Source: Algoriphagus halophilus (GTDB taxonomy: Bacteria > Bacteroidota > Bacteroidia > Cytophagales > Cyclobacteriaceae). Taken from it: a DNA stretch of 64,000 nt. The translations under genes and the position numbers were made by a program. This document shows, one piece after another, positions 1-64,000 of the stretch (position 1 is the stretch's first letter; every line of letters starts with the position of its first letter). The stretch lies in NCBI RefSeq assembly GCF_900129785.1, contig NZ_FSRC01000002.1, positions 248,001 to 312,000 on the forward strand. The letters run 5' to 3'. The notes below the pieces were generated by a model, which saw only the letters and a list, made by a program, of their open reading frames with translations, was not told the DNA's origin and did not search any database.

Positions 1-90
1 GAAATAATTGGACATGAGTTTTTAGGGAAAATAATTTCCTTAATAATCGTCTTAATACCGATTGTTAATAATATAGAGCAGTTTCTATAA
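1..90 (+). CDS. C-terminal end of an unidentified membrane-like protein (partial)
   Basis: Frame 1 is open from the first base to a TAA at 88-90 and encodes 29 residues rich in Ile, Leu and Val, which looks like the last transmembrane segment of a protein that begins before the window. It lies 62 bases upstream of the DoxX start on the same strand, so the two may share a transcript. The family cannot be named from so short a piece. Confidence 0.4.
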   Translation, partial: EIIGHEFLGKIISLIIVLIPIVNNIEQFL

Positions 91-152
91 ATATGGTTTT
101 AAATGAACGCTATAATTATAAATTAAGCTATTCAACTAGAAATAGCTTAATC

Positions 153-557
153 ATGATAGATACTATATTAAAAAATGCTGGAAAATTATTGGTTCGCTTG
201 AGCGCTGGAGCCATGATGCTTACTCATGGTATTCCTAAAATCAGCAGATTATTCGGAGAAGGTCCTGTAAGATTTCATGACCCGTTCGGACTAGGACCGG
301 AAATATCCTTGGCATTAGCAATCATAGCAGAAGTAATTTGTACTGCTTTGATCATGGTTGGATTTAAAACAAGGCTTGCTACTATTCCCTTGATTCTAAC
401 AATGCTCACTGCTGCATTCTATGCGCATGCTGATGATCCTTTTGGTACCAAAGAAAAACCGCTATTATTTATTGTCGTGTTTATAGCCATCGCTATTATG
501 GGACCCGGAAAATATTCTGTTGATGGGTTAAAAAAGAAAAAACGAAGCCTTTTCTAA
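153..557 (+). CDS. DoxX family membrane protein
   Basis: A 134-residue integral membrane protein with four hydrophobic segments, the usual DoxX layout. The first segment carries an ATG-rich GAMMLTHGIPK stretch and the last ends in MGPGKYSVDG, which is like the GxGxxSxDxL end of DoxX proteins. The family is linked to membrane redox functions, but the role of this member cannot be deduced. The frame is open from 93, but the ATG at 153 starts the protein directly before the first membrane segment and matches the family length, so it is preferred. No Shine-Dalgarno is visible, as is normal in this phylum. Confidence 0.85.
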   Translation: MIDTILKNAGKLLVRLSAGAMMLTHGIPKISRLFGEGPVRFHDPFGLGPEISLALAIIAEVICTALIMVGFKTRLATIPLILTMLTAAFYAHADDPFGTKEKPLLFIVVFIAIAIMGPGKYSVDGLKKKKRSLF

Positions 558-942
558 GTCTTAGGAAATGCATGTAACTCTTTTGAAATTCCTATTAAAC
601 CAAAACAATAATTCATTGGAATCTTCTCTTGCTATTGGTATAAAAATATACCTGCTAAGAAACTGCTATCGTTTTAACAGAGTAATTTGCAATTGACATA
701 GACAGAAACAGTTAGCCCCCTTGCACAATTTTTTATAGTCAAAAAAAACGGGGTTGACTCTTAATGAGTAGAGAAAAGAAATAAATACAACAACCTAGCC
801 CCAAATTAAGATTATAGTAAATATCAAACGGGAAGTATGTTTGTTATCTGGATTATTTTCAAATCATTATCTTAAGTACAGGAAAGCCATCTATGCGAAT
901 AATCCCTGATGGATTTCAAGTTTTCAACCCAAAAGCAACCAG
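558..942. other. Intergenic stretch without a recognisable gene
   Basis: These 385 bases are AT-rich and hold no plausible coding frame. A GGGGTTG element near 751 and a CAACCTAGCCCC element near 790 could pair imperfectly around an A/G-rich spacer. I see nothing else. Confidence 0.5.
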
Positions 943-1857
943 ATGAAACGTATCACCCTACTCTTTTTCCTTTTAAGCAATGTCTTATTAGCGCAGGTTC
1001 CGGAAGGAAAGCAAGTGATCAGCTCTTTATACATTTATGATCTTCAATCAGGAGAATCCACTTTAATTTTAAAAGAGGAAAGACACTTTGAAGCCCCAAA
1101 TTGGTCTCCTGATGGAAGATTTCTCTTAATAAACAGTGCGGGAAAATTGGAGAAAATCGGATTGGATGGAAAAAATCTAGGTACTTTAATTACCGGAGAA
1201 ATCCAAAAAGCCAATAACGATCATGGATATGCTTTTGATGGAAAAACCCTATTTATTTCCAGCGGAAAACCTGATGTACGGGGAGGTTCATATATCTACA
1301 AAGTAGAAGCTGAAGGCGGAATACCTGAATTGATCACTGAACTGAGTCCATCCTATTGGCATGGAGTTTCTCCTGATGGAAAAGATGTCGTTTACTGCGC
1401 CCAGAGAAACAATAACTTTGATGTGTATAAAATTAGCACCAATGGAGGTGAAGAAATACGATTGACGTCGGAATCAGGTCTGGATGATGGCCCTGAATAT
1501 TCTCCCGATGGTAAGTTTATTTATTTTAATTCCTATAGGTCTGGAATGATGCAAATTTGGAGGATGAAACCTGATGGTTCCGACCCCGAACAAATGACGT
1601 TTGACAATCATTCCAACTGGTTTGCCCATATATCCCCGAACAACAAGGTAGCAACGATCATTACCTACATCGAAGATCAAAAAGAAAGTCATCCTTTTGG
1701 CAGGCAGGTAAAGCTGAGGTTACTTGATTTGGAAACCAAAGCAGTGACGGATTTAACTGAGGAATTTTATGGAGGCCAGGGAACCATCAACGTGCCTTCT
1801 TGGAATCCTGAAGGAACCAAGTTTGCTTATGTACGATATGCGTTGAAGGATATTTAA
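943..1857 (+). CDS. TolB-like (PD40) beta-propeller secreted protein
   Basis: A 304-residue protein with a Sec signal peptide (MKRITLLFFLLSNVLLAQ) followed by repeated PD40/WD40-like blades. Each blade carries a variant of the SPDGKxxxY motif: NWSPDGRF near 51, FDGKTLFI near 98, VSPDGKDVVY near 143, YSPDGKFIYF near 186, and SWNPEGTKFAYV near the end. Such proteins form a periplasmic propeller, often binding carbohydrate or protein. The last blade is present but the protein stops very shortly after it, and the stop lies next to a repeat boundary (1865 onward), so slight C-terminal loss is possible. A specific ligand cannot be given. Confidence 0.85.
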   Translation: MKRITLLFFLLSNVLLAQVPEGKQVISSLYIYDLQSGESTLILKEERHFEAPNWSPDGRFLLINSAGKLEKIGLDGKNLGTLITGEIQKANNDHGYAFDGKTLFISSGKPDVRGGSYIYKVEAEGGIPELITELSPSYWHGVSPDGKDVVYCAQRNNNFDVYKISTNGGEEIRLTSESGLDDGPEYSPDGKFIYFNSYRSGMMQIWRMKPDGSDPEQMTFDNHSNWFAHISPNNKVATIITYIEDQKESHPFGRQVKLRLLDLETKAVTDLTEEFYGGQGTINVPSWNPEGTKFAYVRYALKDI

Positions 1858-1864
1858 AAAAGAA

Positions 1865-2150
1865 AAACGAATCAATATTGATCGGCTTCGTAGTAGAGGG
1901 AACAGGGCTCTAAAAACAACTATTTTTACAGCGTATTATACAAAAAGGGGATAGGTTTATTTTGCTTATACAATTTTAAATTTATTTGAATACTATCATT
2001 TAAAAGTGGCTCAAAACGCCCTATAAGCACTTTTGAGGCATTTGGGTTTTGAATGGTCTTTTTTCTTTTCTTTAGAATTGAATCTATTTGAATGTTTTTG
2101 GATTTTACTTCACCTCGTACTTTAGTACGTTCCGAGGGCACGAAATATAA
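1865..2150. repeat. Left copy (L) of the tRNA-tail/boundary repeat
   Basis: The block starts with a hairpin arm and a degenerate copy of the initiator tRNA 3' end (tagtagagggaacagg near 1890). It continues with an A/T-rich stretch containing aaaaaggggataggtt and ends in a decayed CGTAC array near 2115-2145. The same elements in the same order recur at about 8915-9365. An open frame on the minus strand (1926-2153) lies inside this repeat and does not look like a gene. Confidence 0.7.
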
Positions 2151-2286
2151 CAATAATCATCAGTTCCTAGATTACAGTTAGTTAACTCAAGCATCTTAAA
2201 ATATTACTAAATCGATCAGTTGAAATTATGACCAATTTTAGAAGACATTTTATTCCAAACCCCGTTTAATCCTTGCAATAAAAGGG

Positions 2287-3090
2287 TTAATTTCTACAGT
2301 GGATATCAAAAAAATAAAGACTTTTTTTCAAATGCTTCCGCCAATATTCCCATTCATGACCACCGGAAAATTCTACATACTCATGGTTTACTCCCAGTTT
2401 CTTAAATTGACTATGGAGTAGACGATTTCCTTCAATCAACTCATCATTCAATCCACAATCAAAGCGGATAGCTGGTAAAGAGTCTACTTTCCTTTTTACC
2501 AAATCTATTACATCATTTTCAGTATTTCGAAGCTTATAGGATTCGAGAGATTCTTCTACAAATAAAGACATCTCCGAAAACCTAGTGATAGCACTGTGCG
2601 CGGAAATAGCAGAAAAAATCTCAGGATATTGAGTTCCCAATTTCAAAGCCCCATACCCTCCCATAGAAAGCCCCCCTATGCAGATTGGGGATTTTTCACT
2701 GGCGTTTGAAATATTCTCTCTGATTGCTTTTGGTACATCCGATACAATCCACTCCGCAAAATCCAGCTCTTGGTGAGTTAAATATCCCGAACCATCTCCC
2801 CAAAGTCCATCCGAAGGCATCGCAATAATAGCTGGTCGTATTTCACCACTTTCCATAAGTCGCTTTGCTGTCACATGTGCCCCGCCTTTCATCGCCCATA
2901 CCCAAGCAGATCCATAAACTCCATGTAGCAAAATGTAGATAGGAAGGTCGGTTAGATTCTCTATCCCTTTTGGCACATAGAGGCAAATATCCCCTCTTCC
3001 TTTAAGATTTGGCGTTTTGACCGTCAAAAAACGAAGGCCTGATTGTTCAAACATTTCGTCTGACAATTCTATGGATCTAAAACTGTTCAT
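2287..3090 (-). CDS. Serine hydrolase, putative esterase (esterase D/S-formylglutathione hydrolase-like)
   Basis: A 267-residue alpha/beta hydrolase of the PF00756 type. Visible features are an oxyanion-loop motif LLHGVYG at 54-60, a nucleophile elbow GLSMGG with Ser142, an acid in CGLNDEL (Asp216) and His245 in GGHEWEYW. No signal peptide is seen, so it should be cytosolic. It is the last gene of the minus-strand P450 operon, 11 bases after the alcohol dehydrogenase. S-formylglutathione hydrolase belongs to this fold. In a P450 O-demethylase operon that releases formaldehyde, a role in formaldehyde or ester handling is plausible, but this is inferred from context. Confidence 0.85.
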   Translation of the reverse strand: MNSFRSIELSDEMFEQSGLRFLTVKTPNLKGRGDICLYVPKGIENLTDLPIYILLHGVYGSAWVWAMKGGAHVTAKRLMESGEIRPAIIAMPSDGLWGDGSGYLTHQELDFAEWIVSDVPKAIRENISNASEKSPICIGGLSMGGYGALKLGTQYPEIFSAISAHSAITRFSEMSLFVEESLESYKLRNTENDVIDLVKRKVDSLPAIRFDCGLNDELIEGNRLLHSQFKKLGVNHEYVEFSGGHEWEYWRKHLKKSLYFFDIHCRN

Positions 3091-3101
3091 AGCGTATAGC
3101 T

Positions 3102-4220
3102 TTAAGGAAATACGATAACTCCTTTGGCATTTACTCCAGCGAGCATATCATCAAATGCAAGTTGTAAATCATCCAGTTTATACTCTTTGCTGATCATTTG
3201 GTCTAGTTTAAGCTGCCCATTTTTATACAATTGCATAATAATAGGAAAATCAATCTGAGGTCGGCATTTTCCATAGAGGGGATTGATATATATTTTATCC
3301 CATTCAAAAAGTCGCATGTCTATGGTGATTTCTTCTTCGATCCCACTCACTTGTACTGCTGTCCCAGCATTTCGGATCATAGCCAAGGGAGCAGCACCCA
3401 AGGCAGGAATCGCAGTGCATTCAAAAGCATAATCGGCCCCTCTTCCTCCTAGCATCTCTTTTACTTTTAAAGAAGCACTGATCAGCCCGACATCATCTTT
3501 TTCAGCCAAAATCACTTTTGTAGCTCCAAACTCCTTCGCCATTTCCAATTTGGCTGGATTGATATCCACCGCTATGATTAGGCTGGCTCCTGAGATTTGA
3601 CAGGCATTGATCACGTTCAAACCTACTCCTCCGCAACCCAAAACTACTACGGAACTTCCAGCTTTTAATTTGGCTGCATTCACAACTGAGCCATAACCGG
3701 TCATCACACCACAGCTGATAATACTGGCGGCAGAAAAATTCAAACTTGGCTCTTCTACCTTCACCACTGCTGACTCCTTAACTAGGGTATACTCGCTCAA
3801 AGTACCCAGATTAAATGAGCGCTCAATAGCATTTCCCTCCCACTTGGTACTTCCCAAAGACGCTTGTCCGGGGGTATGTCCATTTCCTCCTGCGACTACA
3901 GGAGAATTGTTTTCACAAATATGTTGATTGCCTTCCTGACATTGAAAGCAATGCATGCATGGCGTAGCCCAGTTCAAAATCACCTGATCACCAGGTTTTA
4001 CATGAGTTATTTTAGCTCCAACTTTCTCTACTATTCCGGCACCTTCATGTCCCATTATTATGGGTTTGCCCCAGCTTAAGGAGTCATAATCTGTATGGCA
4101 AAGCCCAGCAGCCTTCATTTTTACCAGCACCTCATCTGAATCCGGTTCAGAAATACTGACATTACAAATGCTAAAAGTACCATCTCCTTTTGCTACAGCT
4201 GATTTTGAAATAATTGACAT
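3102..4220 (-). CDS. Zinc-dependent alcohol dehydrogenase (class III/COG1062-like)
   Basis: A 372-residue medium-chain NAD(P)-dependent alcohol dehydrogenase. Catalytic zinc ligands are visible as Cys41, His58 (in GHE) and Cys170. The structural zinc lobe has Cys88, Cys91, Cys94 and Cys102. The Rossmann motif GCGGVG is at 195-200. It follows the ferredoxin reductase in the P450 operon after a 135-base gap, so an internal promoter is possible. Comparable enzymes sit next to the P450 in marine Bacteroidetes that demethylate 6-O-methyl-D-galactose. Its actual substrate (formaldehyde adduct, sugar aldehyde or other alcohol) cannot be read from the sequence. Confidence 0.92.
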   Translation of the reverse strand: MSIISKSAVAKGDGTFSICNVSISEPDSDEVLVKMKAAGLCHTDYDSLSWGKPIIMGHEGAGIVEKVGAKITHVKPGDQVILNWATPCMHCFQCQEGNQHICENNSPVVAGGNGHTPGQASLGSTKWEGNAIERSFNLGTLSEYTLVKESAVVKVEEPSLNFSAASIISCGVMTGYGSVVNAAKLKAGSSVVVLGCGGVGLNVINACQISGASLIIAVDINPAKLEMAKEFGATKVILAEKDDVGLISASLKVKEMLGGRGADYAFECTAIPALGAAPLAMIRNAGTAVQVSGIEEEITIDMRLFEWDKIYINPLYGKCRPQIDFPIIMQLYKNGQLKLDQMISKEYKLDDLQLAFDDMLAGVNAKGVIVFP

Positions 4221-4355
4221 TGCATAAAATTTTTAAAACTCCAGAGAACACAAAGATTGGCTCAGAGGTCACAATATATTTTGCTATTATCAGTAAACTC
4301 AAATACTAAGAACCTAACCCTCAGTAAGATTACTAATATTTATGATCAAGTGAGT

Positions 4356-5597
4356 TTACTTACCGATTGATTTGAGTTCAACTTCAGAATTCTTCAATTT
4401 TGCTTTGTCTATCTGTTCTCCACTTTTGATAAATTTGGTACCCCAAACATAAGCTTTCGCAGAATTCACCGCGTCAACTGCCAGCAACTCATTTCCCTTA
4501 AAATACCAAATAGAGAAGACCTTTTCTGATTCTTTTCTCAAAATTACTTCCTCATAACCAGTAGATAAGCCTACCATTTGGAATTTCACTTCATATTGAT
4601 CAGACCAAAACCAAGGAATCGTATCATAGAAAACATCCTTACTACAAATCGCAGCAGCAGCGATTTTCGCCTGATCCACCGCATTCTGAACACATTCCAG
4701 CCGGAGATATCGCTGGTAGTGAGGGTTGAAATGATTGGTACAATCTCCGATCGCATAGATATGCTCATCCGAAGTAAGAGTTGTTAAATCTACTCGTATT
4801 CCATTTTCCATTTCCAATCCCGATGCCGAGGCCAATTCAGAATTCACCTGAATACCCACTCCTAGCACTAGCATATCAGCAGAAAAACTGGAACCATCTG
4901 CACAAATAATCTGTGTTTTTTCACTTCCTCCCTTTATGGCAGTGACCTGCTTATTGCAGTGAATAAATACTCCATTTTCAGCATGAAGATTCTCAAAAAA
5001 CAAAGACAATTCAGGCGCAGTCACACGTGCAAGCACCCTGGATTCCCGCTCCAATACCGTAACTTTTGCTTCTAACTTTCTTAAGGAAGCTGCGATCTCC
5101 AGACCGATATACCCACCACCAATGATGACTACTTCCTGACTGAAATTCTGAGAAATTTTATTCCGAATTTCATTGATATCGGCGGCTGTTCGTAACGGAT
5201 AAACATGTTTTGCTTCGGACAAACCTGGGATAGACGGGATCATCGCCCGAGCTCCAGTGGCAAGGACCAGTTTATCGTAAGCTTGCCATGTTCCATTATC
5301 CAGCTGTACTATTTGAGTTTTTCGATCTATTCTCAGCGCTCTGATTTTAAGGAGTAACTGTATGTTTTCCTTGGCATAGCTTTCTGCAGACTTCAAAAGA
5401 TTTAGACCTATAGCTTCGGCATTGTACAGGTAAGTTTTGGAAAGAGGAGGACGATGATAAGGCAACTCTGGATCTGAGTCCAGTAGTATTATTTTTCCTT
5501 CCCACCCTTCCTTTCGCAACGCAAATGCACAATTTACCCCTGCATGGCTTGCTCCAATGATCAAACAGATTTGATTTTTCCCTAAGTTTTCAGACAT
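4356..5597 (-). CDS. NAD(P)H-dependent ferredoxin reductase (putidaredoxin reductase type)
   Basis: A 413-residue FAD-dependent pyridine nucleotide-disulphide-type oxidoreductase. The N-terminus has an FAD dinucleotide fold (LIIGASHAGVNCAFALR). The middle has an NAD(P) fold (VVIIGGGYIGLEIAASLR), and near 280 is the second FAD motif AIGDCTNH. Length and layout match putidaredoxin reductase-like enzymes that pass electrons from NAD(P)H to a 2Fe-2S ferredoxin. The ATG at 5597 is preferred to the TTG two codons upstream; it lies 8 bases after the ferredoxin stop. Together with its two upstream neighbours it forms a complete class I P450 electron chain. Confidence 0.93.
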   Translation of the reverse strand: MSENLGKNQICLIIGASHAGVNCAFALRKEGWEGKIILLDSDPELPYHRPPLSKTYLYNAEAIGLNLLKSAESYAKENIQLLLKIRALRIDRKTQIVQLDNGTWQAYDKLVLATGARAMIPSIPGLSEAKHVYPLRTAADINEIRNKISQNFSQEVVIIGGGYIGLEIAASLRKLEAKVTVLERESRVLARVTAPELSLFFENLHAENGVFIHCNKQVTAIKGGSEKTQIICADGSSFSADMLVLGVGIQVNSELASASGLEMENGIRVDLTTLTSDEHIYAIGDCTNHFNPHYQRYLRLECVQNAVDQAKIAAAAICSKDVFYDTIPWFWSDQYEVKFQMVGLSTGYEEVILRKESEKVFSIWYFKGNELLAVDAVNSAKAYVWGTKFIKSGEQIDKAKLKNSEVELKSIGK

Positions 5598-5605
5598 GAG
5601 CAATC

Positions 5606-5914
5606 TTATTTGGCAACACGAAGTACCAATCCATCAAGCTCCTCACTGATCTGCAACTGACATGAAAGACGACTGTATTGATCCGTATCATCATCCAATT
5701 CCAGCATATCTGCTTCGATTTCGCTTGCCTCACCGGTTTTCGAGATATCCTCAGGAGCCACATGAACATGACAGGTGGCACAAGAACATACTCCTCCACA
5801 ATCACCGTCGATCCCTTTTATTCCATTCTCCACAGCTAATGCCATCACCGAACCCGAAAACCCTTCCAAAGTAATCCTCTGCTCATCACTCGTTATAAAG
5901 GTAATTTTTGCCAT
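5606..5914 (-). CDS. 2Fe-2S ferredoxin, putidaredoxin-like
   Basis: A 102-residue adrenodoxin/putidaredoxin-type ferredoxin. Cluster ligands are Cys39, Cys45, Cys48 and Cys85 (DCGGVCSCATC, then SRLSCQ), the same spacing as putidaredoxin; Cys43 is an extra cysteine. The frame stays open to 5935, overlapping the P450 end. The ATG at 5914 directly precedes the first beta-strand (MAKITFITSD) and is chosen, four bases after the P450 stop. It should shuttle electrons from the reductase encoded just downstream to the P450 encoded just upstream. Confidence 0.94.
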   Translation of the reverse strand: MAKITFITSDEQRITLEGFSGSVMALAVENGIKGIDGDCGGVCSCATCHVHVAPEDISKTGEASEIEADMLELDDDTDQYSRLSCQLQISEELDGLVLRVAK

Positions 5915-5918
5915 TTCT

Positions 5919-7082
5919 TTATTGGGTTGTTGCATTGAATTTCACACTGATTTTATGGTAACCTACCTTTCGTTGGAATTTGCCCCATTTTTCGATATTC
6001 TCTTTCATATCAAGAATGTCTATTGATTTAATTTTCTCCGAAAATTCTTTTACTAGAATTCTCATAATCTGTCGGGCATGTGTAGCTCCAAGGCAATTGT
6101 GATGACTAAAACCAAATCCCACGTGCGGATTAATTTTTCGGTCCAAAACTATTTCATTCGGATTTTCAAAAACATTTTCATCCCTGTTGGCAGATGCCCA
6201 ACATAAAGAAACCCGACTATCTGCTTTTGCTGCATGCTCACAGACAATTGTATCTTCAGTTACTACCCTACCCATATGCGTCAAAGGCGAAAAGTATCTG
6301 ATCATTTCTTCTACTGCATTAGTAATGATTTCAGGCTCCTTTCTCAGCCTTTCCAAGGATTCAGGATGATCTGCAAAATAAGCGATTGCATTGGTGACTG
6401 CATTAATTACTGTATCACGACCTCCGGCGAAAGTCAAAACCATCACCCCTTTTGCTTCTTCTTTGGTCAGCTTTCTCCCATCAAAATCTGACTGCATAAG
6501 TACCGAATACAAGTCATCAGATGGATTGGCGATCGCACGATCAAGTTCACGGTCTATATAATCATAAAGTACATTGGCTTTATCCGCATCCAAAGCTTCT
6601 CCTTCACTACGAAAAACGTGTGTCCCCCAGGATATCCAGGTTTCTGACTCTTTGAAAGGCGTATTGAGCAAAAGCGTCAGGGCACGGGACTGTAAGGGAA
6701 GCGCAAATTCATTGACCACTTCCAGGGATTCCTTAGCCAACATCTCCTCAATAATACTTGAGACTATCTTAGTCAATGCTTCCTGATAATCCGCATAAAT
6801 GGGACGCTTAAACCATGCTTCCAAAACTGATCTGTATGCTCCATGTTTTGGAGGATCCACTTCAAATGGAATCTGCCGCGTATCACGAATATTCACTTCA
6901 GAGGGAACGACAATCCTTCCAGGAATCGTCTCTGAGGTAAAGGTCTTGTAATTATGTGCAGTCTTCCTGACATCTTTGTGTCGCAGCAACATGGTCACTG
7001 GATCATTTTGGTCATCTACAGTCTCATAGCCACATTTGGATCTCTGCGTTGCAAAAGGATCGGGTATTTCACTTTTTTTCAT
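5919..7082 (-). CDS. Cytochrome P450 monooxygenase (candidate 6-O-methyl-D-galactose demethylase)
   Basis: A 387-residue soluble bacterial P450. The I-helix motif AGGRDT is at 219-224, the K-helix ExxR at 259-262, and the heme-binding loop FGFSHHNCLG has the proximal Cys at 330. No membrane anchor is present. It is the first gene of a minus-strand operon with its own ferredoxin and reductase and is divergent from an AraC regulator. A decayed GH16 agarase/porphyranase-like gene lies just beyond the regulator. This set resembles the operons by which Zobellia and Formosa oxidatively demethylate methoxy-galactose from red-algal porphyran. The P450 assignment is secure. The substrate is an inference from neighbours. 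Confidence 0.95.
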   Translation of the reverse strand: MKKSEIPDPFATQRSKCGYETVDDQNDPVTMLLRHKDVRKTAHNYKTFTSETIPGRIVVPSEVNIRDTRQIPFEVDPPKHGAYRSVLEAWFKRPIYADYQEALTKIVSSIIEEMLAKESLEVVNEFALPLQSRALTLLLNTPFKESETWISWGTHVFRSEGEALDADKANVLYDYIDRELDRAIANPSDDLYSVLMQSDFDGRKLTKEEAKGVMVLTFAGGRDTVINAVTNAIAYFADHPESLERLRKEPEIITNAVEEMIRYFSPLTHMGRVVTEDTIVCEHAAKADSRVSLCWASANRDENVFENPNEIVLDRKINPHVGFGFSHHNCLGATHARQIMRILVKEFSEKIKSIDILDMKENIEKWGKFQRKVGYHKISVKFNATTQ

Positions 7083-7254
7083 GGAGTTCGGTTTCAGGTT
7101 AGGGCCTTGTTTCTTGATTTACAATAATTGCCAAAAAACTATTCAGATAACTTCCCTATTTTCACCAATAAGTAATCTATTATGTCGCCTATATATATTT
7201 TTGGGAAAAAAATTGATTAAATAGTAAATTTAACCGTACTATCACTACGAGATT
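7083..7254. promoter_or_regulatory. Divergent promoter region between P450 operon and araC-type regulator
   Basis: This 172-base AT-rich gap separates the start of the P450 operon (minus) from the start of its likely regulator (plus). It must hold both promoters and any regulator site. I see no clean repeated operator. A TTTTGG block followed by TAGTAAATTT near 7200-7231 is a weak promoter candidate for the plus-strand gene. Confidence 0.4.
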
Positions 7255-8097
7255 TTGAAGCCAATTTTAGAACCCATCCCCTTAGGAAATCAGAAATCTA
7301 TCTTAGGTTTCTGTTTTGATAAAAAGGATTTTGAAACACCCTGGCATTTCCATCCTCAGCATGAGCTGACCTACATTGAAGAAAGTGTGGGAACCAAATT
7401 TATTGGGGACTATGTAGGTGGATACCAGCCAGGAGAATTGGTTTTGTTGCGATCAAATCTTCCCCATTGTTGGAAAAACAACACCTCTCAGGCATCAAAC
7501 TCCAAATCATACGTAGTACAATGGAATTTGGGGATTTTTCCCAAAGTGCCAGAATTAGACTCAATTCATCAATTGTTAAAGACAGCCTCCAGAGGTTTGA
7601 TTTTTGACAAGGAGCAGGTGAATCACCTAATTCCTCTGATTAAAACCTTCCCGGATTTGTCAGGGCAAGAGCTTTATATTCAACTTCTGGGCATACTTTC
7701 AGCACTTAGTAAAGCATCCTATAACACACTTTCAGCCGCGAGTTTTACAGATGATATTCCCAGCGAATACGGCACACGAATGGCCAAAATCCATGACTTT
7801 GTAGGAGAAAATTTTGGGAGGAAAATTTATCTAAAAGAATTAGCGGATTTAGTAAATCTCTCCGAGCAATCCTTTTCAAGATTTTTCACCAAGATGATGG
7901 GAAGGCCATTCTTTACCTTTCTGAATGAATATAGAATAAACCATGCAGCGAGGATGCTGTTGGACACGGAGGAGCCCATAGCGCAAATCGCCTATGCCTG
8001 TGGTTACGATTCACTTCCTTTTTTCCATAAGAAATTCAACGAATCCTACCAAGTATCGCCTGCAAAGTACAGGAAACAGTTTTTCCAGAAAAGCTAA
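7255..8097 (+). CDS. AraC family transcriptional regulator
   Basis: A 280-residue regulator with an N-terminal cupin-like sensor (PWHFHPQHELTYIEE near 25-40, LLRSNLPHCW near 65) and a C-terminal AraC double helix-turn-helix (LKELADLVNLSEQSFSRFF, then PIAQIAYACGYDSLPFFHKKF). The frame has no ATG near its start. Between an upstream TAA at 7231 and the first conserved residues, TTG at 7255 is the only usual start codon, giving MKPILEPIPL. It is divergent from the P450 operon and probably its activator, responding to a sugar. The 3' end abuts a decayed GH16 gene on the other strand. Confidence 0.9.
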   Translation: MKPILEPIPLGNQKSILGFCFDKKDFETPWHFHPQHELTYIEESVGTKFIGDYVGGYQPGELVLLRSNLPHCWKNNTSQASNSKSYVVQWNLGIFPKVPELDSIHQLLKTASRGLIFDKEQVNHLIPLIKTFPDLSGQELYIQLLGILSALSKASYNTLSAASFTDDIPSEYGTRMAKIHDFVGENFGRKIYLKELADLVNLSEQSFSRFFTKMMGRPFFTFLNEYRINHAARMLLDTEEPIAQIAYACGYDSLPFFHKKFNESYQVSPAKYRKQFFQKS

Positions 8098-8446
8098 AAT
8101 ATGATCGCCTATTTTTTTCCACTGGCTTATACACTCTTATCCACTTCACTCTGAAGGTATGATCCTCTACATTGGCCAATTCTGAATCAATAGGCGTGTA
8201 GGTTTCTGATTGTAAACCTGATTCAGGACTGGATCTCCAGGTTTGATCCTCCACATTGATGATGATATCCATTTCCTTACTCAACCCGGTTCGTGTATCC
8301 TTGGCAGTATTCCCGAGCTCTTCAGCATTCGTATAAAATTTTGGATCGATCATATCTTTGCCCAAAACCCTACGAACCAATTCCCCTTCAATTTAATATT
8401 CCAAATCCCAAGAATCTTTCCAACTGACGCAATATCGATGAAACTC
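8098..8446 (-). pseudogene. Remnant of a GH16 beta-agarase/porphyranase-like glycoside hydrolase
   Basis: On the minus strand the frame reads FHRYCVSWKDSWDLEY, then an in-frame TAA (8393-8395), then IEGELVRRVLGKDMIDPK, KEMDIIINVEDQTWRS and finally DSELANVEDHTFRVKWIRVYKPV. This is the typical C-terminal third of GH16 agarases/porphyranases, which end in a W(V/I)RVYKP strand. The upstream catalytic ExDxxE part is missing, and a second break or frameshift occurs near 8450. The fragment runs tail to tail into the AraC gene. It is a non-functional relic, but it ties the neighbouring P450 operon to red-algal galactan use. The family call rests on motif recognition alone. Confidence 0.7.
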
Positions 8447-8861
8447 TTTCTTCTAGGTTGCACCAACTATGTTTCATGAACCGGAATCTGTAGGCTGATA
8501 ATCCTAATAGAGTGTCTTACATGAATCCATTGAACTGAGTAAAAACCGTGTCTCTTTAAAGATATTAAGACATGATTAGGAGTTTCTAAAGTTTGCCAAT
8601 TTAAGCCATCTTTTTATTCACTTTCCAAATCTTACTTAGGGTGTTGTGCTTCAAGATTAATAAATTCAGGTTTAAATCCATCATAGATAAATGACTTTAA
8701 AGAAAGCGTCAAATTCCAATTTGAGATGAGTCATGGAAATTCAGAGTAATTGAAAAACAATAATTCCAAAGAATAAACTAACCTCTGGAATTTGTTGAAA
8801 AGGAAAGTTTAAAATATTTGAAAAAAATGAATCTAAAAGTGGAACAAAATTGACTCCTTTG
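8447..8861. other. Decayed, non-coding stretch upstream of the GH16 relic
   Basis: No intact gene is visible in these 415 bases. One minus-strand frame gives coding-like peptides (for example FIYDGFKPEFINLEAQHPK) broken by TAA codons, which suggests a further pseudogene, but I cannot assign it to a family. Confidence 0.4.
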
Positions 8862-8985
8862 GAATCATTTGGAATTCATCATTACACAAACCGCATCAGA
8901 AACCCTATAAAACACAAAAAGCCGATCAAAATTGATCGGCTTCGTAGTAGCGGGAACAGCGCTACAAACTTATCCTGATTTTCAG
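8862..8985. repeat. Middle copy (M): duplicated tRNA-fMet 3' end, terminator hairpin and flank
   Basis: The sequence left of and including tagtagcgggaacag (8946-8960) matches the downstream flank and 3' end of the intact initiator tRNA at 16100-16207. Shared pieces are ccgcaNcagaaaccct, aaacacaaaaag, a hairpin (8921-8940 here) and the last 12 bases of the tRNA (8948-8959). After base 8960 the similarity to the tRNA stops. This is the pattern left by integration at a tRNA 3' end, where the element end carries a copy of the tRNA tail. Confidence 0.7.
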
Positions 8986-9285
8986 CAACTTATAAGAAAA
9001 GAGGGACAAAAAGGGGGACAGGTTCATTTTGCTTTTACATTTTTAAATTTATTTAAATCGAACCATTTTGAACCTCTAAAAATGTAGCTCTATATGCTGT
9101 ATAAGCACTTTTCTTGTTTATGGTTTTTGAATGATCTTTTTTCTTTTTGATGTGAAATCAGAAAACGAACCTGTTTTAAGCAGGGTCAAAATCAGAAAAC
9201 GAACCTTTGAATTTCCTGCAATTTTGAAGGTATTTGAGCCGTCTCTGGATTGAATTCATTTGAAAGGATTAGAATCACTTTTCTC
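8986..9285. repeat. Boundary-repeat body shared with the left copy, with an internal direct repeat
   Basis: This continues the M block and is homologous in order to 1905-2110: gggacaggttcattttgctt near 9011, then tttaaatttatttaaat, then tataagcactttt near 9100. It also contains two copies of aaatcagaaaacgaacct (9155-9172 and 9189-9206), which the left copy lacks. No gene is supported here. Confidence 0.55.
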
Positions 9286-9341
9286 CCTCGTACAATTCGT
9301 ACGGTACGAGGGGTACGAGCCGTACGAGATGTACGAATTTT
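9286..9341. repeat. GTACGA array, left copy
   Basis: A 56-base sequence made of about five GTACGANNN units of 9-base period. It recurs at 9956-10011 with a single difference. The two copies flank the toxin-antitoxin pair as direct repeats. Confidence 0.85.
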
Positions 9342-9374
9342 AAAATCCCGAAAATATAAATCAGAAACAAATAA

Positions 9375-9400
9375 ATTACGGTGTATATTTACACCGTAAT
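9375..9400 (+). promoter_or_regulatory. Perfect palindromic operator upstream of parD-like antitoxin
   Basis: Two perfect 11-base arms (attacggtgta and its complement) are separated by tatt, ending 9 bases before the antitoxin ATG. Ribbon-helix-helix antitoxins of the ParD/CopG type bind such palindromes and repress their own operon, so this is the likely autoregulatory operator. Confidence 0.8.
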
Positions 9401-9409
9401 TACACAACT

Positions 9410-9646
9410 ATGGCACGTCAAACAATAACCGTTACAGAACCGAATGATCGCTGGTTGAAGCAGAAAATTGAGGAAAATGAATATGCTAGTAAAAGCGAAT
9501 TGATCAACGATTTGATTCGCCGTCAGCGAGAACAGGAATTAGATAGAATCTGGTTAAAAAATGAACTGATTAAGGGCGAGAAAAGTGGCCTTTCTACCAA
9601 GACAATGGCCGAAATTCTAAAGGAGGCTAAAAGGCGGGGAAAATAA
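9410..9646 (+). CDS. ParD/CopG-like ribbon-helix-helix antitoxin
   Basis: A 78-residue protein whose first 45 residues form a ribbon-helix-helix pattern (MARQTITVTEPNDRWLKQKI, then YASKSELINDLIRRQ). It continues with a charged C-terminal tail that would wrap the toxin. It is followed after 4 bases by a ParE-like toxin and preceded by a perfect palindrome suited to autorepression. Size, order and motifs fit a type II toxin-antitoxin system. The pair sits between two GTACGA arrays and may have moved as a cassette. Confidence 0.9.
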   Translation: MARQTITVTEPNDRWLKQKIEENEYASKSELINDLIRRQREQELDRIWLKNELIKGEKSGLSTKTMAEILKEAKRRGK

Positions 9647-9650
9647 GACC

Positions 9651-9923
9651 ATGACTTTTACACTTAGTCTTCAAGCAGAGGAAGACCTAATTCAAATTTA
9701 TCTCTATGGATTGGAAACGTTCGGCAAATTACAAGCCGAGCGATACTTCAACTCTTTGGAAAAAACTTTTGAGAGGATTGCTCAAAATCCTGAAATGTAC
9801 CCCATGGCAAATGATATCAGAACTGGCTACCGGTACTGTGTTCATAGCTCACACACTATCTACTTTACTTCAGAGGAGCAGTTTAACATCATTCGAATAA
9901 TTGGGAAACAAAAATTCACATGA
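9651..9923 (+). CDS. ParE/RelE-superfamily toxin
   Basis: A 90-residue toxin of the ParE group: LSLQAEEDLIQIYLYGLETFG at the N-terminus, a helical middle, and the C-terminal strand pattern YRYCVHSSHTIYFTSEEQFNIIRIIGKQ. ParE proteins poison DNA gyrase, whereas RelE relatives cleave mRNA. The sequence favours ParE, although the target cannot be proved. It is co-transcribed with the antitoxin and is intact, with no stop or frameshift. Confidence 0.9.
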   Translation: MTFTLSLQAEEDLIQIYLYGLETFGKLQAERYFNSLEKTFERIAQNPEMYPMANDIRTGYRYCVHSSHTIYFTSEEQFNIIRIIGKQKFT

Positions 9924-9955
9924 AACACCCCAATTAGCTATGAATCTCATTTCAG

Positions 9956-10011
9956 CCTCGTACAATTCGTACGGTACGAGGGGTACGAGCCGTACGAGGT
10001 GTACGAATTTT
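9956..10011. repeat. GTACGA array, right copy
   Basis: A 56-base direct repeat of 9286-9341 differing at one base (gaggt for gagat). It lies 33 bases after the toxin stop and directly before an Rhs fragment. Confidence 0.85.
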
Positions 10012-10040
10012 GGATTTTGGTATATAGGGAATTCAACCAC

Positions 10041-10508
10041 TCAGTTTTTCATGCTTCCTATCCAGTTGGTATGGCTGGACCAGTACCTCAACTGGTAAGT
10101 TTTGGGGGCCACATATTTCCCCAAAACTCCCAGTTCCACACTGTCCCCTTGTTGTACTTCCTGGCTTCTAGATGGGCCCAAAATCCTCCCTCTATCTGCA
10201 TTTAACCAAGCTGTGGCATACCCCGCTGGGGTTTTATTGTGCTCAGCAGCTCCTTGTCTCGACTCTCGGATGTTCTTGAAATATTTCTCCTCTTCTTCGG
10301 CATTTTCTGGTTCGATGGTAGCGATACGCATAGCCGAATTTGGAGCCCTGACCACTTGCCTGACATTTCCTAGATGATCCTTAATAAAGAATTCATACTG
10401 GAAAACAGAACTCTCCTTAGAAGCCCTACCTTCTTCATAGATAATATAGGAAAGGGAATTGTTCTCAACCGATAACAGAGTCGTAAAGTCTAGCTCTGTC
10501 CCTGACAC
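10041..10508 (-). pseudogene. Rhs fragment C (core segment only)
   Basis: The translated segment matches the Rhs core: FQYEFFIKDHLGNVRQVVRAP near residue 37, then ESRQGAAEHNKTPAGYATAW and ADRGRILGPSRSQEVQQGD. It parallels the first part of Rhs copy A (13900-14220) but is more diverged. It lacks the upstream YD repeats. After GKYVAPK (about 10100) the frame runs into unrelated sequence containing an imperfect palindrome (10062-10095), so no core end or tip is present. It is a gene fragment without its own start signal. Confidence 0.85.
10062..10095. repeat. Imperfect 34-base palindrome at the end of Rhs fragment C
   Basis: CCAGTTG at the left end pairs with CAACTGG at the right end, and an inner CTGG/CCAG pair closes the structure. 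It marks the point where Rhs homology ends. Confidence 0.5.
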
Positions 10509-10565
10509 GATTCACTTATATACCCATCCCCTGTATTTTCCAACAGTATTTTTAATCAAAAACAT

Positions 10566-10667
10566 TTACTTATGGAAGATTATTATCAATATTAAAATCA
10601 ATAAAAAAAGTAATGATAAACTTATCATCAATCTCCAACTAAACTTATTCCAAGGCATTAAAGGCAT
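10566..10667 (-). CDS. Possible 33-residue membrane peptide downstream of Rhs tip B
   Basis: A short frame starts at ATG 10667 and ends in TAA. It encodes MPLMPWNKFSW followed by a continuous hydrophobic helix of about 20 residues and a positively charged HK end. It lies 34 bases after the stop of Rhs tip B on the same strand, the place where an immunity gene would be expected. The region is very AT-rich, so a chance frame is quite possible. Confidence 0.25.
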   Translation of the reverse strand: MPLMPWNKFSWRLMISLSLLFLLILILIIIFHK

Positions 10668-11410
10668 TATTTTTTTAATTTAATTTGACATGTTTTATTA
10701 CTATTGATTGAAATTCATTGGTCCATCATTATATATAAATTCTGATGGAACATAAATAGGCAGAGGAAATGGCCAACGAATCAACTTCTCAAGATAAAAA
10801 GTTTCAAAAATACTCACTCCAATATTACCTATTGAAATTCTATTTTCAGGCTTTTGAAGCATTGGGAAATACTCCTGTAAATCTTTCCCCATATATGTTT
10901 CCCAGAAATTAAATGATGAACCTGGAATAGAATTCCAATCCTTATCAACCCAGAATGTATTGCCTCTTTTATCAGACATTTTAAAATAAGTGATGCCATC
11001 CAAGTCCTTGGTATTCCCCACATATCCATATCCTTTACCATTTTCTCTTGGTATTTCATTTGGAGCCACTTTTTGTTTCGGTTCCCTATTTCCTGAACAA
11101 CAATCTTTATTCCCTTGATTATTATCATTTTTCTTGATATCTGAAAGATAACCTCCATCTTCTGTATGGCTCCATACAAACCCGATATCTATTTCTTCAC
11201 CATACCCTCCTTTTACTGTCTGGCCATTATCCTCATCTTCCTGACTCATACTTTCACCAGATGTAGTAGTACTTCCTGCCACAGAATATGGCTCCATCCC
11301 ATCTGGGTCAATAAATCTGATAGGATTGTCAAAAGCGTAATTATAGGGAGAATGTCGAGTCATTTTTTCGGCCATCGGATCCAAAACGAACCATCTTCCA
11401 ATAGCCGGAT

Positions 11411-11483
11411 TCCCGATACGCTTCGCTATCGGGACAGGCTATACATCCTAGCTCCGAAATCATACCCACGATAGCAATCGGGG
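11411..11483. repeat. Two REP-like hairpins inside Rhs copy B
   Basis: Compared with the same site in copy A (about 13300-13370), copy B has two extra pieces. One is a hairpin with 8-base arms tcccgata/tatcggga (11411-11434). The other is a smaller one near 11465-11483 (cccacgatagcaatcgggg). They disrupt the [12 protein letters not shown] region. Confidence 0.6.
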
Positions 11484-11521
11484 TCACTCCCAAGTAGCCG
11501 TTTGCCTCCCACGCTGCATGC

Positions 11522-11573
11522 TGGCTCTTCGCTAAAATGATCCAAAGGGATCATTTCTTAACGCTAAACCCTC
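11522..11573. repeat. Hairpin insertion element, copy 1 (in Rhs B)
   Basis: It has a perfect palindrome with arms aaatgatcc/ggatcattt (11535-11556) between tggctcttcgct on one side and ttaacgct plus ccctc on the other. It interrupts the Rhs frame exactly after NPYLYNEG. The same element is at the same position in copy A. Confidence 0.75.
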
Positions 11574-11834
11574 ATTATAAAGATATGGATTCACTTTGAT
11601 ACCTGCATACTGATAGCCCAACCCAGAAAGTTCCACTCCCCAGGGGTCATAGTGGGTTTCCTGGACGATCAGAGGTCCTGTACTTAGGATTCTGAACTGG
11701 TCAAACCAGACATTGTCATCGGTCTCATTGACCAAGTAAGCTTCTATGTAGCCGTCTTTTTTGACCGCTATTTTCTGGATCAGTTCCTCATGTTTGTTCC
11801 TTGATTTTTTGGAAATGGTATCCTACGCTCAACC

Positions 11835-11885
11835 TGGCTCTTCACTCAAACAGTCCACTGGACTGTTTCTTTACGCTCAGCCCTC
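11835..11885. repeat. Hairpin insertion element, copy 3 (in Rhs B)
   Basis: It has arms aaacagtcc/ggactgttt (11848-11868) with the same borders as the other copies (tggctcttc on one side, ttacgctcagccctc on the other) but a different stem sequence. It interrupts the frame after LYEQ. An extra acgctcaacc half-border at 11825-11834 suggests a second, partial unit. Confidence 0.7.
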
Positions 11886-12124
11886 CTGTTCATACAGATT
11901 GCTATCTGCATCATATAGTGCATAGCCCATATATGCCTCTGGTACAGGTTTCTGTTGCAGCTCGGTGATCACCAAGGCTATCACATTGGCAATGGCGATT
12001 TCATTTGGAGAAGCTGCGAGATTTTGCCCATACTCGCCTAGTGTACGGATGATTTTCTGATCCAAGCCCGTTCTTACAAACGTCGCAGAACTAAGTCTTA
12101 ATTTCTTGAGGGAGGGGCCAGCCA

Positions 12125-12457
12125 TTAATCTAAACAGTTAAAATCAAGATTCATTTTATCCAACAATCTTTCCTCCCTATATATAAAAAAAATAGTACTA
12201 TTTTTAGCTTTAAATACTGAATCACCGATTATAATTTTCTCCCAAAAGGGATCATATTTATAGTCCGTAGGAAAATAGTATTTACCATTTCCTTTTTCGC
12301 TGTTGACCTCCAAAACCTTTTTACCTCTATCCCATTCATATACCTTTAAGTTTACAACTTTTCCAGAGAATTCTTTAGAGTTTTGTTCATTAATAAAATC
12401 ACAATAACTGCATGAACTAATCATTAGTATAGCATATACATATAATATTTTTTTCAT
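12125..12457 (-). CDS. Small lipoprotein, candidate immunity protein for Rhs tip A
   Basis: A 110-residue protein with a lipoprotein signal peptide (MKKILYVYAILMISSC, lipobox ISSC with Cys16) and a mature part rich in Lys, Glu and Tyr (GKYYFPTDYKYDPFWEKIIIGD). I do not recognise the family. It starts 6 bases after the stop of Rhs tip A on the same strand. That is where immunity genes of polymorphic toxins sit, and a membrane-attached lipoprotein would suit a toxin acting in the envelope. The stop overlaps the ATG of the next Rhs fragment. The function is inferred from position only. Confidence 0.6.
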   Translation of the reverse strand: MKKILYVYAILMISSCSYCDFINEQNSKEFSGKVVNLKVYEWDRGKKVLEVNSEKGNGKYYFPTDYKYDPFWEKIIIGDSVFKAKNSTIFFIYREERLLDKMNLDFNCLD

Positions 12458-12463
12458 TTTAAA

Positions 12464-14500
12464 TTATCTAAATAATTGTGATAAATTAAAGCTATAACTA
12501 ACTCCAGCACCAAAACTTGATTTAATAGGAAAAGTAGGACTTATTCCTAATGCAATAGAGTATCCAGATACCTGATTGAAAACAAGCTTTCCATTGTTGA
12601 GAGTAAAGGAGTGACTTATTGAGTAATTTGATGCTCCATAAAAAACAGATGGACCTGATAAATCTCTGTGTTGAAGAGGGCCATTCGAATTATATCTAGA
12701 AACTTTTCCTCCAACTCCTACATCTAGCCCAAGACCCAAAGAATATGTTAAATACGTTTCCGTTGTAAGCTTTCCTTCTTGGTTATACGCTCTAATTCGA
12801 TCTATTGAGAAGCTTGCTCCCCCGCCAGGTGTTAAACCATTCAAATAAATGCCTCCAGAGTTGAAGGCTGAAATATTCGAAGTTCTAATTTGAGTATAAT
12901 TAAATCCAATATTTCCAAATGTACTATTCGCAAGACCTTGAGCGTACCACCTATCTGCTGCCCTCCCCAGTACTCCTGGAAACGACCGCGGTGCAGTTAC
13001 AGTAAACTCCTCAAGATTAATATTTATACATTCAGGACAGTTATCTGCGCCTCCTTGATTGCCAGCTGAAGTCGATGGGTCGGAATTATCACTCCCTCCC
13101 TTCGCTTTCTTTTCGTCATCCTTCTTTCTACCGTCAGTTCCATGAACATTTCCATTTTCATCGACGTCCACGTAGCCATCGTACGTCATCCCCCCATTCG
13201 GCTCGATGGGTGCCATCCCATCTGGATCAATAAACCTCAGCGGATTATTGAAAGCATAATTATATGGAGAATGTCGTCGCATCTTCTCAGCCATCGGATC
13301 CGATACAAACCATCTTCCAATAGCAGGATCATACATCCTGGCTCCGAAATCATACAGGTTCACTCCCAAGTGGCCGTTTGCCTCCCACGCTGCATGCTGG
13401 CTCTTCGCTAAAATGATCCAAAGGGATCATTTCTTAACGCTCAACCCTCATTATAAAGATATGGATTCACTTTGATACCTGCATACTGATAGCCCAACCC
13501 AGAAAGTTCCACTCCCCAGGGGTCATAGTGGGTTTCCTGGACGATCAGAGGTCCTGTACTTAGGATTCTGAACTGGTCAAACCAGACATTGTCATCGGTC
13601 TCATTGACCAAGTAAGCTTCTATATAGCCGTCTTTTTTGACCGCCAGCTTTTGTATCAGTTCCTCGTGTTTGTTTCGTGCCTCTTTTGATAATACTACCT
13701 TGCCCTGTTCGTAAAGGACCGAATCAGAATCATAGAGAGCATAGCCCATATAGGCCTCCGGGGCAGGTTTTTGCTGGACTTCTGAGATTACCAAGGCAAT
13801 CACATTGGCATTGGCGATTTCATTAGGAGCAGTTGCCAAATTCTGACCATACTCGCCTAATGTTCGGATAATCTTTTGGTCCAATCCTGTTCGAACGAAA
13901 CTAGCCGGGCTTAGTCTGACTTTCTTAGGATCCACATACTTCCCAAAAATCCCTACCTCTACGCTGTCTCCCTGCTGAACTTCCTGACTTCGGGACGGCC
14001 CGAGTATCCTCCCCCGATCCGCATTGAGCCAGGCCGTCGCATACCCTCCAGGAGTCTTGTTGTGCTCACCCGCTCCCTGTCTGGATTCCCGGATATTGTC
14101 AAACAGCTCTTCCTCCTCCTCCGCTTTTTCCGGTTCCATTGTGGCGATCCTCATTGCAGAAACCGGAGCTCTCACTACCTGACGAACATTTCCCAGGTGG
14201 TCTTTGACGAAAAATTCGTATTGAAACGCTGAATTCTCATAGGCCGCGCGTCCTTCTTAATGCATGATATAGGACATCGTATTGGCTCCTGAATTGACTT
14301 TTTCAAACACAAATTCCCCCAAATAATCTAAGGTGGTTGTGGCCCCTTCTACATTTAACTGACGAACCTTCACTCCTTCCGCATTGTACCAATAGATGAG
14401 GCTTCTACCTGTCTCTGAGAAGACAATAGACTTGGGCAGGTTTAGATGATTGTAGGTAATGACAATGCTGTATTGATCATTTAAAAGTATTGAACCACTT
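12464..14500 (-). pseudogene. Rhs copy A (N-terminally truncated, broken; carries tip A)
   Basis: Homology begins near 14500 (VITYNHLNLPKSIVF) without the signal, long YD-repeat region or start of a real Rhs protein. A TAA at 14257-14259 falls in frame before EGRAA. The core continues through FQYEFFVKDHLGNVRQVVRAP to NPYLYNEG (13443), where a hairpin insertion stops it. It resumes with [19 protein letters not shown] and [20 protein letters not shown]. The tip that follows (about 250 residues, ending at 12464) has an acidic, low-complexity linker, a CPEC pair, and then a Gly-rich part with alternating beta pattern ([12 protein letters not shown]). I cannot name a toxin family. As it stands no full-length product can be made. 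Confidence 0.88.
13398..13449. repeat. Hairpin insertion element, copy 2 (in Rhs A)
   Basis: Nearly identical to the element at 11522-11573, with the palindrome at 13411-13432. It lies at the same codon of the Rhs core. On the Rhs strand it introduces a TGA directly after NEG. Confidence 0.75.
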
Positions 14501-14501
14501 T

Positions 14502-14558
14502 TTGACGCGATTTAACTATTGTGTCAATTATCGTGACGCTATTCTTCTTATTGCGTCA
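14502..14558 (+). promoter_or_regulatory. Operator-like TGACGC repeats upstream of the fic gene
   Basis: There is a perfect inverted repeat TGACGC-N13-GCGTCA at 14534-14558, and a second inverted pair TTGAC/GTCAA at 14502-14527. Both lie 40-100 bases before the ATG of the Fic gene, whose product starts with a winged-helix domain. Autoregulation by that domain is a reasonable inference. Confidence 0.55.
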
Positions 14559-14598
14559 TTTTTATGCTATTATTGTCGCGATACAAATGGGATTAAAA

Positions 14599-15975
14599 AT
14601 GGAAAATCGAGATGAGCTCCAACTGATTAAAGATATAATTGCATCATCTGATGGAATAGGAATAGAACAACTCCTTCGATTGCTCCCATTTCAAATTGAA
14701 AAGAGAGCGCTTCAACGACGACTAAAAAGCCTCATAGAAAAGAATCTGATTCTAAAAAAAGGTGAAGCTCGATCCACAAAGTATTATGCAAATGTCCCTG
14801 AACAAACCCATAATTCTGGAAAGATAAAATCAGAAAAGGAACTTCAATCGACCATTCCCCTTTCACAAGAAGGCAAAGACGTTTGGGCCTTGGTCTCACG
14901 TCCTGTAGCACAACGAAAACCTGTCGGATACGAACGAAGTTTCCTGGAAAATTACCGTCCCAACATCGACAGCTTTCTTAGCGGAGAAGAAAAACAAAAA
15001 CTGGCTGAATGGGGAAATACCAGGAATGGAGAACAGCCAGCAGGAACCTATGCCAGAGAAATATTAAATCGCCTTTTGATCGACCTATCTTGGAATTCAA
15101 GCAGACTGGAAGGGAACACCTATTCCTTGTTGGATACAGAGTTGTTAATCCACAACGGAAAAACCCCCTCGAACAAGTCTCCGATGGAAACCCAGATGAT
15201 TCTCAATCACAAGGAAGCTATCGAGTTTTTGGTAGAATCGTCTGATGGGGTGGGCTTCAATCGCTACACTTTTCTTAATCTCCATGCCCTGCTTTCAAAC
15301 AACCTGTTGCCAAATCCGGCTGCATCCGGCAAGCTTAGAACATTTGGCGTGGGAATCACCAATTCGGTATTTACTCCGTTGGGAATTCCGCAACTCATCG
15401 AAGAATCCTTTGACCTAATCCTGGAAAAGGTTAGCCAAATCGAAAATCCATTTGAGCAGGCTTTTTTTGTATTGATTCAACTTCCCTATCTCCAACCATT
15501 TGATGATGTCAATAAGCGAGTATCCAGATTGGCAGCCAATATTCCATTAAACAAACATAACCTTGCCCCTCTTTCATTTATAGATGTACCAGAAGAAAGC
15601 TATATCAAAGGAATGCTTGGCATTTATGAATTAAATCGCATCGAATTATTCAAGGATGTGTTTCTGTGGGCCTATGAGCGGTCTGCCTTAAGGTATGCGG
15701 CCATTCGTCAGTCTCTTGGCGAGCCGGATCCTTTCCGAATGAAATACCGGGAGGAAATACGCGGGATCGTCAGCCAAATCGTAAGCAATGCAATGGGAAA
15801 AGAAGAAGCATCCCTAGCAATAAAATCTGAAGTAAAAAAATTGCAAGAACCAGATAGATCCCGATTAGCTGAAGTAGTAGAAACTGAACTACTTGGATTA
15901 CATGAAGGAAATTTTGCACGGTATCGGATCAGACCTTCTGAATTTTCTGCTTGGAAAATGAAATGGGATTCCTAG
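14599..15975 (+). CDS. Fic family protein with N-terminal winged helix and degenerate active site
   Basis: A 458-residue protein from the ATG at 14599. Residues 1-65 form a winged-helix pattern (ALQRRLKSLIEKNLILKKGE). Next come a Fic N-terminal region and an inhibitory-helix motif SSRLEGN at 167-173, matching (S/T)xxxE(G/N). The Fic loop at 299-310 reads QPFDDVNKRVSR instead of HxFx(D/E)GNGRxxR. The catalytic His is Gln and the two Gly are Val and Lys, so AMP transfer is doubtful. The frame is open from 14521, but operator-like repeats occupy that stretch, favouring the later start. It lies beside the truncated Rhs copy A and the tRNA boundary. Confidence 0.88.
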   Translation: MENRDELQLIKDIIASSDGIGIEQLLRLLPFQIEKRALQRRLKSLIEKNLILKKGEARSTKYYANVPEQTHNSGKIKSEKELQSTIPLSQEGKDVWALVSRPVAQRKPVGYERSFLENYRPNIDSFLSGEEKQKLAEWGNTRNGEQPAGTYAREILNRLLIDLSWNSSRLEGNTYSLLDTELLIHNGKTPSNKSPMETQMILNHKEAIEFLVESSDGVGFNRYTFLNLHALLSNNLLPNPAASGKLRTFGVGITNSVFTPLGIPQLIEESFDLILEKVSQIENPFEQAFFVLIQLPYLQPFDDVNKRVSRLAANIPLNKHNLAPLSFIDVPEESYIKGMLGIYELNRIELFKDVFLWAYERSALRYAAIRQSLGEPDPFRMKYREEIRGIVSQIVSNAMGKEEASLAIKSEVKKLQEPDRSRLAEVVETELLGLHEGNFARYRIRPSEFSAWKMKWDS

Positions 15976-16057
15976 TTAGAAAAAAAAATAACGAAAACCA
16001 TATTAATACTCTCGCAAACTGCTTAATTCTTGGCTTCACTATGCTCTAAAACCTTAA

Positions 16058-16105
16058 AAAAGAAAAAGGGGACGAATTGGGGGACAGAATCGGGGACAAT
16101 TCGAA
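16058..16105. repeat. GGGGAC-containing short repeats near the tRNA flank
   Basis: Three ggggac units occur within 45 bases, inside an inverted CGAATTG/CAATTCG pair. A similar gggacaaaaagggggacagg stretch is in the M copy (9003-9022). Runs like this are often seen beside REP elements. No transposase gene is present here. Confidence 0.4.
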
Positions 16106-16160
16106 TCAAATGGAATTGACTCGAATTTACATACCGCAGCAGAAACCCTTTTAAACACAA

Positions 16161-16190
16161 AAAGTTGACCGTAAAACGATCAACTAATTG
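16161..16190 (-). terminator. Terminator of the initiator tRNA gene
   Basis: On the minus strand, directly after the tRNA 3' end, a stem (agttgatcg/cggtcaact) with an A/T loop is followed by TTTTTG. This is an intrinsic terminator. A hairpin at the same relative place exists in copy M (8921-8940). Confidence 0.8.
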
Positions 16191-16195
16191 TTTAG

Positions 16196-16268
<73 letters not shown>

Positions 16269-16583
16269 ATATATTTTTAAGCTTTTAAAGCTAATTTTTC
16301 TATTCTGAATCTGCCCTTGTGGCGAATTGTGATACAAAAGTAGTGGTTTAAATTTCAAATGCAAAATACCATACCAAAAAAAATTTGATTCAAGGCTAAC
16401 TTCCCTAATCTATCCAATTAAAAGAAAAAACAATTTGCGCTAAGCCCCTCAAGAGCAATCTGTTTAGCCATCCAGGAAAAACTTCTTTAAATCTTTTAAA
16501 AATCACCAAATTTTATTTTGCTGAAAACCCAAAAAGTCCTGTATTGTCTAAAAATCAAGTACCTTTGTGGAAAATTTCTCAGA
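16269..16583. promoter_or_regulatory. Intergenic region between tRNA and era, with a -7-like element
   Basis: These 315 AT-rich bases contain the promoter of the tRNA (minus) and that of era (plus). TACCTTTG at 16560-16567 fits the Bacteroidetes -7 consensus TAnnTTTG, 16 bases before the era ATG. A well-spaced -33 TTTG is not obvious. No gene is seen. Confidence 0.5.
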
Positions 16584-17477
16584 ATGACTCAAGTAAAACA
16601 CCAAGCCGGATTTGTCAATATTATTGGCAAACCCAATGTAGGAAAATCTACATTGATGAATATCCTTGTTGGAGAGAGGCTTTCCATCATTTCCTCGAAA
16701 GCCCAAACCACCAGGCATAGAATCTTAGGCTTGACCAATTCTGAGAATTACCAAATTGTATTTTCTGATACTCCGGGGATGCTCAAGCCTCAGTATGAGC
16801 TTCACAAAAACATGATGAGTTTTGTCAACATCTCCCTAGAAGATGCGGATATCATCTTGTTTGTCACAGACCTGTATGAAACAGATGAGGAAATTGAAGA
16901 AGTGATTGAGAAAATCAATCAATCTGGAATCCCAGTCATCCTAGTGATCAATAAAATAGACCTAGCCAAAGAAGGTCAATTAAATGCAGTGACCGAGTAT
17001 TGGACTTCCAGAATTAAATCTTCAGTAGTAATCCCAATTTCGGCCGGTGAGAAATTCAATACCGATAAAATTTTACAGGAAATACTAGCCAGACTTCCTG
17101 AGCACCCGGCTTTTTACGATAAAGAGGAACTTACTGACCGCTCAGAAAGGTTCTTTGCCTCTGAGATTATCCGTGAGAAAATCTTCAAAAACTATAAAAA
17201 AGAAATCCCTTACAGTTCCGAGGTAAACATTGAAGAATTTCATGTAAAGAACAAAATCATCCGAATCCGAGCTACTATTTATGTAGAAAGGGATAGTCAA
17301 AAAGGGATTATCATCGGTGAAAAAGGGAAAGCTCTAAAAAAAGTAGGAATTGAAGCGAGAGAGGAGCTAGAAAAATTCTTTGGCAAGCAAGTCATGCTCG
17401 AAACCTTTGTAAAGGTGGAGTCAGACTGGAGAAAAAATAAATTGAAACTGAAAAAATTTGGGTACGACCCAACTTGA
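16584..17477 (+). CDS. era: GTPase Era
   Basis: A 297-residue GTPase with N-terminal G motifs GKPNVGKST (G1), DTPG (G3) and NKID (G4), and a C-terminal KH domain (IIIGEKGKALKKVGIEAREELEKFF). Era binds the 3' end of 16S rRNA and is needed for 30S assembly. The ATG at 16584 gives the usual length; the frame is open further upstream from 16518, but that part is not conserved in character. It is followed after 2 bases by der, so the two ribosome-assembly GTPases form an operon. Confidence 0.97.
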   Translation: MTQVKHQAGFVNIIGKPNVGKSTLMNILVGERLSIISSKAQTTRHRILGLTNSENYQIVFSDTPGMLKPQYELHKNMMSFVNISLEDADIILFVTDLYETDEEIEEVIEKINQSGIPVILVINKIDLAKEGQLNAVTEYWTSRIKSSVVIPISAGEKFNTDKILQEILARLPEHPAFYDKEELTDRSERFFASEIIREKIFKNYKKEIPYSSEVNIEEFHVKNKIIRIRATIYVERDSQKGIIIGEKGKALKKVGIEAREELEKFFGKQVMLETFVKVESDWRKNKLKLKKFGYDPT

Positions 17478-17479
17478 TT

Positions 17480-18793
17480 ATGGCAAATATTGTAGCAATT
17501 GTAGGTAGACCCAACGTAGGTAAGTCTACTTTATTTAATAGACTGGTAGAGGAGAGAAAAGCGATCGAGGACAACATGAGTGGTGTGACCCGGGATCGTC
17601 ATTATGGCCATGCTCAATGGATCGGTAAATTTTTCTCAGTCATCGATACGGGCGGATATGTGACCGGTTCGGATGACATTTACGAAGCTGAGATTAGAAA
17701 GCAAGTAAAACTTGCCGTAGAAGAATCGGATGTAATCCTATTTGTGGTGGATTGCCACGACGGATTAACTGATTTAGATATGGAGTTCGCAAATGAACTG
17801 AGAGGCACAGAGAAGCCCATTTATATTGTAGCCAACAAAGCAGATAACCAAGACCTCAGCTTTATGTCTGCTGAGTTCTATTCTTTAGGAATCAGTGACT
17901 TTGAGGTATTTCCAATTGCTGCTGCCAGTGGTAGCGGAACAGGAGATTTATTGGATAAGGTTGTTGAACATTTTGAAGATGAAGGCACAGAAGACCCTGA
18001 TGCCGGTATCCCTAAAATCTCCATTCTAGGAAGACCCAATGTGGGTAAATCATCTTTCCTGAATGCCTTACTAGGAAAAGAAAGATCAATCGTCACCAAT
18101 GAAGCAGGTACGACCAGAGATGCTATCCATACGAGGTACAAGCTTTTCGGCCAAGACTTTATCATCACTGATACTGCAGGGATTCGGAAAAAAGCCAAAG
18201 TCCATGAAGACATTGAGTTTTATTCCGTGATGAGATCTTTGAGAACTCTTGAAGAATCCGATGTCATCATAGTCATGGTAGATGCTACCAGAGGTTTAGA
18301 GGCTCAGGATATGAACTTGATTTCCTTAGGTATCAAAAATAATAAAGGTATCATGATCATGGTCAATAAATGGGATCTGATTGAAAAGGACCACAAGACC
18401 ATGAATAAAGTGAAGGAAGATATGCTAGAGCGTTTGGGAGAAAACAAGTGGATCCCCATAATTTTTACATCAGTGACAGAGAAGCAACGGATTTTTCAGG
18501 CAATTGAACTGGCAGTAAAAGTTTATGAAAACAAAACCCGAAAAGTGCAGACTTCTAAACTGAATGATGTCATGCTTCCTGAAATAGAAAAATATCCTCC
18601 ACCAGCATGGAAAGGGAAGTACATTAAAATCAAGTATGTCACGCAATTACCTACCAAAAACCCTGTTTTTGCCTTCTTTTGCAACCTTCCTCAATACATT
18701 AAATCTCCTTACACTAGGTACTTAGAAAATCGTTTAAGAGAGAACTTTGAATTCGACGGAGTACCTGTAAAAATTATTTATAAAAACAAGTAA
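17480..18793 (+). CDS. der: GTPase Der (EngA), two G domains
   Basis: A 437-residue double-GTPase. The first G domain starts at once (IVAIVGRPNVGKSTLFN, DTGG, NKAD). The second begins near 178 (SILGRPNVGKSSFLNALLG, DTAG, NKWD). The C-terminal KH-like domain closes the protein. Der acts in 50S subunit maturation. ATG 17480 lies two bases after the era stop, so translation is probably coupled. Confidence 0.97.
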   Translation: MANIVAIVGRPNVGKSTLFNRLVEERKAIEDNMSGVTRDRHYGHAQWIGKFFSVIDTGGYVTGSDDIYEAEIRKQVKLAVEESDVILFVVDCHDGLTDLDMEFANELRGTEKPIYIVANKADNQDLSFMSAEFYSLGISDFEVFPIAAASGSGTGDLLDKVVEHFEDEGTEDPDAGIPKISILGRPNVGKSSFLNALLGKERSIVTNEAGTTRDAIHTRYKLFGQDFIITDTAGIRKKAKVHEDIEFYSVMRSLRTLEESDVIIVMVDATRGLEAQDMNLISLGIKNNKGIMIMVNKWDLIEKDHKTMNKVKEDMLERLGENKWIPIIFTSVTEKQRIFQAIELAVKVYENKTRKVQTSKLNDVMLPEIEKYPPPAWKGKYIKIKYVTQLPTKNPVFAFFCNLPQYIKSPYTRYLENRLRENFEFDGVPVKIIYKNK

Positions 18794-18869
18794 AAAATAT
18801 TTAAACGGTCACTTGTTTAATTGCGAAATCCTATAATACTTTGTACTGTAATTAAGAAAATCACAACAA

Positions 18870-19067
18870 ATGAAAAAAGTATTTGCAATTTTCGCAATCT
18901 CCAGCGTAATGTTCGCTACTTCTTGCGGTAACAAAGAAGTGAAAGAAGAGACTGTAGAAGTAACTGAAACAGTAGAAACTGTTGAAGAAGAAGTGATCAT
19001 TGAAGAGTCTACTTCTGACTCTACTGAGGTTGTAATCGTTGAAGAAACGGTTGAAGAGGTAAAATAA
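18870..19067 (+). CDS. Small acidic lipoprotein
   Basis: A 65-residue protein with a lipoprotein signal (MKKVFAIFAISSVMFATSC, Cys19). The mature part consists almost wholly of Glu, Val and Thr in repeating VEETVE-like blocks. It has its own terminator 24 bases after the stop and is separated by 76 bases from der, so it is probably a separate short transcript. The family is not recognised. The acidic, repetitive mature part may be disordered or bind cations. Confidence 0.75.
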   Translation: MKKVFAIFAISSVMFATSCGNKEVKEETVEVTETVETVEEEVIIEESTSDSTEVVIVEETVEEVK

Positions 19068-19090
19068 AAGAAACCACTTCCTAAAATTGA

Positions 19091-19120
19091 GAGTCCTGAA
19101 ATTTCGGGACTCTTTTTTTT
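19091..19120 (+). terminator. Terminator after the small lipoprotein gene
   Basis: The stem gagtcctga/tcgggactc is followed by eight T residues, a classic intrinsic terminator. The next gene starts only 13 bases later. Confidence 0.9.
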
Positions 19121-19132
19121 GTATTTTACGCC

Positions 19133-19756
19133 ATGCTTGCTCCCCCAAAATTGGAAGAAGTTTTCTCAAAACACTTACCTGCAAATGCGGTTAACCCTTG
19201 TCTTAAACTTTGGGAAGAAAAACCATTCCATTTTAAAATTACGTCTAGTAGAAAAACCAAACTCGGAGACTTTAGATACAGGAAGGACCAGCAGTTCCAG
19301 ACCATCACCTTAAATGCTGATCTGAACCCTTACCAGTTTCTTTTAACTTTTGTCCATGAGGTAGCCCACTTACATGCATTTCAAAAATTCGGATATGCTA
19401 TTGCCCCTCATGGGAGAGAATGGAAGTCTACGTTCCAACAACTTCTTTTTCCTTTTTTGATGGAAAATATCTTTCCGATAGATATTCTAATTCCTCTCAA
19501 AAAACACATGAGAAACCCAAAAGCAAGTTCGGCTACGGATCTGTTTTTGATGAAGGAAATGAGTAAATATGACAAGCATCTAACAGGAAATGCCACCTTC
19601 TTTTTATCTGACCTAAAACCAGGAAGTAACTTTACTATTTCTGGAAGAGTGTTCAGAAAAGGTGAAACTAGAAGAACACGAGTCCTTTGTGAGGAGGTGA
19701 ATACTGGAAAAAAATACTTGATTGCTCAATTGGCAAAAATACAGCCTCTGGAATAG
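19133..19756 (+). CDS. SprT-like zinc metalloprotease domain protein
   Basis: A 207-residue protein with a zinc-binding HExxH motif (FVHEVAHLHAF) near residue 66 and a later GREWK element, as in the SprT/Spartan-like family. No signal peptide is present, so it is cytosolic. The C-terminal part (GKKYLIAQLAKIQ) resembles the small beta domain of bacterial SprT proteins. Eukaryotic relatives degrade DNA-protein crosslinks, but the bacterial role is poorly known. It converges with scpB, leaving about 40 bases between the two stops. Confidence 0.85.
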   Translation: MLAPPKLEEVFSKHLPANAVNPCLKLWEEKPFHFKITSSRKTKLGDFRYRKDQQFQTITLNADLNPYQFLLTFVHEVAHLHAFQKFGYAIAPHGREWKSTFQQLLFPFLMENIFPIDILIPLKKHMRNPKASSATDLFLMKEMSKYDKHLTGNATFFLSDLKPGSNFTISGRVFRKGETRRTRVLCEEVNTGKKYLIAQLAKIQPLE

Positions 19757-19798
19757 AATCAGTTTCCAACTGATTACCCCTCAACAATTAGTATTATA

Positions 19799-20359
19799 TC
19801 ACTCTTTCTCCTCTCCAATCTGGTTTTCAGGTTGGGAAAAATCTTTAGGTTGAGGAAGATCCTGAATGGAATTAATGCCAAAATACTCCATGAATTTGTC
19901 GGAAGTACCAAAAAGTAATGGTCGCCCTATTCCATCTGATTTACCTTTGACTTCCACCAATTCTTTCTCCAATAGCTTTTGAACTGAATAATCGGAGTTT
20001 ACCCCTCTTATTTGCTCAATATCCCCTTTGGTAACAGGCTGCTTATAAGCAATGATAGAAAGGGTTTCCAACTGAGCAGTGGACAATCTTTTTTGGGATT
20101 GTTGCTTGAGCAGAATACTAATACTAGTCTGGTAGGCAGGTTTGGTTAGGAATTGATAGCCTCCACCTAGATTTTCCAATGCAAAAGAAAACTCTTCTGA
20201 ATCGTACTTTTCCCTTAACTCTTCAATAGCTTTTTGGACATGATCTTTGGGCACCTCAGCCTCAAACATTTCTGTAAGACACTTCCCAATTTCATCTACC
20301 CCCAATGGGGAAGGGGCACAAAATATCAATGCTTCAATATGCCTATGAAGAAATTCCAA
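19799..20359 (-). CDS. scpB: Segregation and condensation protein B (ScpB)
   Basis: A 186-residue protein with two winged-helix domains typical of ScpB: RHIEALIFCAPSPLGVDEI at the start, and LSTAQLETLSIIAYKQPVTKGDIEQIRGV in the second domain, followed by GRPLLFGTSDKFMEYFGI. ScpB is the kleisin-binding partner in the SMC-ScpAB condensin complex. The last 20 residues form an acidic tail. It begins 8 bases after the stop of the DksA/TraR-like gene, so the two probably form an operon. Confidence 0.95.
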   Translation of the reverse strand: MEFLHRHIEALIFCAPSPLGVDEIGKCLTEMFEAEVPKDHVQKAIEELREKYDSEEFSFALENLGGGYQFLTKPAYQTSISILLKQQSQKRLSTAQLETLSIIAYKQPVTKGDIEQIRGVNSDYSVQKLLEKELVEVKGKSDGIGRPLLFGTSDKFMEYFGINSIQDLPQPKDFSQPENQIGEEKE

Positions 20360-20367
20360 TGATCAGA

Positions 20368-20751
20368 TTACTTTTTAGCTAGTTTCGCTTCAATTGAATG
20401 CATGGTATGAGGAACAGCTTTTAATCGCTCCTTGGAAATTAATTTTCCTGTATCCACGCAGACACCATAAGTTCCATTTTTAATACGGATCAAGGCATTC
20501 TCCAAATTGATAATGAACTTTTGTTGCCTAGCTGCTAATTGATTGAGGCTTTCTCGCTCTAGCGTGTCTGCACCATCTTCAAGCAATTTTGATGTTGAGG
20601 CAGTAAAATCAGTCCCACTATCATTTTTCTTGCTCAAAGTTTCCTTTAACGAATGTAATTCTTCCTTAGCTACTGATAACTTCTGAAGAATGATCTCTTC
20701 GAATTCTTTTAGCTCACTCGCAGAGTAAGCGGTCTTACCTTCCTGACTCAT
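20368..20751 (-). CDS. DksA/TraR-family protein with reduced zinc finger
   Basis: A 127-residue protein with a long N-terminal helical hairpin (residues 10-95). Its C-terminal TraR/DksA segment reads NGTYGVCVDTGKLISKERLKAVPHT. Only one Cys of the four zinc ligands remains (CVDTGK instead of CxxC with a second pair), so it probably folds without zinc. The family binds the RNA polymerase secondary channel and modulates stringent-type responses. It is upstream of scpB in the same direction. Confidence 0.85.
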   Translation of the reverse strand: MSQEGKTAYSASELKEFEEIILQKLSVAKEELHSLKETLSKKNDSGTDFTASTSKLLEDGADTLERESLNQLAARQQKFIINLENALIRIKNGTYGVCVDTGKLISKERLKAVPHTMHSIEAKLAKK

Positions 20752-21004
20752 AATACGCTGGGATTAGATGATATACTTGGGACGAATAATTTCAATAAAT
20801 GTTCCCTAAAATACATTTAGCTAGCTTAATTACAAAGATTAAGTACGGAGAAGAATTTAAAAAAAGAAGGAAACGGAAACTAAATTAAACTAAAAAATAA
20901 AAACACTTCTCATTATCAAGCCATTATAAATTCCAGCACTTTTTCCAAAGTTTTATTTATTGATAAATATGATTTTAATCAGAGGGATGGAATAAAAAAA
21001 GCTG
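20752..21004. other. Gap with no visible gene
   Basis: About 250 very AT-rich bases between the DksA-like gene start and a small minus-strand ORF. Nothing beyond the terminator at its right edge can be supported. Confidence 0.5.
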
Positions 21005-21018
21005 TTATGCAACAGCTT
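20994..21018 (-). terminator. Terminator overlapping the stop of the 56-residue ORF
   Basis: On the minus strand the stem aagctgtt/aacagctt encloses the TAA stop and is followed by TTTTTTT. Confidence 0.8.
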
Positions 21019-21175
21019 TCTCTTCACTTAAAATTTTCTCTAATCTTTTTTGCAGCACCAGAAGATCCACGTCCATTCTATACTTCATCAGCAAATATTG
21101 ATGTACTTCTTTAGGGTCTTTTCCTTGTTGTATGCAAAGATTCTGTAGGGCAAGGGTAATGAGGTCTCTTTCCAT
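21005..21175 (-). CDS. 56-residue conserved-looking small protein
   Basis: ATG at 21175 to TAA encodes MERDLITLALQNLCIQQGKD, then a helical, Leu-rich second half with a DVDLLVLQKRLEKIL segment. It is short but looks real: good codon structure, no low complexity, and an intrinsic terminator built around its stop codon. It is predicted to be two or three helices, cytosolic, and possibly a small regulator or adaptor. The family is not recognised. It is downstream of the lamin-tail surface protein on the same strand, after 67 bases. Confidence 0.65.
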   Translation of the reverse strand: MERDLITLALQNLCIQQGKDPKEVHQYLLMKYRMDVDLLVLQKRLEKILSEEKAVA

Positions 21176-21242
21176 AGTTCTCCATTTATTATATCTAATT
21201 TATTTATTTTTCCTGTCAACTAATAGAAATATTTCAAGAAAG

Positions 21243-23018
21243 TTAAAATTGAGTCGCTACCACCATCGTTTTTCTAAATCTGATTACCTCTCCCTGTAAA
21301 TCAAATAGTTCCACCAACAAAACATAATAACCCGGCCTTACCTTTCTTCCTGAATCATCCGTACCACTCCAATTATACATTCCTGAATTACCTAAAATTG
21401 CATTTCGATCCAATACTTTAGCAATTCTACCCCCGACATCATATATTTCAAAGGCCCCCACCCAACCAGGCTGGTCCAATTCGTAGGATATTACAGTGAG
21501 CGTATTCCCATTATTTCCTTCCGGATCAAATACCTCTGGACTAATGGTGATCAGCTGTGATTCAAATTCTCCAGTAAATGAATTGGAGTTTTTCTTGCCA
21601 GGGGTTCCATAGTCCTCTAACCCAGATGCGGAATGCCAATTACTTTTTAAATTGGATGGAACGTTAATGGATATCCTTTCCAAGGACACTCCTTTGGGAT
21701 CTCTCAATAATGGATGGTGCATTTCTTCATCAAACGAAAATTCTTCCAACAATTCTTGTTCTTCCGAAAGTAGCACCACTGTTCCTCCACTAATAGGATA
21801 ACTGGGTAAGGTAGACACCTGAAGAAAATTCCCATTTGACGATTTCGGGAAATCCTGTTGAAGCAAAATCGTATCTGTGGTAATAGCCAAATAGGATTGA
21901 GGAGGAAAAATAAATCCGGATTCACTAATCTTCTTGAGTTGACCCGGAAGACCATTTGCATCCAGATTTCCCAACTGAAGGCCCCCGATTTCCAAGTAAT
22001 TCGAACTCCTATTGTATAGTTCTACAAACTTCGGCCTTCCAGATTGAGGATTAAATAATAGCTCATTGATGACAACATCTCCTCCCAAAGGACTTGCTGG
22101 TAAAATCACAGTTGCTATTGGTGTTTCTAAACCATTCCCAGCACAATCAAGAATAGAACTCAAATTCAGTCCATATTCAATTGATTTTGTAGCTGCACTT
22201 TTCAATTCAAGTTTTAAAGTATTAGGCCCACTCAAATATACCGTATCAACACTCAATTCAGGTATTTGAGAAATATGTAGATTAATCTCTTTTCCATGAG
22301 CAAGAGGATTTGAAAAAGTCAAAATAGCCAAAGAATCATTATCCAATCTAACCAACTCAGGCTCTTGACCATCCAGTTTATAATTGAGTTGGATAATAGA
22401 AAATACCGGATCAATAGCTTCGGAAAACAACATCTGAATTTCATTTTCACTAAAACCTCGAACCATTTGAACAGTAGGAGGCACAGTGTCTTCAGCTATA
22501 TCTCCAAACACAAAATCATCCATGAACCAACGAGCACTAGTCCCAGCTCCAGTCCCATATCGTACCTCCAGCTTAAAATATAGTAAATCACTCCCCTGAA
22601 ACTGATCTGGAATATGAATTTCAAAAAGACGAAATTCCTGTTCCTCATTTGGAAACTCCACAAGGGAACCTAAAACCTGGGGAGTTAAAAAATTCTCATT
22701 TAAACTATTAGACCAAGAAGAGTATACTTCGGCAGCCCTGCTTCCATTTCCATTCTTACTGGATTTGGCCAAAAATTGGATTTTTGGAGCAGTAAATTCT
22801 GAAACGGAAAGCCTGACTATTAACTCACCATTAAAGGTTGAAATTGGTTGAACCGCTAAGGCATGGGATTGATTAACTCCATGATCTTTCCCCTGAAAGA
22901 TTCTAGAACTGGAATTCCTTACCTCATTCCCATACCATCCTGGTAAAAATTGGGATGGAAAGCTTACCGGATTAAAATCAAGTTCGAAGGCTTGAGTTTG
23001 TGCATGAACTTCTGACAC
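21243..23018 (-). CDS. Secreted lamin-tail-domain protein, signal peptide out of frame
   Basis: The open part is 591 residues. Near 315 a lamin-tail domain starts (DVVINELLFNPQSGRPKFVELYNRS), and the end carries a gliding/type IX-style FlgD-like segment (GGRIAKVL, NWSGTDDSGRKVRPGYYVLLVE). The frame has no ATG at its start; upstream in this frame it reads FALLLYQVSEVHAQ, the end of a signal peptide. An ATG (23083-23085) with a fitting signal start (MKPLFLDFNLLVHLFF) is in another frame and is joined by a T9 tract at 23037-23045. Removing one T gives a complete signal peptide cleaving at VHA-Q. The protein is therefore probably switched off here by a slipped tract. Confidence 0.75.
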   Translation of the reverse strand: MSEVHAQTQAFELDFNPVSFPSQFLPGWYGNEVRNSSSRIFQGKDHGVNQSHALAVQPISTFNGELIVRLSVSEFTAPKIQFLAKSSKNGNGSRAAEVYSSWSNSLNENFLTPQVLGSLVEFPNEEQEFRLFEIHIPDQFQGSDLLYFKLEVRYGTGAGTSARWFMDDFVFGDIAEDTVPPTVQMVRGFSENEIQMLFSEAIDPVFSIIQLNYKLDGQEPELVRLDNDSLAILTFSNPLAHGKEINLHISQIPELSVDTVYLSGPNTLKLELKSAATKSIEYGLNLSSILDCAGNGLETPIATVILPASPLGGDVVINELLFNPQSGRPKFVELYNRSSNYLEIGGLQLGNLDANGLPGQLKKISESGFIFPPQSYLAITTDTILLQQDFPKSSNGNFLQVSTLPSYPISGGTVVLLSEEQELLEEFSFDEEMHHPLLRDPKGVSLERISINVPSNLKSNWHSASGLEDYGTPGKKNSNSFTGEFESQLITISPEVFDPEGNNGNTLTVISYELDQPGWVGAFEIYDVGGRIAKVLDRNAILGNSGMYNWSGTDDSGRKVRPGYYVLLVELFDLQGEVIRFRKTMVVATQF

Positions 23019-23036
23019 TTGGTATAAAAGCAGTGC

Positions 23037-23045
23037 AAAAAAAAA
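23037..23045 (-). repeat. T9 homopolymer tract in the signal-peptide region
   Basis: Nine T on the coding (minus) strand. With eight or eleven T the ATG at 23085 would be in frame with the downstream protein. Such tracts slip easily and can cause phase variation. Confidence 0.7.
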
Positions 23046-23263
23046 GATGAACCAATAAATTAAAATCCAAAAATAAAGGCTTCATAGTTTATTAATTAAA
23101 AAATTATTAACTAAATATAATGATGAATATTAAACTATTAGTAGATTCAGAATAGAATTTTAACTCGAGTTTGATAATTTTTTTAGCAGATTATCCTGAA
23201 AATGAACCCATAGCCATTACTTTTGCAATCCAAAATAAAAACAACCTATTAAAAACCAGTCTG

Positions 23264-24253
23264 ATGAAATTAGCAGTGGTAGGAGCTACCGGTTTGGTGG
23301 GCTCCGAAATCTTAGAGGTGCTGGATGAGCACAATTTCCCTTTTGACGAACTTCTATTAGTTGCTTCCGAGCGATCTGTAGGTAAACAGATTGAGTACAA
23401 GGGTAAACAGTATACTGTGATAGGACTTGCCGAAGCTGTTTCATTAAAACCTGAAATTGCAATTTTCTCAGCTGGCGGAGGCACCTCTTTGGAATGGGCT
23501 CCAAAATTCGCAGAAGTTGGAACCATCGTAGTAGACAATTCTTCTGCTTGGAGAATGGACCCAAGTAAGAAGTTAGTGGTGCCCGAAATCAACGCAAAAG
23601 AACTGACCTCAGAGGATAAAATCATCGCAAACCCAAACTGTTCTACCATCCAAATGGTATTGGCATTGGAGCCTTTGCGTCAGCGATATGGAATTAGAAG
23701 AATCGTAGTTTCCACCTACCAATCAGTGACAGGAACGGGAAAGGCTGCAGTAGATCAAATGATGGCAGAACGTGCAGGAGAGACCCCTGAAATGGTATAT
23801 CCTCACAAGATAGATATGAATGTACTTCCTCACATTGATGTATTCCAACCAAATGGATATACTAAAGAGGAAATGAAGATGATCAACGAAACCAAAAAGA
23901 TCTTCTCTGATGATAGCATTCAGGTAACTGCTACTACCGTTAGAATCCCTACTATGGGTGGACATTCTGAGGCTGTAAACGTGGAGTTCAAAGAGGATTT
24001 TGATCTAGAAGAAGTTAGAAAATTACTTTCTGAAACTCCCGGAATCATTGTTCAGGACGATCCTGCCAACTTTATATACCCCATGCCTATCCATGCTCAT
24101 AAGAAGGATGAAGTGTTTGTAGGAAGATTAAGAAGAGACGAATCTCAGGCAAATACCTTGAATATGTGGATCGTGGCTGATAACCTTCGAAAAGGTGCAG
24201 CAACTAATGCCGTTCAAATCGCAGAGTATTTAAAAGAACATAGCCTAGTTTGA
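23264..24253 (+). CDS. asd: Aspartate-semialdehyde dehydrogenase
   Basis: A 329-residue enzyme reducing aspartyl phosphate to aspartate semialdehyde in the Lys/Met/Thr pathway. The N-terminal NADP fold is MKLAVVGATGLVGSEILEVL. The catalytic Cys126 sits in NPNCSTIQM, and the later GGHSEAVNVEF and RRD elements bind substrate. The frame is open from 23171, but the ATG at 23264 starts exactly at the Rossmann strand and is chosen. The stop overlaps the ATG of the following methyltransferase by one base (TGATG), so the two are translationally coupled. Confidence 0.97.
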   Translation: MKLAVVGATGLVGSEILEVLDEHNFPFDELLLVASERSVGKQIEYKGKQYTVIGLAEAVSLKPEIAIFSAGGGTSLEWAPKFAEVGTIVVDNSSAWRMDPSKKLVVPEINAKELTSEDKIIANPNCSTIQMVLALEPLRQRYGIRRIVVSTYQSVTGTGKAAVDQMMAERAGETPEMVYPHKIDMNVLPHIDVFQPNGYTKEEMKMINETKKIFSDDSIQVTATTVRIPTMGGHSEAVNVEFKEDFDLEEVRKLLSETPGIIVQDDPANFIYPMPIHAHKKDEVFVGRLRRDESQANTLNMWIVADNLRKGAATNAVQIAEYLKEHSLV

Positions 24254-25440
24254 TGAACTGGGAAGACGTTCATAGTCCCGAATTTCAAAAATTTGTGCAG
24301 GATCATCTCCAGGAAGATCCTGCACTTTTGCTTTTTAAATATCAAGGAAAAACAAATTTTGACCTGAAAGCTGCTGTCCATCAAATCGCAGCTAGGCAGA
24401 AAATTTCCAAGAAGCTTCCCTCCTGGGCAAAAGACCCAAACCTTGTGTTTCCAGCCAGTATTTCCCTAGAGCAATCATCATCAGAAGAGACTGCCTTATT
24501 CAAATCCAAAGGTCTTTCAGGAAAATGGATGATCGATTTGACTGGTGGGTTTGGTGTGGATTCCTTTTATTTAAGTCACGCTTTTGAAAAAGCGACCTAT
24601 TGTGAATATCAAGAGGAGCTTGCCCAAATCGTTTCCAATAATCTGGAACACCTTGCTCCTGGCAAATTTGAATTCGTAGCGGGTGATGGACTAGCTCATT
24701 TATTATCCAGCAAACTCACCTATGACCTTATCTATGTGGATCCTGCCAGAAGAGGTGATGGCAATCAGAAGTTATATAAGCTCCAAGACTGTCAACCTGA
24801 CGTAGTTTCTGTTTGGGACCAGCTTACGGAAAAATCAGAACAAATTTTGATCAAAGCTTCTCCCATGCTGGACATTTCCCAAGCATTTTTAGAATTACCA
24901 GATCTTCAACTGATTCAAATCGTATCTTCAAAAAATGAGGTTAAGGAACTTCTGTTACATTGGAAAAAACGAGAAAACTTATCCAAAAAAAGAATTGAAA
25001 TAAATGATTTGGGAAGTGATCTACCGGCATTTTCCTTTTCCATGGAGCAGGAAGAAAAAGCTGTGTCTGAATTCGGAGAGATCGCCGAATATCTAATTGA
25101 ACCGATGAGTGGAATTCTAAAAGCTGGAGCATTCAAGCTATTCGGAAATCAATTCAAATTGAAAAAACTCGAGCCAAATAGCCATATTTTTACCAGTGAC
25201 TTCCTTCCTGAAAACATTCCAGGTAGAGTTTTTAAAGTCATTCAGGAAGTTGCGGCAAATAAAAAAGAGATCAAGAAACTTTTTCCAAAGGGGAAAGCAA
25301 ATGTAATCACCCGAAACTATGTTCAAGGTGCAAACGAGCTGAAAAAGAAATTAGGATTAAAAGATGGTGGGGAGGACTTTTTAATAGGTACTAAAACCAA
25401 CAATGGCTATAAATTAGTCTGGTGTAAAAGAGTTAAATAA
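24253..25440 (+). CDS. Class I SAM-dependent methyltransferase with THUMP-like domain (PG_1098 family)
   Basis: A 395-residue protein. After a helical N-terminal part comes a SAM-binding core: MIDLTGGFGVDSFYLS near 96, an acidic CEYQEEL after the next strand, and IYVDPARRGDGNQK as motif IV. The C-terminal region (GRVFKVIQEVAANKKEI, then ANVITRNYVQGANELKKKLGL) fits the THUMP-like RNA-binding domain known from this Bacteroidetes family. An RNA nucleobase is the likely substrate, but the exact site is unknown. The ATG overlaps the asd stop. Confidence 0.85.
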   Translation: MNWEDVHSPEFQKFVQDHLQEDPALLLFKYQGKTNFDLKAAVHQIAARQKISKKLPSWAKDPNLVFPASISLEQSSSEETALFKSKGLSGKWMIDLTGGFGVDSFYLSHAFEKATYCEYQEELAQIVSNNLEHLAPGKFEFVAGDGLAHLLSSKLTYDLIYVDPARRGDGNQKLYKLQDCQPDVVSVWDQLTEKSEQILIKASPMLDISQAFLELPDLQLIQIVSSKNEVKELLLHWKKRENLSKKRIEINDLGSDLPAFSFSMEQEEKAVSEFGEIAEYLIEPMSGILKAGAFKLFGNQFKLKKLEPNSHIFTSDFLPENIPGRVFKVIQEVAANKKEIKKLFPKGKANVITRNYVQGANELKKKLGLKDGGEDFLIGTKTNNGYKLVWCKRVK

Positions 25441-25445
25441 AAAAA

Positions 25446-25470
25446 GTGAAGGATTAATCCTTCACTTCTT
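25446..25470. terminator. Bidirectional terminator between methyltransferase and DUF4834 genes
   Basis: The palindrome gtgaaggattaatccttcac at 25446-25465 is flanked by A- and T-rich runs and serves both converging genes. It overlaps the last codons of the DUF4834 gene. Confidence 0.8.
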
Positions 25471-25711
25471 CAAAATCGACGTAATCACCGCCTTTAATAT
25501 CTTTCTGTCTTTTCTCTTTAAACTGCTTAGGCACATAATCCACTACCACCTCATCTTTTGGTCTGGAGGCGTGAGCCTGGGCCCTCTGCTGTTCTTTTGC
25601 AGCTTCGTTTACCTGTTGGGCAAATTTAGCCAACTTAGATCTGAGAAAGTATCGGATTAGCTGGCCCAAAAGCCAGCCAACTCCAAGAACTATGACAAGA
25701 AATTTTATCAA
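25454..25711 (-). CDS. DUF4834 family small membrane protein
   Basis: An 85-residue protein with one N-terminal transmembrane helix (IKFLVIVLGVGWLLGQLIRYFL). A charged helical tail follows and ends in the conserved GGDYVDFEEVKD element of DUF4834. Its function is unknown; it probably faces the cytoplasm. It follows carB by 24 bases on the same strand and may be co-transcribed. Confidence 0.85.
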   Translation of the reverse strand: MIKFLVIVLGVGWLLGQLIRYFLRSKLAKFAQQVNEAAKEQQRAQAHASRPKDEVVVDYVPKQFKEKRQKDIKGGDYVDFEEVKD

Positions 25712-25735
25712 AACTAATTATTTTTTTAATCAGGG

Positions 25736-28555
25736 TTATCTACTCAAATACAAGTTTCGTTCTGAGTAAATCTTCAAGAAATAATCATCCATCAGGTCAT
25801 CTATAAAGTAAATCGCTTCACCAGTAGATTTCATTTCGGGCCCCAATTCTTTGTTAACATTCGGGAATTTATGGAATGAGAAAACAGGTTCCTTGATTGC
25901 ATAACCTTTTTTGTAAGGTTTGAATTCAAAATCTGTTACTTTATTCTCTCCAAGCATCACCTTTACGGCATAATTTACATAAGGTTCTTTGTATGCCTTA
26001 CAAATAAACGGAACGGTTCTAGATGCTCTTGGGTTTGCTTCAATGATGAATACTTTATCATTTTTGATGGCAAACTGAATGTTGATCAAACCTACTGTCT
26101 TCAATGCCAAGGCAATTTTTTCAGTATAAGTTTCAATCTGACGGATTACCAAATCGCCCAAATTGTAAGGAGGAAGTACCGCATAGGAGTCACCAGAGTG
26201 AATACCTGCAGGCTCAATATGCTGCATAATTCCGATGATGTAAACATTCTCTCCGTCACAGACCGCATCCGCTTCCGCCTCAATAGCACCTTCCAAGAAA
26301 TGATCCAGAAGAATCTCATTGTTTGGAATATCCCTTAAGACTTCCACCACGTGCTCCTCTAGTTCCTTCTCATTGATTACAATCTTCATCCCTTGTCCAC
26401 CCAATACATAACTTGGACGTACCAATAATGGAAATCCGATGGTCTTACAAAGTTCTAAAGCTTCGTCAGTAGTATGGACCGTTCCAAATTCAGGATAAGG
26501 AACATCATTTTCTTTCAATAAGGTAGAGAATCTTCCTCTGTCTTCTGCAAGATCCAATGCTTCGAAACTGGTACCAATGATTTTGATTCCGTATTTCTCT
26601 AATTTCTCTGCCAGTTTCAAGGCAGTTTGTCCACCCAACTGAACGATTACACCCTCAGGCTTCTCGTGCAAGATAATCTCATAAATATGCTCCCAGAATA
26701 CTGGCTCAAAATAAAGCTTATCCGCCACATCAAAGTCTGTAGACACTGTCTCAGGGTTACAGTTGATCATGATTGTCTCATAACCACACTCTTTGGCTGC
26801 AAGGACCCCATGCACACAGGAGTAATCAAATTCAATTCCTTGACCTACTCTGTTTGGACCTGAACCTAATACAACTACTTTTTTACGGTCAGTTTTTATA
26901 GATTCATTTTCCTCACCAAATGTAGAGTAGTAATATGGAGTTTGCGCCTCAAATTCTGCAGCACACGTATCAACAAGTTTATAAACTCGCTTGATACCCA
27001 TTTCATCGTAACGCTTATTAAATACTTCACTTTCCAAGCAACCAAGTAAATGTGCCAACTGACGGTCGGCATATCCTCGTTTCTTGGCCATATCCATAAT
27101 TTCATATGGAATGGTATTCACATTATATTTTCCAATCTCTTCTTCGAGATGGATCAGTTCTTCAATTTGTCTTAGGAACCACTTATCGATTTTTGTTAAA
27201 TCGTAAATTGTTCTGAATGAGATACCCAATTTGAAGGCATCATAGATATGGAACAATCGATTCCAACTTGGATTGGCTAAAGAATACAAGATTTTTTCCT
27301 GATCTCTCAACTCTTTTCCATCAGCCCCTAGTCCATTGCGTTTGATCTCAAGGGATTGACAAGCTTTTTGTAAGGCCTCTTGGAAATTTCTACCGATTCC
27401 CATTACCTCACCTACTGCTTTCATGGAAAGACCCAATCTTCTATCAGATCCTTTGAATTTGTCAAAGTTCCAACGAGGCACCTTCACGATTACATAGTCA
27501 ATAGAAGGCTCAAAGTAAGCAGAGGTAGTACCTGTGATGGAGTTTGGCAACTCATCCAAATTATATCCGATCGCCAACTTAGCTGCAACTTTTGCGATTG
27601 GATAACCAGTCGCTTTAGATGCCAAGGCAGAAGAACGAGAAACACGAGGGTTAATTTCTATCCCTATGATGGTTTCGTTGTCAGGGCTAACTGAGAATTG
27701 CACGTTACATCCACCCGCAAAATTACCGATGCTATTCATCATGGTAATTGCATAGTTTCTCATGCGCTGATACACTGTATCAGGCAAAGTCATGGCAGGA
27801 GCCACAGTGATAGAATCTCCAGTGTGAACACCCATTGGGTCAAAATTCTCAATGGAACAGATCACAATCATGTTCCCGATATTATCCCTCATGACCTCCA
27901 GCTCGTACTCTTTCCATCCCATTATACTTTGCTCGATCAACACTTCATGAACTGGAGAAGCCTGAAGACCTGCACTCAATAGTTTCTCAAAATCTTCAGC
28001 TTTTTCCACGAAAGCTCCTCCTGCCCCACCAAGGGTATAAGAAGCTCTAATAATCAAGGGAAAGCCAATCTCCTGTGCAATTTCTTTACCTTGAAGAAAG
28101 GAAGTAGCAGTATCACCTTTACAGACACCCACTCCAATTTTCTTCATCAATTCTTTAAACTTCTCACGATCTTCTGCAGTATCGATGGCATCGATATCTA
28201 CACCGATCATACGAGTATTGAATTTTTTCCAGATACCTGCTTTCTCACAATCAATTGCCAAATTCAAGGCTGTCTGACCACCCATGGTAGGTAAAACTGC
28301 ATCAATATCCGGATGCTCTGTCAAAATCTTGATAATGGATTTTTTCTCCAGTGGAAGCAAATACACGTGATCTGCTGTCACCGGGTCAGTCATGATGGTG
28401 GCAGGATTGGAATTGATCAATGTCACGATAATTCCTTCTTCTCGAAGGGACCTAGCAGCCTGGGAACCAGAATAGTCAAACTCACAAGCTTGACCGATGA
28501 CGATGGGACCAGAACCGATAATTAATACGTGCTTGATGCTACTGTCTTTTGGCAT
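25736..28555 (-). CDS. carB: Carbamoyl-phosphate synthase large subunit, without MGS allosteric domain
   Basis: A 939-residue CarB that makes carbamoyl phosphate for pyrimidine and arginine synthesis. Both ATP-grasp halves are present: the first begins with HVLIIGSGPIVIGQACEFDY, the second near 552 with VVVLGSGPNRVGQGIEFDYS. The protein ends shortly after LGPEMKSTGEAI, where the E. coli enzyme (about 1070 residues) continues into the methylglyoxal-synthase-like domain that binds UMP, IMP and ornithine. That domain is absent, so feedback control must differ. No small subunit gene is in the window. Confidence 0.97.
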   Translation of the reverse strand: MPKDSSIKHVLIIGSGPIVIGQACEFDYSGSQAARSLREEGIIVTLINSNPATIMTDPVTADHVYLLPLEKKSIIKILTEHPDIDAVLPTMGGQTALNLAIDCEKAGIWKKFNTRMIGVDIDAIDTAEDREKFKELMKKIGVGVCKGDTATSFLQGKEIAQEIGFPLIIRASYTLGGAGGAFVEKAEDFEKLLSAGLQASPVHEVLIEQSIMGWKEYELEVMRDNIGNMIVICSIENFDPMGVHTGDSITVAPAMTLPDTVYQRMRNYAITMMNSIGNFAGGCNVQFSVSPDNETIIGIEINPRVSRSSALASKATGYPIAKVAAKLAIGYNLDELPNSITGTTSAYFEPSIDYVIVKVPRWNFDKFKGSDRRLGLSMKAVGEVMGIGRNFQEALQKACQSLEIKRNGLGADGKELRDQEKILYSLANPSWNRLFHIYDAFKLGISFRTIYDLTKIDKWFLRQIEELIHLEEEIGKYNVNTIPYEIMDMAKKRGYADRQLAHLLGCLESEVFNKRYDEMGIKRVYKLVDTCAAEFEAQTPYYYSTFGEENESIKTDRKKVVVLGSGPNRVGQGIEFDYSCVHGVLAAKECGYETIMINCNPETVSTDFDVADKLYFEPVFWEHIYEIILHEKPEGVIVQLGGQTALKLAEKLEKYGIKIIGTSFEALDLAEDRGRFSTLLKENDVPYPEFGTVHTTDEALELCKTIGFPLLVRPSYVLGGQGMKIVINEKELEEHVVEVLRDIPNNEILLDHFLEGAIEAEADAVCDGENVYIIGIMQHIEPAGIHSGDSYAVLPPYNLGDLVIRQIETYTEKIALALKTVGLINIQFAIKNDKVFIIEANPRASRTVPFICKAYKEPYVNYAVKVMLGENKVTDFEFKPYKKGYAIKEPVFSFHKFPNVNKELGPEMKSTGEAIYFIDDLMDDYFLKIYSERNLYLSR

Positions 28556-28707
28556 TACAAAAGGGGAATAGAGAGATGAAATTACTTACGTCCAAATTGG
28601 GGCAAAATTAGAAAAAAATTCCCGAAGGGGAAGGATAAATCCAGATTAAAATGGAAAAGTCACCTCAATGAGCTCAACAAAAGTGACTTATCAATTGAAA
28701 CTAAAGA

Positions 28708-29193
28708 TCATTCTTTCCATCGAAAGCTTTTCTGGTCAATTGCACGCATGGTACATAGAATTCCATCCAAATGATCATACTCGTGCTGAATCAATTCAGA
28801 TTCGGCTCCAGAAACCTTCCATTCTTGTTCCTTCCAATGTTCATCCCAGTACTTCAACGTCAAGGACTGATGTCGACGCACCTTGACCACAAGGTTCGGA
28901 AAACTCATGCAATCATCCCAAAGCTCAAACTTTGATTCACTTTTGTTTTTTAATTCAGGATTTAAAATTACATAAGGCTTATCCAGATTAAGATAAAACA
29001 TACGCTTCATAATTCCCAACTGTGGTGCAGCGATTCCTCTTCCAAAACCATAGACTTTTCGGATATCTTCCATGGCTTCATGGAGCTGATGAACCCAATT
29101 CGGAACCTGGTTTAATTCTGATTCTAATACAGGCTCACATATTTCATAAAGTCTAGGATCTCCTAGTTTGAGAATGTCGTGGATAGTTTTCAT
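28708..29193 (-). CDS. def: Peptide deformylase, divergent
   Basis: A 161-residue protein with the three deformylase motifs in altered form. Motif 1 is GRGIAAPQ at 51-58, motif 2 is WDDCMS with Cys95 (usual form EGCLS), and motif 3 is QHEYDH at 136-141, with His137, Glu138 and His141. All metal ligands and the general base are present. The motif 2 change from EGC to DDC is typical of secondary or divergent deformylases, so it may act on unusual N-terminal peptides or be a paralogue of a housekeeping enzyme elsewhere. It probably has its own transcript. Confidence 0.85.
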   Translation of the reverse strand: MKTIHDILKLGDPRLYEICEPVLESELNQVPNWVHQLHEAMEDIRKVYGFGRGIAAPQLGIMKRMFYLNLDKPYVILNPELKNKSESKFELWDDCMSFPNLVVKVRRHQSLTLKYWDEHWKEQEWKVSGAESELIQHEYDHLDGILCTMRAIDQKSFRWKE

Positions 29194-29225
29194 AGGTTAA
29201 ATCTAACATTCTTAAAAAATCACTT

Positions 29226-29239
29226 ACCCAATATTGGGT
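29226..29239. promoter_or_regulatory. 14-base perfect palindrome upstream of the deformylase gene
   Basis: acccaatattgggt is a perfect palindrome 33 bases before the deformylase ATG and 80 bases before the NVEALA-like peptide on the other strand. It is suited to a dimeric repressor, but no regulator can be named. Confidence 0.35.
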
Positions 29240-29322
29240 ATTTTTCAACTAGAAAGTGAATTTAAATGAATTTCTATTTGGACTATAATAATAATAATAA
29301 CATGTTAGTAAAAGCTAACTAG

Positions 29323-29580
29323 TTGGTTAGTGCTCTTGGCCAAGGGGATTTTATTTTAACCAAAAATTTAATAAAAAAAGTAATTTTAGGAATTTCGATG
29401 TTAGTATTTCCGACAATTTTATTCTTTCCCTCTTTTTCGGCTCATGCTTCAGGAGTTTATTATATGCAAAATATTAAATGGCCACTTGGTGGTAGTGTAT
29501 ATAGATGTAGGCCAGGAGGTAATGAATCTTGTGATGTTTCAGGTCAAAAACATTGTGATGAAGTAACTCCAATTACTTAA
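29323..29580 (+). CDS. NVEALA-like small secreted peptide
   Basis: Up to 85 residues with a hydrophobic export signal (VILGISMLVFPTILFFPSFSAHA) and a short mature part with four Cys (YRCRPGGNESCDVSGQKHCDE). Small Cys-containing secreted peptides of this type (NVEALA family and relatives) are commonly encoded next to 6-bladed beta-propeller lipoproteins in Bacteroidetes, as here. The start is uncertain: no ATG lies before the signal, and TTG at 29323 is only the first possible start. The role of such peptides is unknown. Confidence 0.55.
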   Translation: MVSALGQGDFILTKNLIKKVILGISMLVFPTILFFPSFSAHASGVYYMQNIKWPLGGSVYRCRPGGNESCDVSGQKHCDEVTPIT

Positions 29581-29620
29581 AGTTCAAAATGATTGATATT
29601 GTCAAAAAAGTTAACCTTTT

Positions 29621-29645
29621 GGCAGTCTGAGCGAAGTTGAAGGCC
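29621..29645. repeat. Bacteroidetes-type REP element
   Basis: GGCAGTCTGAGCGAAGTTG and its GGCC end form the GAGCGAAGT(T/C)GAAG intergenic repeat that is widespread in this phylum. A related copy in the opposite orientation is at 33116-33141 (ggggcttcgactccgctc). Confidence 0.6.
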
Positions 29646-29682
29646 TAACTATTCAATTTATGCCATATTTTAACTTCGCTCA

Positions 29683-30912
29683 TTGTTACTAAATATTCTT
29701 AAAAGAACCTTAACTGTTTTTATAAGGCACCTTCTTTTCACTTTAGGTTTTTCACTAATCACAGCTTGTTTTATTTCCTGTGAAAATAACAACAGTGAAC
29801 GCAATTCAAGTGAGTTAATTGTTGTCATAAATCTTAAAGACTCAAAAAATAATAGATTATCTGAAGCTTTTGAAAGCATCTCTTATTCAATTTTAAATGC
29901 TCCTGATTCATCGCCGCTCGTAGAACCCTATCTAATGAAATTTGATAATGAATCGATGTATATTCAGGACTTTTATACTGGCCATATCCATAAGTTTGAT
30001 AAGAAAGGTCAGCCTCAATTTGTTTACCAAGCGACAGGTTCGGGACCTGGAGAATTTAGGCAATCGGATTACTTTTTTTTGGAAGATTCAACAATTACCA
30101 TTTTGGATAGAGTCCTAGGTAAAGCTGTGACTTACGGTCCATTTCAAAATTTAATTTATGAGGAGAAAATCACCAAAAACATTCCCATGTTTGAAAAGCG
30201 AGGCAATCGAATGCTTTATTTCATGAATAATCGGAGGGATGGTACTGAATTCAATTTTCTTCTTTATGAAAATGAACAGGTGATAGGGGAATGGGAAAGA
30301 ATTAGACCAGGATTTGAAAAAGCTCAATATGGAGACAATAATGGTTTCAACCAAGATTTTGACGGAGGACTTGTTTTCCCGATCCCATATTCTACCGAGG
30401 TATTATTCTTTGACAATCATCTAAATCGCACTCAAAAAGTAACATTTGATATCGGTGATGCACTAGTTGATAAAACGGATTTTGTTAGACTAAACAATAT
30501 GAGTCGAGATGATTACCAACAATTCATCCGGGAAAAAGAATTAGTAGAAGGCATTTCTCTATTTTCAAAACTTGGACCGTATTACTTTCTATCCCTTCAG
30601 CAGTACTATAAAGGAGTCCATTTAATTTTTATGAATAAGGATTTTAAGGTTTTAATCCAGTCTAAAAGTTTGGAGAATGATTTGGATCAGATGCTAATAA
30701 GAGGAATCCCATGGACATACGATGAAGATAAACTTATTTTTATGATCAACTCGGTTTATTTTTATAATGATTATATCAAAACATTTTCTGGCAAAAAAGT
30801 CACTGTGAAACCGAACAATGTTCATGATTTTTTTGAGAAAAATCAGAATCTTTTAAAGGAGGATAGGTATGTCCTGATTTCGCTGAAGATCAAAAGCCAA
30901 ATAGAAAAATAA
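29683..30912 (+). CDS. 6-bladed beta-propeller lipoprotein
   Basis: A 409-residue protein with a lipoprotein signal (LLFTLGFSLITACFISC, lipobox FISC). The body has propeller blades of the DUF5128/BF-type family (IYIQDFYTGHIHKFDKKGQ, GSGPGEFRQSDYFF, ITILDRVLGKAVTYG). The GPGEF motif is characteristic. TTG at 29683 appears to be the start, since no ATG is in frame before the signal. It lies about 100 bases after the NVEALA-like peptide gene. The pairing suggests a common function at the cell surface that is still unexplained. Confidence 0.8.
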   Translation: MLLNILKRTLTVFIRHLLFTLGFSLITACFISCENNNSERNSSELIVVINLKDSKNNRLSEAFESISYSILNAPDSSPLVEPYLMKFDNESMYIQDFYTGHIHKFDKKGQPQFVYQATGSGPGEFRQSDYFFLEDSTITILDRVLGKAVTYGPFQNLIYEEKITKNIPMFEKRGNRMLYFMNNRRDGTEFNFLLYENEQVIGEWERIRPGFEKAQYGDNNGFNQDFDGGLVFPIPYSTEVLFFDNHLNRTQKVTFDIGDALVDKTDFVRLNNMSRDDYQQFIREKELVEGISLFSKLGPYYFLSLQQYYKGVHLIFMNKDFKVLIQSKSLENDLDQMLIRGIPWTYDEDKLIFMINSVYFYNDYIKTFSGKKVTVKPNNVHDFFEKNQNLLKEDRYVLISLKIKSQIEK

Positions 30913-31039
30913 TAATTTATCTACTCATAATATTTATGCAACTCATTATTGAACCACAGGAGAGCGATAAGTTTTCGAATATTTTAATTACTATAAGGGG
31001 AATATAATTGGTCATGCCTATACTCCCTTTCCTTTTCAC

Positions 31040-31047
31040 TACTTTTG
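31040..31047 (+). promoter_or_regulatory. -7 promoter element of the ABC-F gene
   Basis: TACTTTTG matches the Bacteroidetes TAnnTTTG consensus and is 5 bases before the ATG, implying a very short or absent leader. A correctly spaced -33 element is not clear. Confidence 0.45.
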
Positions 31048-31051
31048 CGGC

Positions 31052-32962
31052 ATGAATTACCTTTCGGTCGAAAACCTAAGTAAAGCTTTCGGGGAACGCA
31101 AGCTTTTTTCCAATATCTCTTTTGGCATTTCCCAAGGACAAAAAATCGCATTAGTCGGCATCAATGGTGCAGGTAAATCCACCTTGATGAAAATTATCAT
31201 GGGTTTAGAAATCCCAGACACAGGAAACGTAGCTATCAATCAACAGGTAAAAGTGGCCTACGTTCACCAAAACCCAGTTTTTGAGGGAAGCCTGAGCATT
31301 TACCAAACGATATTCGATCAAAGTAATTCTGAAGTGCTGCAAGTCATTGAGGATTATCATAAAGCCATGCTGGAAGCAGAAAGAGGCATTGATAACTCCG
31401 AAAAAATGGCAGGTTTATTTGAAAAAATGGATGCATTTCAAGCCTGGGATTTCGAATACCAAGTCAAAGAAGTGCTTGGTAAATTAGGCCTCCACGACAC
31501 TGATATACCAGTAGGTACTCTTTCTGGAGGTCAGCGTAAGCGAGTAGCCTTAGCAAAAGCAATCTTGGAAAAGCCTGACTTATTGCTTCTCGATGAACCA
31601 ACCAACCATTTGGATTTGGATACCATCGAATGGCTAGAAGATTATTTATCAAAAGCGAATCTTGCCCTTTTTATGGTCACTCACGACCGGTATTTTCTGG
31701 AAAAAGTCACCAATGAAATATTGGAACTAGACCAGGGGAAAGTTCATCGTTACCTAGGTAATTACGGTTATTTCTTGGACAAGAAAGCTGAGCGAATGAT
31801 GCAGGAAGACGTGGAGTTGGAAAAAGCGAAAAGCCTTTATAAAAAGGAGCTGGAATGGATTCGTAGACAGCCTAAAGCCAGAGGAACCAAAGCCAAATAC
31901 AGAGTAGACGCATTTGAGGAAACGAAAGAAAAGGCCTCTCAGAAGAGAGAGGAACGTGACATCCAACTGACCGTGACTACCCAGCGTCTAGGAAATAAAA
32001 TCATCGAAATCGAAAAGATGCAAAAGTCCTTTGGAGATAAAACCATAATCAAGGACTTCTCATATACCTTCAGAAAAAAAGACCGTGTAGGGATTGTAGG
32101 ACCCAATGGAGCTGGAAAAACTACTTTCCTTAATATGATTACTGGACAACTTGAACCAGATGCAGGAAAAATCTCGATAGGACAAACGACTGCTTTTGGC
32201 TATTACAGACAGGAGGAAAGCTCATTTGATGAGGAAAAACGTCTGATTGATATTGTCAAGGAAGTTGCCGAAGTGGTGAATATTGCAGGAGGTGCAACAA
32301 TTACTGTTTCTCAGTTTTTAACACAGTTTGGTTTCCCTCCAAAGCAACAACATACTCCTATTGCAAAATTAAGTGGAGGAGAGCGCAGGAGACTTCAATT
32401 ATTGATGGTTTTGATCAAGAATCCAAACTTCTTGATTCTCGATGAACCTACCAATGACCTGGATTTGATGACCTTAAATACCCTGGAGGAGTTTTTGGAT
32501 ACTTTCCCTGGCTGTTTGATCATTGTGTCCCACGATCGATATTTTATGGATCGATTAGTCGAGCATTTGTTTGTTTTCGAAGGTGAAGGCGAGATCAAAG
32601 ACTTCCCAGGCAACTATACTGATTTCAGAGAGTGGGAAAAGGAGAATAAGAATCAAGATTCAAGAATCAAGATTCAAGAACCTGAAAATAAAGTTGCCGA
32701 AACTAAAGTTGAGGCTTCGACTCCCCCCAGCCAGACAAAAGTAAAAGCAAGCTATAAGCAAAAGCAGGAATTCAAAAAAGTAAATACTACTATTGCCAAG
32801 TTGGAAGAAGAAAAAGCTAACATCACAAATAAAATCGCTGCTGGAATTGAAGATCATGAAGAATTGATCAAGCAGTCGAATCGGATTGCAGAAATAGATG
32901 CTGAGTTAGAGGAGTCAGAATTGACTTGGTTAGAACTCAGTGAATTGGAGGGAATAGAATAA
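31052..32962 (+). CDS. uup: ABC-F family ATPase (Uup-like)
   Basis: A 636-residue soluble protein with two ABC domains and no membrane segment. Walker A motifs are GINGAGKST (near 37) and GPNGAGKTT (near 350). Signature motifs are LSGGQRKRVALAKA and LSGGERRRLQLL, and Walker B regions LLLDEPTNHLD and LILDEPTNDLD. The C-terminal 70 residues form a coiled coil (FKKVNTTIAKLEEEKANI), the hallmark of Uup-type ABC-F proteins. ABC-F proteins act on the ribosome, and Uup is also linked to precise excision of transposons. The assignment to Uup rather than another ABC-F subtype rests on the C-terminal coiled coil. Confidence 0.88.
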   Translation: MNYLSVENLSKAFGERKLFSNISFGISQGQKIALVGINGAGKSTLMKIIMGLEIPDTGNVAINQQVKVAYVHQNPVFEGSLSIYQTIFDQSNSEVLQVIEDYHKAMLEAERGIDNSEKMAGLFEKMDAFQAWDFEYQVKEVLGKLGLHDTDIPVGTLSGGQRKRVALAKAILEKPDLLLLDEPTNHLDLDTIEWLEDYLSKANLALFMVTHDRYFLEKVTNEILELDQGKVHRYLGNYGYFLDKKAERMMQEDVELEKAKSLYKKELEWIRRQPKARGTKAKYRVDAFEETKEKASQKREERDIQLTVTTQRLGNKIIEIEKMQKSFGDKTIIKDFSYTFRKKDRVGIVGPNGAGKTTFLNMITGQLEPDAGKISIGQTTAFGYYRQEESSFDEEKRLIDIVKEVAEVVNIAGGATITVSQFLTQFGFPPKQQHTPIAKLSGGERRRLQLLMVLIKNPNFLILDEPTNDLDLMTLNTLEEFLDTFPGCLIIVSHDRYFMDRLVEHLFVFEGEGEIKDFPGNYTDFREWEKENKNQDSRIKIQEPENKVAETKVEASTPPSQTKVKASYKQKQEFKKVNTTIAKLEEEKANITNKIAAGIEDHEELIKQSNRIAEIDAELEESELTWLELSELEGIE

Positions 32963-33115
32963 AGCTAAAGAGAAATAAGCTTCCCTGGGATACGCCTGTG
33001 GCGAGATAGGCTTCGCGAGATAAACTTGATTTTCATATTAACTACGAAGCTATCTTACTAAATATCTGCTCGAAGAGCTATCTTTTTAAAAAATTAATAT
33101 TTGTCTGAGGCGCCA

Positions 33116-33141
33116 GGGGCTTCGACTCCGCTCATCCTGAC
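33116..33141. repeat. Bacteroidetes-type REP element (reverse orientation)
   Basis: ggggcttcgactccgctcat is the reverse form of the repeat at 29621. The preceding gap from 32990 also has several short cgaagNNNatct elements, so this gap seems to be a cluster of degenerate intergenic repeats. Confidence 0.55.
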
Positions 33142-33173
33142 TTTTTCAGATTTCTGATTTTAAACTTCTGACT

Positions 33174-33890
33174 TCAAACTCTTCCTTTCAAAAAATCCTG
33201 CCTTACTTCCTCGTCAAATTTTTCGATGGCATAGCGTAAGGCGGTTCTTGGCATTTGTCGGTAGTGCTTTTTCAAAAACACATATTCGACTTTAAAATCT
33301 TGATTTCCAATTTCACGAAGCATCCATCCTACAGCTTTATGCATGAGGTCATGGGGATGATCCAAGAATTTTTCAGCCAAGGCCAATGCATCCTTAAACT
33401 CTCCTCTTTTGATCCAATAATAGGTACTCACCATGGCTACTCGCTGACTCCAGAGATGATTTGTTGCAGCCAATTCATAAAAAAGCGATTTGTCTCGATT
33501 CAAATAATAATGACCCAAAATATGATGGCATGAACTATCGACCAAGTCCCAGTTATTTACCCATTTTAAATTCGATAGATAAAAGTCAACCAATTTCTTT
33601 CGCTCTTCATCAGATTTAAGTTTCTCATAGCGATAGACTAAAATCAAAACACCCGTCAAACGAACTTCATGGTATTCATCTTGAATCAAGGTCTCAATTT
33701 CATCTAGGCTTATGTCTTTGTATACAGACTTGGCTATTTTCCTTTGCTCTGGAACCTTAACTCCTAAGAATTTATCTCCTTCCCCATATTCACCTGGTCC
33801 TGATTTGAAAAATCTCGGAAAAAAAGCAGCTTTTTCTGGGATGGCCTTATCCTCCAAAGCTGCTTTGATTTGTTCAACAAGTAAAGTCAT
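33174..33890 (-). CDS. AlkD-like DNA alkylation repair protein (HEAT-repeat glycosylase family)
   Basis: A 238-residue all-helical protein with AlkD features: KFLGVKVPEQRKIAK near 41, EVRLTGVLILV near 75, WVNNWDLVDSSCHHILG near 110, the helix RVAMVSTYYWIKRGEF, and KAVGWMLREIG near 186. AlkD proteins excise bulky or charged N-alkylated bases by trapping DNA backbone distortion, using Trp and Asp residues like those in NNWDLVD. It is a single gene with no operon partner. Confidence 0.92.
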   Translation of the reverse strand: MTLLVEQIKAALEDKAIPEKAAFFPRFFKSGPGEYGEGDKFLGVKVPEQRKIAKSVYKDISLDEIETLIQDEYHEVRLTGVLILVYRYEKLKSDEERKKLVDFYLSNLKWVNNWDLVDSSCHHILGHYYLNRDKSLFYELAATNHLWSQRVAMVSTYYWIKRGEFKDALALAEKFLDHPHDLMHKAVGWMLREIGNQDFKVEYVFLKKHYRQMPRTALRYAIEKFDEEVRQDFLKGRV

Positions 33891-34394
33891 TCTTTAAAGT
33901 TAGGAGAAGATTGATTAAATATCATCGCCTACTCCTCTTTTAACTCTTTGAAACGATAGGTGTAGGAAGAGGAACTAATCCTGGATTCAAGATTTAATTT
34001 ACGTAATTGGTTGAATCATTCCTCATTAATCTCAATTCTGAAATTAGGCGTATTGAGGGTATCAATTACATTCTAACTGACTGTGGCTTTATAATCTTTT
34101 GCAATGGCTCATTTATTTTGCTTATATGGACATCAAAAATCCATAAAACGTAAACCACATGATTCTAATTACCTAGTGCCCAAGTAATAAATTGATTTAG
34201 CTATATTTAAAATTAGATCTACGTATTATTTTAAAAATGGAAGGCATCTGGAAAGGATCTGATAATTCTGAATAATCTAATGATTTCTAGAGCCTCGGTC
34301 TAAAAACAATAAAGAAAAGAGTTGCTTCAATAAGATTAAAGCATCAAAGTAATCCGCCAAATAGTAAAGGCCACCAGTTTAAGTTTCATTACCT
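33891..34394. other. 500-base gap without a recognisable gene
   Basis: An AT-rich sequence between AlkD and a response regulator. No frame longer than about 40 codons looks coding on either strand, and no clear repeat or RNA structure stands out. Confidence 0.5.
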
Positions 34395-35024
34395 ATGTCT
34401 AAGCCAACAGTAGTCATTGCAGACGATCACCCTTTGTTATTGAAAGGGCTCCAGGAGTTTTTGGAGGAAAATAATATTGATGTCTTGGACTCTGCTAGTA
34501 ATGGTAAAGATGCCTTAGAAAAAATCCTGAAGCACCATCCACAACTGGCGATTTTGGACATGGAAATGCCTCATTTTTCTGGGCTAGAAATTGCTGCTCA
34601 ATGCAAGAAACTAAAACTTCCCACCAAGATCATTTTATTGACACTGCATAAAGAGTTGTATTTGTACCACCAAGCCAAAGAGCTGAATCTATCTGGTTAT
34701 ATTTTAAAGGAGTTTGCTCTAGGAGAATTATCCAAAGCCATTGAAACCGTTTTAAATGGAAATCATTTTTTTAGTGAAAAAATTTTTGAAGACAAAGAAA
34801 TTGGCAATTTGGATTCGGAACAGACCCAATTAACCCCTTCCGAAAAGAAAATTCTAAGGCTAATTGCCGACGGACTTTCTACCAAAGAAATCGCAGAGAA
34901 ATTATTCATCGCTGAACGAACTGTGGATAAGCACAGAAGTAATATGATTGCAAAGCTTAAACTGGAAAAAAAGCACAATTCCCTACTTCTATGGGCACAA
35001 AAAAATAAAGATATCATCAATTGA
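34395..35024 (+). CDS. NarL/FixJ-type response regulator
   Basis: A 209-residue two-domain regulator. The receiver domain has acidic residues at Asp10-Asp11, the phosphoacceptor Asp55 in LAILDMEMPH and the conserved Lys in ILKEFALGEL near 103. The output is a LuxR-type helix-turn-helix (LTPSEKKILRLIADGLSTKE, then ERTVDKHRSNMIAKL). No sensor kinase gene is adjacent, so it is an orphan here. Its targets are unknown. Confidence 0.93.
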   Translation: MSKPTVVIADDHPLLLKGLQEFLEENNIDVLDSASNGKDALEKILKHHPQLAILDMEMPHFSGLEIAAQCKKLKLPTKIILLTLHKELYLYHQAKELNLSGYILKEFALGELSKAIETVLNGNHFFSEKIFEDKEIGNLDSEQTQLTPSEKKILRLIADGLSTKEIAEKLFIAERTVDKHRSNMIAKLKLEKKHNSLLLWAQKNKDIIN

Positions 35025-35138
35025 AATAATATTTTTTGCATTTCACATTTTTAAAAATAGGTATTAATACGTATTGAGTACTGCTGATTTTTGATCTAGT
35101 TTTGATATATCAAATCAGTTAAACCAACTTTTTACGTC

Positions 35139-35414
35139 ATGAAAATATCCACATCAAAAGGAAATTTTAAAATCATTCAAACTGTCAAGAATCAAGACGA
35201 ACTTCTAATTCTTGGTTCCTGGAATGATCTTGTAAACAACTTTGAAAGCAGCCGAATATTTTTAGTAAATAAGCCTGATAGCTTGTTTGGCATTTATGTG
35301 TGCAAACAAGAATGTACAGATTTTTTAGGCGAGCTGCTTTTGTCAATTAACTATAACGAATGGGAAGATTTCAAATTGGGTGAAGTGAATTCTTATCGAA
35401 CGTATTTAGCGTAA
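35139..35414 (+). CDS. 91-residue hypothetical protein
   Basis: Not recognised. The protein is soluble, with a mixed alpha/beta pattern (FKIIQTVKNQDELLILGSW), two Cys (CKQEC) and no signal. It follows the response regulator by 114 bases on the same strand. Composition looks coding, and the start is an ATG with an A-rich upstream region. Confidence 0.55.
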   Translation: MKISTSKGNFKIIQTVKNQDELLILGSWNDLVNNFESSRIFLVNKPDSLFGIYVCKQECTDFLGELLLSINYNEWEDFKLGEVNSYRTYLA

Positions 35415-35420
35415 GGGTGA

Positions 35421-36284
35421 TTATTTTTTAACAAGCAACTTCAGAGCTGCGCGGATCAGGGAATCCAAGGTTTTTTCAGCCTCTTTATCAAACTCTTTTA
35501 GTATTCTATTCGCAACAATCGCATTAAGGCTAAGCACCTGATGCCCCAATAAGGCCCCCATGGCATAATATCCAGCCGTTTCCATTTCAAAATTAGTCAA
35601 TCGTTCACCTTCCATTTCCATTGCTGCCAAGCGGTCCAGCATCTGATCAATTACTGGTTTTAATTTGACTGTTCTTCCTTGAGGTGCATAAAAACCTGGA
35701 CAGGTTAAAGTAATTCCTTTCAAAAATTCCGGTCCAAGCCTTGATAGTAAATTTGAGCTAGCCTCAGCTTGATAGGGCGTAAAGCCTAATTTCAATTTTT
35801 GGCGGATTGCTTCTCCCCAGACTTGAGGACTGTTTAACGTAGGGTAAAACTGCATCAATGTATCCATCCCTACTGCTTTTGAAGAGGCCAATAAGGAGCC
35901 CACAGGAATATCCGATTGCATTGCACCAGAGGTGCCAATTCTAACTATCTGTAGACTTCGGTGGGTGGGATTGAGGGTTCGGGATTCTAGGTCAATATTA
36001 ACCAAAGCGTCGAGTTCTGTCATGAAGATCTCGATGTTGTCAGTCCCCATCCCTGTACTCATGACTGTGACTCGCTCTCCATCAATCCTTCCAGTATGGG
36101 TCACAAACTCTCTTTTTCTAGTCTGAAACTCAATCTCATCAAAATACTGGGAAACCAGAGGGACCCTGTCTGGATCACCTACCGTAAAAACAAAAGAAGC
36201 CAGATTTTCTGGCTTCAAATGTAAATGATATACGCTTCCATCAGCGTTTAGTATTAGTTCGGATTCAGGAATTCGTTGGCTCAC
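35421..36284 (-). CDS. Nucleoside phosphorylase (uridine phosphorylase-like)
   Basis: A 287-residue enzyme of the PNP/UDP superfamily. Visible motifs are VGDPDRVP (phosphate-binding GDPxR) near 36, TGMGTDNIEI near 77, IRIGTSGAMQ near 114 and NFEMETAGYY (ribose-binding MExE-type) near 222. It should cleave a nucleoside with phosphate to a base and ribose-1-phosphate, with uridine the most likely substrate. Its first 20 bases overlap the end of trhO, so the two are probably translated in a coupled way. Confidence 0.9.
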   Translation of the reverse strand: MSQRIPESELILNADGSVYHLHLKPENLASFVFTVGDPDRVPLVSQYFDEIEFQTRKREFVTHTGRIDGERVTVMSTGMGTDNIEIFMTELDALVNIDLESRTLNPTHRSLQIVRIGTSGAMQSDIPVGSLLASSKAVGMDTLMQFYPTLNSPQVWGEAIRQKLKLGFTPYQAEASSNLLSRLGPEFLKGITLTCPGFYAPQGRTVKLKPVIDQMLDRLAAMEMEGERLTNFEMETAGYYAMGALLGHQVLSLNAIVANRILKEFDKEAEKTLDSLIRAALKLLVKK

Positions 36285-37260
36285 CCTCTAATTTAGTAAT
36301 TTGATTTTTATTGCCAGAACGTTTCAAGCCTTTATAAGGATTATATCCATTGGTATTCTTTTGGTAATAACCCGTTCCGTCATAGGTTCTTTTTTCAGGA
36401 TGATCCTTGCATTCATCCGAACATGCACCTTCCATTTTCCAACCACATTCTTCACAAATCGCAACATGTGCATTACAGCTTGGGTTGGCGCAATTGACCA
36501 TTCTGTCGGAGTCAGTACCGCACACATGACAAGTTGAAATTACTTTTGGATTCACCTTATTGACATCCACTGCGATCCTGTTATCAAAAACATAACATTT
36601 CCCTTCAAAATCTTCTCCTCCAGCTTCCATTCCATACTTGATGATCCCTCCATGAAGTTGGTATACATCCTCAAAGCCTTGCTCCAATAAAAAAGCCGAA
36701 GCTTTTTCACACTTGATCCCTCCAGTACAATAGGTCAGTACTTTTTTGTTTTTCAAGTGTTCCAGTTCCTTTACTTTTTCAGGAAAATCCCGGAAGTTAT
36801 CGATATCCAAGGTTAGGGCATTTTTGAATCTCCCTAATTCATGCTCGTAGTTAGACCGTACATCTAGTATGACCACGTCCTCCTGATCTTTCAATTTTTT
36901 AAACTCTTCCGGATCTAGATGTTTTCCAGTTTTGACATTTGGGTCCAAATGTCTTAGTGCAGAATGAACAATTTCAGGCTTATACCTTACATGAATCTTT
37001 GTAAATGCATGCTTGTCGTGCTCATCGATTTTAAATTCAGTTTTGGCGAATCTTGGATCAGCATGAACATAAGCCATGTACTTTTCACAGTCTTCTTTCA
37101 GGCCGGAAACTGTACCATTCAAACCTTCATCGGAGATTATGATTCTACCTCGGATGTTGTTTTCTACGCAAAACAAGTGATGCTGCTCCCGGTATTCTTC
37201 AGGATTTTCAATCTTGGCGTAGCAATAATAAAGGAGGATGTAATAATTGTTGTTTTCCAT
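36265..37260 (-). CDS. trhO: tRNA uridine(34) hydroxylase TrhO (rhodanese family)
   Basis: A 331-residue protein with an N-terminal acylphosphatase-like part (GRIIISDEGLNGTVSG), a central rhodanese domain (VVILDVRSNYEHELGRF, catalytic loop CTGGIKC with Cys178), and a Cys-rich C-terminus (STCHVCGTDS, NCANPSC, CEECGW). TrhO makes 5-hydroxyuridine at position 34 of some tRNAs. Length and motifs match. It is the first gene of a pair with the nucleoside phosphorylase. Confidence 0.95.
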   Translation of the reverse strand: MENNNYYILLYYCYAKIENPEEYREQHHLFCVENNIRGRIIISDEGLNGTVSGLKEDCEKYMAYVHADPRFAKTEFKIDEHDKHAFTKIHVRYKPEIVHSALRHLDPNVKTGKHLDPEEFKKLKDQEDVVILDVRSNYEHELGRFKNALTLDIDNFRDFPEKVKELEHLKNKKVLTYCTGGIKCEKASAFLLEQGFEDVYQLHGGIIKYGMEAGGEDFEGKCYVFDNRIAVDVNKVNPKVISTCHVCGTDSDRMVNCANPSCNAHVAICEECGWKMEGACSDECKDHPEKRTYDGTGYYQKNTNGYNPYKGLKRSGNKNQITKLEGEPTNS

Positions 37261-37327
37261 AACTAGAGCCCTGTTTCGGCAGGGTGTTTAAGGATGTATG
37301 ATTTGTACTATAAATTAAAAGGCAAAT

Positions 37328-37966
37328 TTAAGATTTAATTTTTGCAGCTGGGTTACCAAAAACCGTTTCATTGTCTCCAACAGAAGAAATTACTACTGAA
37401 CCGGCTCCTACTCTCGCATTTTTCCCGATGGTCACACCTGATACAATTGTCACTCCGGAACCAATAAATGCTCCTTCTCCTATGGTTACTTCAGAGTTGA
37501 TAATAGAGCCTGCTCCAACTTGAACAAAATCTCCCAACTTCGCTTTGTGATCAATGATCGCACCTGTATTCAAAATACAATGTTGACCGATCTCTACTCC
37601 TGTTCCTACAGTTACTTTGGCATTAATAAAGTTTCCATGACCAATAACAGCATCGGTAGAAATATAGGCTGTTTGATGTATAGCATTGATAGGCTGAACC
37701 TTTCTTCGCTCGTTCAACAATTTCACAAGAAATTTTCGATACTTGACATCATCTACAGCCACAAAAGCTTCCGCTTTTTTCCCTACTAGCTTTAAAAACC
37801 CATCGTCTTCAGGATTTCCTAAAACAGAAACGGTATTGATTTCAGTGCCATGAAGATTTTCATCTTCATCCAGAAAACCATATACCACGACATCATTACT
37901 GTTAAATATTTCAAGAGCGGGATGAGCAATACCTGTTGCTCCCAAAATAATTACTGGTTTTTCCAT
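37328..37966 (-). CDS. NeuD/PglD-type sugar acyltransferase
   Basis: A 212-residue protein. The N-terminus has a small nucleotide-sugar-binding fold (KPVIILGATGIAHPALEIF), and the C-terminal 110 residues are a left-handed hexapeptide-repeat helix (VIGHGNFINAKVTVGTGVEI and onward, ending GNPAAKI). Such enzymes O- or N-acetylate sugars of surface glycans. The ATG at 37966 begins at the first beta-strand and is preferred over an upstream start at 37990. No glycan cluster is adjacent, although glycosyltransferases lie 3-8 kb further on. Confidence 0.88.
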   Translation of the reverse strand: MEKPVIILGATGIAHPALEIFNSNDVVVYGFLDEDENLHGTEINTVSVLGNPEDDGFLKLVGKKAEAFVAVDDVKYRKFLVKLLNERRKVQPINAIHQTAYISTDAVIGHGNFINAKVTVGTGVEIGQHCILNTGAIIDHKAKLGDFVQVGAGSIINSEVTIGEGAFIGSGVTIVSGVTIGKNARVGAGSVVISSVGDNETVFGNPAAKIKS

Positions 37967-38021
37967 AGTATTTTCCTTTTCGGACTGCAAAAGTACGGTA
38001 AATCATATCCTTACGCAAAAA

Positions 38022-39317
38022 TCATTTGCTGTCTCTCATTACCAAACTCTGGGCGATTTTAAATTGAAGACACTCCTTGGGTTGGCAATATTTTTTGTAT
38101 AAACCCAGCATCCCCTGGGTATCAAAGACATTGGAAGGAATCCAATTGGCAGTTTGGAATTTCTTAACAATCCTATTATCCTCAGGCGCCACCTCTTGAA
38201 TTAAATCAAAACAAAGTTCTTTCCATTCCGATTGCTAGAAATATCTCCCATAGGCAAACCACAAAGGCAAAACATAGTTGATAATCAACAACTGTAAGAC
38301 TGTATTGGAAACACCATTTGAGACTTTTCTTGAGGCGGGTTTCCCAAAAGAATAATGATGGACCCAGTAATCACTTGGGCTGATTTGAAGCAAATTCTTA
38401 ATCGAGGAAAAATCTCTAGAATCTTCTAAAATTGCCCTCAATAAGCTGGGCGCATTGGATAAAATAGCCGCTAGCTGTGCAATCCTCAAAGTAGGCAAAT
38501 TGCTAGGCCTGGCTCCCATGAAAGACCAGTGCTGAGGGCTCAGTGAACGCTCCCATTGATATTTCTTCTTTAGAAAATCCGACTCTTTGATTAAATATTG
38601 AACATAAGGCTCTTCAGAATCTTCCGGCAACAAGCCCGCTTGTCTAAATAGTATGGCTTCCAATACGGGTAGTTTATCCCGGTGTTTCATCAAGATTTTA
38701 TACGGAAATAATTTAGCCAACTCGGCCATACCTTTACTATTTGTTTTGAACCCAAAAGTGGTAAATAACCATTGATAGGATGTCTCCTCCCAATCTCCTT
38801 TGTTTTCCTCTAACAGATTTAAAATTGATTGAGATTTTTCTTGAAGCCGTTCTACCAGGGATTTTTCCAAACTCGAAAAGCGAATGATTTCTGGAACTTG
38901 GTGCACTGCATAAGCACAGGGGAGCTCAGATTGATAATCCAACAGCCGCTCGTAATTTCTCCAGATATTTAAGAATATTTTCCCTTTCAATTCCACAGTT
39001 GGAATCAAGGTTCCATCATTTCGTAGCACTGGCTTGTCATTTTCCCATACTACGTGCAGGACTACTGAATTATAAGCGGGATTCGCTTCATGATCGTGGT
39101 TCTTCCAATCGGAAGCATATTTATGAACCTCTACATGACCATGAAAGGCTACCCCATCTATCATAACCACTGAATCTAAAAAATCAGGGCCTTCCGCTAG
39201 ATTATGGAAACCAATTTGGATTACTTGAACTTGTTCCTGATTGGTAGTTTGGAAATCCCGTTTTTCGAAATATTGAAATTTCCAGACGAGTTATAAAAAG
39301 TCTTCTCTGAAATTCAT
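38022..39317 (-). pseudogene. DUF2851 family gene with two in-frame nonsense codons
   Basis: A single frame of 432 codons from ATG 39317 to TGA 38022 matches DUF2851 from end to end: WKFQYFEKRDF near the start, GHVEVHKYASDWKNHDH in the middle, and FDTQGMLGLYKKYCQPKECL at the end. It is broken by TAA at 39291-39293 (codon 9) and TAG at 38235-38237 (codon 361). No frameshift is present. The longest open part encodes only 311 residues, without the true N- and C-termini. DUF2851 proteins are widespread in Bacteroidetes and of unknown function. This looks like a recent inactivation. Confidence 0.88.
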
Positions 39318-39364
39318 AAAAATCACCTAAAGTCTTCTTTAAATTAAAAAAACTTTACTAAAAT

Positions 39365-39390
39365 AAAAAGCCAGTAAAAACTGGCTTTAA
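39365..39390 (-). terminator. Terminator of pyrF
   Basis: The stem aagccagt/actggctt with a T-rich loop is followed on the minus strand by TTTTTATTTT, directly after the pyrF stop. Confidence 0.85.
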
Positions 39391-39412
39391 AAACAATTAT
39401 AAATCTTCTTCA

Positions 39413-40228
39413 TTAAAGATAAGTATCCAATAGACTGGACATTTCTTCCTGAAGTTTTTGTGCTTCTGATCTGGCCGATTTTCCAAAATTTTCATCTTGA
39501 GACGCATAAATAATTCCTCGACTAGAATTCACAAGCAACCCACAGGAAGAATTCATTCCATATTTGGCAACATCAGCTAGGCTACCACCTTGAGCTCCCA
39601 CTCCCGGAACCAAAAAGAAATGATCCGGCACCACCTTCCTTACCTCTCCAATCAATTCACCGCGGGTAGCTCCTACCACATACATCATATTATCGGAGTT
39701 CCCCCATTGCTGGCTTTTTTCTAATACAGATTGATACATCGGCTTGCCAGTTTCATCCTTAATGAGTTGAAAATCCATTGATCCAGCATTAGAAGTTAGC
39801 GCCAAAAGAATAACCCATTTATTCTCAAATTCTAAAAACGGAGTCACACTATCGACCCCCATATATGGAGCTACTGTCACCGAATCAAAATCCATTTTTT
39901 CAAAAAAGGCCTTGGCATATAGCTTAGAGGTATTTCCAATATCCCCCCTTTTTGCATCGGCAATTGTAAAAATATCCTTAGGGATTAATTCATTTACTTT
40001 TTGAAGCGTTTCCCAACCCTGAGGACCCAAGGCTTCAAAAAATGCGATATTTGGCTTGTAGGCTACTGCAAAATCAGCGGTCTGTTCTATAATTTCTTTA
40101 CAGAAAGTGAAAATTGGATCTTTCTCCGACTTTAGATGTGCTGGAATTTTCTGGATATCTGCATCGAGCCCTACACATAGAAAGGATGACTTTTTCTGAA
40201 TTTGGGAAAATAGCTCGGCTTTGTTCAT
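39413..40228 (-). CDS. pyrF: Orotidine 5'-phosphate decarboxylase (type 2)
   Basis: A 271-residue enzyme for the last step of UMP synthesis. The type 2 active-site motif [18 protein letters not shown] is near 90, [11 protein letters not shown] is at the N-terminus, and [19 protein letters not shown] forms the phosphate-binding loop. Its length fits type 2. It stands alone with its own terminator, separate from carB. Confidence 0.96.
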
Positions 40229-40292
40229 GAATTATAGGATTTTGGGCAAAGGTAAGAAATGCTGTTTAGCTATTTTTGGGAAAAGTTAATTT

Positions 40293-40709
40293 ATGAAGAC
40301 AGTCCTTCTTACTTTCTTATTTTTTTTATGCTATACCTTAACCTTTGGGCAAAAACTCCTTGGGAATTGGGAATGGATTGAAAATACAGAGGAAAGATCC
40401 TTTAGGGTCACTTTGTTCCAAGATCAAGACAAATCCTCATCAAAATCACTCATTAAAGGAATTCATTGTGGTGAATATTACAATAGAGGCCGAGTAGATT
40501 GCGCTTCCACAACGTCCATGATTTTAAAACCAGGAGAACTTCCAAATAGCTGGACAGGAAGCATTAATAGCAACTTTTCTGGAGAAACTTCCAAGATTAG
40601 AGTTACATACATCCCTGACAAAGATCAATTGTCTTGGGAAATAATAAATCCCTCAGGTCAATTCTATTTTCCACATGACGCGATCCTAAAAAGAGAAAAT
40701 AGCTTATAA
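40293..40709 (+). CDS. Secreted hypothetical protein
   Basis: A 138-residue protein with a Sec signal peptide (MKTVLLTFLFFLCYTLTFGQ). The mature domain is small and beta-rich and begins KLLGNWEWIENTEERSFRVT, like lipocalin-type or avidin-like small barrels. The family is not recognised. It contains two Cys (GIHCGEYYNRGRVDCA) that could form a disulphide. It is divergent from pyrF, and its stop overlaps the end of the converging flippase-like gene. Confidence 0.6.
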   Translation: MKTVLLTFLFFLCYTLTFGQKLLGNWEWIENTEERSFRVTLFQDQDKSSSKSLIKGIHCGEYYNRGRVDCASTTSMILKPGELPNSWTGSINSNFSGETSKIRVTYIPDKDQLSWEIINPSGQFYFPHDAILKRENSL

Positions 40710-41600
40710 TTCTGACTCTACTTTTTTGTCAAATTCCACTTTGATCATAGCACCTGTAAGTGAGACCAATGCGGTGATCAAGAAGAAGATTAAACTAAAG
40801 GCCACTGCAGTAGCTTCATTTATCCCTGCATAAGTATGCGCATAAATGAACACCAGTTCACGGGCTCCAACGCCACCAATGGTCAAAGGAAGCACGGCAA
40901 CGATAGAGGATAATAAAAACACCAATTGATATGCTAAGAAGTTTGTTTCAACTCCTAGCGCCAACAAAATAAACAAGGCACAGACCAACTGGGAGATTTG
41001 TCCCAACATGGACCAACTATTGGATTTTAAAAAAGAAGGTAAAAAAGGTTTAAAGAAAAGCTTTTGAACTAACCAAAATGAAGGAAACACCAACACTGAA
41101 GCGATTACGATCAATACTTCCCAAGGTACTTGAGATTCAAATGGAAGCACTAAATCTACTGGGAGAACAAGAATAAGTAACAAAAACACGATGGCAACCA
41201 GCCCTCCTAAACGATCCAAAAGAGAAGCTTGAATCAGTGATTTTACGGAAGTTTTATAATTCTTATTGAGTAAATAGATTTTGTATCCATCCCCTCCAAT
41301 TCCTCCAGGAAGAAATAGGTTATAAAACATGCCTACCAAATACAATCGGAAATTCAGCTTTTCAGAAATATTCAAGCCAATATTCCTGAAATAAAGATTT
41401 AACCTCAATGCTGTAAAAACCTTACTCATTACAAATAAGATTATGGCAGGTACTAACCAAAACCAATGAATCGACTTGGTGATCAACCAGAGTTCCTCGG
41501 TATCAATTTTTCGGAATACCAGGAATATTGCCAACCCCGTCAAAAGAAGTTTCAGTCCGGTTTTGAGTTTCTTACCTAGAGTACTTGCTTTTTTTTCCAA
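40704..41600 (-). CDS. Lysylphosphatidylglycerol synthase TM-like flippase domain protein (UPF0104)
   Basis: A 298-residue membrane protein with about eight helices and the family motifs LYLVGMFYNLFLPGGIGGDGYK (shown in part: FYNLFLPGGIGGDGYK near 97) and GGVGARELVFIYAH near 243. It has only the transmembrane domain, without a lysyl-transferase part, as in putative lipid-linked sugar flippases. Start is TTG at 41600; a stop lies directly upstream in frame and no ATG is near. It follows the GT2 gene on the same strand and probably works on the same polyprenyl glycolipid. Confidence 0.85.
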   Translation of the reverse strand: MEKKASTLGKKLKTGLKLLLTGLAIFLVFRKIDTEELWLITKSIHWFWLVPAIILFVMSKVFTALRLNLYFRNIGLNISEKLNFRLYLVGMFYNLFLPGGIGGDGYKIYLLNKNYKTSVKSLIQASLLDRLGGLVAIVFLLLILVLPVDLVLPFESQVPWEVLIVIASVLVFPSFWLVQKLFFKPFLPSFLKSNSWSMLGQISQLVCALFILLALGVETNFLAYQLVFLLSSIVAVLPLTIGGVGARELVFIYAHTYAGINEATAVAFSLIFFLITALVSLTGAMIKVEFDKKVESEL

Positions 41601-41659
41601 GGAAAGTCAGGTCTATTCTTCTGAATTGAACAGCTCAACGAATTGGGAATGAGACAGTC

Positions 41660-42613
41660 TTATGCTGTCAAAGCTTCCCCTTGATAAACTGATTTAATGG
41701 TGTAGGTAGTTTTATTTTGAGATTCAAAGTAAGTTCGGACAATGATCTCGGCAATAATTCCAGTCGTGATAAATTGAATACCTCCAAGCACCAATATAAA
41801 GCCTAAAATCATGATTGGCCTTCCCCAAATATCCTCTCCCATGATTTTCAGTACCAACAGGTAAATATTGATGAGAACACCTATTAGGAAAGCGATTATT
41901 CCGATTCCACCAAACAAGTGAATCGGACGTTGGAAATACTTTTGAAAAAATAGCATTAAGATCAGATCAGCCATTACTTTAAAAGTCCGGCTCAACCCAT
42001 ATTTAGATTCACCATGGATTCTAGGGTGATGTTTCACATCCATTTCTGTCATCCTCGCACCCTGTTGCTTGGCAAGAACCGGGATAAAACGGTGCAATTC
42101 CCCATATAACCCCATTCCTTGAGCGATCTCAGCTTTATAAACTCTGAGCGTACAACCATAATCATTCAAATAGACTTTGGTCGTATTTCGGATCACCCAG
42201 TTGGCTATTTTACTCGGAATCTTCCTCAACACAAACCCATCTTTTCTATTGGCCCTTCTACCTGCTACTACATCCCAGTCTTCATCAATCGCTTTTTGAA
42301 GCATAATAGGAATGTCTGTGGGGTCATTTTGCAAATCCCCATCCATGGTAGAAATATACTCGCCTGTAGCCATGTCAATTCCCGCTGCCAATGCGGTGGT
42401 TTGACCATAATTCCGATTGAAAATAATCAGCTTTGTCCGATCATTTGCATACTTTTTCACTTCGGCCACTGTCTTATCAGTAGAACCATCCTCTATTAGA
42501 ATGACCTCATAGTCGATTTCAGAAAGTGCGGAATAGGTGGCTTCCAATAATGGCTTGATGTTTTCTTCTTCGTTGTAGATCGTAATAACTACAGACAACA
42601 GGGGCTTGCTCAT
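41660..42613 (-). CDS. GT2 polyprenyl-phosphate glycosyltransferase with C-terminal membrane helices
   Basis: A 317-residue enzyme from ATG 42613 (a second ATG two codons upstream is possible). The GT-A domain has SVVITIYNEEENI at the start, ILIEDGSTDKT near 40 and the metal-binding MDGDLQNDP near 90. The C-terminus has two transmembrane helices (IHLFGGIGIIAFLIGVLINI). This is the layout of DPM1/GtrB-type enzymes that load a sugar on undecaprenyl phosphate. The two GT39 proteins next door would be the users of such a donor. The frame upstream to 42742 overlaps the divergent gene and is not used. Confidence 0.92.
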   Translation of the reverse strand: MSKPLLSVVITIYNEEENIKPLLEATYSALSEIDYEVILIEDGSTDKTVAEVKKYANDRTKLIIFNRNYGQTTALAAGIDMATGEYISTMDGDLQNDPTDIPIMLQKAIDEDWDVVAGRRANRKDGFVLRKIPSKIANWVIRNTTKVYLNDYGCTLRVYKAEIAQGMGLYGELHRFIPVLAKQQGARMTEMDVKHHPRIHGESKYGLSRTFKVMADLILMLFFQKYFQRPIHLFGGIGIIAFLIGVLINIYLLVLKIMGEDIWGRPIMILGFILVLGGIQFITTGIIAEIIVRTYFESQNKTTYTIKSVYQGEALTA

Positions 42614-42694
42614 GATCATAAATTTGGTCAAAAATACGGCAAAATACTTCCGTTGCCAATAAACTGCGTATCGGCTTTCGGTTGCCAACGAAAA

Positions 42695-42728
42695 TTTGGT
42701 GTGACAAAGTTCATTCATCTTATCTTTG
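42695..42728 (+). promoter_or_regulatory. Candidate promoter of the first GT39 gene
   Basis: TTTG at 42695-42698 and TATCTTTG at 42721-42728 resemble the Bacteroidetes -33/-7 pair with a slightly long 22-base spacer. The ATG follows after 4 bases, so the transcript would have almost no leader. Confidence 0.4.
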
Positions 42729-42732
42729 CAAG

Positions 42733-44409
42733 ATGTTTTCAAAAGAGCTTCATATTAATCCATGGGTAATAATGGCGGCCTTTGCCATTTTGGTAGGACC
42801 ATTTGCCCTGAGCTTTCACATGCATTTTCCAGATGAAATGTATTATAGTGATGCTTCTGTTAAAATGATGCAAAATGGAGACTATCTCACCACGTACCTC
42901 GGAAACGGAGAGTTGAGGTTTCGAAAACCCATAGGAACTTACTGGGTGGTTTTAGCTGGATTCAAAATATTTGGAGTCAGTGCTTTTTCATCCAGGATCT
43001 TCTTTTTATTAGCCGGTTCATTGACTATCGGAATCACCTATCTGGTTGCAAAAGTCTTATTCTCAGACAAAAAGATTGCAGGACTATCTGCCCTGATTAT
43101 CGCTTCCAATATTGTTTTGATATTTGCCTCCACCCGTTCCATACCAGACGTGTTATTAGGCCTTACTATGACAGCCAGTGCCATTGGATTTGCAGGATTA
43201 ATGAGGTATGGAGACCAAGCTCCAAAAAAGTTTATATGGATATTATATCTCAGTTTGGCATTGGCCTTTGAAGTAAAAGGACTACCAGCCGCTGCTTTAG
43301 GAGGAATCGGAATACTTTACCTGCTATTCAATCCCTGGAAAAAAATATCATGGAAGACATTCCTTCATTTACCTTCTCTCCTTCTCGCTATTATTATCGG
43401 ATTATTCTGGTTTGTGGCCATGTGGAAAATTCATGGTCCTACTTACCTAGATAGCTTTTTAGAAGATCAAGTTGGAGGAAGAGTAGCATCACGCTACTTA
43501 CTTATTCTAAAAAACGGAGCACTTGCCTCAATCATTCTATTTGTAATTTATCTGCCTTGGGGGTTCTATCCTTTCCCGAAATTCAAAGAGACCATTCAGA
43601 AAACCTGGAAAGAAAATGCAGTATTCTTTGGATTCGCAGTTCTATGGGGATTGGCCATTCTAGGAATGGGAGCTATGACTACCAAATTTTATGAACGCTA
43701 CTTATTACCAGTTGCGCCTATTTTGGCAATCTTCCTGAGTTGGATCCTGGTAAAAGCTGATTTCCAATTGCGTCAAAAAGGCTTGAAAATAGGTGCAGCA
43801 TTTTTCATTCTATTATCCCTCATAGTCGGTGTTACAGGATTCTGGATCAATTTCCAATTAGGGAGTACCTTTTGGGTTTATTTGCAATTGGCAATTGGAT
43901 TTGCCCTTTTGATTTATTTAGTCCAATTAGTCTATAAAGGAAGTCAGCTGCCATGGGGATTATCCTTTTCCATTTTACTAGTATTCTTTTTTCTTTCTAC
44001 TGTTACCGCAAAAATCTCTCTTCCAGAGCAAGGAGCCCAAGTTCAAGCTTTTGTTTCTTCCAATAAAATTGACCCTACAAAGGAAATTGGTTTCATTGGC
44101 AACATTCATGTCAGCAGCAAGATTAGGGTATACTTAGGACCCGATTATTACATGACTGATATTACTGGAGAGAAATCCTTGAGTGAGCAGGAATTATTGG
44201 AAAGGTCTTCCATTTATCCGAACTTAATCGTAGAAGACAAATACCTGCAGCAACTTCCACTTCAAAATTATGAAGTCGAAGTCGCTTCAATGAATTGGGA
44301 TTCGAAAAAGATTCCTTTTTTACTTCAACATCTAGGAGACCCAAATTTCAAAGACCTATTAGAAGAAAATGGGAAAGTCTATTATTGGCTACAAAAAATA
44401 GGAGATTAA
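42733..44409 (+). CDS. GT39 family membrane glycosyltransferase (ArnT/PMT-like), first
   Basis: A 558-residue protein with an N-terminal cytoplasmic stub and about twelve hydrophobic helices. The first periplasmic loop carries the catalytic-type acidic motif FPDEMYYSDASVKMMQNGDY and then RFRKPIGTYW, as in ArnT/PMT enzymes that transfer a sugar from a polyprenyl donor. The ATG at 42733 follows a TATCTTTG element and is chosen over an upstream frame extension that overlaps the divergent GT2 gene. The last codons overlap the end of the converging second GT39. The acceptor is unknown. Confidence 0.9.
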   Translation: MFSKELHINPWVIMAAFAILVGPFALSFHMHFPDEMYYSDASVKMMQNGDYLTTYLGNGELRFRKPIGTYWVVLAGFKIFGVSAFSSRIFFLLAGSLTIGITYLVAKVLFSDKKIAGLSALIIASNIVLIFASTRSIPDVLLGLTMTASAIGFAGLMRYGDQAPKKFIWILYLSLALAFEVKGLPAAALGGIGILYLLFNPWKKISWKTFLHLPSLLLAIIIGLFWFVAMWKIHGPTYLDSFLEDQVGGRVASRYLLILKNGALASIILFVIYLPWGFYPFPKFKETIQKTWKENAVFFGFAVLWGLAILGMGAMTTKFYERYLLPVAPILAIFLSWILVKADFQLRQKGLKIGAAFFILLSLIVGVTGFWINFQLGSTFWVYLQLAIGFALLIYLVQLVYKGSQLPWGLSFSILLVFFFLSTVTAKISLPEQGAQVQAFVSSNKIDPTKEIGFIGNIHVSSKIRVYLGPDYYMTDITGEKSLSEQELLERSSIYPNLIVEDKYLQQLPLQNYEVEVASMNWDSKKIPFLLQHLGDPNFKDLLEENGKVYYWLQKIGD

Positions 44410-45917
44410 TAGGTTTCTGGAATATAGGGATCAAACTCTTTTAAGTCTTTCCATACTTGAATGGTGGCAGTCCTCAACGGCTCTCCGCGAAAATACACCT
44501 CGAACTTTTCCTCATAAAGTAAAGAGTCAAATTGTGCAAATTTACCAGGAGAGTCATAATTCCAGCTAACAAAAATCCCATCCTTATTTTGCCCTAAAAA
44601 CTGCTCCATCCCATCCCAAAGATCAAATTGGTTTCTTCTTGCACCCATATTCAACATATATGGCTGCGGATGGTCCTTTAAATAAAAAGATAGCTCGGAA
44701 GCCATGTGATAAGTTTCGGAAAAGACAAACGAATCTGACAACTCCAAGCTATCCTGTAAATAATCAACTCTTGCAGCAAGCGGATCATAGCCAGACATTC
44801 TTCTAAACAGTTGCTTTTCACCTTTTTTAATAGGAGGAATAGATTTGACAAAAGTGAGGTCAGGAAGGATGAGCAATAAAGGTATCCCAATACTGATTCC
44901 AAGACCCCAATTACGGAGTTTCTTCCACTTACTTGATTGATTTAACACCCATTCACTCATGATAATCGGCAATCCCACATAGGAGAAAACCGGCCAATTC
45001 ACTAGAACCTCTGTAAAGAAGCTTAAAAAAGAGAAACTGATTAACGTAAGTATGGCAGGCAAGATGAGGTAAAATTTATCTTGGTTTCTATATTTAAACA
45101 CACTTTTAATGGAGTAGAACAGGATTGGCAGCAAGAATATAGATAGCATCGCCAATTGACCACCCAAAAATTCGAATAACTGAGCTGTGGATTTCCCCAA
45201 AGAGGCAGTAGATTCTTCATTTCCTCCTCCAGCTCCAGCTAGGTTTGCTAGATGCTTGAAAGTATTGAAGTCATTTTGAAAGTTCCATACTAGAATCGGA
45301 ATAAATCCAAGGGACATGACCAGAAAGAAAAGCAGCATATTTCTCCACTTCTTACCTAGCTTTCCTTCTTGCAAAATGAATAAAAAAAGGAATGGAAATG
45401 CTAATACCATCATAGCCTTAGCCATCAGTCCTACTGCGGCAGCAAATCCAGCGAGAATCCACCAATTAAGCTTTTTCTCTTTCAAGGCCCTATATAATAA
45501 AAACACAGTCAAAGACCAGAAAAAAGTTAGAGAGGTATCGGTGGTGTGAAAGGAAGAAATCATCCACCAAAAAGGCATTGCTTGTAAGAAAATGGAAGCC
45601 CAAAAACCAACCTTCTCATTGTATAAATAAGACCCGAATTTATAAGTCACCCAAGCAGTCCCCAGTCCAAAAAGTATGGGGTTGATGCGAACTCCTAATT
45701 CGGTAACTCCAAAAATGGAGGTACTGATGTAGTTCAAAAAGGCTACCAAAGGAGGTTTGGAATAATAATGCCAAGCCAAATTTTTTGACCAAAGCCAATA
45801 CTGGGCTTCTTCTGTAAACAAATCGAGTTCGGGGCGGAAAACGAAGGCTATTTTTGCCAAAACGATAGCCAGGCTGACTATCCAAAATGCCGATTTATAA
45901 GATAAGTTGGACCTCAT
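44406..45917 (-). CDS. GT39 family membrane glycosyltransferase, second
   Basis: A 503-residue multi-helix protein. The catalytic loop reads DLFTEEAQYWLWSKNLAWHY, followed by YSKPPLVAFLNY, again the GT39/PMT pattern. A soluble C-terminal part of about 130 residues probably lies in the periplasm. It begins at ATG 45917 (MRSNLSYK); five more codons upstream are possible. It is convergent with the first GT39, overlapping by 4 bases. Together with GT2 and the flippase-like protein it suggests a small pathway for modifying lipid or protein with polyprenyl-linked sugar. Confidence 0.9.
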   Translation of the reverse strand: MRSNLSYKSAFWIVSLAIVLAKIAFVFRPELDLFTEEAQYWLWSKNLAWHYYSKPPLVAFLNYISTSIFGVTELGVRINPILFGLGTAWVTYKFGSYLYNEKVGFWASIFLQAMPFWWMISSFHTTDTSLTFFWSLTVFLLYRALKEKKLNWWILAGFAAAVGLMAKAMMVLAFPFLFLFILQEGKLGKKWRNMLLFFLVMSLGFIPILVWNFQNDFNTFKHLANLAGAGGGNEESTASLGKSTAQLFEFLGGQLAMLSIFLLPILFYSIKSVFKYRNQDKFYLILPAILTLISFSFLSFFTEVLVNWPVFSYVGLPIIMSEWVLNQSSKWKKLRNWGLGISIGIPLLLILPDLTFVKSIPPIKKGEKQLFRRMSGYDPLAARVDYLQDSLELSDSFVFSETYHMASELSFYLKDHPQPYMLNMGARRNQFDLWDGMEQFLGQNKDGIFVSWNYDSPGKFAQFDSLLYEEKFEVYFRGEPLRTATIQVWKDLKEFDPYIPETY

Positions 45918-45936
45918 AGTAAAAGCTCGCAAGAAA

Positions 45937-45965
45937 AAGAAAAACCCTCGGAACTCCGAGGGTTT
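45937..45965 (-). terminator. Terminator of the rpsU-xerC-hpf group
   Basis: The stem aaaccctcgg/ccgagggttt (45942-45965) is followed on the minus strand by TTTTTC. It lies 20 bases after the hpf stop. Confidence 0.85.
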
Positions 45966-45985
45966 ATAAAAGATTTTAGGGTCTA

Positions 45986-46288
45986 TTATTGCCTTACGAG
46001 AACAACCTTTTCTTTGTACTTCTTAATTTGCCTTCTTAGCCCTTCTATCGCTTCATCAGCGGCCCCTTCGAAAGAATCTGATTGATTCTTTGCAAAAAAC
46101 TGCTTCCCTGGCACATTTAATTTGATTTCAACAATCTTGTTTTCATTGTTGTCATTCTTATCGAGCCTCATAAAAACCTCACCATCTATGATTCGATCAT
46201 AAAAGGTCTCCAGCTTGTCTGCTTTTCTTTGAATAAAATCGATCAATTTTCGATCAGCATCGAAGTGGATTGAGTGCATCTGCAGTTT
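45986..46288 (-). CDS. hpf: Ribosome hibernation-promoting factor (short HPF/YfiA family)
   Basis: A 100-residue protein of the sigma-54 modulation/S30AE family: MKLQMHSIHFDADRKLIDFI at the start, then a beta-alpha fold (VEIKLNVPGKQFFAKNQSDS) ending in a basic helix (LRRQIKKYKEKVV). It is the short form without the dimerising C-terminal domain. HPF binds the 30S subunit and makes resting ribosomes. ATG 46288 is preferred to 46303. It is the third gene after rpsU and xerC, a grouping common in this phylum. Confidence 0.92.
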   Translation of the reverse strand, partial: KLQMHSIHFDADRKLIDFIQRKADKLETFYDRIIDGEVFMRLDKNDNNENKIVEIKLNVPGKQFFAKNQSDSFEGAADEAIEGLRRQIKKYKEKVVLVRQ

Positions 46289-46326
46289 CATATTGATTTG
46301 CATTTAATGGTTGAACAATAATTTAT

Positions 46327-47211
46327 TTACGCTTTAGGATGTGCCTGTTCAAACACAGCCTTGAGTTTTTCTAATGAATTGTGGGTATATACTTGCGTCG
46401 CCGCAAGGTTGGAATGCCCAAGTAAATCTTTAACAGCATTGAGGTCTGCTCCCTTGTTGAGTAGATGAGTCGCAAAAGTATGACGCAGGATATGAGGACT
46501 GCGCTTGGAAGTCTGTGCAAAAAGGTCCAGATATTGTCTGACTACACGGTATATCATCATAGGGTAACTTGGCTTTCCGTGATTTGTAACAATAAAATAG
46601 TCACTTTGAGCAACATTTGAAAACCTTTGCTCAAATACTTTTTTATACAAAATGATATTTCGAACAAGCCCCTTTGTCAGAGGTATTATTCTTTCCTTTT
46701 TTCGTTTTCCTAAAACTTTCACCACTTCTTCCTGAAGGTTTATATTTTCCCATTTTAATCCTGTGAGCTCAGAAAGCCTCACTCCCGTCAGGTACAAAAA
46801 CTCCATCACCATTCGGTCTCTATTTCCTTCAAAAGTTTCCTCATAAACACTTTCCTCTAGAACGGAAGAAATGGTAGTTTCTTGAAGAAATTCGGGTAAT
46901 TTTTTCGGGTTTTTAAGGGATTTTAACTTATAGGTTGGGTCCTTAGCAATAAGTCTGGAGCGAAGCAAAAACTTATAAAAAGAACGTAGGGTGGCGATTT
47001 TTCGGTTAACCGTAGTGGTACTCAGACCGTTCTCTACCAAGTCTATTACCCAAGCCCTAATTTCAGCATGATCGGACATCAAAATGTCTTCTCTTTCAAA
47101 AGCAGTGGATACAAATTCCTCAAATTGCTCCAAGTCTTTTTGATAAGCCAATACGGTATGCTGACTGGATTTTTTCTCGAATTCTAAATAATTGATAAAT
47201 GAGTCGATCAT
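46327..47211 (-). CDS. xerC: Tyrosine recombinase XerC
   Basis: A 294-residue tyrosine recombinase with the N-terminal SAM-like core-binding domain (residues 1-85) and a catalytic domain: Arg in TGVRLSELTGL near 149, Lys in GKRKKERIIPL, HILRHTFATHLL near 242, GHSNLAATQ near 268 and the nucleophile Tyr in VYTHNS near 276. Its chromosomal context with rpsU and hpf is that of the housekeeping dimer-resolution enzyme, not of a mobile element, so it is not the integrase of the island at 1865-16268. Confidence 0.93.
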   Translation of the reverse strand: MIDSFINYLEFEKKSSQHTVLAYQKDLEQFEEFVSTAFEREDILMSDHAEIRAWVIDLVENGLSTTTVNRKIATLRSFYKFLLRSRLIAKDPTYKLKSLKNPKKLPEFLQETTISSVLEESVYEETFEGNRDRMVMEFLYLTGVRLSELTGLKWENINLQEEVVKVLGKRKKERIIPLTKGLVRNIILYKKVFEQRFSNVAQSDYFIVTNHGKPSYPMMIYRVVRQYLDLFAQTSKRSPHILRHTFATHLLNKGADLNAVKDLLGHSNLAATQVYTHNSLEKLKAVFEQAHPKA

Positions 47212-47374
47212 GTACTGTGATTACTTATTTAAGGTACACGAAAAAAAATGAAATAAGTAATGAAAAATGAAAGGAAATAATAGCTACATAAGTCATCAAA
47301 ACGATTGATGGCTCACTACCAGACAAATAAAATCTCTGAATCTTAAAAAAAAGAGAGAACCTTAAGATGAAAAC

Positions 47375-47406
47375 AAAAAAAGCGCACTCACCGAAGTCAG
47401 TACGCT
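47375..47406 (-). terminator. Terminator after rpsU
   Basis: An imperfect stem with arms agcgtact/agtgcgct (47381-47406) is followed by TTTTTT on the minus strand. It may let rpsU be transcribed apart from xerC. Confidence 0.65.
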
Positions 47407-47430
47407 TTTATATGTTTTTGTCAAAAACGA

Positions 47431-47625
47431 TTACTTATTAGCTTCCTCTTGAAGTTTTTGCTTATAAGACGCTTTGATGACCTGTGCTCTTCTTTTTACA
47501 GAAGGTTTTGTGAACGCTTGTCTAGCTCTAAGTTCTCTGACTGCACCAGTCTTGTCAAACTTCTTTTTAAAACGCTTTAGCGCTTTTTCGATAGATTCGT
47601 TCTCTTTTACGTTTACTACGATCAT
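47431..47625 (-). CDS. rpsU: 30S ribosomal protein bS21
   Basis: A 64-residue basic protein: MIVVNVKENESIEKALKRFK, then AVRELRARQAFTKPSVKRRAQ, as in bS21. bS21 sits near the anti-Shine-Dalgarno end of 16S rRNA. ATG 47625 is fixed by an unusually strong Shine-Dalgarno at 47633-47642, whereas the open frame upstream is not conserved-looking. In Flavobacteriia rpsU is known to keep a strong SD because bS21 controls its own synthesis through SD occlusion. The same design seems present here. Confidence 0.95.
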   Translation of the reverse strand: MIVVNVKENESIEKALKRFKKKFDKTGAVRELRARQAFTKPSVKRRAQVIKASYKQKLQEEANK

Positions 47626-47632
47626 ATTTTTA

Positions 47633-47642
47633 CACCTCCTTT
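47633..47642 (-). promoter_or_regulatory. Strong Shine-Dalgarno of rpsU (AAAGGAGGTG)
   Basis: Ten bases complementary to the 16S rRNA 3' end, 7 bases before the ATG. Nearly all other genes in the window lack any such sequence, so this one is probably regulatory (sensing of bS21-free ribosomes). Confidence 0.85.
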
Positions 47643-47650
47643 CGCGACTG

Positions 47651-47679
47651 CAAAGGTATGGATAATACTTTACAAACAA
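47651..47679 (-). promoter_or_regulatory. Promoter of rpsU
   Basis: On the minus strand TTG (47677-47679) and TACCTTTG (47651-47658) are separated by 18 bases, a good fit to the Bacteroidetes -33 TTG / -7 TAnnTTTG promoter. A short leader with the SD follows. Confidence 0.65.
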
Positions 47680-47776
47680 TAATATTCCTCTAAATTATCC
47701 TTATCAATGTTTTGACCTTGAAGTTCCTACTCAATTAACTATTTTCGGGGCTCTAAAAAAGAAATTCAATTACCCC

Positions 47777-49117
47777 ATGTTATTTAGAAAAACAACTTCT
47801 CTATTAATTCTGACTTTTTGCCTGATCGCCTTACTTACCCCCAAACCAGCTATTTCACAAGAAAATCCTGATAAAATGGAGTGGTTCAAAGATGCTAAAC
47901 TTGGAATCTTTATCCACTGGGGTATTTACTCTGTCAATGGAATCGACGAATCATGGTCTTTTTTCAATGATTACATCAAATACGAGGATTACATGAAGCA
48001 ATTGGATGGTTTCACTGCTTCTAAATATGATCCCGAAAAATGGGCCAAACTGATCAAAGCAAGCGGGGCTAAATATGCTGTACTCACTGCCAAACACCAT
48101 GATGGAGTGGCGCTTTGGGATACCAAGGCTAGCGATCTTTCAGTTGTGAAAAAATCTCCAGCAGGAACAGACTTGGTAGGACCTTTTATGACCGCTTTGG
48201 AAAAAGAAGGAATTAAAAAAGGAATCTATTTTTCTGTACTGGATTGGTCTCATCCTGATTATGATCGGAATACTCGTGAAACTTTTCGATACAAAAATGA
48301 TCCTGAAAGATTCCGTAAATTCACCGATTTCAACTTTGCACAATTAAGCGAATTATCCACCCAGTACAATCCGGATTTGTATTGGTTTGATGGAGATTGG
48401 GAACATAGCCCAGAAGAATGGCGAAGTGCTGAACTGAAAGATAAATTATTAGGCTATAATCCCGACTTGATTATCAACTCCCGATTGGGCCCAGGTTTTG
48501 GTGACTATGCCACTCCAGAGCAAGGTGTTCCAGTTTCGAGACCCGACAGTGATTTTTGGGAATTGTGTATGACCTTGAACAACAGTTGGGGATATCAGGG
48601 AAATGACCACGCCTATAAATCTCCAAGTGAACTCTTAAGAATCTTTGTGGATTGCCTTCATATGGGTGGAAATCTATTGATGGACTTTGGCCCCAAACCT
48701 GATGGTTCTATTCCTGAAGAAGCAGAAAATATTTTAAACGAATTTGCGCGCTGGACATCCAAGCATGAATCAGCCATTTACGAAACCCAGGCGGGAATTC
48801 CTGATGGTCATATCTATGCTCCTACTACACTTTCTAAGGACAAGACTATTCTTTATATCTATTTGGACTATAAAGTCAATGAATCCTTGGCCATCAAAGG
48901 CCTAAAAAATAAAATCCAACGTGTCTGGGTGGTTGGAAATGGAACCAAATTGCAATCTAGGGAAGTGGGAAAAATGTACTGGAGTTCCGTTCCTGGCATG
49001 AAATACATAGATATTCCAGATAATGTATACGACAAAGACATTACGGTAATCGCGGTATTATTGGATGGCCCGGTGGATTTGTATCGTGAAAAAGGCCAGG
49101 TGATTGAGAGTAATTAA
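47777..49117 (+). CDS. Alpha-L-fucosidase (GH29), secreted
   Basis: A 446-residue enzyme with a signal peptide (LILTFCLIALLTPKPAISQ). The GH29 catalytic barrel has EWFKDAKLGIFIHWGIYSV near 35-52, the substrate-binding AKHHDG at 105-110, and the nucleophile Asp205 in YWFDGDWEH. GHNLLMDFGP-type sequence (GGNLLMDFGPKPDG) closes the barrel, and a small beta C-terminal domain follows. It should release alpha-L-fucose in the periplasm or outside. It is a single gene with no SusC/SusD pair beside it. It is followed by its own terminator. Confidence 0.95.
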   Translation: MLFRKTTSLLILTFCLIALLTPKPAISQENPDKMEWFKDAKLGIFIHWGIYSVNGIDESWSFFNDYIKYEDYMKQLDGFTASKYDPEKWAKLIKASGAKYAVLTAKHHDGVALWDTKASDLSVVKKSPAGTDLVGPFMTALEKEGIKKGIYFSVLDWSHPDYDRNTRETFRYKNDPERFRKFTDFNFAQLSELSTQYNPDLYWFDGDWEHSPEEWRSAELKDKLLGYNPDLIINSRLGPGFGDYATPEQGVPVSRPDSDFWELCMTLNNSWGYQGNDHAYKSPSELLRIFVDCLHMGGNLLMDFGPKPDGSIPEEAENILNEFARWTSKHESAIYETQAGIPDGHIYAPTTLSKDKTILYIYLDYKVNESLAIKGLKNKIQRVWVVGNGTKLQSREVGKMYWSSVPGMKYIDIPDNVYDKDITVIAVLLDGPVDLYREKGQVIESN

Positions 49118-49201
49118 GAAGTTGGGAAGTCTGAAAGTTGGATGACTGATTCGAACCGTAAAAATAAAATAGAAAGGCTTCCCATTTCAGAAATAATAAT
49201 G

Positions 49202-49235
49202 AAGCCCTGTTCTTATGGAACGGGGCTTTTCTTTT
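49202..49235 (+). terminator. Terminator of the fucosidase gene
   Basis: The stem aagccctgttc/ggaacggggctt (49202-49228) with one G-T pair is followed by TTCTTTTT. Confidence 0.85.
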
Positions 49236-49260
49236 TGGAGAACCTGAATCATACTAAAAT

Positions 49261-49290
49261 AAAAAAGTCCAACTCTAACGAGTTGGACTT
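49261..49290 (-). terminator. Terminator of the atpD-atpC operon
   Basis: The stem aagtccaactc/gagttggactt (49265-49290) is followed on the minus strand by TTTTTT. Confidence 0.88.
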
Positions 49291-49313
49291 CCTTTATATC
49301 TAAACATAATAGC

Positions 49314-49559
49314 TTAAGCTACAACTTTCTCAGCTAGCAATACAATTACATTATCTTTTACTTCCACTACTCCGCCATCCACAACCATGGACTGCTTGCC
49401 TTCTGCTGTGGTAAAGGAAACAGTTCCTTTTGCCAAAGCTGAGACGATCGGAGCGTGATTATTCAACACCTGAAATGCACCTCCGGCACCTGGGAAACTG
49501 GCCTCGGTCACTTCACCCTGAAATACTTTTTTGTCCGGTGTGACGATTTCTAAATGCAT
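49314..49559 (-). CDS. atpC: ATP synthase F1 epsilon subunit
   Basis: An 81-residue protein with only the N-terminal beta-barrel domain of epsilon (MHLEIVTPDKKVFQGEVTEA, then GAGGAFQVLNNHAPIVSAL). The C-terminal helical hairpin that inhibits ATP hydrolysis in other bacteria is missing, which is common in Bacteroidetes. ATG 49559 is the true start; the 11 codons before it have no conserved character. It follows atpD by 64 bases. Confidence 0.95.
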   Translation of the reverse strand: MHLEIVTPDKKVFQGEVTEASFPGAGGAFQVLNNHAPIVSALAKGTVSFTTAEGKQSMVVDGGVVEVKDNVIVLLAEKVVA

Positions 49560-49623
49560 CTGATTCGGATTTATATAAAAGCAAGCGGCCAAGAAAAGCC
49601 TAAGCCGCCGCTCTATTTTCTAA

Positions 49624-51177
<1,554 letters not shown>

Positions 51178-51280
51178 TTAACCAATAAAGCCTAATCCCA
51201 AAGGATATTTGGGAAATAATCCGAAGCTTATCAATTATTTGTTAAGGAATTGCTCCAAAAATGTACCTGTAGTCAAAAAA

Positions 51281-51760
51281 TCACTCCATCACTCTACGCG
51301 CAAATAAAAATACCTTGGACCAATAGCGATTACTCAAATAATCCTCCGAAACGCCCAAAGAAGTAGAAGAATGGATAAATCGAACATCATTTTTGCTTAC
51401 TTCAGTCACAATCCCAGCATGAGTCACCCTGTTTTTTCTTCTTCCTGTAGCAAAAAATAATAAGTCTCCACGCTGTAAATCTCTTTGATTAATTTTTTTT
51501 CCTACCTGACTCTGATCTGCAGAAACTCGGGGCATCGTGACTCCAACAGAATAAAAAGCATGGTACACTAAGGCCGAACAATCCATTCCTGCTCTGGTTG
51601 TGCCGCCATATTTATAAGGAGTCCCAGTATAGCTTCTAGCGGTAGAAATCACCACATCAAACGGATCCGATGCTACTTTCTTCTTGGAAGCACAGGAAAA
51701 GGCCAAGAAAGCCAGAATTGGAATCAAATAGAAAAAGGTAGAAAATCTTTGTTTGATCAT
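51281..51760 (-). CDS. NlpC/P60 (C40) peptidase lipoprotein
   Basis: A 159-residue protein from ATG 51760 with a lipoprotein signal (FFYLIPILAFLAFSC, Cys after FAFS-type lipobox). The catalytic NlpC/P60 domain has Cys in GMDCSALVYHAF, His in VTHAGIV and the third residue near FIHSS. It should cut gamma-D-Glu-diaminopimelate bonds in peptidoglycan from the outer membrane. It is a single gene, divergent from a small hypothetical gene. Confidence 0.92.
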   Translation of the reverse strand: MIKQRFSTFFYLIPILAFLAFSCASKKKVASDPFDVVISTARSYTGTPYKYGGTTRAGMDCSALVYHAFYSVGVTMPRVSADQSQVGKKINQRDLQRGDLLFFATGRRKNRVTHAGIVTEVSKNDVRFIHSSTSLGVSEDYLSNRYWSKVFLFARRVME

Positions 51761-51867
51761 TCGCGTATTTACTCTTTCAAGTATATGATTCTTGAACGAA
51801 GGAATCAACCCTAATATATCAAAATCAACCTATCATTTCGTTATATTCGTAGTTTGAAGCGAAGGAT

Positions 51868-52107
51868 ATGAGTAGAGAAGAATTCACAAACCTCCCTTTC
51901 CATAAAAAAATCACCACCTTATATACTGAGGGCACATTTGTAGTGGGTATTCGTTATTACCGACATAAGGTCAACTTATACCTATTAAATAATGAATACA
52001 TCGAGGTATTTTACAATCACAAACTGGATAAGATTGACAAAATCGATTTTCTTCCCAGAGATCATTCTAGAATGAAGTTTTATCTGGATCAGATCAAATT
52101 AGCTTAA
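51868..52107 (+). CDS. 79-residue conserved-looking small protein
   Basis: A basic, Tyr-rich protein (VVGIRYYRHKVNLYLLNNEYIEVFYNHKLDKIDKI) with a clear beta-strand pattern, no signal and no Cys. The family is not recognised by name, though proteins of this kind are common in Bacteroidetes. The ATG follows the GAAGCGAAGGAT leader. It is probably a separate transcript, since the 170-base gap to ddl contains repeats. Confidence 0.65.
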   Translation: MSREEFTNLPFHKKITTLYTEGTFVVGIRYYRHKVNLYLLNNEYIEVFYNHKLDKIDKIDFLPRDHSRMKFYLDQIKLA

Positions 52108-52262
52108 TAAATCCCGCTGATATCCGCAGAAAAAACGCTGATCCAAGCTGATTTTTATTTCCCTACCCTCTAACAACTCTTAATTCATCGAAAATCTGCG
52201 GTATTTATCCGAGAGAATCTGCGGGAACTGCGGGAAATAAAAGAAAATTCAAGTAATTCGTA
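52108..52262. repeat. Degenerate intergenic repeats (CCGCAGA / TCTGCGG type)
   Basis: tcccgctgatatccgcagaa and aacgctgatccaagctgatt lie opposite aatctgcggtatttatccga and gaatctgcgggaactgcggg. These resemble short dispersed CGCTGATT/TCTGCGG repeats found between genes in Bacteroidetes and could pair into a long stem. Confidence 0.5.
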
Positions 52263-52280
52263 GTTCTAATTTTTATCCCA

Positions 52281-53264
52281 ATGAAGAAGAAAATAGCTCT
52301 GGTGACTGGAGGATTTACCGGTGAGTCAGTCATTTCATTAAAAAGTGCGGCAGTTGTTGAAAAAACAATTGACCGAAACCTTTATGATATTTATAAAATT
52401 CTGATTTATCCCGGCGACTGGTATTTTTTAAATGATGCGGGAATTAAAATTCCGGTCAACTTGAATGACTTTAGCATTGAAGTAGATGGCCAAAAAATCA
52501 CCTTTGACGGTGTCTTCAATATCCTCCACGGATCGCCAGGAGAAGACGGAAAGCTAGCCGGGTATTTTGATATGATTGGAATCCCTTATACCACCTGTGA
52601 TCAATTGACTTCAGCCATCACCATGAATAAGGGCTATACCAAGGCAATTGTAGATGACATTGAGGAATTACACATTGCAAAGTCTCTCCAACTTTTTGAA
52701 AACTCTACCGAGAATCAAGAAAAAGTGGTGAATGAGTTAACTCTACCCTTGTTTATCAAACCAAACAATGGCGGAAGTTCCATTGGCATGAGTAAAGTCA
52801 AAACTTGGGAGGAATTACCAGAAGCCTTGGACAAAGCTTTTGGTGAAGACAAGCAAGTCTTAGTGGAAGAATTCGTTTCAGGAAGGGAATTTTCTATAGG
52901 TTGCTTCAAAGGCAAAGGAAATATCCAGGTATTACCTGCTACAGAAATAGTGAGCAGCAAAGAGTTTTTTGATTATGAAGCAAAATACGTGGCAGGGGTA
53001 ACAGAAGAAATTACTCCTGGCAGAATGAATGAAGAAGAGGTAGAAAGAGTCAATCGCATCATCCCAAAAATTTATGAAAAACTGAACTGCAAAGGTGCTG
53101 TGAGAATCGATTACTTTCTTCAAAAAGAAACCGGTAAATTCTACTTTATTGAAATCAATACCGTGCCTGGTCAAACTGAAACAAGCCTGATTTCCCAACA
53201 GGTCCGTGCAATTGGCATGGAGGTAAAAGACTTCTACACCCAAATAATTGAAGAAATGTTTTAA
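52281..53264 (+). CDS. ddl: D-alanine--D-alanine ligase
   Basis: A 327-residue ATP-grasp enzyme for peptidoglycan precursor synthesis. Visible motifs are VTGGFTGESVISLKSA at the N-terminus, VFNILHGSPGEDGKLAGYFD near 80-96, FIKPNNGGSSIGMSKV near 160, and the Mg-binding end RIDYFLQ then FIEINTVPGQTETSLI. The length matches other Bacteroidetes Ddl proteins. It is preceded by repeats and has no clear operon partner. Confidence 0.95.
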   Translation: MKKKIALVTGGFTGESVISLKSAAVVEKTIDRNLYDIYKILIYPGDWYFLNDAGIKIPVNLNDFSIEVDGQKITFDGVFNILHGSPGEDGKLAGYFDMIGIPYTTCDQLTSAITMNKGYTKAIVDDIEELHIAKSLQLFENSTENQEKVVNELTLPLFIKPNNGGSSIGMSKVKTWEELPEALDKAFGEDKQVLVEEFVSGREFSIGCFKGKGNIQVLPATEIVSSKEFFDYEAKYVAGVTEEITPGRMNEEEVERVNRIIPKIYEKLNCKGAVRIDYFLQKETGKFYFIEINTVPGQTETSLISQQVRAIGMEVKDFYTQIIEEMF

Positions 53265-53484
53265 GTCCTCTTAGGGTACGAAAAGTGCCCCTTGGACATT
53301 TATCGAATTTTGGAATAACATTTGGACTATTTAGGCAAGAAATAGTTTTTAATTCATTGATCAAGCCTTTAAGAGTTATTTGAAAGCTTTTTTAGGTCAA
53401 AAGCATGTATTCCATGTGTAATTAAATCCCCATTCCTGGGAAATTTTTGGTCTGTGAACTTCATCCTAAAACCCCGAATTCGAT

Positions 53485-53970
53485 ATGAAAAATTACATGT
53501 TTGTACTGGTGCTTTTTGGATTGATTGTAAGTTGCGGTCCATCTGATAGGCAAGAAGAAAAGTTAAAAGACCTCATTGCGGAATGGAAAAATACTTCTGA
53601 AAAAGTAGCGGACCTTTCTGAACAACTGGGGAATCAAATGTATTTATTGGAAACGAAGAAAGAAGAAAATGGAACTACCGAAATGATTCCTATTCGTTTT
53701 CAAGGTGAGGAGAGTAATTGTGAAACTGCCTATAAAACTCTTCGGGAGGATATTGATGAGTTTATTGCCGTCTGGAAAGAAAACTCTTTAAAAGTTGACC
53801 AACTCACCAATAATATGGCAATAGGAAAATGGACTGTTGAAGATGATGAAAATCTCAAAGCCTTGGATCTAGAGGTAAAAGAAAGAGATGTAGACATCGA
53901 GCAATGGTTAAATCAATTGGAGGAATTGAAGGAAAATTGCGGAATCAATACAGATTCTTCGAATTCCTAA
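53485..53970 (+). CDS. Lipoprotein, first of two paralogues
   Basis: A 161-residue lipoprotein (MKNYMFVLVLFGLIVSC, Cys17) with a long helical mature part (EEKLKDLIAEWKNTSEKVAD), two further Cys and conserved pieces KKEEN, ESNCETAYK and GKWTVEDDENLKAL. Its closest relative is the gene at 54605; the two are about half identical along the whole length. The family is not known to me. It probably forms a helical bundle or coiled coil in the periplasm or outer membrane. Confidence 0.8.
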   Translation: MKNYMFVLVLFGLIVSCGPSDRQEEKLKDLIAEWKNTSEKVADLSEQLGNQMYLLETKKEENGTTEMIPIRFQGEESNCETAYKTLREDIDEFIAVWKENSLKVDQLTNNMAIGKWTVEDDENLKALDLEVKERDVDIEQWLNQLEELKENCGINTDSSNS

Positions 53971-54037
53971 TCTCTGCTTTATTATTAGTAAAAGACTTGT
54001 CCTGATTAGACGTTACAGTTTTTAAGGATAAATTTAG

Positions 54038-54070
54038 ATAGCATCGGGTTTTGACTCGATGCTATTTTTA
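54038..54070 (+). terminator. Terminator after the first paralogous lipoprotein gene
   Basis: The stem atagcatcg/cgatgctat is followed by TTTTTATT. Confidence 0.85.
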
Positions 54071-54190
54071 TTCAGAAAGTTATATTGACCTCCACTAACT
54101 TCAACGCTGTTTTACCTCATTTTACAAATTATCCCACCCACAGTCCCAAAATAAATACCCAGCTATCTATTCTCCTCTGTTTATTCCCTC

Positions 54191-54388
54191 TTACAAAGTT
54201 TTTGGATTGGAATCAATATTTACTATTAAACGTGCTACTCCCTTAATCGTCGAGTCTTCACCATCGGTTTTATATAGGTTATTATTATCTAAATATTCCT
54301 TAAGTGTGACAATACCTTGCGCATTTAAAGAACAAGCAAGTCCGATAAAAAATAAGAATCCACATAAAACCGGATAAGTCGTCTCCAA
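54191..54388 (-). CDS. Possible small secreted protein or gene fragment
   Basis: A 65-residue frame with a hydrophobic leader (YPVLCGFLFFIGLACSLNAQ) resembling a signal peptide, followed by 43 residues (GIVTLKEYLDNNNLYKTDGE and onward). The start would be TTG, with no ATG nearby. It sits alone between the two lipoprotein paralogues on the other strand. It may be the 5' remnant of a secreted protein. It is not recognised. Confidence 0.3.
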   Translation of the reverse strand: METTYPVLCGFLFFIGLACSLNAQGIVTLKEYLDNNNLYKTDGEDSTIKGVARLIVNIDSNPKTL

Positions 54389-54604
54389 ATACGAATTTTA
54401 GTTTTCGGGTCAACTAAAGCCCATTTCCTTCATTGGAATATTTTTTGGACAATTATGTATGAAAATTATTACAGTTCATTTTATCCTCCTGAATAGTCTG
54501 TATAAGGCTATTCCAAGAAATTAATTAGTCTTGTTAAGGGGATTGTTTTCCTCATTTTCGGGAAAATAATAAACAATGAACTTCATCCTAAAATCTAGAT
54601 TGAT

Positions 54605-55090
54605 ATGAAAAATTATATGATAATTTTTGTTTTTATCGGGCTGATTTTCAGCTGTGGCCCATCAGAACAAAAAGTGGATAAGCTTACAAAGCTACTAGCT
54701 GAATGGAAAACTACTTCAAAGATGATCGGAGATCTTTCTAAGGAAATCGGAGATCAACAGTTCCTTTTGAAAACAAAAAAAGAAGAGAATCAGACCACAG
54801 AGGTTATACCGATTAGCGTAAATGGCGAGGCAAGTAATTGTGAAACTGAATATGCCAATTTAAAAGAAAAGATTGATGGATTAATCGGCGTATGGCAGGA
54901 AAACACAAAGGAAGTTGAAGACCTGACTGCAAGGATATCATCAGGAAAATGGACTATAGAAGATGATGAAAATCTTGAAGGGCTTGCCAGTGAGGCAAAG
55001 AAAGCAAAAGCTAACGTAGATCTTTGGATGATTAAATTAAATGAGCTCAAAACGAAATGTGAGCTTCAATCAGAAAATTCGAATTCTTAA
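54605..55090 (+). CDS. Lipoprotein, second of two paralogues
   Basis: A 161-residue lipoprotein (MKNYMIIFVFIGLIFSC) of the same length as the gene at 53485 and sharing GPS, LLAEWKTTSK, the KKEEN-TTE-I-PI stretch, SNCETEY and GKWTIEDDENLEGLA. The upstream 45 bases are also shared (TGAACTTCATCCTAAAA, then ATATGAAAAATTA), so regulation was duplicated with the gene. The function is unknown. Confidence 0.8.
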   Translation: MKNYMIIFVFIGLIFSCGPSEQKVDKLTKLLAEWKTTSKMIGDLSKEIGDQQFLLKTKKEENQTTEVIPISVNGEASNCETEYANLKEKIDGLIGVWQENTKEVEDLTARISSGKWTIEDDENLEGLASEAKKAKANVDLWMIKLNELKTKCELQSENSNS

Positions 55091-55130
55091 AAGATTTGAA
55101 ACATCTAATTAAATATCAGCATAGAAAAAC

Positions 55131-55165
55131 AAAGCCTTCCGAGTTTTCGGAAGGCTTTTCGTTTT
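55131..55165. terminator. Bidirectional terminator between the lipoprotein gene and metK
   Basis: The stem aaagccttccga/tcggaaggcttt is bordered by an A-run on one side and TTTTCGTTTT on the other, serving both converging genes. Confidence 0.88.
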
Positions 55166-56417
55166 ATAATCCGAATGCGGATTTAATCTTGTCTACAAAA
55201 TCTAATTTTTCCCAAGTAAAGAGCTCTACCTCTAAGGTGATTTCATCTCTATAAGGAGAAAGGAAAGTTTTTGAAACGACTTCATTTTGTCTTCCCATAT
55301 GGCCATAGGCAGCGGTTTCCTCATAAATCGGATTTCTCAACTTCAATCGTTGTTCGATTGCATAAGGTCTCATATCAAATAGCTCTTCTACTTTTTTGGC
55401 AATTTCCCCATCATGCATATCTACTTTAGCAGTGCCATAAGTATTTACATAGATACCCATTGGAGCAGCTACTCCGATCGCATAAGAAACCTGAACTAAG
55501 ATCTCGTCAGCAACTCCAGCAGCTACCATGTTTTTGGCAATATGTCGGGTGGCATAGGCAGCAGATCTATCTACTTTTGAAGGGTCTTTCCCAGAGAATG
55601 CACCTCCACCATGAGCCCCTTTACCTCCATAAGTATCCACGATGATCTTTCTTCCCGTTAATCCAGTATCACCATGAGGACCTCCAATTACGAATTTACC
55701 TGTCGGGTTAATATGGTATTTAATATCGTCTGTAAATAGCTTCTGAATTTCTGGCTTTAATTGTGCGATCACCCTTGGAATCAGGATAGAAACAATATCT
55801 GATTTGATCTTAGCAAGCATCGCCTCTTCCTCATCAAAATCATCATGCTGAGTAGAAACTACAATTGCTTCTATTCTTTGAGGTACATTGTCATCAGAAT
55901 ATTCGATAGTTACCTGGGCTTTAGAATCTGGCCTCAAGTAGGTGATCTCTTTATTTTCTCTCCTTAATGCGGCCAATTCCCGAAGGATCATATGAGAAAG
56001 ATCCAATGCCAAAGGCATATAGTTCTCAGTCTCATTGGTTGCATATCCAAACATCATCCCCTGATCACCAGCTCCTTGTTCTTCAGGGCTCTTTCGATCT
56101 ACTCCTTGATTAATGTCTTGAGATTGTTCATGAATCGCAGATAAAACACCACAAGAATTACCTTCGAACATGTAATCGGATTTGGTATATCCTATCCGGT
56201 TAATCACATCACGTGCGATTTTCTGTACGTCCAAATAAATATCGGATTTTACTTCTCCGGCCAAGACTACTTGTCCTGTAGTCACCAAAGTTTCACAAGC
56301 AACCTTAGAATTAGGATCAAATGCCAAAAAATTATCAATTAATGCGTCGGAAATTTGATCCGCAATTTTATCTGGATGCCCCTCAGATACTGACTCTGAG
56401 GTAAATAAATATGCCAT
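55164..56417 (-). CDS. metK: S-adenosylmethionine synthetase
   Basis: A 417-residue enzyme that makes SAM from methionine and ATP. Motifs are [20 protein letters not shown] at the N-terminus, the ATP-binding [12 protein letters not shown] near 113, [20 protein letters not shown] near 253 and [19 protein letters not shown] near 276. The length is usual for Bacteroidetes, which have a slightly longer form. I looked for a SAM riboswitch in the 240-base upstream gap and saw none. Confidence 0.97.
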
Positions 56418-56658
56418 AAATATTAATTTGTAATGCGTTTTTTAAGCAAGCACAAAAATACAGGAACTGTACGAAATAAAAAATCGAAGTAGAATACCTT
56501 TCAATTTGTTTTTAACTGAGCCTAAGCAACATCCTATATTTCTACAAAAGCCCACCTAAACAATCAGTTTATAAGGAATTAAAGCTCCTCCCTTTTTGAA
56601 GCTGGTTTTACCAATTCTATACATTATCTTACTTTTTAAATGAAATCCACCATCCATT

Positions 56659-58293
56659 ATGAAGCTTAAAATTTTACTTTTCACCTATCTGACATTCTTT
56701 TGCTCACTCCTCTTTCATTGTCATGCAATGGCAATGCAACCAGTTTCATCCTACAATGAATTAGTAGCACTATTTAAAAACTGGAGGGCATTTGAAACTC
56801 CACCATTACATGAAGGGGCGCCCGATTACCGAAAGGAAACTTTTGAGAAAAGACAAACTGAGTTTAAGAAAATCCAAACTCAATTTTCCCAACTCGACAC
56901 TTCTGGTTGGACTATTCCAGAGCAAGTGGATTATCGAATTGTAAAAGCGGAATTAAATGGGTATGATTTTAATCAACGAATCCTTAAACCTTGGGAAAGA
57001 GATCCTGCTTTTTATAAAACCATCTGGACTGAAAGAAGTGATGTTCCTGCCCATGAAGGACCGACCCATCATGGGGTTTTAGAACTTTGGCAATACGAAT
57101 TTCCTTTGCAAGGTGAATCTCTTTCTAAATTTATAAAGGAAATTAAAATCATTCCTGCTTTAAACCAACAAGCCAAGCAAAACCTAACGGGAAATGCCAG
57201 AGAATTGTGGGCTGCAGGCATTCCTTCTATTGCTACACAGGTCATAGACTTGGATAATATTCTGAAACTAGAAGGGGTTTCTGATCAACCGGAATTAGTA
57301 AATACCCTAAATGAAGCCAAAATCGCTACTCAAGACCTAGTCACTTGGTTAGAGAAAGAAGCTTTGACCAAAACCGGAGAATCCGGTATAGGGAAAGAAA
57401 ATTACACATGGTATTTACAAAATGTACATTTAGTACCCTTAACCTGGGAAGATGAGGTAATGATCTTGAAACGGGAGTTAGCAAGAGCTTGGTCTTCCTT
57501 GAAACTTGAAGAGTATAGAAATGCAGGACTGCCTGAATTGAAAGATGCAAGTTCACCCGAAGAATTTGACCTCATGGCCGAAGAATCAGTAAAAAGCATC
57601 TTGACATTCTTAGATGAAAAAGACATCGTCACAGTCAAAGAGTATTTTGAGCCGGCACTTAGAGAACACATGGGTTCATTTATTCCTAAAGAAAAACGAA
57701 ACTTCTTTACCATAGGGATGCATTATGATCCAAGGCCATTGTATTCTCACTTTTATCATTGGTTTGAACTGGCAAGAATGGATAACGAACCTCACCCAAG
57801 TGAAATAAGAAAAGCTCCTTTATTATATAATATTTGGGATTCAAGAAATGAAGGGACCGCCACTGCTGTAGAGGAAATTTTTATGGATGCTGGGCTTTAT
57901 AAAGACTCCCCTCGATCCAGAGAAATCGTTTACATCATGATTGCACAAAGAGCTGCAAGAGGTTTGGGTTCTCTCTATGCACAAGCTAATGAAATGACCA
58001 TGGTAGAAGCTGGTGGGATTCATTCCAATTACACCCCTCGAGGCTGGATGAAAACTGAAAAAGAATTACTTCTTTTTGAGCAACATTTATATATGAGACA
58101 ACCAGGCTATGGAAGTAGTTATATCACTGGGAAGTATTTACTGGAAAATGCAATGGCAGATTATTTCAGGATCAATGAAGGCAGGTCTTTTCCATTAAAA
58201 GAATTCTTTGACAAACTTAATTCAATTGGAAGCATTCCTATTTCACTTGGGCATTGGGAAATGACAGGTATTGATCAGAAACCTGGCAAATAA
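56659..58293 (+). CDS. DUF885-like secreted protein without the usual HExxH motif
   Basis: A 544-residue protein with a signal peptide ([20 protein letters not shown]). It is mostly helical, with a DUF885-type body ([39 protein letters not shown]). Near 394 the sequence [20 protein letters not shown] corresponds to the second conserved DUF885 motif (EGWxxYxE). The first motif, HExxPGH, is not visible where expected, so metallopeptidase activity is doubtful. The family assignment rests on the overall pattern and is moderate. Confidence 0.7.
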
Positions 58294-58317
58294 GATTTCA
58301 TGTAAACCCAAAGGGCT

Positions 58318-58893
58318 TTAACGGTTTGTGACTAGCCCTTTGGTAATTTTATTCATTGCTTTCACCTTATATTCAAAGTCTCCTTTTAAAGTATCTCGAT
58401 AGGCATTCAGGTTATTTAACAACTCATCCATTTCTTCTGGAAGTACCTCCTCAAACAATTGTCTTAATCTCTTCGCTGCCGTAGGGGATTTACCATTGGT
58501 ACTGATCGCAATTTTTAAATTTCCTTTGGTCACAATCCCCCCTAAATAAAAGTCACATAGGGCAGGTGTATCCGCTACATTCACCAATAAAAATCGCTCC
58601 TTAGCCTGATCATGTATCAGTTTATTGACCTCCTTATCATCTGTAGCTGCAATTACCAGGTGCTTTGCACCCAAGTATTTTTCATCATAGGCATCGGTGA
58701 TCATAGAAACAGTTTCTGCCTTTGAAGCCAATTCCAAAAACGAAGGGGAAAACTCCTTTGCCACTGCTGTGACCTGGGCATTGGGACTTGACTTCAAAAG
58801 AAATTCTAATTTTTCAGTACCCACATTCCCTCCACCAACGAGAAGGATATTGAGTTCATGAACTTTTAGAAAAACAGGGTAAAGATGATTCAT
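58318..58893 (-). CDS. Precorrin-2 dehydrogenase / sirohydrochlorin ferrochelatase
   Basis: A 191-residue protein from ATG 58893 (MNHLYPVFLKVHELNILLVG). The NAD-binding motif is VGGGNVGTEKLEFLL. The CysG-type helical part has ATDDKEVNKLIHDQA, CDFYLGGIV and AISTNGKSPTAAKRLRQLFE. It oxidises precorrin-2 and inserts iron to make siroheme, the cofactor of the sulfite reductase in the same cluster. The frame runs 12 codons further upstream, but the later ATG fits the family better. It is 154 bases downstream of the uroporphyrinogen methyltransferase gene. Confidence 0.93.
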   Translation of the reverse strand: MNHLYPVFLKVHELNILLVGGGNVGTEKLEFLLKSSPNAQVTAVAKEFSPSFLELASKAETVSMITDAYDEKYLGAKHLVIAATDDKEVNKLIHDQAKERFLLVNVADTPALCDFYLGGIVTKGNLKIAISTNGKSPTAAKRLRQLFEEVLPEEMDELLNNLNAYRDTLKGDFEYKVKAMNKITKGLVTNR

Positions 58894-59046
58894 TGAGATT
58901 CTGGGGTTTATTATTGGATGATTATTCAAAAGATAGGAAATCTATCTTGGAATAGGCCGATTCTTGATAAAGCAGGACTACAAGCCCCCTAAACATTAGA
59001 AAACTAGGAAGGCTATAAATCACCTGTCAAACAGTCTAACATTAGT

Positions 59047-59817
59047 CTAAGCATTAATTTTTACCACCTCTCTGTACAGCTCTGCTAATTTTTGACTTTC
59101 TCTTACTACTTCTCCCAAAATGATAATAGCAGGTGCTTTTATATGTTTATCGAAAGCCTTTTGGGCAATATCCTCAATGACTCCTGCGACAATTTTCTCA
59201 TCTGCAGTGGTCCCGCTTTGAATAATCGCTACTGGCAAGTCAGATTTCCCAAAATCTTGATATACCCTGACTATTTCATTTAGTTTTTTGGTTCCCATCA
59301 AAACTACCACAGTAGCGGTAGATTGTGCAGCTAATTCAAGGTCCTTGGAAAGCTCTCCTTGCGAAGTCGTTCCAGTCACCACCCAAAAACTTTCTGAAAC
59401 ACTACGTTTCGTCACTGGAATTCCCGCAGCAGATGGTACAGCAATGGCGGAGGTTATTCCTGGCACCACTTCAGTTTTTATCCCGAAGGTTTCAATGTAA
59501 TCCAGTTCTTCCGACCCACGCCCAAAAACAAATGGATCTCCCCCTTTCAATCGGACCACATGTCCGTGCTGAATCGCCATGCTTACACAAAGTTCATTGG
59601 TGTCTTGCTGCGGCATGGAGTGTTTTCCTACTCTTTTCCCAACATATATTTTGATGGCGGTCTCTGGTGCGTGCTTCAACAAGGCAGGATCAATTAAGGC
59701 ATCATAAAGAACCACGTCAGCCTGATTCAACGCCAATACTCCCTTGAGGGTGATCAGGTCCGGATCTCCCGGACCCGCTCCCACGAGGGTCACTTTAGGG
59801 TTTAAATTTTTGTTCAT
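59047..59817 (-). CDS. cobA: Uroporphyrinogen-III C-methyltransferase
   Basis: A 256-residue SAM-dependent methyltransferase: VTLVGAGPGDPDLITLKGVL at the N-terminus, VRLKGGDPFVFGRGSEELDY near 85, the EVVPGITSAIAVPSAAGIPVT motif (in part GITSAIAVPSAAGIP) near 115, and TVVVLMGTKKL. It makes precorrin-2 from uroporphyrinogen III. Its ATG overlaps the stop of the sulfite reductase by 4 bases, so the enzyme and its cofactor pathway are translated together. Confidence 0.96.
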   Translation of the reverse strand: MNKNLNPKVTLVGAGPGDPDLITLKGVLALNQADVVLYDALIDPALLKHAPETAIKIYVGKRVGKHSMPQQDTNELCVSMAIQHGHVVRLKGGDPFVFGRGSEELDYIETFGIKTEVVPGITSAIAVPSAAGIPVTKRSVSESFWVVTGTTSQGELSKDLELAAQSTATVVVLMGTKKLNEIVRVYQDFGKSDLPVAIIQSGTTADEKIVAGVIEDIAQKAFDKHIKAPAIIILGEVVRESQKLAELYREVVKINA

Positions 59818-61913
59818 GCCTCTACCTCTTCCTCTCTGTAGCTTTTCAGTAAGTCATAGATTTCCAAAGCTTGAGCAGCATAAGCTTTTGCAAACTCTTC
59901 CGTAGGCTCATCTTTATTGATCTGATAAACTTTCTCTGCGAAAGTTCCTCCTAAATCAATCTTCCCTTTTTCGACAAAGTTTTCATCAAACTTTGCGATG
60001 ATATTCGCATAACTATTCGTGGTTACATTTTCACCAAGAAGGATTGCTTTTGCAGCATTAATTAAGCCTGCATAATGATGATAGATACTATCTGACCATC
60101 TACCTTCTTCCAGAGCTTCTTTTCCAAGATCAATTTTCTCGTAAGCTTCCAATAGCAAGGTAGCCACCAAGTCCAATACCACTCCGGCACATTCTCCAAC
60201 CCCTACGGCAACTTTATACTCCTCAGTATTCCCCCAGTCTATAAAATCAGCTGGAGTCACGGTAGAAGCATCTCCTAATTCCTTTAAAAGCTCATAAAAA
60301 TAGATCTGTCCTTTTTCATCATAATAGGATAGAAAGTCTTTTCCAGCAGCATTTTCTTGAAAATCATTCAATAAAAGGCGTAATGCTTCTGGCCCTCTTT
60401 TACTTGGAATTTTGGTCACTTTATCTGCAAACCTGCCATTTCCATCTCCAAGGTTTCCGCCACCTAACAGTACTTGCAGAGCGGGAATTACCACTTTTCC
60501 AGCTTTCATAGACATTCCCTGAAAACCTATATGCGCCATATTGTGCTGCCCACAGGCATTCATACAACCTGAGATCTTGATCACCAAGTCTTTGTTTTTC
60601 AAATACTGAGGGTATTCCGCCAAAATCACTTTCTCCAGTTCTGCCGCAATTCCTGTTGAACTGGCAATTCCCAGATTACAGGTATCAGTACCTGGGCATG
60701 CGGTAATATCCGCCAAAGAGTTATATCCTCCTTCAGCCAAACCGATTTTCTTTAATTCCTGATGAAAATAAGGAGCTAAATCCTCTCTCACATCACGAAT
60801 CAAGAAATTCTGTCGAAGTGTAAAACGAAGCTCAGAATTAGCATAAGTTTCCACCAAGTCTGCCAATTTTCTTGCTTGATCGATGTAAAAATCGCCCAAT
60901 GGAACTCGTACCCCAATAGAAACAAAACCCTCTTGTTTTTGAGGAAGGACATTGGTTAATTTCCAAAGCTCATAATCCAAACCTGGCTCTGCATCTAAAT
61001 TAGCTTCAGGGGCATTGGGCAAGGTTTGCGATGAATCATAGGTAGCTGCATCAATAGGATAGGTAGAGAAAGGCAATGCTTTCTTTTCTTGTTCTACTAA
61101 TTCCAGAAATGCTTCCAAGCCCAAATCCTTTACCAAGAACTTCATTCTTGCTTTATTTCTTCTTGCCCTTTCACCATGACGGTCAAAAATCCTCAAAACC
61201 GCCTCAATAAAAGGGATAATCTGATCTGCTTCCAGAAAATCATATACTGCATCGGCATGTCTAGGTTGAGAACCTAACCCTCCTCCTAACAACACTTTAA
61301 ATCCACGAACTTCTTGCCCATTGATTGTTTTCACTTTTGGAATGAACCCCAAATCATGTAGGTAGCTCAATCCAGTATCCTCATCTGAAGAAGAGAAAGC
61401 CATTTTAAACTTTCTTCCCATTTCCTGGCAAACTGGATTTCTCAAAAAGTATTTGAAGGTAGCATCAGCATAAGGAGTCACATCAAATGGTTCATTCGGA
61501 TCAATACCTGCAGTTTCTGAAGCAGTGACATTCCTAACGGTATTTCCACATGCTTCTCGCAAGGTTACATCATCCTTCTCCAACTCAGCCCAGAGTTCAG
61601 GTGTTCTATCCAAACTCACATAGTGAATCTGAATATCCTGACGAGTGGTAATATGTAATCTTCCGGTAGAATATTCTTCAGAAACTTTTGAGATTCTTCT
61701 TAGCTGATCCGAACTCACCCTACCATAGGGTAATTTGATTCGGATCATCTGAACACCCTGTTGTCTTTGCCCATATACTCCTCTGGCAAGACGCAGGCTT
61801 CTGAATTTCTCTTCATCAATTTTACCATCTTTAAACAGCGCTATTTTGCGCTCCAACTCGATGATATCTTTTTCTACAATAGGATTTTCTAATTCGGTTC
61901 TAAAGCTTTGCAT
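59814..61913 (-). CDS. Siroheme sulfite (nitrite) reductase with C-terminal HEPN domain
   Basis: A 699-residue protein. Residues 1-550 form a ferredoxin-type sulfite/nitrite reductase with two ferrodoxin-like halves (RLHITTRQDIQIHYV near 85; ELRFTLRQNFLIRDV near 361). The 4Fe-4S/siroheme ligands are Cys406, Cys412, Cys450 and Cys454 (TACPGTDTC, SGCMNACGQH). The last 130 residues (KEALEEGRWSDSIYHHYAGL, AKAILLGENV) form a helical HEPN-like domain, an extension seen in Bacteroidetes homologues. With cysD/cysN upstream, sulfite is the likely substrate. No separate flavoprotein subunit is present, so ferredoxin should be the donor. Confidence 0.93.
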   Translation of the reverse strand: MQSFRTELENPIVEKDIIELERKIALFKDGKIDEEKFRSLRLARGVYGQRQQGVQMIRIKLPYGRVSSDQLRRISKVSEEYSTGRLHITTRQDIQIHYVSLDRTPELWAELEKDDVTLREACGNTVRNVTASETAGIDPNEPFDVTPYADATFKYFLRNPVCQEMGRKFKMAFSSSDEDTGLSYLHDLGFIPKVKTINGQEVRGFKVLLGGGLGSQPRHADAVYDFLEADQIIPFIEAVLRIFDRHGERARRNKARMKFLVKDLGLEAFLELVEQEKKALPFSTYPIDAATYDSSQTLPNAPEANLDAEPGLDYELWKLTNVLPQKQEGFVSIGVRVPLGDFYIDQARKLADLVETYANSELRFTLRQNFLIRDVREDLAPYFHQELKKIGLAEGGYNSLADITACPGTDTCNLGIASSTGIAAELEKVILAEYPQYLKNKDLVIKISGCMNACGQHNMAHIGFQGMSMKAGKVVIPALQVLLGGGNLGDGNGRFADKVTKIPSKRGPEALRLLLNDFQENAAGKDFLSYYDEKGQIYFYELLKELGDASTVTPADFIDWGNTEEYKVAVGVGECAGVVLDLVATLLLEAYEKIDLGKEALEEGRWSDSIYHHYAGLINAAKAILLGENVTTNSYANIIAKFDENFVEKGKIDLGGTFAEKVYQINKDEPTEEFAKAYAAQALEIYDLLKSYREEEVEA

Positions 61914-61964
61914 GGCTTTACTGTTTTTTCCCTATAGGGATAGTGGTTAAAAGGAATGAGGAAA

Positions 61965-61986
61965 CGTCCGGTGTTTTTCCCGGACG
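61965..61986 (-). promoter_or_regulatory. Hairpin between cysN and the sulfite reductase gene
   Basis: The stem cgtccg/cggacg with a T/C loop lies in the 135-base gap. It is followed on the minus strand by only three T, so it may be a weak terminator or an mRNA processing/attenuation site between the two parts of the operon. Confidence 0.45.
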
Positions 61987-62048
61987 CCTTATTTTCTATA
62001 AATCAACTTCATTGAAGCTGATTACCAATGTCTATTTTAAAACAAGTT

Positions 62049-63305
62049 TCAATCGATGAAGCCAACTGAAACGGTATCAAATTCACCTTCTTCAATCAGG
62101 ATAAAACTTCCGTTTGACTTATTCTCTTTATAAGAATCAAAATGAATAGGTTTACTCAACCTAAATTTCACCTTTCCGATATCATTCAATTTCAATTGAT
62201 CTGCCTCCTCTGATCCAGAAAAATCTGTATGAATTTTAGATTCAATTTGATCCACTTTTGCCAGTACTCGATTGACTCCGTGCTGCAAAATATACTTAGC
62301 TCCTACTCGAAGACCTTTGCTATTTACCTGACAAATAGTGGCCGAAATCTGCTTTTCACTTCTTGGAACAGCATCACTTTTGACTAACATATCACCTCGG
62401 CTCAAATCTACTTCTGAATTCAAAGTTACTGTAATCGAACTTCCTGGGGCCGCCTCATCCAACTCTTGGTCAAAGAAGTGAATACTTTTGATAGAGGAAG
62501 TATTCATGGAGGGAAGTAAAGTCACTTCATCTCCAACTTTCAAACTTCCACCGTACAATTTTCCGGAGAATCCCCTAAAGTCATGAAAGGCTTCTGTTTT
62601 CGGTCGGATTACGTATTGAACCGGGAATCTTGCCACTGAGCTTTCCTGTAAATCTTCTGGCTCCAAAACCTCCAAGTGATCCAATAAGGAATTTCCAATG
62701 TACCAAGGCATTTCCTCTGACTTTCTGGCAATATTTTCACCATTTAAAGCCGATACAGGTATAAAGGTGATTTGATCTTCTGAGAAATCAGATTTAGCTA
62801 CCAACTCATCAAAATCCTTTTTGATGTTTAGAAACACTTCCTCGTCATAATTGACCAAATCCATTTTGTTGATAGCGACCACTACATGGCTCATTCGAAG
62901 CAAATTGGAAATAAAGAAATGTCTATATGTTTGCTCGATTACGCCTTTACGGGCATCAATCAAAATTATAGCCACCTGTGAAGTAGAAGCACCCGTCACC
63001 ATATTTCGGGTATATTCCACATGTCCAGGAGTATCTGCTACGATGAAGTTTGTTTTTTCTGTATTGAAATAAATATGGGCTACGTCGATGGTGATCCCTT
63101 GCTCACGTTCTGCCACCAAACCATCCGTCGCCAGAGAAAAATCAAGATAATCGTATCCTCGCTGCTTAGAGCTACGTTCGATTGCTTCGATTTTATCCGT
63201 AGTCAATGACTTCGTATCATATAATAATCGTCCGATCAAGGTGCTTTTGCCATCATCCACGGATCCGGCAGTAGCGATTTTGATAAGTTTTCTATTTTCA
63301 GACAT
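62049..63305 (-). CDS. cysN: Sulfate adenylyltransferase subunit 1 (GTPase CysN)
   Basis: A 418-residue GTPase that drives APS synthesis. Motifs are the G1 loop GSVDDGKST at 14-22, EQGITIDVAHIYF (G2), DTPGHVEYTRNM (G3) and NKMDL (G4). It ends after the EF-Tu-like beta domains without an APS kinase (CysC) fusion. It is directly downstream of cysD, the catalytic partner. Confidence 0.96.
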   Translation of the reverse strand: MSENRKLIKIATAGSVDDGKSTLIGRLLYDTKSLTTDKIEAIERSSKQRGYDYLDFSLATDGLVAEREQGITIDVAHIYFNTEKTNFIVADTPGHVEYTRNMVTGASTSQVAIILIDARKGVIEQTYRHFFISNLLRMSHVVVAINKMDLVNYDEEVFLNIKKDFDELVAKSDFSEDQITFIPVSALNGENIARKSEEMPWYIGNSLLDHLEVLEPEDLQESSVARFPVQYVIRPKTEAFHDFRGFSGKLYGGSLKVGDEVTLLPSMNTSSIKSIHFFDQELDEAAPGSSITVTLNSEVDLSRGDMLVKSDAVPRSEKQISATICQVNSKGLRVGAKYILQHGVNRVLAKVDQIESKIHTDFSGSEEADQLKLNDIGKVKFRLSKPIHFDSYKENKSNGSFILIEEGEFDTVSVGFID

Positions 63306-63461
63306 GTTGTTTCTAGTTTTCAGTTGTCCTTCTTCTCCAGAAGCTGGACTTGGCTTAATTCTAACATTGAGAGTTTATAGTTTGATCCATGCTGCTTCTG
63401 GAGAAGCATCATAACGACATGGTGGCCTAGTCTACTCTGTACTTGAGACTTTATACTTTTT

Positions 63462-64000
63462 CTAAAAGTATCCCACTTTCTTTCTAGTTTCCATAGCAGC
63501 TTCAGAGCGCTTATCGTCAATTCTTGCCCCCCGTTCAGAAATGGTAGATGCTCTGATTTCTCCTACTACATCCTCTAATGAAACTGCTTCAGAAAGTACT
63601 GCTGCGGTACAGGTCATGTCCCCTACAGTTCTGAATCGCACCATTTTTACGGTTACCTCTTCATGTTCCTCTCTATAGACATGCTCATTAGCAGTCCAGA
63701 TCATTCCATCTCTAAAGAAAACTTCCCGCTCATGGGCAAAGTAAATCGATGGAATTTCAATATTTTCTGTTTTGATATATTCCCAAACGTCCAATTCAGT
63801 CCAATTGGAAATTGGGAAACACCTTACATTTTGTCCTACATGAATTTTACCATTGAGCATATCAAAAAGCTCAGGACGTTGATTTTTCTCATCCCATTGA
63901 CCGAAATCATCTCTGACAGAGAAAACCCGCTCTTTGGCCCTGGCTTTTTCCTCATCCCTTCGCGCACCACCGATACAAGCATCAAATTTGAATTCTTCTA
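63462..64000 (-). CDS. cysD: Sulfate adenylyltransferase subunit 2 CysD (5' end outside the window)
   Basis: The frame is open to the window edge and reads EEFKFDACIGGARRDEEKAR, then ERVFSVRDDFGQWDEKNQRP, VRCFPISNWTELDVWEYI and, near the C-terminus, SERGARIDDKRSEAAMETRK, all CysD motifs. It is the PAPS-reductase-like ATP pyrophosphatase that adenylates sulfate. About 178 residues are visible; roughly 120 N-terminal residues including the PP-loop are missing. It lies upstream of cysN with a 156-base gap. Confidence 0.96.
   Translation of the reverse strand, partial: EEFKFDACIGGARRDEEKARAKERVFSVRDDFGQWDEKNQRPELFDMLNGKIHVGQNVRCFPISNWTELDVWEYIKTENIEIPSIYFAHEREVFFRDGMIWTANEHVYREEHEEVTVKMVRFRTVGDMTCTAAVLSEAVSLEDVVGEIRASTISERGARIDDKRSEAAMETRKKVGYF

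Follow-up and report, generated by a model that had tools for sequence, protein, structure and literature searches.

A probable 6-O-methyl-D-galactose demethylation module with an agarase remnant in a tRNA-Met-bounded islet of Algoriphagus halophilus

Our analysis indicates, with a probability of roughly 0.8, that this Algoriphagus halophilus locus carries a complete 6-O-methyl-D-galactose (G6Me) demethylation module of the Zobellia/Formosa type, that the module was transferred horizontally with a dead agarase fragment into an islet bounded by tRNA-Met repeats, and that it most likely scavenges free G6Me. The module comprises a cytochrome P450, ferredoxin, ferredoxin reductase, alcohol dehydrogenase (ADH) and esterase together with an AraC regulator (Table 1), and all six frames are open both in the window (the whole 64,000-nucleotide stretch analysed) and in A. 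lutimaris. Every gene of the minus-strand operon and its divergent regulator was found where the original prediction had placed it, and the proposed function as a Zobellia/Formosa-type demethylase module is strongly supported by P450 and ADH orthology and by gene order.

Table 1. Features of the module and its islet (window positions).
Feature	Position	Strand	Remarks
Direct repeat DR1	1856-2069		degenerate tRNA-Met 3'-end copy plus flank common to DR2
Esterase, PF00756 (CE1/esterase D fold) serine hydrolase	2287-3090	-	no signal peptide evident by eye
Zn alcohol dehydrogenase (ADH), ZoADH/FoADH orthologue	3102-4220	-	PDB 8h2b (ZoADH) 700 bits, 8h2a (FoADH) 614 bits; Phe136 kept
FAD-dependent ferredoxin reductase	4356-5603	-	Pyr_redox_2 and Reductase_C
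Putidaredoxin-type 2Fe-2S ferredoxin	5606-5935	-	start probably codon 8, as in relatives
CYP236-type cytochrome P450	5919-7082	-	sole P450 found in genome
Candidate operator, 27 bp	7155-7181	-	72 bp upstream of P450 start
AraC-family regulator, divergent from operon	7255-8097	+	cupin and HTH_18
AgaB-type GH16 beta-agarase remnant	8114-8536	-	residues 201-341 only, four stops, without catalytic motif
Direct repeat DR2	8886-9147		terminator hairpin; A. lutimaris synteny stops inside, at 8966
tRNA-Met (cat), parent of repeats	16195-16268	-	first gene of conserved tRNA-Era-Der block

The best PDB match of the P450 among 409 matched sequences was 6g5o (677.7 bits, the next one scoring 148.1), which we take to be the G6Me demethylase of Zobellia. 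Its core motifs are present (heme Cys loop FGFSHHNCLG at 323, ExxR motif EEMIR at 258 and I-helix AGGRDT at 219), with a Ser in the heme loop where the canonical form has Gly. Among the 120 homologues listed of 4141, the exact sequence FGFSHHNCLGATHAR occurs in 98, and the window P450 agrees with them at 182 of 185 near-invariant columns (at least 95% one residue). In a tree of 37 rows, which omitted L016 and L017 from the six distant P450 loci, it groups with the P450s of A. lutimaris, A. aestuarii and A. chordae in a clade that also includes those of Zobellia, Maribacter and Algibacter, and four other P450s fall outside; a grouping with other hydroxylases, which the original prediction had named as telling against it, did not occur. 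Orthology to the Zobellia G6Me demethylase is thus strongly supported by sequence, and G6Me is the probable substrate in A. halophilus as well. The family name is, we assume, CYP236A, a name for which our literature search returned no match.

The remaining proteins of the module point in the same direction. The arrangement of CYP, ferredoxin, reductase, ADH and esterase has been described for Zobellia galactanivorans and Formosa agariphila (available part of PMC10033563), and A. halophilus has the same five proteins. Ferredoxin and reductase adjoin the P450 in all 11 close loci, ADH and esterase accompany it in 10 of the 11, and Phe136 of the ADH is invariant among 11 aligned sequences. In the proposed mechanism, electrons would flow from NADH through the ferredoxin reductase and the ferredoxin to the P450, which would hydroxylate the 6-O-methyl group of G6Me, and the hydroxylated product would break up into D-galactose and formaldehyde. 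As to the galactose, galK was found in five of five genomes, A. halophilus having a galactokinase. As to the formaldehyde, no route was found in the genome; the RuMP pathway was considered as a sink and rejected, since the HxlA-like gene scored 140 bits, below the cut-off of 200, and sits in a cluster of sugar-acid type, and inspection by eye of the 15 kb around it revealed nothing recognisable as hxlB-type. An ADH, an SDR, a gluconolactonase-like protein and an MFS carrier are encoded next to this HxlA-like gene.

ADH and esterase would act as putative helpers of one step, their role in methoxy-sugar use having been left open by the authors of PMC10033563 in its available part. One doubtful alternative is that they detoxify formaldehyde through a low-molecular-weight thiol whose identity is not known, a possibility that the same text left standing: the nearest NCBIfam models of the ADH include hydroxymethyl-thiol dehydrogenases and the esterase has the fold of S-formylglutathione hydrolases, but FoADH and ZoADH were inactive on formaldehyde with all thiols tried, namely glutathione, mycothiol, bacillithiol, cysteine, CoA, ergothioneine and two aromatic thiols (PMC10033563, available part). 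In this regard, the esterase scored only 32 bits against the S-formylglutathione hydrolase model TIGR02821 (cut-off 282), and a structure search left feruloyl esterases and S-formylglutathione esterases tied.

A second reading, which we regard as unlikely and against which there is some published evidence, takes the six genes as a minimal self-contained methyl-galactose unit in which ADH and esterase would convert the hemiacetal made by the P450 to galactose and formate without free formaldehyde. The ADH would oxidise the galactose 6-O-hydroxymethyl hemiacetal, with 6-O-formyl-galactose as product, and thereby regenerate the NADH that the P450 had consumed; the esterase would then cleave this formyl ester, releasing galactose and formate. 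This would account for the growth defect on G6Me of an ADH deletion despite an ADH inert on formaldehyde, thiol adducts, galactose and G6Me, and also for the transfer and retention of ADH and esterase in a genome where no galactan digestion genes were found. ADHs of the methyl formate synthase type in methylotrophic yeasts likewise produce a formate ester by oxidising a formaldehyde hemiacetal, although the alcohol there is methanol and no esterase partner is named in the available part of PMC12572079. We found no published trial of a sugar hemiacetal as ADH substrate, and the idea appeared neither in the available part of PMC10033563 nor in a literature search. If true, it would mean a methyl ether removal without free formaldehyde, an oxygen-ether counterpart of the glutathione formaldehyde pathway.

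Beyond the regulator, the ORF at 8036-8380 (minus strand) matches beta-agarase B of Zobellia (1o4z, GH16; E = 8e-39). Read through its stops, the remnant corresponds with 77% identity to residues 201-341 of the 341-residue open AgaB homologue of A. aestuarii. What survives of the AgaB-type beta-agarase is thus its C-terminal 41%, and the catalytic EIDIVE motif (residue 172 in that homologue) lies outside this part. The matches of both module and remnant are far beyond chance. A decayed GH16 C-terminus, predicted as agarase/porphyranase-like, is therefore real, but it resembles agarase B rather than a porphyranase, as its matches to 1o4z and to the A. aestuarii AgaB indicate. With a threshold of E 1e-3, the AgaB query retrieved none of the three PF00722 genes of the genome; by eye they look laminarinase-like. 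A porphyranase in place was also considered and rejected on weak evidence, there being no GH86 (PF18206) gene in the A. halophilus genome; this absence says little because GH86 occurs in just three of the nine CYP-bearing genomes (five of the eight others lack it).

A genome-wide search for agar/porphyran genes, which covered AgaB, GH117, the anhydrogalactonate cycloisomerase and GH86, returned no intact gene in A. halophilus. GH117 was found in four of the five CYP-bearing genomes searched and the cycloisomerase, at 79% identity or more, in eight of nine, A. halophilus being the exception in both cases (29% for the cycloisomerase). The agar/porphyran polysaccharide utilization loci (PULs) of A. 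aestuarii, A. winogradskyi, A. chordae and the genomes G056 and G026 share the module, the AraC gene and the candidate operator with A. halophilus, and in A. aestuarii AgaB also adjoins AraC; unlike A. halophilus, however, these five loci combine the module with nearby GH117, the 3,6-anhydro-L-galactose pathway and an open AgaB that retains its catalytic motif, and in G056 the P450 and a GH86 gene are some 7 kb apart. The red-algal galactan setting of CAZymes, sulfatases and SusC/D was not found; unlike in Zobellia and Formosa, no intact glycosidase, sulfatase or SusC/D stands beside the module in the first 14 kb of the window, nor in A. lutimaris, and the agarase remnant alone adjoins it.

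As the polysaccharide-side genes of a PUL were not found, free G6Me released by other microbes is most likely what the module would use. The islet contains no sugar transporter and no intact glycosidase, so that G6Me uptake has no explanation. The lack of intact agar/porphyran genes among those searched could also suggest that the module, freed from the porphyran context, demethylates another methoxy sugar or glycoside. We consider this quite improbable, since the P450 is 94% identical to its counterparts in the A. chordae and A. aestuarii agar/porphyran PULs and keeps 182 of the 185 near-invariant positions, a divergence too slight to assume a new specificity by default. In a wider view, methyl-sugar demethylation would pass between species as a separable unit, so that P450 carriers need not degrade porphyran and may live on sugars that others leave. 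Furthermore, the genome has kept ADH and esterase alongside the P450 despite its lack of agarase, GH117 and anhydrogalactose catabolism. This suggests that the two act in the demethylation step itself, and makes the orphan module a natural experiment on the role of its companion genes.

The islet around the module measures 7.05 kb and is flanked by degenerate tRNA-Met 3'-end copies (73-83% identical over their length), a boundary that the Zobellia/Formosa module does not have. The repeat pattern matched three times in 64 kb (at 1891, 8945 and the tRNA at 16193, one of them being the source of the pattern) and never in 100 shuffles. As in tRNA-targeted genomic islands, direct tRNA 3'-end repeats stand at both ends, an integrase adjoins the repeat in A. 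lutimaris, and seven relatives retain tRNA-Era-Der (the tRNA of one typed as undetermined), the DNA next to the tRNA differing from one relative to another. Unlike such islands, the islet has degenerate repeats and no integrase recognised between them among ORFs of at least 80 aa, and no empty site was seen, the left flank of the window not occurring beside tRNA-Era-Der in the 19-40 kb taken from each of the seven relatives.

Between A. halophilus and A. chordae, synonymous differences were 0.20-0.61 in five module genes, as compared to 0.76 for Era and 0.81 for Der, the two housekeeping genes that make up the core comparison. Similarly, Der is 87% identical in A. chordae, yet the P450 is 94% identical. 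The module is also close at silent sites to that of A. aestuarii, for which there were no housekeeping genes to compare. This silent-site closeness to A. chordae and the tRNA-Met repeats at both ends argue for horizontal transfer, in which the six-gene unit and the dead piece of the neighbouring agarase gene would have moved together; the route and direction of the transfer we infer. The original prediction that the operon survived while a porphyranase decayed must thus be corrected, the remnant being a truncated agarase B in a repeat-bounded islet of a genome in which GH117 and the cycloisomerase were not found. Vertical inheritance of a PUL that lost its agarase and anhydrogalactose half here would fit the order and orientation of AgaB and AraC shared with A. 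aestuarii, the identity still kept by the remnant, and the comparison with G056, A. winogradskyi and G026, in which the silent sites of the module are as saturated as those of Era and Der. We judge it improbable, as the module differs from that of A. chordae far less than Era and Der do, the nearest genomes by Der, G015 and G047 (95%; G047 is 89% complete), gave no P450 match, and a scan of the five other Algoriphagus loci with the module showed none of the bounding repeats.

Lastly, the six genes, pooled, are under purifying selection: against A. lutimaris there were 27 nonsynonymous changes in 4291 sites and 53 synonymous changes in 1199 sites, a ratio of 0.14. A dead gene and a mobile hot spot adjoin the islet, as would be expected of inert cargo heading for decay, but this selection, the open frames in both species and an unchanged candidate operator make that very improbable. 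AraC probably regulates the operon and, in the proposed mechanism, would turn it on. In the window and 24 other stretches, no operator scored above threshold except upstream of the P450 and in one weak L007 match, and the element is absent from the loci L005, L009 and L010, whose AraC gene is divergent; because the ten sites found include the six used to train the matrix, the evidence for it consists of this uniqueness and this absence. Promoter-like sites were in no excess (12, as compared to 19.7 in shuffles), and terminator-like sites numbered 6 (5.2 in shuffles). The candidate operator lies 71-73 bp from the P450 in the other Algoriphagus loci and 48-61 bp from it in Algibacter and Cellulophaga.

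The operon on the minus strand with a divergent AraC gene was found where the original prediction had placed it, with the order from AraC being P450, ferredoxin, reductase, alcohol dehydrogenase (ADH) and esterase.

Genes of the operon and its divergent regulator (window positions)
Feature	Position	Orientation	Domain
P450	5919-7082	minus
2Fe-2S ferredoxin	5606-5935	minus
FAD ferredoxin reductase	4356-5603	minus
Zn alcohol dehydrogenase	3102-4220	minus
Esterase	2287-3090	minus	PF00756
AraC gene	7255-8097	divergent from operon

A PF00067 search of the 4.98-Mb genome (window at C2:248001-312000) found no P450 other than that of the operon. This protein matched PDB 6g5o, which we take to be the Zobellia P450, with a score of 677.7 bits across residues 1-386, against 148.1 for the runner-up among 409 matched sequences; its family is presumably CYP236A. 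In a tree of 37 rows, with bootstrap not yet settled and four outgroup P450s on very long branches, the window's P450 grouped with that of A. lutimaris (100/99) and, at the next level, with A. chordae and A. aestuarii (94/99), within a clade that included the Zobellia proteins and was made up of marine Bacteroidota with a few Pseudomonadota. Furthermore, it matched 182 of the 185 columns in which a single residue accounts for at least 95% of the 120 homologues listed out of 4141. A grouping with other hydroxylases, the outcome named as counting against the prediction, did not occur. The heme loop (FGFSHHNCLG, window 6087-6116) carries a serine where P450s usually have glycine, and the exact 15-residue motif around it is present in 98 of 120 homologues, suggesting that this motif is a signature of this P450 group. 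A 73% identical P450 on a 1387-base contig submitted as sequence of the brown alga Scytosiphon promiscuus is most likely a bacterial contaminant of that assembly.

The ADH matched the Zobellia enzyme ZoADH (8h2b, 700 bits) and the Formosa enzyme FoADH (8h2a, 614 bits), as these codes are assigned in PMC10033563, and it has at position 136 the Phe136 named there. According to that paper, the structure of the Z. galactanivorans P450 has been solved, deletion of its ADH or P450 gene impairs growth on 6-O-methyl-D-galactose (G6Me) and not on galactose, FoADH and ZoADH are inactive on galactose, G6Me and formaldehyde with or without thiols, and the same gene neighbourhood occurs in Polaribacter, Maribacter and Arenibacter (PMC10033563). 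Among the close P450 loci (L002-L012; the count excludes six distant ones from that scan, L013-L018), all 11 had ferredoxin and reductase, and 10 had ADH and esterase as well. The remaining locus, L008, is a 10.9-kb contig starting 1.4 kb before the P450, and neither gene lies in the part covered. The module and its kind of enzyme are thus already known. The window's operon is a genuine member of this module in an unusual setting, apparently mobile and without its agar/porphyran utilisation locus (PUL). What is new is the natural separation of the demethylation module from galactan digestion, which makes the role of the ADH and esterase testable.

Beside the module, a 114-aa ORF matches Zobellia GH16 beta-agarase B (AgaB). 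This remnant covers only residues 201-341 of the open A. aestuarii homologue (L004:7946-8971), at 77% identity and with four stops. The GH16 catalytic motif, located at residue 172 of that homologue and kept by each of the five Algoriphagus AgaB genes with an open frame, lies beyond it. In A. lutimaris the remnant has the same four stops plus a fifth. Open AgaB is found in five of the seven Algoriphagus loci examined and the remnant in two, those of the window and A. lutimaris. No further AgaB-like gene was found in the window's genome at E 1e-3. In A. aestuarii, the open AgaB adjoins AraC in the position and orientation of the remnant, ending a run of genes for GH117 (3p2n, 765 bits), an ADH-like protein, an SDR protein, an aldehyde dehydrogenase, 3,6-anhydro-L-galactonate cycloisomerase (5xd7, 618 bits), a mutarotase and a RhaT-type carrier. 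A. winogradskyi, A. chordae and two further Algoriphagus genomes, G056 and G026, carry the genes of this run no more than about 26 kb from the module, each together with an AgaB homologue; in G056, a GH86 gene is also located some 7 kb away from the P450. In whole-genome searches that left out A. lutimaris and A. aestuarii, the window's genome was the only one lacking the cycloisomerase (orthologues of at least 79% in 8 of 9 P450-bearing genomes) and GH117 (at least 87% in 4 of 5). GH86 was also absent from it, which is not telling because GH86 was found in just 3 of 9. Galactokinase was present in all five genomes searched, so galactose should be usable. DUF1553/DUF1501-labelled (by eye) and related genes separate AraC from AgaB in A. 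chordae, G056 and G026 (L003, L072, L074-L076), a run absent between these genes in A. aestuarii. An HxlA-like gene elsewhere in the window's genome (C2:206980-207687; L078:6981-7688) scored 140 bits, below the cut-off, and its cluster of ADH, SDR, sugar isomerase-like, gluconolactonase-like and MFS genes probably serves sugar-acid metabolism and not the RuMP pathway.

Copies of the tRNA-Met 3' end, TAGTAG(C/A)GGGAACAG, flank the module at 1891 and 8945 (spacing 7,054 bp), the tRNA itself lying at 16193. A 19-base pattern from the second copy, allowing up to 3 mismatches, gave 3 matches in 64 kb and none in 100 shuffles. The two copies have about 200 bp further in common, and the second copy and the tRNA region about 90 bp. 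A. lutimaris, which among named relatives came closest in the P450 scan (P450 98%; DNA 97.2% across window 1-8966), has both copies, and its synteny with the window stops inside the second, where a tyrosine recombinase gene adjoins; a scan of the five other Algoriphagus loci with the module did not find the copies. Seven relatives keep tRNA-Met, Era and Der together while the DNA across the tRNA varies, two of them (G012 and G024) with a second motif copy near it. We read the tRNA-Met site as a putative integration hot spot holding the module as an islet, in which no integrase gene was found and for which no empty site was seen among the seven relatives' tRNA-Met regions. Just outside the second copy, between the two tRNA-Met repeats bordering the neighbouring segment, lies a ParDE-like pair (9410-9923; ParE toxin domain PF05016 at 9651-9923, antitoxin upstream by eye), the ParE gene being flanked by a 70-bp repeat (9272-9341 and 9942-10011) rich in CGTACGGTACGAG palindromes. 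Repeated RHS-like frames (10041-14175, by eye) fill the stretch separating the second copy from tRNA-Met, with a 300-bp, 97% repeat at 11469/13345, and G012 has a similar piece near its tRNA-Met.

All six module frames are open in both the window and A. lutimaris. Pooled, they differ at 27 of 4291 nonsynonymous and 53 of 1199 synonymous sites (ratio 0.14; Fisher p about 1e-17, ignoring linkage and recombination), with single genes ranging between 0.05 for ferredoxin and 0.53 for AraC, which has only 3 changes. Ratios against A. chordae were 0.04-0.13, along a path that takes in a PUL-bearing lineage.

Within the genus, 5 of 72 genomes examined have the P450, the window's own included. G015 and G047, the closest by GTPase Der among the genomes listed (95%), yielded no match to the P450 (G047 being 89% complete), while A. 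chordae ranks 61 of 70 listed by Der (87%) and nevertheless has a 94% identical P450. Silent-site differences from A. chordae, scored for five module genes (all but ferredoxin) and two core genes, were 0.20 for AraC, 0.30 for P450, 0.50 for reductase, 0.57 for esterase and 0.61 for ADH, versus 0.76 for Era and 0.81 for Der; A. aestuarii gave much the same values for the module genes, those compared there. Since the module is near saturation against A. winogradskyi and G026 (0.71-0.91) and core-like against G056 (0.65-0.80; Era and Der 0.79-0.82), the excess closeness is only to A. chordae and A. aestuarii. We read this, on a thin yardstick of two core genes, as probable horizontal movement of the module between these two lineages and that of the window, and the gradient across its genes suggests more than one recombination.

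Lastly, the P450 is preceded, at a distance of 72 bp, by a 27-bp element, AATAGATTACTTATTGGTGAAAATAGG, which A. lutimaris, A. chordae and A. aestuarii have in identical form. The element was not found in L005, L009 and L010, where AraC is at most 31% identical, and is recognisable in G056, G026, A. winogradskyi, both Algibacter loci and Cellulophaga, 48-73 bp from the P450; it looks like a candidate AraC site.
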